A stretch of DNA of 35,723 nucleotides from Paracoccaceae bacterium. Its GTDB lineage: Bacteria > Pseudomonadota > Alphaproteobacteria > Rhodobacterales > Rhodobacteraceae. The notes below the pieces were generated by a model. That model was not told the origin of the DNA and did no database searches. It saw only the letters and a list, made by a program, of their open reading frames with translations. How positions within the stretch are numbered: position 1 is the first letter of the stretch; each line of letters starts with the position of its first letter. Positions 1 through 35,723 of this stretch are shown here, in pieces. Location of the stretch: the NCBI GenBank assembly GCA_947371955.1, contig CANBRQ010000023.1, positions 1-35,723 on the forward strand, in the 5' to 3' direction. The position numbers were made by a program, and so were the translations under genes.

Positions 1-848
1 TCCATGCCGAAACGCAGGCCAAGATCTGCTGCCAGATCGGCCACTCGGGCCGCAAGGGCTCCACGCAGGTCGGCTGGGCGGAGGGTGATGCCCCCCTGCC
101 CCACGGCAACTGGCCGGTGATGAGCGCCTCGGCGATCCCGTGGACTACGGACAATCAGGTGCCGAAAGAGATGGACCGGACGGACATGGACAAGGTCCTG
201 CTGCAGTTCGTGAAATCGACCGAGATGGCGAAGAATTGCGGCTTCGACATGATCGAACTGCACGCGGCGCATGGGTACCTCATCTCCAGCTTCATCAGCC
301 CGGTGTCGAACCAGCGCACGGATGACTACGGCGGCAGTCTGGAAAACCGGATGCGATATCCGCTGGAGGTTTTCGCGGCGATGCGCGCCGAATGGCCGGG
401 GTCCAAGCCGATGTCGGTCAGGATTTCCGCGACCGACTGGATGGGCGACGGCGGTGTGACACCTTCCGAAGCGGTGGAGATTGGCATGATGTTCGCCGCC
501 GCAGGGGCGGACATCATCGATGTCTCGGCAGGCCAGACCTCGACCGAGGCCAAACCGATCTATGGCCGCATGTTCCAGACCCCCTTCAGCGACCGCATCC
601 GGAACGAGGCGGGCTTGGCGACGATGGCGGTTGGCAACATCACCGAGGCCGAACAGGTCAACCAGATCCTTCTGGCCGGCCGGGCGGACCTGGTCGCCTT
701 GGCGCGGCCCCACTTGGCCGATCCCTACTGGACGCTGCATCAGGCCGTGAAACTGGGCGACCCGACCGCGTGGCCTTTGCCCTATCTGGCCGGGCGCGAT
801 CAGGCGGTGCGGCTCTTGTCCAAGGCGACCGAGGTTCTTCGGGCATGA
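1..848 (+). CDS. OYE-type reductase domain, C-terminal part of 2-aminobenzoyl-CoA (or salicylyl-CoA) monooxygenase/reductase, partial
   Basis: The reading frame is open from the left edge (first full codon at 3), so the start and any N-terminal domain lie outside; 281 residues are visible. The visible part is an old yellow enzyme FMN barrel: [14 protein letters not shown] near the start, then [16 protein letters not shown] and [14 protein letters not shown], which form the active-site and FMN-binding core. In the known fusion family an N-terminal flavin monooxygenase domain hydroxylates the ring of 2-aminobenzoyl-CoA and the OYE domain then reduces it, giving a non-aromatic oxo-cyclohexene-CoA. 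Databases often call relatives salicylyl-CoA 5-hydroxylase/oxidoreductase. A stand-alone OYE reductase cannot be excluded because the N-terminus is missing. The downstream CoA ligase and beta-oxidation genes support the fusion reading. The stop overlaps the next start (ATGA). Confidence 0.8.
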
Positions 849-1579
849 ACGGCAAGCGCGTTCTGGTCACCGGCGGCGGGTCAGGCACGGGCGCGGACCT
901 CGCCTTGGGTTTTGCAAAAGCGGGGGCCGAGGTCGTGATCTGTGGCCGCCGGGTGGAGGCCTTGGCGCAGATTGCTGCGCAACATTCCGCCATCCGGGCT
1001 CTGCCCTGCGATGTCACCGATGAGGCCTCGGTTCAGGCGCTGTTCGCGGCCGCCGGGCCCTTGGACATCGTCATCGCCAATGCCGGACAGGCGGATTCCG
1101 CGCCGTTTCACAAGACCTCGCTCGACCAGTGGAACGCCATGCTGGCCGTCAACCTGACCGGCGTGTTCCTGACCTTCCGTGAGGGCTTGCGGCAGATGCA
1201 GGGCTGGGGTCGCTTGGTGGCGGTCTGTTCGACGGCGGGGGTGAAGGGCTACGCCAAGGTAGCGCCCTATGCGGCGGCCAAGCATGGCGTGATGGGCATG
1301 GTGCGGTCTTTGGCGCTGGAAGTCGCGAAGGGGCCGGTAACGGTCAATGCGATTTGTCCGGGGTTTCTGGATACCGAAATGACCGACCAGTCGATCCGCA
1401 TCATCAGCGAAAAGACCGGGCGCTCCCCGGCGCAGGCCAAGGCTGCGCTGGAAGGTCTGAACCCCCAAGGCCGGCTGTTCCAGCCCTCCGAAGTGACGGC
1501 AGCGGCGCTGTATCTCTGCGGGCCGGGGTCGGAGGGTATCAACGGCCAAGCCATCGTGATCGCGGGGGGCGAGGTGTGA
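845..1579 (+). CDS. SDR-family NAD(P)-dependent dehydrogenase
   Basis: A 244-residue classical short-chain dehydrogenase/reductase. The dinucleotide-binding TGGGSGTG is at residues 9-16, NAG at 79-81, and the catalytic set is Ser129, Tyr142 and Lys146 (YAAAK), with the usual spacing. The ATG at 845 overlaps the previous stop by four bases, and a longer reading from 392 only runs through the upstream gene in another frame. In the aromatic-CoA operon it would probably act as a 3-hydroxyacyl-CoA or ring alcohol dehydrogenase on the dearomatised intermediate. That role is inferred from neighbours; SDR sequence alone does not give the substrate. Confidence 0.9.
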
Positions 1580-2010
1580 GCGACCCTCTGTCCAAGCGCC
1601 GGCTCAAGATGTGGATCAGGCTTCTGGGCGTGACCCGCGCCGCCGAGTCGGAATTGCGAGAGTTTCTGCGGGTCAAGCACGACACCACTCTGCCCCGGTT
1701 TGACGTAATGGCGGCTTTGTACCGGCGGCGGGAGGGGGTGACGATGTCGGAACTTTCCCGCATGCTGCTGGTGTCGAACGGCAATGCAACGACGGTTGTG
1801 GACCGGCTTGAGAAGGACGGTCTGGTGCGGCGCACGCCGTCTGAAACCGACCGGCGCACGGTGTTCGTGGCTTTGACCACTGAGGGTCTGGCGCAATTCG
1901 AGGTCTTTGCCGCGCAGCATGAGGCCGAGGTGGGCCGTGTCTTCGGCGGGCTTTCGGAAGGCGATCTGGACCAGCTTACGGATATTCTGAAACGGATGGG
2001 GGCGAGATGA
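1576..2010 (+). CDS. MarR-family transcriptional regulator
   Basis: A 144-residue winged-helix regulator. The recognition region is [33 protein letters not shown], written here only as its landmarks: [19 protein letters not shown] then the [11 protein letters not shown] helix, followed by the wing with SETDRRT. The start is taken as GTG at 1576, overlapping the SDR stop as GTGA; an ATG at 1609 would shorten the protein by 11 residues. It lies inside the catabolic operon, so it is probably an autoregulated local repressor. MarR proteins of aromatic-CoA pathways commonly respond to a CoA-thioester intermediate, but its ligand and operator cannot be read here because the operon promoter is outside the window. 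Confidence 0.88.
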
Positions 2011-2816
2011 AACTGGCGGAGAGAAAGCCCGAGCACTTCCTGTGGGAGGTCTCGGGACGGATTGCCACGCTGCGGCTGAACCGGCCAGAGCGCAAGAACC
2101 CCCTGACATTTGAATCCTATGCCGAGATGCGCGACCTGTTCCGCGATCTGGTCTATGCCGATGATGTGGATGTGGTGATCTTCGCGTCAAACGGCGGGAA
2201 CTTCTGTTCCGGCGGCGATGTGCATGAGATCATCGGGCCGCTGATCGGCCTGCCGATGAAGGAGCTTTTGGCCTTCACCCGGATGACCGGCGATCTGGTC
2301 AAGGCGATGATCGGGTGCGGCAAGCCGATCATCTCGGCGGTGGATGGGGTGGCGGTGGGGGCCGGGGCGATCATCGCCATGGCCTCCGACCTGCGGCTGG
2401 CCACGCCAGATGCGAAATGCGCATTCCTGTTCACGCGAGTTGGGTTGGCCGGCTGTGACATGGGGGCCTGTGCCATGCTGCCGCGGATCATCGGGCAGGG
2501 CCGTGCGGCGGAACTTTTGTACACCGGTCGCACGATGAACGCAGCCGAAGGCGAGCGTTGGGGCTTCTGGAACGCTCTGCATTCCTCTGAAACGCTGGAG
2601 GCCGAAGCGCGTGTCTTGGCGGAGCGTCTCGCCTCGGGCCCGACCTTTGCGCATTCCATCACCAAGACCCAGTTGAACCACGAATGGAACATGGGGCTGG
2701 AGCAGGCGATCGAGGCCGAGGCGCAGGCGCAGGCGATCTGCATGCAGACCAAGGACTTCGAGCGAGCCTACCGGGCTTTTGTCGCCAAGGAACGACCCGT
2801 GTTTGCCGGCAACTGA
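2007..2816 (+). CDS. Enoyl-CoA hydratase/isomerase (crotonase) family protein
   Basis: A 269-residue crotonase fold protein that probably hydrates or opens the ring of an enoyl-CoA intermediate. The two oxyanion-hole segments are present: NFCSGGDV (65-72) and [10 protein letters not shown] (112-121). The classical catalytic pair of glutamates is not conserved. The corresponding segment reads [19 protein letters not shown], with Asp151 near the second Glu position. This CDMG form is seen in a subgroup of crotonases and suggests chemistry other than plain hydration. The ATG overlaps the MarR stop by four bases, indicating translational coupling. The gene is followed by a hairpin repeat before the next gene. 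Confidence 0.88.
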
Positions 2817-2818
2817 AG

Positions 2819-2867
2819 GCGGGGGCCAGCCCCCGCACCCCCGGGATATTTAAGCCAGAATGAAAGG
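2819..2867 (+). repeat. Hairpin-plus-tail repeat, copy A
   Basis: A perfect 8-bp stem (GCGGGGGC / GCCCCCGC, 2-base loop, 2819-2836) is followed by ACCCCCGGG and a tract reading ATATTTAAGCCAGAATGAAA then GG (to 2867). A second copy lies at 17781-17834 on the other strand. The final GAAAGG lies 10 bases before the ATG at 2878 and can serve as its ribosome binding site. The ATG inside the tract (2860) belongs to the repeat and is probably not the start. The hairpin may also weaken read-through within the operon. Confidence 0.75.
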
Positions 2868-2877
2868 CGCAAGGCGG

Positions 2878-4014
2878 ATGAGCGACAAGAGTTTCCTCGA
2901 TTGGCCCTTCTTTGAGGCGCGGCATCGGGAATTGGCGGCGGCGCTGGAAGACTGGTGCGGTGCGCATCTGCCCGTTGATCATGGCGACGTCGATGAAGCG
3001 TGCCGGGGGCTGGTGGCCAGCTTGGGCGCGGGTGGCTGGTTGCAGCACTCGGGCGGCAGTCTGGATGTGCGGACCCTGTGCCTGATCCGCGAGACTTTAG
3101 CACGGCATGATGGCTTGGCGGATTTTGCCTTTGCCATGCAGGGCTTGGGGATGGGGCCGGTGTCATTGTTCGGCACGCCTGAGCAGAAGCTTTGGCTGGA
3201 ACGGACGCGGGCCGGGACCGCGATCTCGGCCTTTGCGCTGACCGAACCCGGCTCGGGCTCGGACGTGGCGGCGACGTCGACGGTGGCGGACCGGGTGCAG
3301 GGTGGCTGGCGGATCAGCGGAGAGAAGACCTGGATCTCGAACGGCGGGATTGCGGATGTCTATGTGATCTTTGCGCGGACCGGAGAGGCACCGGGGGCGC
3401 GCGGCATTTCGGCGTTTCTGATGCCCGCCGATGTGCCGGGCTTGACGGTTGAGGAAAGGCTGGAGGTGATTGCGCCGCATCCCTTGGCGCGACTGCGCCT
3501 GGACGGGGTGGAATTGCCGGAGGGCGCCTTGATCGGCAAGGCCGGTGAGGGATTCAAACTGGCGATGTCCGTGCTGGATGTGTTCCGGTCAACGGTGGGT
3601 GCCGCCGCTTTGGGCTTTGCGCGGCGGGCTTTGGATGAGACCCTTGCACGGGTGACATCCCGGCGCATTCAGGGGCAGGCCTTGGCCGAGTTGCAGATGG
3701 TGCAGGGGCATCTGGCCGACATGGCGCTTGAAATTGATGCCGCCGCCCTGCTGGTCTACTGCGCCGCCTGGACCAAAGACATGGGCGCAGCGAGGGTGAC
3801 ACGCGAAGCCGCGATGGCCAAGCTGTACGCCACCGAAGCCGCACAACGCGTCATCGACATGGCCGTGCAACTGCATGGCGGCGATGGGGTCCGGCATGGC
3901 TCGGTTGTTGAACGCCTGTACCGCGAGATCCGGGCACTGCGGATTTATGAAGGCGCAAGCGATGTGCAGCGCGTGGTGATTGCCCGCTCCATCCTGCCAA
4001 AGGAGGCGACATGA
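2878..4014 (+). CDS. Acyl-CoA dehydrogenase family protein
   Basis: A 378-residue flavoprotein of usual acyl-CoA dehydrogenase length. It carries the FAD-binding signature [11 protein letters not shown], the WISNGG segment, and near the C-terminus the LHGGDG motif and [10 protein letters not shown], whose Glu358 sits where the catalytic base is found in many family members. It would oxidise an acyl-CoA formed during ring degradation, passing electrons to ETF. The start is placed at 2878 (MSDKSFLD), 10 bases after GAAAGG; an in-frame ATG at 2860 lies inside a repeated element also found elsewhere in the window. Its stop overlaps the following RidA-like gene by four bases. Confidence 0.92.
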
Positions 4015-4415
4015 CTTCTCCGCACGACTTTCTGCATCCCAAGGGGTGGAAGGCCACCCCGGGCTATTCCAGCGGCGTTTCGGCCAAGGGGCGTCTGGTG
4101 CTCACCGGCGGCATCATCGGCTGGAACGGCCAGCAAGAGTTTGAAACGGATGACTTTGCCGGGCAGGTGGCGCAGGCGCTGCGCTCGATCGTCGAGGTGC
4201 TGGCTTGCGGCGGGGCCAAGCCCGAACATCTGGTGCGGCTGACGTGGTATGTCACGGACAAGCGTGAATACCTAGGTAGCCTGAAGGAAATTGGCCGGGC
4301 CTACCGCGAGGTCATCGGCAAGCACTTCCCGGCCATGGCCCTGGTGCAGGTGGTGGCCTTGGTGGAAGATCGGGCGAAGGTGGAAATCGAAGCGACGGCT
4401 GTGGTGCCGGAATAG
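4011..4415 (+). CDS. RidA-like (Rid/YjgF) family protein lacking the canonical Arg
   Basis: A 134-residue single-domain Rid protein of normal length. [16 protein letters not shown] and the C-terminal VEIEATAVV are typical. True RidA enamine/imine deaminases have Arg in the P-A-x motif; here the motif reads [10 protein letters not shown], with Met109 in that place. By family knowledge this puts it with the Rid groups that lack demonstrated deaminase activity. Rid-like proteins recur in 2-aminobenzoate-CoA clusters, where an enamine intermediate is expected, so a role in releasing the amino group is attractive but weakened by the missing Arg. It overlaps the dehydrogenase gene by four bases and precedes the ligase by eight. 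Confidence 0.88.
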
Positions 4416-4423
4416 GAGGGGCG

Positions 4424-6034
4424 ATGCTGGGACCGACGGGACATGTTGACACATTCACGCGGGACAGGCTGCCCGCATCTGACCATTGGCCGGAAATCAC
4501 GCCGGTCTTCCATTATCCGGACCACCTGAACGCCGGGGTCGAACTTTGTGACCGCATGGTCGAGCGCGGCTTTGGCGACCATGTGGCCTTGATCGGCAAC
4601 GGGCGGCAGCGGACCTACAAGGAACTGGCCGACTGGTCGAACCGCATCGCCCACGCGCTGGTCGAGGTCTATGGCCTCAAGCCCGGCAACCGGGTGCTGA
4701 TCCGGTCTGCCAACAACCCCGCGATGGTGGCGGCCTGGCTGGCTGCGACCAAGGCGGGGGCGGTGGTGGTCAATACCATGCCGATGCTGCGGGCCGGGGA
4801 ACTGACCGCGATTGTCGACAAGGCAGAGATCACCCACGCGCTGTGCGATACGCGGCTGATGGAGGAACTGGTCACCTGCGCCAAAGGCTCGGCCTATCTG
4901 CGGACGGTGGTGGGGTTTGATGGCACGGCCAACCATGATGCGGAACTGGACCGGGTGGCGCTGTCCAAGCCGGTGCGCTTTGCTGCCGTGCAGACGGGCC
5001 GCGATGATGTGGCTTTGCTGGGCTTCACCTCGGGCACGACCGGAGAGCCCAAGGCCACCATGCATTTCCACCGCGATCTGCTGATCATCGCCGATGGCTA
5101 TGCCAAGGAAGTGCTGAAGGTCACGCCGGAGGATATCTTCGTAGGCTCTCCGCCCTTGGCCTTCACCTTCGGGCTTGGCGGTCTGGCGATCTTTCCCCTG
5201 CGCTTTGGTGCGGCGGCGGCACTGCTGGAGCAGGCAAGCCCGGCCAACATGATCTCGCTCATTCAAGAGCACAAGGCGACGGTCTGCTTCACCGCCCCCA
5301 CCGCCTACCGGGCGATGCTGAAGGCGATGGAGGCGGGGGCAGATCTGTCCTCGCTGCGGGCGGCGGTCAGTGCCGGGGAAACCCTGCCCGCGCCGGTCTA
5401 TCAGGAATGGATGGAGCGGACCGGCAAGCCGATGCTGGATGGCATCGGTGCGACCGAGATGCTGCATATCTTCATCACAAACCGCTTCGAGGATCACCGC
5501 CCCGGCTGCACCGGGCGTCCGGTCGGTGGCTACGAAGCGAAGATCGTCAATGAGGACATGGTCGAGGTGCCACGCGGCGAGGTCGGGCGGCTGGCCGTGC
5601 GCGGGCCGACCGGCTGCCGCTACATGGCGGATGACCGGCAACAGAAATACGTGAAGGGCGGCTGGAACCTGACCGGCGATAGCTTCTGGCAGGACGAAGA
5701 GGGCCGCTTTCACTTCGCCGCGCGGTCTGACGACATGATCATCTCGGCTGGCTACAACATCGCGGGGCCAGAGGTTGAGGCAGCCCTGCTCTCGCACCCC
5801 GCTGTGCTGGAATGCGCCGTGGTGAGTGCTGTGGACGAGGAACGCGGCCATATCGTCGAGGCGCATGTGGTGCTGGCCACAGGCCATGAACCCTCGGACC
5901 TACTGATCCGAATCCTGCAAGATCATGTGAAGCGCGTCATCGCACCCTACAAGTACCCGCGCCGGGTCGTATTCACCGATGCCCTGCCGAAGACGCAGAC
6001 CGGCAAAATCCAGCGGTTCCGGCTGAAAACCTGA
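4424..6034 (+). CDS. AMP-forming benzoate-CoA-ligase-type enzyme, likely 2-aminobenzoate-CoA ligase
   Basis: A 536-residue member of the ANL adenylating family. The P-loop-like TSGTTGEPK is at residues 202-210, GATE follows in the mid-region, SDDMIISAGYN marks the hinge, and PKTQTGKIQR near the end carries Lys528, the adenylation lysine. Overall length and the text around GATEMLHIF resemble benzoate/2-aminobenzoate-CoA ligases. It activates an aromatic acid with ATP and CoA in the cytoplasm, the first step for the pathway encoded upstream. GAGGGG lies just before the ATG. It is the last gene of the operon and is followed directly by a strong hairpin. The exact aromatic acid is inferred from the OYE-type gene. 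Confidence 0.85.
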   Translation: MLGPTGHVDTFTRDRLPASDHWPEITPVFHYPDHLNAGVELCDRMVERGFGDHVALIGNGRQRTYKELADWSNRIAHALVEVYGLKPGNRVLIRSANNPAMVAAWLAATKAGAVVVNTMPMLRAGELTAIVDKAEITHALCDTRLMEELVTCAKGSAYLRTVVGFDGTANHDAELDRVALSKPVRFAAVQTGRDDVALLGFTSGTTGEPKATMHFHRDLLIIADGYAKEVLKVTPEDIFVGSPPLAFTFGLGGLAIFPLRFGAAAALLEQASPANMISLIQEHKATVCFTAPTAYRAMLKAMEAGADLSSLRAAVSAGETLPAPVYQEWMERTGKPMLDGIGATEMLHIFITNRFEDHRPGCTGRPVGGYEAKIVNEDMVEVPRGEVGRLAVRGPTGCRYMADDRQQKYVKGGWNLTGDSFWQDEEGRFHFAARSDDMIISAGYNIAGPEVEAALLSHPAVLECAVVSAVDEERGHIVEAHVVLATGHEPSDLLIRILQDHVKRVIAPYKYPRRVVFTDALPKTQTGKIQRFRLKT

Positions 6035-6037
6035 CAC

Positions 6038-6066
6038 CCCAAAAATTTTCGCCGAAAATTTTTGGG
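6038..6066. terminator. Bidirectional hairpin terminator
   Basis: A perfect 13-bp inverted repeat (CCCAAAAATTTTC, GCC loop, GAAAATTTTTGGG) sits between the convergent ligase (+) and sensor kinase (-) genes. The A- and T-rich arms give a U-run on either strand. A related but imperfect hairpin is at 12135-12164, also between convergent genes. Confidence 0.85.
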
Positions 6067-6075
6067 ACACCACCT

Positions 6076-7389
6076 TCAGGCGAGGGGTAAAGCCACTTGG
6101 AATCCGCGGTCTTTGATCACCGGAGACAGTAGCGTCAGGTCCTTGCCCAAACCGCGCGCGATGCCTGCGGCGATGGCAAGGCCCAAGCCCGACCCGCTGC
6201 TGCGCGCCCCGGCCCGTTCAAAGCGCATGGTCAGGGTCGACAGGATTTCCGGCGGTATCGCCGGGCAATCGTTGGTCACCGAAAAGACTCCGGTGGGCGA
6301 CAAAGACACCGAAACGGTCGCCTGCGTGCCGTGCACCAAGGCGTTCTCGATCAGGTTCCGGGCCAGAACCGCAAAAGCATCCGGGTCCAGCCGAGACGGT
6401 ACTGCGGTTTTCGGAACATCGGCGGTGATGCGTCCGGGATGGCTGCGGCTGAAGTCATTCAGCACCACGTTCAGGATCGGCACCAGATCGGCCTGCTCGG
6501 CTGCGATCATCGCCCCCCCCTCGGCCCGGGCAAGTTGCATGAGCTTTTCTGCAAGCCGGGCGAGGCGCTTCAGTTCAGCCTCAACCTGCGCCGCCCTTTG
6601 CCGCAAAGGCCCCTCCGGGCTTTCGGCAACCAGCCGCTGCGTCTGCGCCAAGGTCGCCGCTATCGGCGTGCGAAGTTCGTGCGCGGCATTGGCTGCGAAG
6701 GACCGCTCGGCCTGCAGGGCGCGCTTCAGCCGGGCCATCAGGCGGTTGGCGGCCTGCTGGATCGGGATCAGTTCGGTGCGCAGACCCGACAGGTCCAAGG
6801 GAGTCAGGTCATCCGCCCCCTTCAGCCGGATCGCCACCGACAGATGCCCCAGGGGCCGCAACCCCCGCCGCACCCACAGGGCCACGCCAATCAGCGACAG
6901 GGGCAGCAGCACCCCCAGAGGAACCAGCATCGCCAGCACCGTCTCGCGCAACGCGGTCTGGCGGTGCGTCAGCGGTTCGGCGACCTGAATCGTATACTGC
7001 CCCGACACGGCAGAGCGGCTGAACACCCGGTGGCTTTCGGTGGTGAAGAAGCCCTGCCCCTTGACCTGATCGAAAATCTTGGCGTCGGCGTCATGCGAAT
7101 ACATCAGGATCTTGGCATCGGCGTCGCGGATCACATAGGTGATCTTCTCGTCATGCTGGGCAATCGGCAGAATCTTCTGCGCCACAGCCGCCCCGTCCGA
7201 GGCGATCAGTTCCACCACCGCCAGCGGCAGGATCCGTTCTCCGGTCTCCTGCAAAGCCGCGTCAAACGACTCGTCAATCTCGCGCCGCACCACGAAGGTG
7301 GAGCCGACCACCGCCCCCAACCACAGCACCACAAGGATGGCCGAAACACCCACGGCCAACTGGCCGCGCAAGGATCTCATCAGGTTCAT
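6076..7389 (-). CDS. Two-component sensor histidine kinase
   Basis: A 437-residue membrane kinase. Transmembrane segments lie at about 10-33 and 150-173, enclosing a periplasmic sensing region of roughly 115 residues. The dimerisation/phospho-acceptor helix has AAHELRTP with His237. The ATPase domain has NLIENALVHG (Asn349) and GSGLGLAIA. The start is the ATG at 7389, overlapping the response regulator stop (ATGA); the reading frame extends further upstream only into the regulator gene. Layout resembles QseC/TctE-type kinases. Divergent placement beside the PepSY/DUF2271/ApbE genes suggests it controls them, with a redox or metal signal as one possibility. The gene ends at a shared terminator. 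Confidence 0.92.
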   Translation of the reverse strand: MNLMRSLRGQLAVGVSAILVVLWLGAVVGSTFVVRREIDESFDAALQETGERILPLAVVELIASDGAAVAQKILPIAQHDEKITYVIRDADAKILMYSHDADAKIFDQVKGQGFFTTESHRVFSRSAVSGQYTIQVAEPLTHRQTALRETVLAMLVPLGVLLPLSLIGVALWVRRGLRPLGHLSVAIRLKGADDLTPLDLSGLRTELIPIQQAANRLMARLKRALQAERSFAANAAHELRTPIAATLAQTQRLVAESPEGPLRQRAAQVEAELKRLARLAEKLMQLARAEGGAMIAAEQADLVPILNVVLNDFSRSHPGRITADVPKTAVPSRLDPDAFAVLARNLIENALVHGTQATVSVSLSPTGVFSVTNDCPAIPPEILSTLTMRFERAGARSSGSGLGLAIAAGIARGLGKDLTLLSPVIKDRGFQVALPLA

Positions 7390-8045
7390 GGCGTGCCCAA
7401 CCGGTAACCCAAGCCTCGGATCGTATGCACCACGTCTTTCCCCAATTTCTTGCGCAAGCGGCTGACATAAACCTCGATCGTGTTGCTTTCGACCTCGGCA
7501 TCGAAGGAGTACAGCTGATCCTCGATCTGGCTTTTCGAGACGATCTGCCCCGGACGCTGCAACAATGCCTCGAATATGATCCACTCGCGTTGCGACAGAT
7601 CAATCTGACCGTCAGGCCCGTGAATCGCATGGGCGGCAAGGTCAATCTCAAGGCCCCCAAGCGAGATCAGCGGGTTCGGATTGCCGGAATAGCGGCGGGC
7701 GACGGCGTTGATGCGGGCGGTCAGTTCGGCAAGGTCGAAGGGCTTGACGATGTAATCGTCGGCACCAGCGTTCAGCCCCTCGATCCGTTCGGTGATGCGG
7801 TCATGCGCCGTCAGGATCATCACCGGCGTGACAGACCCCTTGGCGCGCAACGCCTTCAGGAAATCAAGGCCACGGCCATCGGGCAACCCAAGGTCCAGAA
7901 GGATCAGGTCATAGGACATCGTCGCCACCAGATCGCGGGCATAGGCCAGCGTCGGCGCCAGGTCCGGCACATGGCCTTCGGCGGCGATCTCGTCGCGCAC
8001 GGCGCTTCCCAGCCCGGGGTCATCTTCGATCAGCAGAATACGCAT
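7386..8045 (-). CDS. OmpR-family response regulator
   Basis: A 219-residue regulator. The receiver domain has acidic residues at 8-9 (IEDD), phospho-acceptor Asp51 in LLDLGLPDG, and the conserved Lys in VKPFD. The C-terminal winged helix contains LSQREWIIFEALLQRPGQIV and ends with VSRLRKKLG and IRGLGYRLG. The start is the ATG at 8045 with GGAGGA a few bases upstream. It is the first gene of a two-gene operon with the sensor kinase. Two direct-repeat boxes with 11-base spacing just upstream fit binding by an OmpR-family dimer and suggest both autoregulation and control of the divergent genes. Confidence 0.93.
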   Translation of the reverse strand: MRILLIEDDPGLGSAVRDEIAAEGHVPDLAPTLAYARDLVATMSYDLILLDLGLPDGRGLDFLKALRAKGSVTPVMILTAHDRITERIEGLNAGADDYIVKPFDLAELTARINAVARRYSGNPNPLISLGGLEIDLAAHAIHGPDGQIDLSQREWIIFEALLQRPGQIVSKSQIEDQLYSFDAEVESNTIEVYVSRLRKKLGKDVVHTIRGLGYRLGTP

Positions 8046-8076
8046 GCGTCCTCCATGATCCCCTATGCCGTGATTT

Positions 8077-8095
8077 AGCTGACACCAAGCTGAAC
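8077..8095 (-). promoter_or_regulatory. Predicted response-regulator box 1, facing the two-component operon
   Basis: On the minus strand this reads GTTCAGCTTGGTGTCAGCT: two TCAGCT units repeated 11 bases apart, one helical turn, as expected for OmpR-type regulators. It matches box 2 on the opposite strand at 15 of 19 positions and ends about 30 bases before the regulator start codon. Confidence 0.6.
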
Positions 8096-8111
8096 GGCAG
8101 GGCAAGGTGGC

Positions 8112-8130
8112 GTTCAGGTGGCTGTCAGGT
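8112..8130 (+). promoter_or_regulatory. Predicted response-regulator box 2, facing the PepSY operon
   Basis: The plus strand reads GTTCAGGTGGCTGTCAGGT, with TCAGGT at 8114 and again at 8125 (11-base spacing). It lies about 40 bases before the PepSY gene start, in the orientation opposite to box 1. Confidence 0.6.
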
Positions 8131-8170
8131 TCACAGTGCTGGTGAAGCCTTGCAAACAGGACACCCAACC

Positions 8171-8494
8171 ATGCGCCGAATCATCCGCGACATCATTCTT
8201 GCCGTCACTCTGGCCTGCCTTGCTGTCCCAGCGACGGCGGAGGTCGAATGCTCGACCCCGATGGACGACTGGAAACCCATCGCCGCCCTGCGGGAAGAGG
8301 CCGTCAAGCTGGGCTGGACCGTGGAAAAGATTCGCGCAGATGACGGTTGCTATCACGTGAAGGCGACGGATTCCGCCGGCAAGCCCATTGAAGGAGTGTT
8401 CGACCCGCAGTCGCTGAAACTGCTGGGCCGCTCTGACGACGACCACGAAGAGAACGGCGAGCATGACTCGTCGAAATCGGGCGGCTCAAACTAG
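8171..8494 (+). CDS. Small secreted PepSY-domain protein
   Basis: A 107-residue protein with a Sec signal peptide (basic MRRIIRD, hydrophobic ILAVTLACLAV, likely cleavage after ATA). The mature part is one PepSY-like domain (WKPIAALREEAVKLGWTVEK, then YHVKATDSAGKPIEGVFD). Two cysteines (EC and GC segments) could form a disulfide. The tail is acidic and His-containing (SDDDHEENGEHD), which might bind metal. The ATG at 8171 is preferred to an upstream TTG because it gives a clean signal peptide and CAGG precedes it. It is the first gene of the predicted flavin electron-transfer operon and is probably periplasmic, perhaps modulating the membrane reductase or sensing for the kinase. Function is inferred. 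Confidence 0.85.
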   Translation: MRRIIRDIILAVTLACLAVPATAEVECSTPMDDWKPIAALREEAVKLGWTVEKIRADDGCYHVKATDSAGKPIEGVFDPQSLKLLGRSDDDHEENGEHDSSKSGGSN

Positions 8495-8527
8495 GCGCGC
8501 CCAAGACCTTTAGAAACCGGAGTTCCC

Positions 8528-8992
8528 ATGTACCGTACATCCACCGCCCTTGCCCTGTCGCTCGCCGCACTCGCCCCGATTGCTGCTGACGCCAACCCGG
8601 TCAAGATCAGCGTCACCATCGCGCAATACAGCGGCCCGAACACCTTTCTGGCGATGTATCTGACCGACAAATCCGGGGCCTTCAAAAGCACCGTCTGGGT
8701 GGCCGGCGACCGCACCCGCTATTGGCGCCACCTGCGGACCTGGTTTGCTGCGACCGGCGGCCAAGGCGCGGATGGCGTTACAGGAGCCAGCGTCGGCTCA
8801 GGCCGCACGCTGACGATCACGCCCGACATCGCCGCCTCGATGATCGACGCGGGATATGTCCTGCACATCGATGCGGCTGCGGAAGGTGTCGGCGAAAGCC
8901 CGGATGAAATTCAGGTGCCGCTGACCACCGCCGGTGCCGCCAAGCCAATGGCTGGCAACGGATTCATCGCGAACTTCCAGTACGGCCTTTAA
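8528..8992 (+). CDS. Secreted DUF2271-like protein, predicted FMN-carrying
   Basis: A 154-residue exported protein with a signal peptide (residues 1-22, cleavage probably after ADA). The mature part is beta-rich (VKISVTIAQYSG, TFLAMYLTDKSGAF, TVWVAGDR, RYWRHLRTWF) and fits the DUF2271 family. Residues 82-88 read DGVTGAS, matching the D-G-x-T/S-G-A-T/S consensus at which ApbE links FMN through phosphoester to Thr/Ser; Thr85 is the predicted site. The encoded ApbE three genes downstream in the same operon supports this. It would be a periplasmic one- or two-electron carrier receiving electrons from the membrane flavodoxin reductase. The physiological acceptor is unknown. Confidence 0.82.
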   Translation: MYRTSTALALSLAALAPIAADANPVKISVTIAQYSGPNTFLAMYLTDKSGAFKSTVWVAGDRTRYWRHLRTWFAATGGQGADGVTGASVGSGRTLTITPDIAASMIDAGYVLHIDAAAEGVGESPDEIQVPLTTAGAAKPMAGNGFIANFQYGL

Positions 8993-9016
8993 GACCCCAA
9001 AAGTCAGGACCACCCC

Positions 9017-11206
9017 ATGTTGCGGCGTCTGCATTCCCTTCCCGGCCTGATCTTCGGGCTGGTGCTTCTGGTACTGGCATCGTCTGGCGCGATTCTGTCG
9101 CTTGCCCCGATGCTGGACCGGGTGCAGGCGTCGCCTGAGGCCAGCCTCACCGTGGCAGTTGTGGCCGCCAAGGCCGCAGCCGAAAACCCCGGCCTGAACA
9201 AACTGCATCGCAGCCCGAACGGGGTGATCGTCGCCTCCATCAAGGCCAAGCTGGGCTTTCAGACCAAAGTGATCGACCCCGCGACCGGCAAAGCGACCGG
9301 TGCCGCCGGGGCGGGCAGTTTCCTTGACTGGATCAAGGAGCTGCACCGGTCTTTCTTCCTCGACCAGACCGGCCACGGCATCGCCGGGGTCAGCGCCGGG
9401 GTCATGTTCCTGATGACGTTGACCGGACTGTTCCTGCTGGCCGTCTCGCTCGGCGGCTGGCGGCGGATCGGAAAATCCGTCCGCTCCACCGGCGCACGCG
9501 GCTGGCACGCCAAGGTTGCACGTTTCGCCGTGGCAGGCCTGTTCGTCTTGGCCCTGACCGGATCTTACATGTCGCTGTCCACTTTCGGCATCATAAATGA
9601 CGGCACCAGCCTTGAGGCCACATTCCCCGACACCGTCGCCACCGGCACTGCCCTGCCCATTGACCAACTTGCCGCCCTGCAAGCCGTGCCTCTGTCCGCC
9701 CTGCGCGATCTGACCTTCCCTGTGGCGGGCGATCCGACCGACGCCTTCCTGATCGCCACCTCCACCGGCGAGGGCTATGTGGACCAGGTCTCGGGCCAGA
9801 TGCTGAACTGGATGGACTACGGCATGGCCCGCCATATCTGGGAGTTCATCTACAAACTCCACACCGGCCAGGGCCTGTGGATGGTCGGCCTGATCCTTGG
9901 CCTTTCGGCGCTGTCTGTTCCGCTGCTGTCCGCCACCGGCACCGCCATCTGGTATAGCCGCCGCCGCGCCATCCCTCACCTCCGCCACAACGCCCGCGCC
10001 TCGGTGGCCGATTTGGTCATTCTGGTGGGCTCCGAAGGCGGTTCGACTTGGGGTTTTGCCTCGTCGCTGTCGGACGCGCTGCACAAGCACGGGCTCAACA
10101 TCCACGTCGCCGCGATGAATGACTTGGGCGATTATCCGCAAGCCGGTGGCGTCATCCTGATGACGGCCACCTATGGCGATGGCGAGGCGCCCTCCAGCGC
10201 CACCCGCTTCCTGGACCGCGTGGCGCAAACCAAGAACCCGCTGCCCGTGGCCATCCTCGCCTTTGGCGACCGGATGTTCCCATCTTACTGCGGCTATGCG
10301 GAAAAGATCGCAGTGGCGCTGGAAAATGCCGGTTGGCAGGCCTTCCTGCCCTTCGCCCGCGTCGACCGCCAATCCAACGCCGATTTCGGCAAATGGGTGC
10401 AGGATCTTGGCACCCTTCTGTCGCTGAAGCTGGAGCCAGAACATCACGCGAATGTCCCGAAAACCAACGAACTGGAACTGATTTCGCGCCATGATTACGG
10501 CGCACAGGTGCAAGCCCCCGTGGCCGTGCTGCGCTTCAAGCCGGTGGCCCCTAAGGGATGGCTTGGCCTGTTTTCAACCGCCCCGCAGTTCGAGGCGGGG
10601 GATCTTCTGGGCATCCTGCCCCCTGGCAGCGACCTGCCGCGCCTCTACTCGCTGGCCTCGTCGCGGAAAGACGGCTTTGTCGAGATTGCCGTCCGCAAGA
10701 TGCCCGGCGGCCTCTGCTCCGGCTGGCTGAACGAGTTGGAGGTCGGCACCACGATCAACGCCTTTGTCCGCCAGAACCCCGCCTTTCGCCCGCAGGCCAA
10801 AGGCCCGGTGATCATGATCGCCGCAGGCACCGGCGTTGGGCCGATGATCGGCTTCCTGCGCGGGCTGAAAGCCGGACGCGGGGCCGAGATGTACTTTGGT
10901 GCCCGCGATCCGGGGTCGGACTACCTCTACGAGGACGAACTGGCCGAGGGACTGCAACAGGGCCGCCTGTCGCGCCTTGTGACCGCCTTCAGCCGGGTCC
11001 AGGACCGCGCCTATGTGCAGGATCGCCTGCGCGCCGATGCCGCCCATCTGCGTGACCAGATCAAGCGCGGCGGTCAGGTGCTGGTCTGCGGCTCTATCGC
11101 CATGGCCCGTGCCGTCGCGGTGGAAGTCGAAGAGGCGCTGGCGCCTCTGGGCCTTTCCGTCGCCACCCTGCGCGCTGAGGGCCGCTATCTGGAGGATGTC
11201 TACTGA
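9017..11206 (+). CDS. PepSY-TM / flavodoxin / FAD-NAD(P)H reductase fusion, membrane flavoreductase
   Basis: A 729-residue fusion. The N-terminal third is a PepSY-TM module with membrane helices near 9-31, 122-146, 168-190 and 284-312 and histidines near helix ends (110, 120, 164, 273, 282) that could ligate heme. Then comes a flavodoxin domain (about 332-465, with TATYGDGEAP at 383) and a sulfite-reductase-flavoprotein-like reductase: RLYSLASS (FAD, 542), GTGVGP (NADPH, 604), and the typical end GRYLEDVY. It should move electrons from cytoplasmic NAD(P)H via FAD and FMN across the membrane. Neighbours (PepSY, DUF2271, ApbE) point to an extracytoplasmic flavin acceptor; ferric reduction is a plausible end use. 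The stop overlaps the apbE start by one base. Confidence 0.88.
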   Translation: MLRRLHSLPGLIFGLVLLVLASSGAILSLAPMLDRVQASPEASLTVAVVAAKAAAENPGLNKLHRSPNGVIVASIKAKLGFQTKVIDPATGKATGAAGAGSFLDWIKELHRSFFLDQTGHGIAGVSAGVMFLMTLTGLFLLAVSLGGWRRIGKSVRSTGARGWHAKVARFAVAGLFVLALTGSYMSLSTFGIINDGTSLEATFPDTVATGTALPIDQLAALQAVPLSALRDLTFPVAGDPTDAFLIATSTGEGYVDQVSGQMLNWMDYGMARHIWEFIYKLHTGQGLWMVGLILGLSALSVPLLSATGTAIWYSRRRAIPHLRHNARASVADLVILVGSEGGSTWGFASSLSDALHKHGLNIHVAAMNDLGDYPQAGGVILMTATYGDGEAPSSATRFLDRVAQTKNPLPVAILAFGDRMFPSYCGYAEKIAVALENAGWQAFLPFARVDRQSNADFGKWVQDLGTLLSLKLEPEHHANVPKTNELELISRHDYGAQVQAPVAVLRFKPVAPKGWLGLFSTAPQFEAGDLLGILPPGSDLPRLYSLASSRKDGFVEIAVRKMPGGLCSGWLNELEVGTTINAFVRQNPAFRPQAKGPVIMIAAGTGVGPMIGFLRGLKAGRGAEMYFGARDPGSDYLYEDELAEGLQQGRLSRLVTAFSRVQDRAYVQDRLRADAAHLRDQIKRGGQVLVCGSIAMARAVAVEVEEALAPLGLSVATLRAEGRYLEDVY

Positions 11207-12126
11207 TGCTGCGCACGCTGTCGGGCCCGGCCATGGGCAGCCGCTGGACCGCCCGGCTGGACTGCGATGCAGAGCTTGCCGCCACCCTGTCAGACGCCTG
11301 CGCCGCGTCCATCGAGGCGGTGGAGCACGCCACCAGCAACTGGCGCGCCCTGTCCGACCTGTCACGGCTGAACGCCGCCCCGGTGGGGGATTGGGTTCAG
11401 GTGCCGCCCCATCTGCTGACCGTGCTGTCCAAGGCGCTGCAGATTGGCCGTACCTCGGACGGCCTCTTCGACATCGGCGTTGGCGCCCTGGTGCAAGCCT
11501 GGGGCTTTGGCCCGGCGCAGGGTCAGGCCGACCCCAAGGCGATCAGCGCCCACCTTGGCAAAGCCCTGCGCAGTTTCGAGACCTTGGAACTTGACCTCAT
11601 CGCCGGATGCGCTCGCAAGACGGAACCGATGACGATCGACCTGTCTGGAATCGCCAAGGGCTATGGCGTCGATGTGCTGGCGCAGGTGTTGGTGGATCAT
11701 GGCGTGAAGCAGTTTCTGTGCGGTCTGGACGGCGAGTTGGTGGCCAAGGGCCTGCGCCCAGATGGCCAGCCTTGGGCCGTGGCACTGGAACAACCCGACC
11801 CCACCCGCCGCACGGGCCGCAGCATGATTGAACTGACAGACCGCGCCATTGCGACCTCCGGCAGCTATCGGCATTTCGTCGATGTCGGCAAACTGCGCGT
11901 GTCGCACACGATGAACCCGCGCAGCGGCGGGCCGGCGGTGGGGGCCTTGGTCTCGGTGTCAGTGTTGGCCGACACCTGCATGGCGGCAGATGCCTGGGCC
12001 ACCGTGCTGATGGTACTGGGCGACAAGGCAGGCCCGGACTATGCCCGCGCCCATGGGCTGCAGGCGATCTTCCTGGCCCAGACGGGGGACGAAATCACCG
12101 AGACCCTGACCGGTTTTGCCACCTGA
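11206..12126 (+). CDS. apbE: FAD:protein FMN transferase ApbE
   Basis: A 306-residue transferase that links FMN from FAD to Thr/Ser of target proteins. Seen: GPAMGSRWTARL at the start, DLSGIAKGYGVD (about 145-156), GLDGELVAKG, ATSGSYRHF, HTMNPRSGGP and MAADAWATVLMVLG, the last holding Mg-binding residues. Unlike many ApbE proteins it has no signal peptide or lipobox: the family fold begins at residue 5, and no usable in-frame start lies upstream. It may therefore act in the cytoplasm. TGATG overlap with the reductase gene shows coupling. The likely substrate is the DGVTGAS protein encoded at 8528. Confidence 0.92.
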   Translation: MLRTLSGPAMGSRWTARLDCDAELAATLSDACAASIEAVEHATSNWRALSDLSRLNAAPVGDWVQVPPHLLTVLSKALQIGRTSDGLFDIGVGALVQAWGFGPAQGQADPKAISAHLGKALRSFETLELDLIAGCARKTEPMTIDLSGIAKGYGVDVLAQVLVDHGVKQFLCGLDGELVAKGLRPDGQPWAVALEQPDPTRRTGRSMIELTDRAIATSGSYRHFVDVGKLRVSHTMNPRSGGPAVGALVSVSVLADTCMAADAWATVLMVLGDKAGPDYARAHGLQAIFLAQTGDEITETLTGFAT

Positions 12127-12134
12127 CCGCCGAA

Positions 12135-12164
12135 CCTAAAGATTTTTCGTCGAAAGATTTTGGG
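12135..12164. terminator. Hairpin terminator between convergent genes
   Basis: An imperfect inverted repeat, CCTAAAGATTTTTCG with CGAAAGATTTTGGG, lies between apbE (+) and the glycerate kinase gene (-). Several pairs are G-U on the plus strand, so it should work better for apbE. AAAGATTTT also occurs twice as a direct repeat. It resembles the perfect hairpin at 6038-6066. Confidence 0.65.
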
Positions 12165-12166
12165 CC

Positions 12167-13414
12167 TTACCCTTGCGGCGGCAAGACCAGAATCGCCCGG
12201 AAGTCGTTCACATTGGTCAAGGTCGGTCCGGTAACAACCTGATCGCCAAGCGCGCCGAAAAACCCATGCGCATCGTTGCGGGCCAGCGCCAATGCGGGGT
12301 CAACCCCTGCACCCCTCGCCCTGCCCAAGGTCTCTGGCCCGATCACCGCCCCCGCCACCTCCGCCGCGCCATCCACTCCGTCGGTGTCACAGGCAATCGC
12401 ATGGATGCCAGGCGCCCCGTTCAAGGCAATCGCCAGAGCCAGACAGAACTCCGCATTCGGCCCGCCAATCCCATCGCCGCGCCGCGTCACCGTCAATTCA
12501 CCGCCGGAAAGCAGGAGGACCGGCGCATCGCCCCGCGCCGCCAGAGCCATGTCCGCCATCGTGACGGCCACATCCCGCGCCTCGCCTTCCAGCGCATCGC
12601 CCAGCATCAGCACCCTTATCCCAGCCGCTTCGGCCACCGCTTTCGCGGCAGCCAGCGACTGGGCGGGGGCCGCATAAATGCGGCTTTGGGTCCGTGACAG
12701 GCGCAGGTCGCCGGGACGAACGACCCCCGAAGCCCCCTGCAAAGCGCGCAATGCCGAGGCTGGAACCTCCGCCCCCCATCGCGCCAGAATCTTCAAAGCC
12801 TGCGCGGGCGTCGTTTCATCCCCCACCGTCGGACCCGAGCCGATGAAGGCCATGTCATCGCCCGGCACATCCGAGATCATCAGGGCCAGCATCCGCGCCG
12901 GCCAAGCCGCCGCCGCAAGCTGCCCACCCTTCACCCGTGACAGGTGCTTCCTGACCGTGTTCATCTGGGAAATCGGCGCACCGCAGGCCAGCAAAGCCGC
13001 ATTCACCGCCTGCTTCTCCGCCAAAGTCACCCCCGCCACCGGCGCCACCAGCAAGGCCGAGGCCCCCCCGGACACCAACGCCAGAACGAAGTCCCGTTCC
13101 CCCAAGCCCTCCAGCAAGGTCAGCATCTCCGCCGTAGCCGCAGCCCCCGCCGCATCCGGCACCGGATGCGCCGCTTCAACGATCCTGATCCCCCGGCACG
13201 GCCGCCCATAGCCATACCGCGTGATCACCAGCCCCTCGCAAGGCCCCCAGACCGCCTCCACCGCCTCTGCCATCCGGGCCGAGGCCTTGCCGGCCCCCAC
13301 CACCACGACCCGGCCCGCAGGCTTCACAGGCAGATGCGCGGCCAAAGACCGCATCGGGTCGGCGACCTCCACCGCCTTGTCAAACAGGGCCCGCAGCAAG
13401 GCCTCCGGGCTCAT
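12167..13414 (-). CDS. Glycerate 2-kinase (MOFRL/TtuD family)
   Basis: A 415-residue protein of the GckA/TtuD family; older annotations call it hydroxypyruvate reductase. The N-terminal half has VVVVGAGKAS, AAHPVPD and LVSGGASALL; the middle has NTVRKHLSRVKGGQLA and ISDVPGDDMAFIGSGPT; the C-terminal MOFRL part has LLLSGGELTVT and GGPNAEFCLALA, CDTDGVDG. It phosphorylates D-glycerate to 2-phosphoglycerate, feeding glycolysis. The ATG at 13414 overlaps the lacI-type stop by four bases; the longer upstream reading covers the regulator gene. It is last in the GMC operon, which suggests that the pathway yields glycerate or hydroxypyruvate. Confidence 0.9.
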   Translation of the reverse strand: MSPEALLRALFDKAVEVADPMRSLAAHLPVKPAGRVVVVGAGKASARMAEAVEAVWGPCEGLVITRYGYGRPCRGIRIVEAAHPVPDAAGAAATAEMLTLLEGLGERDFVLALVSGGASALLVAPVAGVTLAEKQAVNAALLACGAPISQMNTVRKHLSRVKGGQLAAAAWPARMLALMISDVPGDDMAFIGSGPTVGDETTPAQALKILARWGAEVPASALRALQGASGVVRPGDLRLSRTQSRIYAAPAQSLAAAKAVAEAAGIRVLMLGDALEGEARDVAVTMADMALAARGDAPVLLLSGGELTVTRRGDGIGGPNAEFCLALAIALNGAPGIHAIACDTDGVDGAAEVAGAVIGPETLGRARGAGVDPALALARNDAHGFFGALGDQVVTGPTLTNVNDFRAILVLPPQG

Positions 13415-14412
13415 TCGACACCACCGCTGGAGGCCCGGACAATCAGCCGCACCGGTGTGTGAACCTCGGGCAAAGGCAATGTTCCATCCTCCAGCCAGGC
13501 CAACACGGTGGCCGCCACTTCCGCGCCAAACCCGGCAATATCGCAATGCACCGAGGTCAGCGCCGGGAACGACTGCGCGCATTCCTCGATATCGTCAAAG
13601 CCCACCACGCGGAATTCAGGCCCGACCTTCCGCCCAAGTTCCGCACATCCCGACAAAAGGCCCAGCGCGACAAGGTCATTGAAACAGATCGCCGCATCCA
13701 CGTCCGGATGGTCACTCGCCAACCGGCGCGCCGCCTCTCGCCCAAAGGCCCGGCTCGCCCGGCCCGGCAGCACCAAGGGCGTCAGCCCATGTGCCGCCAG
13801 ACAGGACAGATACCCCGCCATCCGCTCCACCGTCACCGCCCGCCCTTCCAGCCCGCCGACAAAGGCAATCCGCCGCGCACCGCGCTCCACAAGATGCTCC
13901 GCCGCCAAAAGCCCGCCGCGCCGGTAGTCCGGGGCGGCAAAGGGAAACGCCCCCGCGTCCACCTTCCTCAGCACCTGCAAGACCGGCAATCCCGCCGCCT
14001 TCAAGGGGGCAAACGTCGCCTCCTCCTGCCCGAAGGCCGGAGAGATCACCACCGCCGTCACCCCATGTTCAATCATCGAGGCCACGACCTGCGCCTGCAG
14101 GCCCGCGTCTTCATCGGTGTTCGAAATCACCGTCGCATAGCCCCGCGCCGCCAAAGCCATCTGAAGGGACGTGGCAAACTCCGCAAAGAATGGGTTGCGC
14201 AGATCGTTGATCACCAACCCGATCAGCCCGATCTTCGAGGACCGCAGGTTCGCCGCGTTCCGGTTGTAGACATAGCCCAGACTGGCCATCACCGCCCTGA
14301 CCGCCTCTCGCGTCTGCGACCGCACGGCGGGGCTTTCCTGCAAGACCAGCGAGACGGTGGACTTTGAGACCCCCGCCTCTCGCGCCACGTCGATGATGGT
14401 CGGCCGCCGCAT
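13411..14412 (-). CDS. LacI-family transcriptional repressor
   Basis: A 333-residue regulator. The N-terminal HTH reads TIIDVAREAGVSKSTVSLVL (5-24), followed by hinge-helix region NRNAANLRSSKIGLIG, then the periplasmic-binding-protein-like sensor with INDLRNPFFAEF and VGFDDIEECAQSFPALTSV. The start is ATG at 14412, three bases after the Dabb gene. It probably regulates its own operon: the promoter region at 17900-17938 has two pseudo-palindromes with central CG, the hallmark of LacI-type operators. The inducer should be a sugar-like compound or sugar acid; the sequence does not identify it. Encoding inside the operon implies autoregulation. Confidence 0.93.
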   Translation of the reverse strand: MRRPTIIDVAREAGVSKSTVSLVLQESPAVRSQTREAVRAVMASLGYVYNRNAANLRSSKIGLIGLVINDLRNPFFAEFATSLQMALAARGYATVISNTDEDAGLQAQVVASMIEHGVTAVVISPAFGQEEATFAPLKAAGLPVLQVLRKVDAGAFPFAAPDYRRGGLLAAEHLVERGARRIAFVGGLEGRAVTVERMAGYLSCLAAHGLTPLVLPGRASRAFGREAARRLASDHPDVDAAICFNDLVALGLLSGCAELGRKVGPEFRVVGFDDIEECAQSFPALTSVHCDIAGFGAEVAATVLAWLEDGTLPLPEVHTPVRLIVRASSGGVE

Positions 14413-14415
14413 GCC

Positions 14416-14727
14416 TCAGCCCATGTCCAAGTCAAACACCAGAATGCCCTCGATCCCGCCTGTCGCATGGCCCACCAACTGCCCGCCAAACGCCTTATGC
14501 TCGGGATCATCGGCATAGGTCTGCAAATCCCCCCAAGACGCGAAGTCGATGGTGAAGCCGTGCAGATACCCCCGCTCGATCTTCTCGGGGCTTTCCGACC
14601 GCCCGGACGCAAACGAAACCACCCCCGGCAACCGCGCCGCCAGCCGTGGGATGGCCGAGAATATCCCGGCAATCTCCGCCTCCGTCACCTCCGCCCGAAA
14701 CCGCACCAGAACGATATGCCTTATCAT
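14416..14727 (-). CDS. Dabb-family (stress-responsive alpha/beta barrel) protein
   Basis: A 103-residue single Dabb domain of normal size: it opens with MIRHIVLVRFRAEVTEAEI, has GRSESPEKIERGYLHGFTIDF in the middle and ends with DPEHKAFG and GILVFDLDMG. The family forms dimeric ferredoxin-like barrels. Most members have no known role; some plant and fungal relatives act on polyketides. The start overlaps the GMC oxidoreductase stop by four bases. Position between oxidoreductase and regulator genes suggests it binds or isomerises a pathway intermediate, which is inference only. Confidence 0.88.
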   Translation of the reverse strand: MIRHIVLVRFRAEVTEAEIAGIFSAIPRLAARLPGVVSFASGRSESPEKIERGYLHGFTIDFASWGDLQTYADDPEHKAFGGQLVGHATGGIEGILVFDLDMG

Positions 14728-16289
14728 GCTGCCCCCTTGATCATATCCGCCGCCTTCTCCGCGATCATGATCGTGGCGGCATTTGTGTTTGAAGAAACGA
14801 CCGTCGGCATCACCGAAGCATCGACAACCCGCAGCCCCGCAATCCCGTTGAAGCGCAGCTGCGTATCCACCACCGCCTCCTTGTCCGCGCCCATCCGGCA
14901 GGTCCCCGCCGGGTGGTGATCGGTCTTGGCATGGGCGCAGGCGTAGTTGAAGTAATCCTCCTCCGTCCGTACCTCCGGCCCCGGCAGCCTTTCGGCCAGC
15001 ACGTAAGGCTTCAGCGCATCCTGCCGCATGATCTCCCGCGCCAGCTTCAACCCGCGAATGGACATCTCCCGGTCATAAGGGTCCGCCCAGTAATTCGGAT
15101 CAATCAACGGCGCGACCGAAGGATCACTCGACGCCAACCGCACCGTCCCCCGCGACCTAGGCCTGAGGTATGCCGAGTTCAGCGTCACCCCGCCCTGCGG
15201 CATCGCCGCGACCCCCGCCTCAATCCCCGAGCCCAGTCCAAGATGCAGCTGGATATCCGGGCTGCGGGCGTTCGGGTCCGCATACCAGAACCCCCCCGTC
15301 TCAAAGAGACTGGAAGCCACCGGCCCGCGCCTTGTCAGCAAATACTGCAGCCCCGCCCAAGCCGACAGATGCGGCTTGGCAAACCGGTCATAGGTATGCG
15401 GCCCGGTACACTCGGCAATCACGAACAAATCCACGTGGTCCTGCAAATTCGCCCCCACGCCCGGCTGATCAAACACCACCGGAATTCCCAAGCCTCGCAA
15501 ATGATCCGCCGGCCCGATCCCCGACAGCTGCAGCAACCGGGGCGACCCGATCGCGCCCGAGGACAAGATCACCTCACCCCCGCGCGCAACCCCTTCCGGC
15601 AGTTCCACCCCAACCGCCCGACCGCCTTCCACCACAATCCGTCGAACCTGCGCCCCCGTCCGTACCGTCAAATTCGGCCGCTTCTCAGCATCCCGCAAAT
15701 ACGCCACCGCCGTCGAGGACCGCCGGGAATTCTTCTGCGTCAGTTGGTAATACCCGACCCCATCCTGAACCTCCCCGGTCATGTCGAGGTTCCGCGGTAT
15801 CCCCACCTGCCCCGCGGCCGCAAAATACGCCTCACAGATCGGCAGCGGCGCGCGGGGCTGGCTGACCCCCAAAGGCCCGCCCTTCCCGTGATAGCGGTTG
15901 TCAAACGTGTCATTATCCTCGGCCTTGCGGAAATAGGGCAGCACATCCTCGTACCCCCAGCCGCCGCATCCCATCTGCCGCCACTCGTCATAGTCCAGCG
16001 CATTGCCGCGCGTATAGATCTGAGCATTGATGGAAGACCCGCCGCCAATCACCTTGGCCTGGGTATAGCGGATCACCATATCCTTCATGTGCCGCTGCGG
16101 CACGGTATGCCAGCCCCACGACCCGATCCCCTTGGTCATCTTCGCAAAGCCCGCCGGCAGGTGGTAAAACGGATGCCGATCCCGCCCCCCCGCCCCCAGC
16201 AGAAGCACCCGCGCAGCGCCTTCCGTCAGCCGCGCCGCCAGCACCGCCCCCGCCGACCCGCCACCGATGACAATGAAATCATACTCCAC
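14724..16289 (-). CDS. GMC oxidoreductase, choline-dehydrogenase-like (GMC 2)
   Basis: A 521-residue FAD enzyme. It starts VEYDFIVIGGGSAGAVLAAR (FAD Rossmann motif) and has the GMC signatures GGGSSINAQIYTRG and LSSGAIGSPRLLQLSGIGP, the active-site HHPAGTCRMG near 458 and SSNTNAATIMIAEKAAD at the end. The start is GTG at 16289, which gives the family's usual N-terminus and overlaps the upstream GMC gene by 11 bases. Members oxidise primary or secondary alcohols, choline or sugars; the electron acceptor is often quinone or a dye-type carrier. No signal peptide is seen, so it is probably cytoplasmic. Glycerate kinase in the same operon suggests a polyol- or sugar-like substrate. Confidence 0.9.
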   Translation of the reverse strand: MEYDFIVIGGGSAGAVLAARLTEGAARVLLLGAGGRDRHPFYHLPAGFAKMTKGIGSWGWHTVPQRHMKDMVIRYTQAKVIGGGSSINAQIYTRGNALDYDEWRQMGCGGWGYEDVLPYFRKAEDNDTFDNRYHGKGGPLGVSQPRAPLPICEAYFAAAGQVGIPRNLDMTGEVQDGVGYYQLTQKNSRRSSTAVAYLRDAEKRPNLTVRTGAQVRRIVVEGGRAVGVELPEGVARGGEVILSSGAIGSPRLLQLSGIGPADHLRGLGIPVVFDQPGVGANLQDHVDLFVIAECTGPHTYDRFAKPHLSAWAGLQYLLTRRGPVASSLFETGGFWYADPNARSPDIQLHLGLGSGIEAGVAAMPQGGVTLNSAYLRPRSRGTVRLASSDPSVAPLIDPNYWADPYDREMSIRGLKLAREIMRQDALKPYVLAERLPGPEVRTEEDYFNYACAHAKTDHHPAGTCRMGADKEAVVDTQLRFNGIAGLRVVDASVMPTVVSSNTNAATIMIAEKAADMIKGAA

Positions 16290-17772
16290 GGTTAACCCCC
16301 AAGATATGTTCCCCCGCCCGCAACGCCAGCGCCGCAATTGTCAGGCTCGGATTGACCGCCGCCGAGGTCGGCAGCACCGAGGCATCCACCACATACAGAT
16401 TGTCCAGATCATGCGCCTTCAGGTTCACATCCACGACACTCGTCGAAGGATCCGTCCCCATCCGCGCCGTTCCGCACTGATGGCTTGGCGTTTTCCGCTC
16501 AAAGGTCTTTGACACCACCACAGGCCACCCCGCCTTGCGCAACGCAGACTTCAGCTTCTCGTTCAGATATTGATGCGCGCCGAAATTGCTCCGCTCCCAA
16601 TGCAGCACGATCTTGCCATCCTTCACCATCACCCGGCTTTCCGCCTTGGGCAGGTCCTCACTCATCGTCATCAGATGCATGGAATAATCCGCCACATAGG
16701 ACGCCAGCCACAACGGCCACCCCGTCTCCGCCGCCAGAATCTCCCCCGTCACCCGCCCCAGCATCTGCACATTGCCCAAAGGCCGGTTCTCCGGCCCGCC
16801 CTCCAGATACCAATCATTGAACTGGATGGTCTTCTCATAGACCGAGGTGTTCTTGCGGAACGGACTGAACGCCAGCACAGCCGAGATATTGTGGTTCATG
16901 AAGTTCCGTCCGACCTGATCGGAAGAATTCGCCAACCCGCGTGGATGCGCCGCCCCGCCAGAACTCAACAGCATCGCCGCAGACTTCACAGCCCCCATGC
17001 ACAGGCAGATGACCGGCGCCGCCACCCGCTCTACCTTCCCGTCCCGCCGATATTCCACCGCCGTTATCTGCCGCCCATTCGAGTGCAACCGCACCACCTC
17101 GGAATTGCGCTGCAAGGTCACATTCGGCCACTTCATAGCCTCCGCGAGCCCGCAAGTCTCGGCATCCATCTTGCCGCCGCGTGTGTTCGGGAACCCGTCA
17201 AACGTCTGCGGCCCGCCTGCGAGCCATTTGTCAATATCCACCCCCAACGGCACCGGCCCCACCTGCAACCCCTGCGCCCGCAGCCTGTCCCGCAAATCCG
17301 CCACCACAGGCTCATCCGGCACCGGAGGAAACGGATAAGGCTCCGCATGCGGCGGCTCGGTCGCATCATAGCCCAAAGCGCCGCGCACGTTGTACAAGCG
17401 CTCCGCCTTGCCGTACCAAGGCTCCATCACGCCGTAATCAATCGGCCACCCCGGCGTCTTGCCCTCCACATGCTGCAGCGGGGCAAAATCCTCCGCCCGA
17501 TAGCGCAGCAAAACCGCCCCGTAGAACTTCGTATTCCCGCCCGGATAATAGTAGTTGCCCGGACTGAATTCCTTGCCGGCCTGATCCAGCCATGTCTCGT
17601 CATTCTTGAAATACCCGGTGAATATCGCCTTCCCCGAACGCGCCTCGGGACTGTCGGCCAACCAATCCCCCCGCTCCAGAATCAGAATCCGCTTGCCCGA
17701 CGGCGCCAGCGCGGCGGCCAGACTGGCCCCGCCCATCCCCGATCCGATGATGATGATATCCGGCTCAGCCAT
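16279..17772 (-). CDS. GMC oxidoreductase, sugar-dehydrogenase-like (GMC 1)
   Basis: A 497-residue FAD enzyme from a different GMC branch than its neighbour. FAD-binding GSGMGG is at 10-15 and LERGD follows; GGNTKFYGAVLLRYR is the second flavin segment; PSHQCGTARMG carries His431 and VNPSLTIAALALR carries Asn474, the expected active-site pair. This branch includes fructose/gluconate/sorbitol-type and glucoside 3-dehydrogenase-like enzymes, so a sugar or polyol substrate is likely. It is the first gene of the five-gene operon. The ATG at 17772 follows GAAAGG supplied by repeat copy B, eight bases upstream. No signal peptide or cytochrome subunit is encoded nearby. Confidence 0.9.
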   Translation of the reverse strand: MAEPDIIIIGSGMGGASLAAALAPSGKRILILERGDWLADSPEARSGKAIFTGYFKNDETWLDQAGKEFSPGNYYYPGGNTKFYGAVLLRYRAEDFAPLQHVEGKTPGWPIDYGVMEPWYGKAERLYNVRGALGYDATEPPHAEPYPFPPVPDEPVVADLRDRLRAQGLQVGPVPLGVDIDKWLAGGPQTFDGFPNTRGGKMDAETCGLAEAMKWPNVTLQRNSEVVRLHSNGRQITAVEYRRDGKVERVAAPVICLCMGAVKSAAMLLSSGGAAHPRGLANSSDQVGRNFMNHNISAVLAFSPFRKNTSVYEKTIQFNDWYLEGGPENRPLGNVQMLGRVTGEILAAETGWPLWLASYVADYSMHLMTMSEDLPKAESRVMVKDGKIVLHWERSNFGAHQYLNEKLKSALRKAGWPVVVSKTFERKTPSHQCGTARMGTDPSTSVVDVNLKAHDLDNLYVVDASVLPTSAAVNPSLTIAALALRAGEHILGVNRGV

Positions 17773-17780
17773 CCCGCTTC

Positions 17781-17834
17781 CCTTTCATTCTGGCTCAAAT
17801 ATCCCACAGGGGTGCGGGGGTGTGAAACCCCCGC
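17781..17834 (-). repeat. Hairpin-plus-tail repeat, copy B
   Basis: On the minus strand an 8-bp stem (GCGGGGGT / ACCCCCGC, 5-base loop, 17834-17814) is followed by ACCCCTGTGGG and ATATTTGAGCCAGAATGAAA then GG. It differs from copy A (2819-2867) by one base across the 25-base tail. As in copy A, the terminal GAAAGG is the best ribosome binding site for the next gene. Confidence 0.78.
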
Positions 17835-17899
17835 TTCCACGGCCAGCAGGACAAGTCTCGCCATATTCGCAGCACGGTCCAGCCCCAAGTCTCAAGCAA

Positions 17900-17938
17900 A
17901 TTTGGACCGTTCCACAACATTATTGGAACGGTCCAAAT
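17900..17938. promoter_or_regulatory. Paired LacI-type operator in the GMC/MFS divergent region
   Basis: A perfect 15-bp inverted repeat with a 9-base spacer. Each arm is itself a pseudo-palindrome with CG at its centre: TGGACCGTTCCA (17903-17914) and TGGAACGGTCCA (17924-17935), centres 21 bp apart (two helical turns). Central CG with symmetric flanks is typical for LacI-family sites, and a LacI gene lies in the operon it would control. A weaker half-match, CACGGTCCA, is at about 17875-17883. A hairpin without a U-run is a poor terminator, so operator is preferred. Confidence 0.65.
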
Positions 17939-17945
17939 CTGACAA
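17917..17945 (-). promoter_or_regulatory. Predicted sigma70 promoter of the GMC operon
   Basis: On the minus strand -35 TTGTCA (17945-17940) is separated by 17 bases from TAATGT (17922-17917); AATAAT two bases earlier is an alternative -10. One operator palindrome fills the spacer and the other lies around the start point, an arrangement suited to repression. Confidence 0.5.
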
Positions 17946-18010
17946 CCCCTTTCACATAAACCTGACCCCCAACCCCTTGCGCCTGCCCTTGGCATGGGGG
18001 ACAAAAGCCC

Positions 18011-19429
18011 ATGGCGTTCATCACCCTCTCCGCTCCGCGCCTGACGCGTGCCGTCCCGCTGATCGTGGCGGTGGCATTGTTGATGGAGAATATCGACAGC
18101 TCGGTGCTGTCCACCTCGCTGCCTGCCATGTCGATCGACCTCGCCACCGATCCGATCCACCTCAAACTGGTGCTGACCTCCTACCTGCTGGCCCTTGCGG
18201 TGTTCATCCCGGCCTCGGGCTGGGCGGCGGACCGGTTCGGCGCGCGGACGGTGTTCCGCTGGGCTATTGTGGTCTTCACCCTCGGCTCCATCGCCTGCGG
18301 CCTCAGCCAGAACCTGTGGCAGCTTGTTCTGGCGCGCACCCTGCAAGGCATCGGTGGCTCAATGATGGTTCCCGTGGGCCGCCTGATCGTGCTGCGGTCG
18401 GTGCCCCGCGACGGCCTTGTTGGCGCCCTCGCATGGCTGACGGTCCCCGCCCTCCTCGGCCCGGTCATCGGGCCGCCCCTGGGCGGCTATATCACCACCT
18501 TCTGGCACTGGCGCTGGATCTTCTGGATCAACATCCCGTTGGCCGTCCTTGGCATCATCCTCGCCACCCTGATGATCCCCAACATCCGCGAAGAGGTCGT
18601 CGCCCGATTCGACGCCAAGGGCTTCCTGATGGTCGGCCCCGGTCTGGCGGCCTTCCTGACAGGGGCCACCCTCGCCGGCCTGAACCTCGCCCCCCTTTGG
18701 CTCGTGGCCCTGCTGGTCGGTGGCGGAGCGGCCCTGACCGCCGCCTTCGTCCGCCACGCCCTGCGCGTGCCAGAGCCCCTTGTCGACCTGCGCCTGCTGA
18801 ACCTGCCCACCTTCCGCATCTCGATCATCGCGGGCACCTTCTTCCGCATTGGCGTCGGCGCGCTGCCGTTTCTGCTGCCCCTGATGTTCCAGCTTGGCTT
18901 CGGCCTGACCGCCTTCCAGTCCGGCTCGCTGACCTTCGTCTCGGGCATGGGTGCCATGCTGATGAAGTTCGCGGCCCAACCCCTGCTGCGCCGCTTCGGC
19001 TTCCGCGGCGTCCTCATGGGCAATGCGCTGGTCTCCTCCGTCCTTCTCGCAGGCCCGGCGCTTTTCACGCCCGCCACGCCCGTCGTCATCATGCTGGCGG
19101 TTCTCCTCGCCGGGGGCCTGTCACGCTCCCTGCAATTCACCGCCGTCAACGCCATCGGCTATGCCGAGGTCTCTGCCCCGCGCCTCTCCTCGGCCACCAC
19201 CTTCACTGCCGTCCTGCAGCAACTCTCCGGCTCCATCGGCATCACCATCGCCGCCATGGGGCTTGAGGCGGCAGGCGCCCTGCGCGGCACATCTGCGACC
19301 GACATCGGCAACTTCCCCTATATCTTCGGCATCATCACCGTTCTGTCGATCAGCTCCGCCATAGGCTTCTCGCGGCTCACCGCCAGTGCCGGCTCCACTC
19401 TGGTGCAACAGAAGGCCGCCACCCGTTGA
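18011..19429 (+). CDS. MFS transporter, DHA2 drug:H+ antiporter type
   Basis: A 472-residue, highly hydrophobic membrane protein of the EmrB/QacA-like group, similar in length to E. coli MdtD. Helix 1 has the family pattern LLMENIDSSVLSTSLPAM; motif A is GWAADRFGARTVFR between helices 2 and 3; motif C, typical of exporters, is GPVIGPPLGGYI in helix 5. It should exchange protons for an organic compound. It is divergent from the GMC operon and shares its 238-bp control region with the predicted LacI operators, so it may belong to the same regulon, perhaps exporting a pathway product. Drug export is the alternative. No clear promoter on this strand was found. Confidence 0.9.
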   Translation: MAFITLSAPRLTRAVPLIVAVALLMENIDSSVLSTSLPAMSIDLATDPIHLKLVLTSYLLALAVFIPASGWAADRFGARTVFRWAIVVFTLGSIACGLSQNLWQLVLARTLQGIGGSMMVPVGRLIVLRSVPRDGLVGALAWLTVPALLGPVIGPPLGGYITTFWHWRWIFWINIPLAVLGIILATLMIPNIREEVVARFDAKGFLMVGPGLAAFLTGATLAGLNLAPLWLVALLVGGGAALTAAFVRHALRVPEPLVDLRLLNLPTFRISIIAGTFFRIGVGALPFLLPLMFQLGFGLTAFQSGSLTFVSGMGAMLMKFAAQPLLRRFGFRGVLMGNALVSSVLLAGPALFTPATPVVIMLAVLLAGGLSRSLQFTAVNAIGYAEVSAPRLSSATTFTAVLQQLSGSIGITIAAMGLEAAGALRGTSATDIGNFPYIFGIITVLSISSAIGFSRLTASAGSTLVQQKAATR

Positions 19430-19477
19430 CACCCGGCCCCCGCAGCGGTCAACTGCGGCCAAACCCGAGGGCATTTC

Positions 19478-20251
19478 ATGGAAATCACAGTAGCGTTCGA
19501 CCGGCCTGATGAAGGCCCAAAATCCGGCCCCGTCACCGTCGGCTGGTTCCTGACCTACGACAAGGCCACTGTCCTGTATGACCCGCCCGAACGTCTGATC
19601 TTCCGCCAGACCAACAAGGCCCATGCCAAATCAGCCAGCCGCTGCCCGGCGGTGATCCAGATGGAAAGCCGCTACTTCGTGGTGAAATGCCCCTATGACA
19701 TGCACATCGGCTTTGGCCGCGATGACAAGGGCAAACCACATCTGATCAACCGCAAGGGCGCAGGCTCGGCCGTGCGCGCCAACAAGCTGAACGAAATCTT
19801 GACGCTGGTGAACGAGGCCGAGTGGCGCTACCCCGACCGCCCGACCGTGCAACTGTCGATGCCCTACTGCTTCATCAGCGATGAGGTGGTCTATATCAGC
19901 CAGATCGGTACCTTCGCCCACTACCGCCCCGATCCCCTGCCCGGCACGATCTTCGGCGGCCGCTTCCCCTTGAACGCATGGCCGCGCCCCCTGATGTGGG
20001 CCTTCGAATGGCATGAACCGGAAAAGGACATCATCCTGCGCCGGGGCGAGCCCCTCTTCTATTGCCAGTTTGAAGCCGAAGGCCCCGACCGCGCCATTCA
20101 GGTGGTCGAGGCCGAGCGGACCCCCGAACTGACCAAATACATGGACCAGATCAGCGGCGTGGTGAATTACGTCAACCAGACCTTCTCGCTGTTCAAAGCC
20201 GCCGAGGCGCTGCGCCCGGCCAAACTGCTGACCCCCAAACAGCGCGAGTGA
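19478..20251 (+). CDS. Conserved hypothetical protein, family not recognised
   Basis: A 257-residue soluble protein I cannot assign. There is no signal peptide or membrane helix. Visible features: a cysteine pair region (ASRCPAVI, VKCPYDMHIGFG), a Pro/Tyr-rich middle (LSMPYCFISDEVVYISQIG, HYRPDPLPGTIFGGRFPLNAW), and a helical C-terminal part (TKYMDQISGVVNYVNQTFSLF). The segment RRGEPLFYCQFE loosely recalls DUF6065-like proteins, but this is weak. GAGGG precedes the ATG by about seven bases. It ends one base before the propeller gene, so the two are almost certainly co-transcribed with the rhodanese gene behind them. Confidence 0.75.
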   Translation: MEITVAFDRPDEGPKSGPVTVGWFLTYDKATVLYDPPERLIFRQTNKAHAKSASRCPAVIQMESRYFVVKCPYDMHIGFGRDDKGKPHLINRKGAGSAVRANKLNEILTLVNEAEWRYPDRPTVQLSMPYCFISDEVVYISQIGTFAHYRPDPLPGTIFGGRFPLNAWPRPLMWAFEWHEPEKDIILRRGEPLFYCQFEAEGPDRAIQVVEAERTPELTKYMDQISGVVNYVNQTFSLFKAAEALRPAKLLTPKQRE

Positions 20252-20252
20252 C

Positions 20253-21080
20253 ATGCAAAGCTTTCTGGAAATCTACGATCTCGCCTCCGGCACCTCCCGC
20301 ACGATCCTGACGCAGGACGGCGTAATCGAGGCGCCGAACTGGGACCCTTCCGGCCAGACCCTGCTGATCAACGGCGGCGGCAAGCTCTACCGCGTGCCGC
20401 TGGACGCCCCAAGGCTGGTTCCGGTTCCCACGGGCAGTGCGGAAAAGCTGAACAACGACCACGGCATTTCGCCGGATGGCAAACAGATCGTGATCTCCAA
20501 CCACCGCGGCCGCGGCTCGGAAATCTTCCTGCTGCCAGCCGAGGGCGGCGAGCCGACACCCATCTCGCCCGACTCGCCAAGCTGGTGGCACGGCTGGTCG
20601 CCGGATGGCAAAATGCTCGCCTATGTCGCGGCACGCGGCGACAAGAAGGTGATCGACGTCTACACGATGGCACTGGATGGCAGTCCGGAAAAGCGCCTGA
20701 CGATGGGCGAGGGCCATTGCGACGGCCCCGACTTTTCCGCCGACGGCACCCGCATCTACTACAACTGCGACCGTGACGGCCATGCGCAGATCTGGGTGAT
20801 GAAGGCCGACGGCTCGGACCAGCGCAAGCTTTTCGCCGATGAGTATGTGAACTGGTTCCCGCACCCCTCGCCCGATGGCAAGACGGTGCTGTACCTCGCC
20901 TACCCGACGGGCACGACAGGCCACCCGGCCAACCTGCACGTGGCCCTGTGCCTCACGGACACCGAGGGCCAAAACCGCCGCCGCATCCTTGAATTCACCG
21001 GCGGCCAGGGCACGATCAACGTGCCGAACTGGTCGCCCGATGGCACCCAGTTCGCCTATGTCCGCTATCAACCCGACTGA
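20253..21080 (+). CDS. TolB-like / WD40-like (PD40) beta-propeller protein
   Basis: A 275-residue protein made of about six PD40 repeats. Each is marked by a S/D-P/A-DG core: PNWDPSGQTLLING, GISPDGKQIVIS, GWSPDGKMLAYV, DFSADGTRIYYN, HPSPDGKTVLYL and NWSPDGTQFAYV. It is related to the propeller of TolB, but has no signal peptide and no TolB N-terminal domain, so it is probably cytoplasmic. Such propellers bind proteins or sugars, or carry hydrolase activity; none can be chosen from sequence. It starts one base after the unknown 257-residue gene and is followed after 11 bases by a rhodanese gene. Confidence 0.88.
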   Translation: MQSFLEIYDLASGTSRTILTQDGVIEAPNWDPSGQTLLINGGGKLYRVPLDAPRLVPVPTGSAEKLNNDHGISPDGKQIVISNHRGRGSEIFLLPAEGGEPTPISPDSPSWWHGWSPDGKMLAYVAARGDKKVIDVYTMALDGSPEKRLTMGEGHCDGPDFSADGTRIYYNCDRDGHAQIWVMKADGSDQRKLFADEYVNWFPHPSPDGKTVLYLAYPTGTTGHPANLHVALCLTDTEGQNRRRILEFTGGQGTINVPNWSPDGTQFAYVRYQPD

Positions 21081-21091
21081 AGGAGGCTGAA

Positions 21092-21484
21092 ATGCCCGTC
21101 ACCGCCAAAGACCTCGTCGCGGCCGCCAATGCCGTTGTCCCCCGCATCTCCACCGCCGACGCGCAAGACATGCTCGCCAAGGGCGCGCTCCTGCTTGACG
21201 TGCGGGACGCGCCCGAGCTGGAGGCGATGGGCCGCGCCGTAGGCTCGCACCACATCCCGCGCGGCATGCTGGAGTTCCGCGCCGACCCGGCCTCGCCCTA
21301 CCACGACCCGCAACTGCAGCAAGGTCGCCCGGTGATCCTGCATTGCGCCAGCGGTGGGCGCTCCGCTCTTGCCGGAAAACTTCTGGTGGATATGGGCTAC
21401 ACGCAGGTCTTCAACATCGGCGGCTTCAAGGACTGGAAAGAGGCCGGCGGCCCGATCGAAGAGCCGCTCGACAAGGGCATGTGA
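21092..21484 (+). CDS. Rhodanese-domain sulfurtransferase-like protein
   Basis: A 130-residue single rhodanese domain. LLLDVRDAPELEAMG is the CH2A-like segment and the active-site loop is HCASGGR with Cys85, which would carry the persulfide. A six-residue loop fits sulfur transfer rather than phosphatase-like relatives. The C-terminal NIGGFKDWKEAGGPIE is typical. AGGAGG lies a few bases before the ATG. It is the third gene of a probable operon and is followed by REP-like palindromes between convergent genes. No specific sulfur pathway is encoded nearby. Confidence 0.9.
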   Translation: MPVTAKDLVAAANAVVPRISTADAQDMLAKGALLLDVRDAPELEAMGRAVGSHHIPRGMLEFRADPASPYHDPQLQQGRPVILHCASGGRSALAGKLLVDMGYTQVFNIGGFKDWKEAGGPIEEPLDKGM

Positions 21485-21487
21485 CCC

Positions 21488-21514
21488 GTAGGGTGGGGTT
21501 CAACCCCACCCTAC
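21488..21514. repeat. REP-like palindrome 1
   Basis: A perfect 12-bp inverted repeat GTAGGGTGGGGT / ACCCCACCCTAC with loop TCA, three bases after the rhodanese stop. GTAG at its head is the tetranucleotide typical of REP elements served by RAYT transposases. It could also end transcription between the convergent rhodanese and GST genes. Confidence 0.7.
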
Positions 21515-21525
21515 CTCAACCCCGC

Positions 21526-21548
21526 GTAGGTCGGGGCGTGCCCCGACC
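21526..21548. repeat. REP-like palindrome 2
   Basis: GTAG at 21526 leads into a 9-bp perfect stem GGTCGGGGC / GCCCCGACC with loop GT (21529-21548). It lies 11 bases after palindrome 1 and has the same GTAG head but a different stem, a typical paired REP layout. Confidence 0.65.
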
Positions 21549-21557
21549 CTCCACCGG

Positions 21558-22223
21558 TCAGAAATCCAGATCCGCGTAATGCGCCGGCTGCGGAAAGCCC
21601 GGGATCTGGTCCGACAGCAAGGGCCGGAATGACGGCCGCGACTTGATCTTGGCGTACCAGTCCTTCACCGCCGGATTGCGGTTCCAGTCGACATCCGAGA
21701 TGTAATCCAGACAGGACAGATGCGCCGCCGCCGAGAAATCGGCCAGCGTCATCGTGTCGCCCGCCAGCCAGCGCCGCTGTTCCAGCAGCCAGCCCAGATA
21801 GTCGATGTGATACTTGATCCGGCTCGCGCCCGATTTGACGTTCTTGCTGTCCGGATAGCCCTGCCCCATCAGCTTCTTGTGCACCCGTTCGTACAGCAGC
21901 TTCGAGGTCACCTCGGAATGGAACTTGTCGTCGAACCACGCGCAAAGTCGGCGCACCTCATAGCGCGTGTCAATGTCGCGCGGCATCAGCGGCGGGTTGG
22001 GATAGGCTTCTTCCAGATACTCGCAGATCGCCTGACTTTCCGACAGCATACGGTTGTCGATCTTCAGCACCGGCACCTTGCCCGCCGGATTGCGGCGCAG
22101 GAACTCGGCGCTCTGCTCCCAATACTTCTCCTCCATCAACTCCACCTCAAGCTTCTTCTCGGCGAGGGTCAGGCGCACCTTGCGGCAGTAGGGCGAGAGG
22201 GGAAAATGGTACAGTCGGATCAT
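21558..22223 (-). CDS. Glutathione S-transferase-fold protein, possibly FzlA
   Basis: A 221-residue GST-fold protein. The thioredoxin-like N-terminus has LSPYCRKVRL (Cys at 13) and NPAGKVPVL with the cis-Pro, then SESQAICEYLEE; the alpha-helical domain has LAGDTMTLADFSAAAHL. The end, PQPAHYADLDF, resembles the conserved tail I associate with FzlA, the alphaproteobacterial GST-like protein that binds FtsZ and is needed for division. Next upstream on the same strand is mtgA, a peptidoglycan glycosyltransferase, which fits a cell-wall link. A detoxifying GST is the alternative; I could not align it, so no symbol is given. Confidence 0.85.
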   Translation of the reverse strand: MIRLYHFPLSPYCRKVRLTLAEKKLEVELMEEKYWEQSAEFLRRNPAGKVPVLKIDNRMLSESQAICEYLEEAYPNPPLMPRDIDTRYEVRRLCAWFDDKFHSEVTSKLLYERVHKKLMGQGYPDSKNVKSGASRIKYHIDYLGWLLEQRRWLAGDTMTLADFSAAAHLSCLDYISDVDWNRNPAVKDWYAKIKSRPSFRPLLSDQIPGFPQPAHYADLDF

Positions 22224-22299
22224 GGGCGGATCTTGGGGTCCTGCGTCAGCTATCCCACTTCAATGCAACGCTTGGCGCCGGAATTCAACTCCCCTCACG

Positions 22300-23034
22300 T
22301 CAATCGACAGTCTCGAAACAGGCAGCGCGACCATCGGCCTCAATCGTCTCGGCCCCCGACATGATTTCCCCGGCATGCGCCTTCACGAAGGCCGAGGGTT
22401 TGGCCGCATGCCGGTCCTTGGGGTTGGGCAGCACCGCCGCCAAGCGCGCCGCCTGCACCGGCGTCAGATGCGCCGCATCTGTCTTGAACAGTTCCTCAGC
22501 CGCCGCCTGCACCCCAAACACGCCTTCCGAGAATTCCGCCTCGTTCAGATACACTTCCAGAATGCGCTGCTTGGACCACATCAGTTCAACAACCGGAGTC
22601 AAAGCCGCCTCCATCGCCTTCCTGACATAGGACCTTCCCTGCCAAAGGAAGACGTTTTTCACCACCTGCTGGCTGATTGTGGAGGCCCCCCGCTGCTTGC
22701 CGTGCTTGATGGCATCGCGGATCTGGGCCAGGTCAAAGCCCCAGTGCAGGCAGAAATTCGCATCCTCACCCGCCACCGCCGACCGGCCCATATCGGGTGC
22801 GATCTGATCCCAACTGACCCATTCGCGCTTGATGCCGCCCAGCCGCCAGCTTTCCTGCCACTGATAGATATTGCCCGGCGGCGGCAGGAACGAGAACAGG
22901 AAGATCAGCAGGACATAAAAGCCGAAGACCGCCGCCGCCCCGCGCCCCAACCATCGCAAAGCCCGCCGCCACAGGGGGCGGGGGGCTTGGGTCGCGGCAG
23001 AAGGTTTCTTTGCGCGGGTTTTCTTCTCGGCCAT
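22300..23034 (-). CDS. mtgA: Monofunctional biosynthetic peptidoglycan glycosyltransferase
   Basis: A 244-residue inner-membrane enzyme that polymerises lipid II into glycan strands. A basic Lys/Arg-rich cytoplasmic tail (1-30) precedes one transmembrane helix (about 32-52). The GT51 domain shows AVAGEDANFCLHWGFD with catalytic Glu90, then RGASTISQQVVKNVFLW, and WSKQRILEVYLNEAEF with the second Glu motif. There is no transpeptidase domain, and length is normal for MtgA. It lies about 75 bases upstream of the FzlA-like gene on the same strand, so they may be co-transcribed. Confidence 0.95.
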   Translation of the reverse strand: MAEKKTRAKKPSAATQAPRPLWRRALRWLGRGAAAVFGFYVLLIFLFSFLPPPGNIYQWQESWRLGGIKREWVSWDQIAPDMGRSAVAGEDANFCLHWGFDLAQIRDAIKHGKQRGASTISQQVVKNVFLWQGRSYVRKAMEAALTPVVELMWSKQRILEVYLNEAEFSEGVFGVQAAAEELFKTDAAHLTPVQAARLAAVLPNPKDRHAAKPSAFVKAHAGEIMSGAETIEADGRAACFETVD

Positions 23035-23074
23035 GCCGCAGCATAGGCCTCAGCGCCCGCGCAGGGTCAAGCCT

Positions 23075-23572
23075 TCAGGTCGCCTTGGCTTCCAAAGCCG
23101 CCCGCAGCGTGGCTTCATCGTCATGGCTCAGCGAGGTTTGCAGGATATGCCCCTTGGCCCTGAACTCGCCCAGACGTTCGACCACTTTCGGGGTGTTGAA
23201 CTTCCGCGCCAACACGAAGACCGCCGCCGTGCCGGGCTTCAGCCGCTGCCCCAGTTCGCGCATGAAATCGTCGTTGATGCCCACATCGGTCATGCTGGCC
23301 GACAAGGCACCCGCCCCGGCACCCAAAGCCACGCCGATCAACGGGTTGAAGAAGATCATGCCGATCAACAGACCCCAGAAGCCGCCGCTTGCGGCCCCCA
23401 AGGCGGTCAGGTTGGCGGACTGATGCAGTTGCACCTTGTCATCCAGCGCGCGGGTGACAACGACAACATCCTCCATCTCCAGCAGATATTCCTTCTGCAG
23501 CTTCACCAGTTCCGCCCGCATCTCAAACGCGGTGGCTTCAGTGTCAAACGACACGACGATCAGATCAGACAT
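23075..23572 (-). CDS. DUF1269 family membrane-associated protein
   Basis: A 165-residue protein. It begins SDLIVVSFDTEATAFEMRAEL and continues with LLEMEDVVVVTRALDDKVQLHQSANL in two parts; a glycine-rich hydrophobic hairpin follows at about 58-92 (GFWGLLIGMIFFNPLIGVALGAGAGA), here noted only by its ends GFWGLLIG and ALGAGAGAL. The C-terminal part has INDDFMRELGQRLKPGTAAVFVL. This is the usual layout of DUF1269, whose role is unknown though members are often stress-linked. AAGGAGA lies before the ATG. It is a single gene between the gltB terminator and mtgA. Confidence 0.88.
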   Translation of the reverse strand: MSDLIVVSFDTEATAFEMRAELVKLQKEYLLEMEDVVVVTRALDDKVQLHQSANLTALGAASGGFWGLLIGMIFFNPLIGVALGAGAGALSASMTDVGINDDFMRELGQRLKPGTAAVFVLARKFNTPKVVERLGEFRAKGHILQTSLSHDDEATLRAALEAKAT

Positions 23573-23655
23573 GACAATCTCCTTGGTTGGCCGACTTCTC
23601 GCACGAAGCGCGGTCGAGGACCTTGATCCAGGTTAGATAGGCAAGCCCGGATGCA

Positions 23656-23690
23656 AAAACGCCTGCGGCGCGGGGCGCTGCGGGCGTTTT
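23656..23690 (-). terminator. Rho-independent terminator of gltB
   Basis: A 16-bp stem with two mismatched or G-U pairs (AAAACGCCTGCGGCGC, GGG loop, GCGCTGCGGGCGTTTT). Read on the minus strand it follows gltB and ends in TTTTTG, as expected for an intrinsic terminator. It may also work on the other strand. Confidence 0.85.
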
Positions 23691-23714
23691 CTTCTGGCAT
23701 CGGCTGGTTCTGGC

Positions 23715-26700
23715 CTATTCCGCCGGAACCTTGATCGCCTCATCGCTCAACGGATGCGGCAGACGGTTGACCATCTCGATCGGGCAGACTTGCAGGAAGT
23801 TCCGCCGCTCGTGCTCCCAGTTGGACAGGATGCGTGCCGCATGACGGCTGCCGGTTTCCGCCACATGCGCCTCGATCAGACCCTTCACCTGCGCCTCCCA
23901 AAGCGGATGGCCCAGCCCACAGGTCAGGATCGTCTCGCGGTTCATGAACTCCTCGGCCACGCCTTGGGGATCATAGATATACGCCATCCCCCCCGTCATG
24001 CCCGCGCCAAAGTTCGCCCCGATCCGGCCGAGAATAACCGCCACACCGCCGGTCATATACTCGCACCCGTTCGACCCGCAGCCCTCGACCACCACCTTGG
24101 CACCCGAGTTCCGCACGGCAAACCGCTCCCCCGCACGCCCCGAGGCATACAGATAGCCATCCGTCGCGCCATACAGCACGGTGTTGCCGATGATGGTATT
24201 CTCCTCGGCCTTCAGCGGAGAGTTCATCGAAGGCCTGACCACAATCGTGCCTCCCGACAGCCCCTTGCCGACATAGTCGTTGGCATCGCCCTGCACTTCC
24301 AGCTTCAGCCCGCGCACCGCAAAGGCCCCCAGCGACTGCCCGCATGAGCCCGACAGCTTCACCGTCAGATGATCGGACTGCAACGAATTCCGCATCCCGA
24401 ACTTCTTGACGATATGGCTTGAGGCCCTTGTCCCGATGGTGCGCAATGTATTCCGCACCGCATAGGACAACTGCATCTTCTCGCCATCCTCGAAGAACCG
24501 CGCGCCATCGCGGATGATCTCGGCATCCAGCGTATCCGGCACAGCGTTGCGCGGTTTCGACCGGTCATAGGTGATGCGCTGCGTGCTATCGACAAGGATC
24601 AGCAACGGGTTGAGGTCCAAGTCATCCAGATGCGCCGAGCCGCGCGAGATCTGCGACAGCAAATCCGCCCGCCCGATGATCTCATCCATCGACCTTGCGC
24701 CAATCGAGGCGAGGATCTCCCGCACTTCCTGCGCATAGAAGGTGATCAGGTTGACCACCTTGTCCGCGCTTCCGGTAAACTTCTGCCGCAGGCTTTCGTT
24801 CTGCGTGCAGACCCCCACCGGGCAGGTGTTGCTCTGGCACTGACGCACCATGATGCAGCCCATGGCGATCAGCGCAGCCGTGCCGATGCCATATTCCTCG
24901 GCCCCCATCATCGCCGCCATCACCACATCGCGCCCCGTCCGAAGCCCGCCATCCGTCCGCAACGTCACCCGTTCACGCAGATTGTTCATCGCCAGAACCT
25001 GATGCGCCTCGGTCAGACCCATCTCCCACGGCAACCCGGCATACTTGATCGACGTCCCCGGAGACGCCCCCGTCCCACCATTGTGCCCCGAGATCAGGAT
25101 CACATCCGCCTTGGCCTTGGCCACCCCCGCCGCAATCGTGCCCACACCGGACGACGACACCAGCTTCACCGTCACCTTAGCGCGCGGGTTGATCTGCTTG
25201 AGGTCATAGATCAGCTGCGCAAGATCTTCGATCGAGTATATGTCATGGTGCGGCGGCGGGCTGATCAAAGTCACCCCCGGCGTGCTGTGACGCAGTCTGG
25301 CGATCAGCGCCGTCACCTTCATCCCCGGCAACTGCCCACCCTCACCGGGCTTGGCCCCCTGCGCGACCTTGATCTCCAATTCCTCACAGGCGTTCAGATA
25401 CTCCGCCGTCACGCCAAAGCGCCCGGAAGCCACCTGCTTGATCTTCGCACAGGGATTGTCGCCGTTCGGTTCCGGATGGAAATGCGCCGGGTCCTCACCA
25501 CCCTCACCCGAGTCACTCTTCGCCCCAATCCGGTTCATCGCGACGTTCAGCGTCTTATGTGCCTCGGGCGACAGCGCGCCAAGGCTCATCCCTGGCGTGA
25601 CAAAGCGCTTCCGGATCGAGGTGATGCTTTCCACCTCTTCAATCGGAACAGCTTTGCCAAGGCTCTTGATGTCCAGCAAATCCCGAATGTGGATCGGCGG
25701 ATTGGCCCGCATCGCCGCCGAATACTGCTTCCAGATGTCATAGCTGGCCCGGTCACAGGCCGATTGCAGCATATGCATCGTCTGCGCTTCCCAAGCGTGC
25801 TTTTCCCCCGAACGCCGCGCCTTGTAGAAGCCGCCCACCGGCAGCACGTCAGTTTGCGACAACCAGCCCTTGGCGTGCACCTCTTCGCACTTCAGCTGAA
25901 TCCCGTTCAGACCAATGCCCGAAATCCGGCTCTGCATCCCCGGGAAATACTCCGCCACCATCGCCCGAGACAGGCCCACAGCTTCAAAGTTCAGACCGCC
26001 GCGATAGGACGAAATGACCGAGATCCCCATCTTCGACATGATCTTCAACAGACCCGCGTCGATGGCATCGCGGTACCGCCGCATCGCGTCGATCAAGGAC
26101 CCTTCGATCAGCCCCCGCGACACCCGGTCCGCCACCGAATCCTCGGCCACATAGGGGTTCACCGTGGTCGCCCCCGATCCGATCAGCACCGCGAAGTAAT
26201 GCGGGTCGATGCACTCGGCTGACCTCACGTTGATAGAACAGAACGTCCGCAGACCCTTCCGCGTCAGCCATGAATGTACCGCTGAAGTAGCAAGGATCAT
26301 CGGCATCGCCACCCGGCCTTCGCTTTGATGCTCGTCGGTCAGCACCAGTTGCCCAGCACCCGAGCGCACAGCGTCTTCCGCCTCGGCCCTGATCCGCTCC
26401 AGCCCCAGACGCAAAGCGTCTTGGCCCGAGCCCGCCGGGAACGTGCAGTCGATCAGCGCAACCTGCTCGCCAAAGCGTTCCACCAACACCTTGAACTCGC
26501 CATTGGCAAGGAACGGGCTTTCCAGCACCAGAATCTCGGTCTGACTGGAGTTCTCGTCCAGCACATTGCGCAGATTGCCGAAGCGGGTCTTCAGGCTCAT
26601 CACCCGACCCTCGCGCAGCGAGTCGATCGGCGGGTTGGTGACCTGGCTGAAGTTCTGCCGGAAGAAATGGCTCAACGGCCGGTAAACCGCCGACAAGACA

Positions 26701-28253
26701 GCCGCCGGAGTATCATCCCCCATCGAGGCAATCATTTCCTTGCCGTCTTCCGCCATCGGCATCAGAACCTGTTCGAGCTCCTCCAGCGTATAGCCCGCCG
26801 CAATCTGACGGCGGCGCAGGTCGGGGCCGGTATAGATCGGCGCTTCCGGCACATCGCGCAGCATGATGTTCAGATCGACGATCTTCTCGATCCAGTCGCC
26901 ATAGGGCTGCGCACTTGCCAGCTTATCCTTAAGTTCCACATCGCGGAACAGGCGGCCTTCCTGCATGTCGACGGCAATCATCTGCCCCGGCCCAAGCGCG
27001 CCCTTCTCCCGCACGGTTGCCTCATCCACGGGCACCATGCCCGCTTCCGAGCCTGCAATCAGCAGCCCGTCGCCTGTCACCACATAGCGCATCGGCCGCA
27101 GCCCGTTGCGGTCCAAGCCCCCACAAACCCAGCGGCCATCGGTCATCGCCAAAGCCGCCGGACCATCCCAAGGCTCGATGACCGAGTTGCAATAGGAATA
27201 CATATCCGCCCAAGCCTTGGGCATGTTGGTGGTGGTCTTGGACCACGCCTCAGGCACCAGCATCGTCTTGGCCATCGGCGCATTCCGCCCCGACCTGACC
27301 AGCACTTCGAACACGGCATCCAAAGCGCCCGAGTCAGAGGTCCCCCCTGGAATGATTGGCTTGATATCCTCAGCCATCTCGCCAAAGGCGCCAGATGCCA
27401 TGCGGATTTCGTGCGATTTCATCCAGTTGACGTTGCCCTTCAGCGTGTTGATCTCACCATTGTGGGCCAGCATGCGGAACGGCTGGGCCAGCCACCACTG
27501 CGGGAAAGTGTTGGTGGAATAGCGCTGGTGGTAGATAGCGAAGGCAGACTCGAACCGCTCATCCATCAGGTCCGGATAGAAGGTCGCCACCTGCTCGGCC
27601 AGCATCATCCCCTTGTAGATGATGCTGCGGCAGGACAGGCTGCACAGATACATCCCCTGAATGCCAGCCTGCGTCGCTGCTTTCTCGATCCGGCGGCGGA
27701 TGATGTACAACTCGCGCTCGAACTGCTCGGCATCCGCACCGTTCTCACAACGGATCAGGATCTGCTCAATCTCGGGCCGGGTCGCCAAAGCCTTCTCGCC
27801 CAGCACCGAGATGTCCGACGGCACATGCCGCCAGCCATAAATGTAATGCCCCATCCGCAGGACTTCCGTCTCGACAATCGTCCGGCACCGCTCCTGCGCG
27901 CCGAAATCCGTGCGCGGCAGGAAGACCTGCCCCACGGCGATCAGCTTGTTCATGTCTGGCTCGTGGCCCGTCCGGCGCACCTGATCATAGAAGAACTTGA
28001 CCGGGATCTGCACGTGAATGCCCGCGCCGTCCCCGGTCTTGCCATCGGCATCGACAGCCCCACGGTGCCAGACCGCCTTCAGCGCCATGATGCCGTTTTC
28101 CACGACCTTCCGGGAAGGCTTGCCGGAAATCGCCACAACCAGACCCACGCCGCAAGACGAATGCTCGTCCTCGGTCTTGTAAAGCCCGTTGGCATCCATC
28201 CAGGCGCGCTTTTCCTCTTCGGCCTTCACCCAGGCGTCGTTGTACAGGGTCAT
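23715..28253 (-). CDS. gltB: Glutamate synthase (GOGAT) large subunit
   Basis: A 1512-residue subunit, full length for NADPH-GltB. With GltD it makes two glutamates from glutamine and 2-oxoglutarate. The Ntn glutaminase domain begins at Cys34 (HSSCGVGLVV), which becomes the N-terminus after removal of a 33-residue propeptide. The FMN synthase domain includes SGEGGEDPAHF, GAKPGEGGQLPG, SPPPHHDIYSIEDLAQL and SGHNGGTGASP. The 3Fe-4S cluster cysteines are in CIMVRQCQSNTCPVGVC. The C-terminal glutamate-synthase beta-helix has GSCGQSLGAF and GGTIVVRP. AAAGGA precedes the ATG. It is 31 bases after the alpha/beta hydrolase gene on the same strand, not directly after gltD. Confidence 0.98.
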   Translation of the reverse strand: MTLYNDAWVKAEEEKRAWMDANGLYKTEDEHSSCGVGLVVAISGKPSRKVVENGIMALKAVWHRGAVDADGKTGDGAGIHVQIPVKFFYDQVRRTGHEPDMNKLIAVGQVFLPRTDFGAQERCRTIVETEVLRMGHYIYGWRHVPSDISVLGEKALATRPEIEQILIRCENGADAEQFERELYIIRRRIEKAATQAGIQGMYLCSLSCRSIIYKGMMLAEQVATFYPDLMDERFESAFAIYHQRYSTNTFPQWWLAQPFRMLAHNGEINTLKGNVNWMKSHEIRMASGAFGEMAEDIKPIIPGGTSDSGALDAVFEVLVRSGRNAPMAKTMLVPEAWSKTTTNMPKAWADMYSYCNSVIEPWDGPAALAMTDGRWVCGGLDRNGLRPMRYVVTGDGLLIAGSEAGMVPVDEATVREKGALGPGQMIAVDMQEGRLFRDVELKDKLASAQPYGDWIEKIVDLNIMLRDVPEAPIYTGPDLRRRQIAAGYTLEELEQVLMPMAEDGKEMIASMGDDTPAAVLSAVYRPLSHFFRQNFSQVTNPPIDSLREGRVMSLKTRFGNLRNVLDENSSQTEILVLESPFLANGEFKVLVERFGEQVALIDCTFPAGSGQDALRLGLERIRAEAEDAVRSGAGQLVLTDEHQSEGRVAMPMILATSAVHSWLTRKGLRTFCSINVRSAECIDPHYFAVLIGSGATTVNPYVAEDSVADRVSRGLIEGSLIDAMRRYRDAIDAGLLKIMSKMGISVISSYRGGLNFEAVGLSRAMVAEYFPGMQSRISGIGLNGIQLKCEEVHAKGWLSQTDVLPVGGFYKARRSGEKHAWEAQTMHMLQSACDRASYDIWKQYSAAMRANPPIHIRDLLDIKSLGKAVPIEEVESITSIRKRFVTPGMSLGALSPEAHKTLNVAMNRIGAKSDSGEGGEDPAHFHPEPNGDNPCAKIKQVASGRFGVTAEYLNACEELEIKVAQGAKPGEGGQLPGMKVTALIARLRHSTPGVTLISPPPHHDIYSIEDLAQLIYDLKQINPRAKVTVKLVSSSGVGTIAAGVAKAKADVILISGHNGGTGASPGTSIKYAGLPWEMGLTEAHQVLAMNNLRERVTLRTDGGLRTGRDVVMAAMMGAEEYGIGTAALIAMGCIMVRQCQSNTCPVGVCTQNESLRQKFTGSADKVVNLITFYAQEVREILASIGARSMDEIIGRADLLSQISRGSAHLDDLDLNPLLILVDSTQRITYDRSKPRNAVPDTLDAEIIRDGARFFEDGEKMQLSYAVRNTLRTIGTRASSHIVKKFGMRNSLQSDHLTVKLSGSCGQSLGAFAVRGLKLEVQGDANDYVGKGLSGGTIVVRPSMNSPLKAEENTIIGNTVLYGATDGYLYASGRAGERFAVRNSGAKVVVEGCGSNGCEYMTGGVAVILGRIGANFGAGMTGGMAYIYDPQGVAEEFMNRETILTCGLGHPLWEAQVKGLIEAHVAETGSRHAARILSNWEHERRNFLQVCPIEMVNRLPHPLSDEAIKVPAE

Positions 28254-28284
28254 GGTGGGTGTCCTTTGTTTTAAAGCTACAAGG

Positions 28285-29073
28285 TCAGACGGCGAGTTCG
28301 GCGTCCTGGTTCAGAGAGTGGCGGAAGTGATCGACAAGATCGGCGCGGCCATCCAGCATGGCCGAGCCAAGCGCCGCCAGCACGCCCCGGTCTTTCAACC
28401 AGCGCGACACTTTGTGATCGCGGCCCTTGAAGATCAAGGGATCGATATTGGCCGCCTTCGGCAGATGGGCGGCATGGATATTGTCGTCGATGTCCTGATC
28501 GCCGTGGACCAGCGTGAACCGCGCCGCACTGGCCAGCATGCCCGGCACCAGATCACGGACAAGACCATCTTGAATGTAAGCGCGTGTCTCGTCCCATTGC
28601 GTCATGGCCAGCACCTGTGGCGTCAGCAAAACCTGCGGCACAAAGGCCGCGACATGGCGCACCGGCAGAAGGCTGGCGAACAGGATCGCCCCATACCCGC
28701 CCATCGAATTGCCGATCGCGCTGAGGTCGGTGATGCCCTGCGCCGCGCAAAAGTCCTGGACCACACGCACGACGCGCTCTTGCAGGCCGGGACGCGAATA
28801 CCAGCTGCGGCGCTGGTCGGAGATGAACAGCACATGCCGCCCCTCTGCCGCCGCAACCCCCACGAACTCCAGCGGCTGGCGTCCGCCCAAGGCCACCACC
28901 ATGCCGACAAAGGCCAGAACCGCCCTGTGGCCGGCGCCGGGCAACCAGCTGATCAACAAGTCGGCGTCCTCGTACAGCACGATCGGCTGGCGCAGACCGC
29001 CGGCCCGCCCATGCCGCGACTTCAGCCGCCGCACCGCCAGAAGCAGCCTGTGGCGCAGGTCAGAAATTGGCAT
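28285..29073 (-). CDS. Alpha/beta-hydrolase fold protein
   Basis: A 262-residue soluble protein. The nucleophile elbow is GNSMGGYGA with Ser123; Asp192 or Asp194 in HGDQDIDDNIH and His220 in GRDHKVSRW complete a likely Ser-Asp-His triad. It would be an esterase, thioesterase or acyl hydrolase; the substrate is unknown. The start is taken at ATG 29073 (MPISDLRHRL), overlapping the exported-protein gene by 14 bases; the upstream extension shadows that gene in another frame. It is the third gene of a small operon with two exported paralogues and lies directly before gltB. Confidence 0.82.
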   Translation of the reverse strand: MPISDLRHRLLLAVRRLKSRHGRAGGLRQPIVLYEDADLLISWLPGAGHRAVLAFVGMVVALGGRQPLEFVGVAAAEGRHVLFISDQRRSWYSRPGLQERVVRVVQDFCAAQGITDLSAIGNSMGGYGAILFASLLPVRHVAAFVPQVLLTPQVLAMTQWDETRAYIQDGLVRDLVPGMLASAARFTLVHGDQDIDDNIHAAHLPKAANIDPLIFKGRDHKVSRWLKDRGVLAALGSAMLDGRADLVDHFRHSLNQDAELAV

Positions 29074-29770
29074 GGGACTGCACCGGTGGCAGCAAGGGGC
29101 CCGCCTGCGACATCTGGTCATCGCATTCGAACAGCGGAATGGTGGATGCGAACCCGGGCTTGCCGGGCTTGATGAAAGCAACCGGGGCATTGTCGGACGG
29201 GGTCCAGGTTCCATCCTCGGCCTCCCATTCGGAATGACCGGAAAAGAACGTCCGCCATTCTTCCGAGATATATTCATGCCCCTTGGAATGGCGCAGGACG
29301 GTGCCCTTGTCGTCGGTCTGGGTATATTCGTATTCGGTCTGCTTCAGGGTCACGCCGTCAATCGTGGCGCTGGTCCCGGTCAGCTTGTCAAAACCGCGCA
29401 CGGTGGTGTGTTCGCCACTGTCCTTGCTGAGGTTGAAGTCGAAAGTATCCAGACCCTTGGCCAGCAGTTCCGAAAACGAGGCCGGGTCTTTCGGGTTCGG
29501 GTCCATCACCTCTTTCGTGCCGGCAGCGGATTCATAGCTTTCCAGCCACTGCGCATCGCGGTCGATCTTGGACAGGAAGAACGGGCCATCGGCATCATAA
29601 TCCGCGCGCCATTGCTCTCCGGGCTGGTCGGCTTCGCAGGTATAGAACTGCGACACGATGCAGCCGCGCGACTGAACCGTCAGATGCGCCGTGCATCCCT
29701 TGGGCGGGGTGAAGGTGCCAGCCATCGCAGGCGCTGCAAGGAACAGCAGGGGCAGGACAAGGCGCTTCAT
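29060..29770 (-). CDS. Exported protein, Cys-patterned paralogue 2
   Basis: A 236-residue protein with a clear signal peptide (MKRLVLPLLFLAAPAMAG, cleavage after AMA). Not recognised. The mature N-terminus carries Cys26, Cys37 and Cys45 (C-x10-C-x7-C) with TVQ and VSQFYTC between them, then a YDADGPFF segment; a fourth Cys216 lies 20 residues from the end after KPGKPGF. The upstream protein has the same Cys spacing and the same ADGP and PGF landmarks, so the two are tandem paralogues. Two disulfides in the periplasm are likely. The start overlaps the upstream stop by four bases. Confidence 0.82.
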   Translation of the reverse strand: MKRLVLPLLFLAAPAMAGTFTPPKGCTAHLTVQSRGCIVSQFYTCEADQPGEQWRADYDADGPFFLSKIDRDAQWLESYESAAGTKEVMDPNPKDPASFSELLAKGLDTFDFNLSKDSGEHTTVRGFDKLTGTSATIDGVTLKQTEYEYTQTDDKGTVLRHSKGHEYISEEWRTFFSGHSEWEAEDGTWTPSDNAPVAFIKPGKPGFASTIPLFECDDQMSQAGPLLPPVQSHANF

Positions 29771-30504
29771 GCGGGAACTCCGTTCAGGCTATCCATTGGG
29801 GAAACAAGCTGGCTCAGACTGCCACCGCAGAAGCCCGGCTTTATCGCATCAAAACCGGGACTGCCGGGCAAAGACAGCGACATCGGCCGGTGCGGCGTGT
29901 CATCCGGCTTGAAGTAGGTTCCCGCCGTCTCCTCGCCCGCCAGATAGATGCCAAGGCTCGGCACCAGATAGGCTTTCGCGGTGGTGACCGTCGGCCCCAT
30001 GGGCGGGGGCAGATCAACCGATACATCCGCCATGAATTCCACCGTGGGCACGCCGCCCAGCGCCGGAGTGGCCCCTGTGGCCACGATGCTGATCTGCTGC
30101 GCGGCTGGCTTCTCGACACCATCCATGATCAGCGCGCCCTTGGCACTGAAACTGCCGCGACCCTTGGCCATCACATCGGCCATCGTGGTTTCCTGCAGCG
30201 TCCCGGCATCGGTGTGGATCAGATAGGTGCCCGCCGCATCGCCCGTCACCACCATGCCGCCATTGGCGGTATCCACCTCGAAATGGCTTGGGCCATCGGC
30301 GTTGAACGCCTCTTCGCGGATCAGCGGTGTGGCCAGCAGCTTGGGCCCCGGGCAGGAATACAGCACGGACACTTCGCAATCGAGGTATTGCACCGTGGCG
30401 ATATGGCTGCAGCCCGGATCGCGCTGCACCAGATCAGCCGCCATCACAGAGCCCGCCGCAAGGGTCAGGCCGCAGGACAAGGACAGCAGGGCAGATATTC
30501 GCAT
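29767..30504 (-). CDS. Exported protein, Cys-patterned paralogue 1
   Basis: A 245-residue exported protein (signal peptide 1-22, cleavage after VMA). Not recognised. Cys32, Cys43 and Cys51 repeat the C-x10-C-x7-C spacing of its downstream neighbour, with TVQ and VSVLYSC; NADGPSHFEV matches the neighbour's ADGP segment, and Cys226 stands 19 residues from the end after SLPGSPGF. The remainder is beta-rich and not obviously enzymatic. GGAGAAGG lies just before the ATG. It is the first gene of the three-gene operon inserted between gltD and gltB, following a long inverted repeat. Confidence 0.82.
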   Translation of the reverse strand: MRISALLSLSCGLTLAAGSVMAADLVQRDPGCSHIATVQYLDCEVSVLYSCPGPKLLATPLIREEAFNADGPSHFEVDTANGGMVVTGDAAGTYLIHTDAGTLQETTMADVMAKGRGSFSAKGALIMDGVEKPAAQQISIVATGATPALGGVPTVEFMADVSVDLPPPMGPTVTTAKAYLVPSLGIYLAGEETAGTYFKPDDTPHRPMSLSLPGSPGFDAIKPGFCGGSLSQLVSPMDSLNGVPA

Positions 30505-30558
30505 CGCCTTCTCCAGATTGAAGGGTCAAACAGACTGACCCATCGGTTGCACCCCAGT

Positions 30559-30612
30559 GCTTGTGTCTTCCGTTTTGTCTTCACACAAGGAAGACAGAAG
30601 GAAGACGCAAGC
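30559..30612. repeat. Long imperfect inverted repeat after gltD
   Basis: A stem of about 23 bp with three or four mismatched or G-U pairs: GCTTGTGTCTTCC...GTCTTC pairs with GAAGACAGAAGGAAGACGCAAGC around a 7-base loop. It begins ten bases after the gltD stop. Each arm contains two GTCTTC units. There is no strong U-run on the gltD strand, so it could be a terminator, an RNA stabiliser or a processing site. Confidence 0.65.
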
Positions 30613-30621
30613 AAGACCGCC

Positions 30622-32058
30622 CTATTCTGCCGCAACCACCGCTGATTGAGCCAGATAGGCCAGGATCGCGTCGGCCGCTTCACGCCCATCGCGGATCGCC
30701 CAGACGACCAGCGAGGCACCGCGCACGATGTCGCCCGCCGCATAGACGCCCGGCAGATTGGTGGCATGGCTGCGGAAGTCGGCCTTGATCGTGCCCCAGC
30801 GCGTGACCGCCAGTTCCTTTACGCCCCAAAGGCCAGGCAGGTCTTCCGGCTCAAACCCCAAGGCCTGCACCACCAGATCGGCCGGTTCGATATAGTCAGC
30901 GTCTTCAATGACTTCCGGCATCTGACGGCCCGAGGAATCCGGTGCGCCCAGACGCATCTTCTGCACGATCACGCCCTCAACCACTGCACCGCCAGTGAAC
31001 CCTTTCGGGGCGGAAAGCCACACGAAGTCAACGCCCTCTTCCTCGGCATTCTGCACTTCACGCTGGCTGCCCGGCATGTTCGCCTTATCCCGCCGATACA
31101 GGCACTTGACCGAGACTGCGCCTTGCCGGATCGCCGTGCGCACACAATCCATCGCCGTATCACCGCCGCCGATGACGACAACCCGCTTGCCTTCGGCATT
31201 CAACTCACCCGAGTCGAACTCGGCCACATCATCGCCGAAAGACTTGCGGTTGGACGCCGTCAGATAATCCAGCGCCTTCACCACACCCTGCGCCCCAACG
31301 CCGGGCGCCGCAATGTCGCGCGACTTGTACACGCCCGTCGCAATCAGCACCGCATCATGGCGGCCCCGGATCGCGTCAAACGACAAATCTTCTCCCACGC
31401 GGCAGTTCAGCACGAACTGCACGCCCGCCGCCTCCAACTGCTCAACCCGTTGCATCACAACGGGTTTCTCCAGCTTGAAGCCCGGAATCCCATAGGTCAG
31501 CAGCCCGCCCGCGCGGTCATAGCGGTCATAGACCGTGACCTGCACGCCAGCCCGCCGCAGCACATCCGCCGCAGCCAAGCCGCCCGGGCCCGCGCCAATG
31601 ATCCCCACCGACTCGCCACGATCCACACCCGGCTTGATGGGTGCCACCCAGCCGTTCTCCCATGCCAGATCGGTCAGATACTTCTCCACAGCGCCAATCG
31701 TCACCGTGCCATGCCCCGATTGCTCGATCACACAGTTGCCCTCGCACAGCCGGTCCTGCGGACAAATGCGCCCGCAAATCTCGGGGAAGGTGTTGGTGGC
31801 TTGGCTGAGTTCATAAGCCTCCTGCAGCCGCCCCTCCGCCGTCAGCCGCAGCCAATCGGGGATGTTGTTGTGCAGCGGGCAATGCGTCTGGCAGTAGGGC
31901 ACGCCACATTGGCTGCACCGGCTGGCCTGCTCGGCAGCCTTGCTGGCCGCGAACTGCCGATAAATCTCATGGAAATCTTCCGAGCGTAGGTTGGCCGGGC
32001 GCTTCTCGGGCGTCTCCTTGCCCAAGGACACGAATTTCAGCATGCGTTGCACGGCCAT
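30622..32058 (-). CDS. gltD: Glutamate synthase small subunit, NAD(P)H-dependent
   Basis: A 478-residue subunit, matching the usual GltD length. It takes electrons from NADPH through FAD and two 4Fe-4S clusters to GltB. The N-terminal cysteine region has RCSQCGVPYCQTHCPL and CGRICPQDRLCEGNC; FAD-binding GIIGAGPGGLAAA and NADPH-binding VVIGGGDTAMDC follow; GVYAAGDIVRG is near the end. The start is set at 32058 (MAVQRMLKFVSLGKE), the family's usual N-terminus, with GGGAG ten bases upstream; an in-frame ATG at 32100 would add 14 residues without support. Unlike many genomes, gltB is not adjacent but four genes further along on the same strand. Confidence 0.95.
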   Translation of the reverse strand: MAVQRMLKFVSLGKETPEKRPANLRSEDFHEIYRQFAASKAAEQASRCSQCGVPYCQTHCPLHNNIPDWLRLTAEGRLQEAYELSQATNTFPEICGRICPQDRLCEGNCVIEQSGHGTVTIGAVEKYLTDLAWENGWVAPIKPGVDRGESVGIIGAGPGGLAAADVLRRAGVQVTVYDRYDRAGGLLTYGIPGFKLEKPVVMQRVEQLEAAGVQFVLNCRVGEDLSFDAIRGRHDAVLIATGVYKSRDIAAPGVGAQGVVKALDYLTASNRKSFGDDVAEFDSGELNAEGKRVVVIGGGDTAMDCVRTAIRQGAVSVKCLYRRDKANMPGSQREVQNAEEEGVDFVWLSAPKGFTGGAVVEGVIVQKMRLGAPDSSGRQMPEVIEDADYIEPADLVVQALGFEPEDLPGLWGVKELAVTRWGTIKADFRSHATNLPGVYAAGDIVRGASLVVWAIRDGREAADAILAYLAQSAVVAAE

Positions 32059-32124
32059 TTTGATAGCGCTCCCACTCTTCCCGCTCGGGTCCGGCTTCAT
32101 ACCTTGGGGCGAATGGGAATAAAA

Positions 32125-32139
32125 GTCAGCAATGCTGAC
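32125..32139. promoter_or_regulatory. Palindrome upstream of gltD
   Basis: GTCAGC AAT GCTGAC is a perfect 6-bp dyad with 3-base spacer, about 65 bases before the gltD start. A TATAAT hexamer lies just beside it (32141-32146, plus strand). It could be an operator controlling gltD; no regulator is suggested by the sequence. The surrounding interval 32059-32266 shows no gene. Confidence 0.35.
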
Positions 32140-32266
32140 CTATAATTGCATTTCTTGATAGATTTTCCGTCTCCGCCGGGAAAATGAGCAGATATTGGGT
32201 CAGTATACAATACCTATCGGCCGAAAAGCATCCGATCCGGCCCGATTCCTGGGCCGAATCGCGCCT

Positions 32267-33058
32267 CTAGGCGACTATCCCCGTCGCGGTCAACACCAGA
32301 AGCAGACCGCCGAACAGGATGCGGTAGATGGCGAAAGCGGTGAATCGGTGGCTGCGGATGTAGGTCAGCAGCCATTTCACCGCGACAAAGGCCGTGATGG
32401 TCGAGACGACAAAGGCTATCCCCAGCCCCGTCCAATCCTCGGACACGCCACCCTTCATCTGCTTCAGCAGTTCATAGCCGCTTGCGGCGTACATCGTTGG
32501 AATCCCGACCAGAAAGGCGAACTCCGTCGCCGCCGCCCGGTTGGACGTGCCCACCAGCATCGCCACAAAGATCGTCGCGGCTGACCGCGAGGTGCCCGGA
32601 AACACCCCCGCCACCACCTGCGCCAGCCCCACCGCAATCGCAACGCGCAGCGTGATGGCCGTGCGATCCTCCTGCTTGGCCGCAAGCGTTTCCGCCACGA
32701 TCATCCAGATGCCGCCGATCACCAAAGCCCATGCAACCGGTTGAATTGTCGTGGGAAGTTCAACGCCCAGCTTCTTGACGACCAGCCCCAGAACGGCGGT
32801 GATCAGGAAAGCGATGATCAGCTTGATCAGATAATCGCGGTTCTCCGCATCGCCCCAACCCAGCAACAGATCCACGATCCGCCGCCAATAGATCAGCGTC
32901 ACCGCCAGAATGGCGCCCGCCTGAATGACGATGTTGTACATCTCGGACCGCGCGCCAAGCCAATGTTCGGCCAGCAGCAGGTGACCAGTGGAGGAGATCG
33001 GCAGAAACTCGGTGATCCCCTCGATCACCCCCAGCAGGACATCGCTCAGATAACTCAC
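32267..33058 (-). CDS. uppP: Undecaprenyl-diphosphatase (UppP/BacA)
   Basis: A 263-residue polytopic membrane enzyme that recycles undecaprenyl pyrophosphate, the lipid carrier for peptidoglycan; loss or excess affects bacitracin response. The first signature is GVIEGITEFLPISSTGHLLL, holding the catalytic glutamates and Ser, and the second is GVFPGTSRSAATI with the conserved Arg. Around eight hydrophobic helices are visible. Length is normal. It lies 35 bases downstream of the NDUFA9-like gene on the same strand, so the two may be one operon; it is followed by the gltD control region. Confidence 0.96.
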   Translation of the reverse strand: MSYLSDVLLGVIEGITEFLPISSTGHLLLAEHWLGARSEMYNIVIQAGAILAVTLIYWRRIVDLLLGWGDAENRDYLIKLIIAFLITAVLGLVVKKLGVELPTTIQPVAWALVIGGIWMIVAETLAAKQEDRTAITLRVAIAVGLAQVVAGVFPGTSRSAATIFVAMLVGTSNRAAATEFAFLVGIPTMYAASGYELLKQMKGGVSEDWTGLGIAFVVSTITAFVAVKWLLTYIRSHRFTAFAIYRILFGGLLLVLTATGIVA

Positions 33059-33093
33059 GTCAGTCCCCTATCTGGCCCGGATAGGCCCAGGCT

Positions 33094-34077
33094 TCAGATC
33101 TTCTTGAGATACTTGGCCGAATCGCGGATCGCCGCGAACTGGCCGGAATTGCGGTAGCGCCACAGATATTCCGGGATCACCGCGCCAAAGTTGGTCGCCT
33201 CGATCCCCATGTCGGCCAGCGTCTTGGCACCCGGTGAGACAACATTGTCATGGCGCAACTGGCGCACCTGATCCAGCGTGATCAGGCTGTTGCGGAACAG
33301 CCCCAGCGTCAGCGCCGAGACAAACCCAAGCGCCCCACCCATCGCCGAACCGACCCAGAACGGCAGATTGATCACCAACCGGCGGCGCTGGATCACGGCC
33401 AGCATTTGCCCGATGATGCTTTTCAGCGTCTCGGCATCCGGGCCACCCAGTTCGTAGATGCCGGAATACTGCCCCAGCACACCCTTGATCGCAGCCGAGG
33501 CCACGTCTTGCACATAAACCGGCTGAAAGCGCGTGTTGCCGCCCACCAAGGGCAGGACCGGCCCCATACGGCTCATCCCGGCAAAGCGGTTGAAGAAGCC
33601 ATCCTCCGAGCCGAAGATGACGGAAGGCCGCAGGATCAATGCGTTAGGGAAAGCCGCGAGAACCGCCGCCTCACCCTCGCCCTTGCTGCGCCCGTAGTTG
33701 GAGTCGGAATTCACATCCGCGCCAAGTGCTGACAGGTGCACCAGCGTGGCAATCCCGGCCTTCGCCGCAAGGCGCGCAATCCGCCCCGCACCCTCAGCCT
33801 GCACGGCGTTGAAGTTGTTGGCCCCGCTGGCATCGAAGGTGCCCACGCAGTTCACCGCTGCATCCGCCCCCGTCAGCGCCGCAGCCACCGAGGCATCGTC
33901 CCGGATGTTGCAGAACACCGGCTCCACTTGGCCCACCGCGCCGTAGCCGCGCACGAACAGTGCCTCGTTCGGGCGACGCACCGCGACTCGGACGCGCCAA
34001 CCCTCTTTCGCCATCTTGCGGGCGATATAGCGACCGACAAACCCGGAACCGCCGAAGATCGTGACCAGTTTGCTCAT
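33094..34077 (-). CDS. Complex I NDUFA9-like, NAD(P)-binding atypical SDR
   Basis: A 327-residue extended/atypical short-chain dehydrogenase. The N-terminal nucleotide site is IFGGSGFVGRYIA (8-20), then NCVGTF, HLSALGAD in place of the classical Ser, and YGRSKGEGE carrying a Tyr-x3-Lys. The C-terminal half has a hydrophobic stretch near LPFWVGSAMGGALGFVSAL. Alphaproteobacterial members are named for similarity to NDUFA9, an accessory subunit of respiratory complex I; they probably bind NADPH and may aid complex I or quinone-related membrane functions. It is monocistronic or joined with uppP. It is divergent from the tRNA-Leu gene. Confidence 0.88.
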   Translation of the reverse strand: MSKLVTIFGGSGFVGRYIARKMAKEGWRVRVAVRRPNEALFVRGYGAVGQVEPVFCNIRDDASVAAALTGADAAVNCVGTFDASGANNFNAVQAEGAGRIARLAAKAGIATLVHLSALGADVNSDSNYGRSKGEGEAAVLAAFPNALILRPSVIFGSEDGFFNRFAGMSRMGPVLPLVGGNTRFQPVYVQDVASAAIKGVLGQYSGIYELGGPDAETLKSIIGQMLAVIQRRRLVINLPFWVGSAMGGALGFVSALTLGLFRNSLITLDQVRQLRHDNVVSPGAKTLADMGIEATNFGAVIPEYLWRYRNSGQFAAIRDSAKYLKKI

Positions 34078-34210
34078 AGGGCCCTCGTGACTGCTGCGCT
34101 GTCCCCGTGGCGGGGCTGCGGGACGACGTCTGACTTACGCGGCCTGAATACAGGCGACGGGTTCTTCCAGCAAGACCATTCACCGATGCGATTTTTTCGA
34201 TTTCCCCCCG

Positions 34211-34239
34211 TTGACACCCCCGGCAGGCACAGCTAAACC
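34211..34239 (+). promoter_or_regulatory. Sigma70 promoter of tRNA-Leu
   Basis: A consensus TTGACA (34211-34216) is followed after exactly 17 bases by TAAACC (34234-34239), placing the start point about eight bases before the mature tRNA 5' end. Confidence 0.75.
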
Positions 34240-34253
34240 GCCCTCCACGATAC

Positions 34254-34338
34254 GCCCGGATGGCGGAATTGGTAGACGCGCTGGTTTCAGGTACCAGTGT
34301 TGCAAGACGTGGAGGTTCGAGTCCTCTTCCGGGCACCA
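34254..34338 (+). tRNA. tRNA-Leu (anticodon CAG)
   Basis: An 85-base class II tRNA with encoded CCA. The acceptor stem GCCCGGA pairs perfectly with TCCGGGC; the D-arm contains GGCGGAATTGGTAGAC; the anticodon stem CTGGT/ACCAG encloses TTCAGGT, giving anticodon CAG that reads CUG, the dominant Leu codon in this GC-rich genome. A long variable arm (TGTTGCAAGACGT) and the T-arm GGTTCGAGTCC follow. It has its own promoter and terminator. Confidence 0.97.
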
Positions 34339-34347
34339 ATATCGCAG

Positions 34348-34383
34348 AAAAGCCGTGTAACCATAACAGGTTACGCGGCTTTT
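34348..34383 (+). terminator. Rho-independent terminator of tRNA-Leu
   Basis: A 15-bp stem with one G-U pair (AAAAGCCGTGTAACC, loop ATAACA, GGTTACGCGGCTTTT) followed by a T-rich stretch, starting ten bases after the tRNA. The rest of the interval to 34485 shows only GC-rich sequence with no gene recognised. Confidence 0.9.
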
Positions 34384-34485
34384 GCTTTTGGGCGACCCGC
34401 GCCGCTGGCGCCCCCACTCGCGTCTGAACGGGAAGGGCGCCGCCGGGACGGCCGGCCTATCGCCGCGAAAAGGGACACTCGCGCC

Positions 34486-35184
34486 TTACGGCTCAATCAT
34501 GCGGTATCCTGCGCCGGGTTCGGTGCGCAGGATCGTTGGGTTGGCGGGGTCAGGCTCGATCTTGGCGCGCAGTTGCCCGATGAAGACCCGCAGATACTGC
34601 GTGTCGTCGTGATGGGCCGGCCCCCAGACGGCGGTCAGGATCTGGCGGTGGGTGACCACGCGGCCCTGATTGCGGGCCAGAACAGCCAGCAGGTCATATT
34701 CCTTGGGGGTCAACCGCACAGGCTCGCCGAGTCGCGTCACCAGTCTTTTATCGAGGTCGATGACAAGGTCCCCGATCTCGACCCGCAAGACCTCGCCGCG
34801 TCCCCGGGCGGCATGGCGGGCGGCCGTGCGCAGGCGGGCTTGCAATTCGCTGATGCCGAAGGGCTTTTCCAGATAGTCATCGGCGCCAAGGTCAAGGGCT
34901 GCAACCTTTTCGGCCTCACGGTCGCGGGCTGAAAGGACAATGATCGGCACCTGTGAAAAGGCGCGCATGTCAGCCAGAACGTCTTTGCCGTCGCGGTCGG
35001 GCAGGCCAAGGTCCAGCAACACGGCGTCAGGCGCGATGCTGGCGGCCAAGCGCAAAGCCTCGGCCCCGGTCAGGGCGGCGCGGGTCTTGTAGCCGGCACT
35101 TTCAAGCCCGATGCGCAGCATGGTCTGGATTTGCGGGTCATCGTCGACGATCAGGATCAGGGTCATGGGCAGGATAAGGGTCAT
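34486..35184 (-). CDS. kdpE: KdpE-type OmpR-family response regulator
   Basis: A 232-residue regulator for potassium-transport genes (kdpFABC), by similarity. The receiver has LIVDDDPQI, phospho-acceptor Asp58 in LLDLGLPDRDG, and LEKPFG; the winged helix has LTPKEYDLLAVLARNQGRVV and ends LRTEPGAGYRM, typical of KdpE. The ATG at 35184 overlaps the kinase stop (TGATG) and has GGAGG four bases upstream, so it is preferred to the ATG at 35166. The first six residues MTLILP are nearly repeated by MTLILI, as if an 18-base unit had duplicated. The kdp structural genes are not in the window. Confidence 0.88.
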   Translation of the reverse strand: MTLILPMTLILIVDDDPQIQTMLRIGLESAGYKTRAALTGAEALRLAASIAPDAVLLDLGLPDRDGKDVLADMRAFSQVPIIVLSARDREAEKVAALDLGADDYLEKPFGISELQARLRTAARHAARGRGEVLRVEIGDLVIDLDKRLVTRLGEPVRLTPKEYDLLAVLARNQGRVVTHRQILTAVWGPAHHDDTQYLRVFIGQLRAKIEPDPANPTILRTEPGAGYRMIEP

Positions 35185-35723
35185 CAGGCCTCCGCCGGTG
35201 GCAATTCGGCGGCGGGCAGGCGGACGACCATCCTTGTGCCGCGCCGCCGCACAGCCGGGCTTTCGGCGGTGATCGTGCCGCCCATGGCCTGCACCAGACC
35301 CCGGCAGATCGACAGGCCCAGACCGGTGCCGGGCTTGCGCCGATCCGTCCCGCCGCTGCGATAGAACTTCTCGAAGACCCGCTCCAGATCGGCGGGTTTG
35401 ATCCCCGGCCCTTCGTCGGTGACGCTGATCACGACCTGATCCCCTTGATTGCGGGCATGGATGGCGACCTCGCCCTCGTCCGCGTATTTATGGGCATTGT
35501 CGGCCAGATTGAACATGACCTGCCCCAAAAGATCCTGATCACCCCGCACAAAACGCAGGTCGGGGGCCAAGCTGATCCGGGTCAAGCGCCCCGGATGGGT
35601 CTTGGCGCAACGCTCGACCGCGTCACGGATCGCATCGCCAACATCGACCCAGTCGCGCCGGACCTTGACCGCGCCCGAGTCGATGCGGCTCATTTCCATC
35701 AGGTTGCCGACGAAGCGGTTCAG
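35184..35723 (-). CDS. kdpD: KdpD-type sensor histidine kinase, C-terminal part
   Basis: The frame is open to the right edge, so only the last 179 residues are visible. They begin LNRFVGNLMEMSRIDSG, the end of the dimerisation domain, in a form typical of KdpD. The ATPase domain shows VMFNLADNAHKYA (N box), DEGPGIKPADLERVFEKFYR (G1/F boxes) and GTGLGLSICRGLV (G2 box). The universal-stress and membrane sensor domains expected of KdpD lie outside the window. Translation is coupled to kdpE by a one-base overlap. Assignment as KdpD rests on this segment and its partner. Confidence 0.85.
   Translation of the reverse strand: MNRFVGNLMEMSRIDSGAVKVRRDWVDVGDAIRDAVERCAKTHPGRLTRISLAPDLRFVRGDQDLLGQVMFNLADNAHKYADEGEVAIHARNQGDQVVISVTDEGPGIKPADLERVFEKFYRSGGTDRRKPGTGLGLSICRGLVQAMGGTITAESPAVRRRGTRMVVRLPAAELPPAEA

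Follow-up and report, generated by a model that had tools for sequence, protein, structure and literature searches.

A predicted kinase-gated NADPH-to-periplasm reductase locus with a shared divergent promoter in a Paracoccaceae bacterium

We analyzed a stretch of 35,723 nucleotides from a Paracoccaceae bacterium (hereafter, the window) and found that four co-directional genes for a predicted trans-membrane flavin relay stand back to back with a histidine kinase and a response regulator. We read the locus as a kinase-gated envelope reductase that would carry electrons from NADPH to a metal in the periplasm, ferric iron being the likeliest, and put the probability of this reading at roughly two in three (0.66). 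Electrons would pass from NADPH to FAD and on to FMN in a flavodoxin domain, as in P450 reductase, then through two bis-His hemes in the PepSY_TM membrane part (His6/His164 at the inner face, His110/His282 at the outer face) to FMN on Ser88 of an exported DUF2271 protein, and from there to the metal. Two 19-bp boxes that face each other would let the kinase and regulator control the operon as well as their own expression, with the regulator presumably activating rather than repressing. The genes, domains, motif, invariant residues, kinase-pair linkage and promoter box were computed from the sequence, as follows:

6076–7389, minus strand: sensor histidine kinase, QseC-like (Pfam 2CSK_N, HisKA, HATPase; NCBIfam models under their cut-offs)
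7386–8045, minus strand: OmpR-family response regulator, PmrA/RppA/QseB-like (Pfam/NCBIfam)
8076–8094, plus strand: predicted response-regulator box TAGCTGACACCAAGCTGAA (26.7 bits, window left out of the matrix), probably serving the operon
8113–8131, minus strand: second predicted box AACCTGACAGCCACCTGAA (29.1 bits, window left out), probably for regulator/kinase autoregulation
8171–8494, plus strand: PepSY_2 gene (Pfam PepSY_2, 75.7 bits), small exported protein with two conserved Cys, proposed kinase partner
8528–8992, plus strand: DUF2271 gene (Pfam DUF2271, 89.6 bits), hydrophobic N-terminus, exported, predicted covalent-FMN carrier
8771–8791, plus strand: flavinylation motif DGVTGAS (DUF2271 residues 82–88), predicted acceptor Ser88 (codon 8789–8791)
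9017–11206, plus strand: fusion gene PepSY_TM–flavodoxin–FAD/NADPH reductase (Pfam, PDB profile matches, alignment, TM prediction)
11206–12126, plus strand: apbE, FAD:protein FMN transferase (Pfam ApbE, 249 bits), overlapping the stop of the fusion gene

The open reading frames listed for the pair run further than the likely genes. That of the kinase spans 6076–7584, with a likely start at 7389 or 7380, and that of the regulator reaches 8168; here the ATG at 8045 is the likely start because the domain begins at residue 42–44.

Six domains (PepSY_2, DUF2271, PepSY_TM, Flavodoxin_1, NAD_binding_1 and ApbE) scored far over their Pfam cut-offs, including PepSY_TM (117.6 bits), Flavodoxin_1 (52.2) and NAD_binding_1 (44.0) in the fusion, where FAD_binding_6 barely reached its cut-off (21.1 bits). 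A sequence-only reading had placed four co-directional genes at 8171–12126, and both their positions and their domain calls were borne out by the reading frames and Pfam. Its trans-membrane flavin relay is well supported by the domains, the invariant His and NADPH residues, and the co-occurrence of motif and apbE; the divergent kinase/regulator pair, the two promoter boxes and the signal-less ApbE had been overlooked. The relay core (PepSY-like/DUF2271/ApbE) belongs to an already published class (Méheust 2021, PMC8238504) and is not new. What is novel at this locus is the divergent QseC/PmrAB-like kinase pair together with a shared promoter carrying a 19-bp direct repeat. The source genome (92% complete) encodes one ApbE and one DUF2271; an FMN_bind protein was considered as a further ApbE target, and none is present in it.

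We compared the window with related loci in several samples. The genome loci surveyed were the best 80 of 546, so the sample leans toward close relatives. Short flanks removed 11 of the 87 fusion loci and 13 of 65 loci in the family sample. Two further family loci (L152 and L190) were dropped as lacking DUF2271 by profile, L152 resembling another cluster type, and two others (L032 and L140) duplicate fusion-set loci (L054 and L060). Four sub-cut-off fragments were dropped from the 35 places of the phylum sample. All 52 family loci with enough flank had the fusion gene, and all 52 had apbE beside DUF2271. Copies at 98%–100% identity occur in marine bacteria and on conjugative plasmids of Enterobacterales, which suggests recent transfer. 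One record of Paracoccus denitrificans also carries a fusion gene.

The fusion protein has four predicted TM segments, and by the TM/charge pattern His6 and His164 lie on the cytoplasmic side and His110 and His282 on the periplasmic side. These four residues are invariant in all 87 fusion proteins, window included, consistent with a pair of bis-His hemes. Equally invariant (87/87) is the fingerprint Ser659/Arg660/Gln668, which we take, from CPR, to be NADPH residues. An ApbE target within the fusion itself was discarded as a candidate: two motif-like strings were found across the 87 proteins.

The residue that receives FMN from ApbE is the last Ser/Thr of D-x-x-[ST]-G-A-[ST], according to the relevant passage of a review (PMC12052999). 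The sequence-only reading had named Thr85 as the acceptor; this is overturned by that rule, which picks the final residue of DGVTGAS and so predicts Ser88. It had also proposed that poor conservation of the motif among DUF2271 orthologs beside apbE would refute the predicted flavin wire, and conservation held: [ST]GAS was present in 86/86 DUF2271 proteins from the fusion set, that of the window among them, and 64/65 of the family sample, with Ser at the acceptor position in the same proportions. The one family exception (L173, with GITGGS) speaks against the reductase model, as does the frequent replacement of the leading Asp. This residue, present in the window, was retained in 64/86 proteins of the fusion set and in only 19/64 of the family sample, where 29 have Asn; the review passage calls it strictly conserved and reports minor effects only for an Asp-to-Ala change (PMC12052999). 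Among unfused DUF2271 proteins, the four readable motifs end in Thr, and eight further reading frames gave no motif match. Signal peptides were called by a crude N-terminal hydrophobicity test rather than SignalP; by this test the DUF2271 N-terminus is hydrophobic in the window and in 144/146 DUF2271 proteins at a threshold of 1.5.

By the same crude test, no signal peptide was seen on the window ApbE, and its target DUF2271 has one. After six of 122 ApbEs without the motif were dropped, two of the remaining 116 passed 1.5, apparently only through a misplaced start or motif. A missing signal was rejected as a mark of the fused subtype alone: among 10 scorable ApbEs from unfused clusters, none scored as high as 1.9 and one came to 1.5. 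In a separate control set, 10 of 15 ApbEs were scored. ApbE was encoded somewhere in all 24 queried genomes whose loci showed no apbE. A signal-less transferase facing an exported target raises the question of how ApbE modifies DUF2271, and the FMN loading of the exported protein, left unexplained by the reductase model, counts against it.

The kinase pair (6076–8045) is divergent from the flavin operon and was present at 46/52 family loci and at 0/23 unfused DUF2271 loci. It was absent by score threshold in 12/76 fusion loci and in 2/5 fused loci of the phylum sample, an observation that weighs against the reductase model. In the kinase, His76, His96, His117 and His139 are retained in 91–100 of 120 aligned kinases. 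A candidate BqsS-like ExxE iron site keeps Glu45 in 108/120, and its second Glu is Gln in 73.

Both predicted boxes of the window fall within the 125-bp shared divergent promoter. The box is a 19-bp direct repeat, AASCTGAC-N3-AASCTGAA, and was found in 94 of 95 non-redundant divergent promoters (from 111 regions; the exception is L076) versus ∼1 expected, in 43/43 held-out promoter regions, and above 20 bits at 0/23 unfused DUF2271 loci. Both orientations occurred in 70 promoters, 57 of which had a spacing of 36 or 37 bp. Counted as an 11-bp-period repeat over 94 regions (a stricter start pattern, with 22 loci left out), 74 promoters matched six or seven of seven positions versus ∼12 in shuffles. 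A motif search gave a total of 1263 for promoters and 1096 for coding windows; homology among the coding windows makes this control uninformative. Two boxes also lie at a second operon of the source genome, which encodes a secreted acidic protein, PepSY_2 and cytochrome b561, and both recur in weaker form in a same-genus relative. Genome-wide, the strict pattern gave 44 matches versus 20 for a reversed control in 100 family genomes (counted by eye) and six versus 0 in the source genome, and a looser pattern gave 11 versus five there; at this rate of control matches, an isolated match away from the module carries little weight.

The small PepSY protein was found at 42/52 family loci above 80 bits (43/52 counting every match). 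The sequence-only reading had singled out its acidic/His tail, a feature that is not conserved: in the last 28 residues, at least eight D/E occur in 45/132 proteins and at least two His in 23/132. Two Cys (129/132 and 130/132) and a DDGCY core are conserved instead. By analogy with Vibrio DbfQ, the protein most likely binds the sensor domain of the kinase and sets its activity. Its role and the acceptor metal appear to be better accounted for by the neighboring two-component system and by the VIT/P-type ATPase neighbors of some relatives.

Those neighbors bear on what is reduced, and why. VIT was present at 21/52 family loci and a P-type ATPase at 15/52 above 450 bits (24/52 counting every match); VIT or a strong ATPase match lay near 22/52, leaving 30/52 with neither. 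TPC was found in 18/27 linked ATPase matches above 450 bits and a C-terminal hemerythrin domain in one of three scanned. No metal transporter adjoins the window operon among the window proteins scanned with Pfam; this and the 22/52 count tell against the reductase model, and metal-exporting neighbors suit detoxification and uptake equally. One reading, tentative in our judgment, is an export module for excess iron, manganese or nickel, with P1B-type ATPases and VIT clearing metal that the reductase maintains in soluble, reduced form. The TPC, hemerythrin and VIT counts and the copies on conjugative plasmids are in its favor; it depends, however, on a VIT direction and an ATPase substrate that are presumed at these loci, and it does not account for the 30 loci, or the window operon, with neither beside them.

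A real possibility, short of even odds, is that the locus encodes an iron-uptake reductase of the kind already published for PepSY/DUF2271, which releases iron from ferric chelates so that it can be imported, the kinase pair being no more than a lineage-specific regulator. Besides the published class itself, a Caulobacter locus (CCNA_03155–03159) is a Fur target in which insertions cut fitness in EDTA, as a passage of PMC12004947 describes, and VIT1 is interpreted as an importer in the relevant part of PMC8238504. Against this, the unfused clusters have neither the kinase pair nor a strong box (0/23 each). A Pfam scan of 17 window proteins (part of the window reading frames) found no DUF4198 or TonB receptor, and no feature is so named in 11 annotated plasmid stretches (incomplete gene tables). 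One of these (L052) includes a carboxypeptidase-like regulatory domain protein that is possibly related. Unlikely, in our view, is a supply of electrons for envelope stress or repair (reduction of proteins, quinones or copper) in place of iron reduction. DbfRS responds to outer-membrane damage (as a passage of PMC12714742 reports), CrpH, which also counts against the kinase-gated reductase model, hints at a copper role for PepSY_TM proteins (passages in PMC13038864/PMC11334425), and the second box-bearing operon includes cytochrome b561; yet metal transporters and a ferric-reductase-like protein make up the recurring extras among the neighbor types profiled. For the kinase-gated metal reductase that we prefer, VciB and FoxB provide precedents of periplasmic metal reduction (described in parts of PMC8238504 and PMC13038864).

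More speculatively, and we would wager against it, the locus may be a self-contained, transferable sense-and-reduce cassette across alpha-, beta- and gammaproteobacteria, in which a PepSY-partnered kinase reads periplasmic metal and builds the NADPH-to-periplasm wire through the 11-bp-period box. In forms with their own apbE, cytosolic ApbE would add FMN before export, so that the cargo of Sec would be a protein already bearing its FMN. With kinase, regulator and box, a widespread system of envelope electron transfer gains a uniform genetic handle: one reporter would serve to look for the inducing signal, and deletion strains to look for the acceptor. A testable role also falls to the small PepSY protein.

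Among known systems, CysJ and NADPH-cytochrome P450 reductase share the flavodoxin and FAD/NADPH domains and are the best PDB profile matches of the fusion, which differs in having a predicted membrane heme domain in front and falls below the CysJ equivalog cut-offs. The PepSY_TM heme reductases FoxB and CrpH, as described in passages of PMC13038864 and PMC11334425, have four conserved His, two per face, that hold two hemes. The window fusion shows the same two-per-face arrangement, with faces assigned by TM/charge pattern rather than by mapping onto FoxB, which gave no match to the fusion by sequence search; in contrast to both, its PepSY_TM is fused to a cytosolic diflavin reductase, and electrons would go on to a flavinylated protein distinct from the fusion. 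In Vibrio and elsewhere, DbfQRS-like modules (PMC12714742, passages on module layout) pair a small periplasmic PepSY protein, at most four genes away, with a kinase and regulator, sometimes on opposite strands. In the window the two are adjacent and divergent, whereas the PepSY protein matches PepSY_2 (PF13670), and the main text of that paper contains neither "flavin" nor "reductase." In Alteromonas, a siderophore receptor and PepSY permease have a pfeRS-like pair nearby (PMC7190382), and a response-regulator study of Shewanella SsoR tabulates a PepSY_TM protein (PMC12442407); a DUF2271/ApbE operon accompanied by a divergent pair and box of its own is described in neither passage. The Fur-type iron-uptake cluster combines DUF2271 with DUF4198/TonB, a combination not seen in the window proteins and plasmid stretches scanned. 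Closest are the systems of PMC8238504, in whose main text the terms "histidine kinase," "response regulator" and "P-type ATPase" gave no match. That text reports an NAD-binding domain on 1077 PepSY-like genes and a VIT1 gene in 167 clusters, and its PepSY-like systems share with the window a PepSY_TM protein (PF03929) beside ApbE and DUF2271, the [ST]GA[ST] motif (here DGVTGAS) and a target with a signal peptide (by the crude hydrophobicity test). To these the window adds the kinase and regulator, the small PepSY protein, the 19-bp box, and a predicted Ser acceptor in place of the Thr of the four readable unfused motifs.

The four genes of the predicted flavin wire (8171-12126, plus strand), encoding a small PepSY_2 protein, a DUF2271 protein, a PepSY_TM-flavodoxin-FAD/NADPH fusion, and ApbE, were confirmed in position and stated domains by gene calls and domain profiles. 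The fusion protein is 729 aa long and is organized as follows:
Residues 3-315: PepSY_TM
Residues 335-453: flavodoxin domain
After the flavodoxin domain, up to the C-terminal Tyr: FAD/NADPH reductase domain

Its top PDB profile matches were P450 reductases and CysJ. Across 87 fusion proteins, that of the window among them, His6, His110, His164, and His282 are invariant, as are Ser659, Arg660, and Gln668, which we take to correspond to the residues that contact the 2'-phosphate of NADPH in P450 reductase; 79 of the proteins end in Tyr and eight in Phe. A reading of membrane segments and charge gave four hydrophobic segments whose flanking charges follow a positive-inside pattern. This pattern would place His6 and His164 at the cytoplasmic face and His110 and His282 at the periplasmic face, a predicted placement that is the same as in the two-heme layout of FoxB and CrpH (PMC13038864 and PMC11334425).

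We asked how often this gene set recurs in two samples. The nearest named relatives of the window's genome suggest Rhodobacteraceae as its family, and screening 295 genomes of that family placed DUF2271 at 68 places in 64 genomes; one place is the window itself, and stretches were taken around the other 67. The DUF2271 profile was positive in 65 of these, of which 52 had sufficient flanks (≥3.5 kb upstream and ≥5.5 kb downstream). Both the fusion and apbE adjoin DUF2271 in 52/52, the kinase/regulator pair is present in 46, and a small PepSY gene (>80 bits) in 42 (43 with every weak or broken match). VIT was found in 21 of the 52, a P-type ATPase (>450 bits) in 15 (24 with every weak or broken match), and one or the other in 22 (28 on the same lenient count). 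VIT genes are frequent anyway (128 of 149 family genomes), and with roughly one full-length copy estimated for every 3.7 Mb, chance alone would put one in ∼0.2 of the 52 loci. The second set, led by the fusion, comprised the window, six loci on plasmids, and, out of 546 relatives in genomes, the best 80. Among its 76 loci with enough flank for neighbor counts (genome relatives again being the best 80 of 546), DUF2271 was present in 76, small PepSY in 66, the kinase pair in 64, and apbE in 53. We queried for ApbE elsewhere in the 23 genomes without apbE at the locus and in that of L100, a locus with too short a flank; ApbE was encoded somewhere in all 24 genomes whose module locus showed no apbE.

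The DGVTGAS motif occupies residues 82-88 of the DUF2271 protein. The sequence-only reading had put the FMN on Thr85, which was not borne out: according to the review PMC12052999, the FMN added by ApbE goes onto the final Ser/Thr of D-x-x-[ST]-G-A-[ST], which makes Ser88 the predicted acceptor. In the second set (its genome relatives being the best 80 of 546), all 86 DUF2271 proteins carry the [ST]GAS core; in the family sample 64/65 do, the exception (L173) having GITGGS. The leading Asp is kept in 64/86 and only 19/64, respectively, with Asn its commonest replacement; the same review describes this Asp as strictly conserved, yet reports only minor effects of Asp-to-Ala.

A response regulator and a QseC-like kinase (6076-8045, minus strand) are transcribed away from the operon. 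A direct repeat of 11-bp period (at least six of seven matches) was found in 74 of 94 divergent promoters versus ∼12 in shuffles; periods 9, 10, 12, and 13 gave 18, 12, 22, and 17 promoters versus ∼13, 13, 12, and 12. A matrix built without the window has the consensus AASCTGAC-N3-AASCTGAA, and scanning the window with it gave two boxes:
8076-8094, plus strand: box 1
8113-8131, minus strand: box 2

Boxes above 12 bits occur in 94 of 95 nonredundant promoters (93 being the matrix's own training sites), versus ∼1 predicted from how often such matches occur in the rest of the same loci. Both orientations are represented, by one copy each, in 70 of the 95, and in 57 of these 70 the box starts are separated by 36 or 37 bp. 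A further motif, learned from random initial positions in 51 regions of the genome and plasmid set, outscored every shuffle in 43/43 held-out family regions. Because most internal box copies face the gene they precede, the predicted box 1 would drive the operon and box 2 the regulator. The layout is similar to that of QseB/PmrA sites, and the regulator's best models were PmrA, RppA, and QseB, all below cut-offs.

Elsewhere in the window, a solitary weak match (15751; 12.2 bits) inside the area spanned by a large ORF on the minus strand is probably due to chance, and a further regulator/kinase pair (34486-35699) is distant from the pair next to the operon (224 and 123 bits vs. 362 and 657). Genes at 392-6034, running in one direction (short-chain dehydrogenase, enoyl-CoA hydratase, acyl-CoA dehydrogenase, AMP-binding ligase), probably form an aromatic or fatty acid CoA pathway. 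In L288 (genome G376, contig C1), a fused cluster with no kinase pair within 16 kb, facing boxes remain (12.5 and 27.2 bits, 36 bp apart).

DUF2271 occurred in 33 of 249 genomes of the phylum sample, at 35 places, of which 28 were used (three were already in other samples and four were sub-cut-off fragments); profiles assigned five as fused and 23 as unfused. The kinase pair was found in 3/5 fused versus 0/23 unfused loci (three unfused loci having only weak regulator or kinase matches of 67-106 bits), small PepSY in 3/5 versus 0/23, and a box above 20 bits in 4/5 versus 0/23 (three unfused loci reaching 12-16 bits). The flavinylation motif ends in Ser in all five fused loci; in the 12 unfused loci with a scored ORF, it was Thr-ended in four and absent in eight.

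Boxes also occur outside the window in the same genome, where an operon encoding a secreted acidic protein together with a PepSY_2 protein and cytochrome b561 (L197; G000:C92:8354-11370) has two (25.0 and 23.2 bits). Both are kept, weaker, in a same-genus relative (L203; 15.7 and 19.2 bits), and they point against gene direction, unlike most internal copies. A homolog of this PepSY protein adjoins a VIT gene in L204 (G023:C11, ∼367777-369258), with a 19.6-bit box. In several loci a second small protein precedes DUF2271 (L051:5127-5480 and similar), some with a box ahead; the L051 protein had no Pfam match.

The module apbE usually begins before the fusion gene has ended (the two overlap by 10 nt in 73 cases), with mostly ∼9-24 residues ahead of the MGT motif. 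By a crude hydrophobicity test (not SignalP), none of 116 module ApbEs reached the 1.9 threshold for N-terminal hydrophobicity from any start, and 10/10 scored stand-alone ApbEs of relatives (15 fetched) passed it, with a lipoprotein-like Cys. DUF2271 proteins passed in 144/146 cases at 1.5 and 91/147 at 1.9; 129/146 have A-x-A and 10/147 a loose twin-arginine pattern. Since tags down to seven residues can be ApbE-labeled (PMC12052999), FMN may possibly be attached before export of the DUF2271 protein. Ten ApbEs from unfused clusters could be scored, of which one gave 1.5 and none reached 1.9; the seemingly signal-less ApbE is not peculiar to the fused form.

A 7.8-kb form with VIT is 98%-99% identical in Citrobacter, two Vibrio, Marinobacter, Arsukibacterium, and Pseudomonas (the near-identical gamma form: L092, L093, L097, L100, L101, and L126; plasmid records H81-H90). 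It matched 12 plasmid records, 10 over most of the query; 10 of the 12 were typed conjugative, and in one a TnsE of a Tn7-like element lies ∼14 kb away. No megablast match was found in E. coli complete genomes. One copy adjoins a colistin-resistance gene.

The metal-site motif of the 27 linked P-type ATPases above 450 bits, counted by eye, was TPC in 18, CPC in three, SPC in two, and other in four; we take TPC to be the P1B-5 mark. The Nia study in S. meliloti reportedly deals with nickel and iron. One of three linked ATPases scanned has a C-terminal hemerythrin domain, which is present in some P1B-5 ATPases (PMC9388753), and some loci encode a ferric-reductase-like protein. Based on these ATPase features, VIT, and the ferric-reductase-like protein, iron would be the likeliest metal, for export or uptake alike.

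Among known systems, the kinase DbfS is shifted to its phosphatase state when DbfQ binds its sensor domain (PMC12714742). By analogy, the small PepSY protein would be a periplasmic partner of the kinase here. In Alteromonas, a two-component pair has been mentioned close to a PepSY gene (PMC7190382), and a Shewanella study on a response regulator has a PepSY_TM protein in one of its tables (PMC12442407); searches of open-access PMC for the kinase link, box, or ATPase link, judged by titles and opening lines of abstracts, gave no paper that describes this module. PMC8238504 defines a PepSY-like flavinylation class, reports its NAD-binding domains and VIT1 neighbors, and shows ApbE-dependent flavinylation of a DUF2271 protein. 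The kind of relay is thus known, and the version in this module appears to be new.
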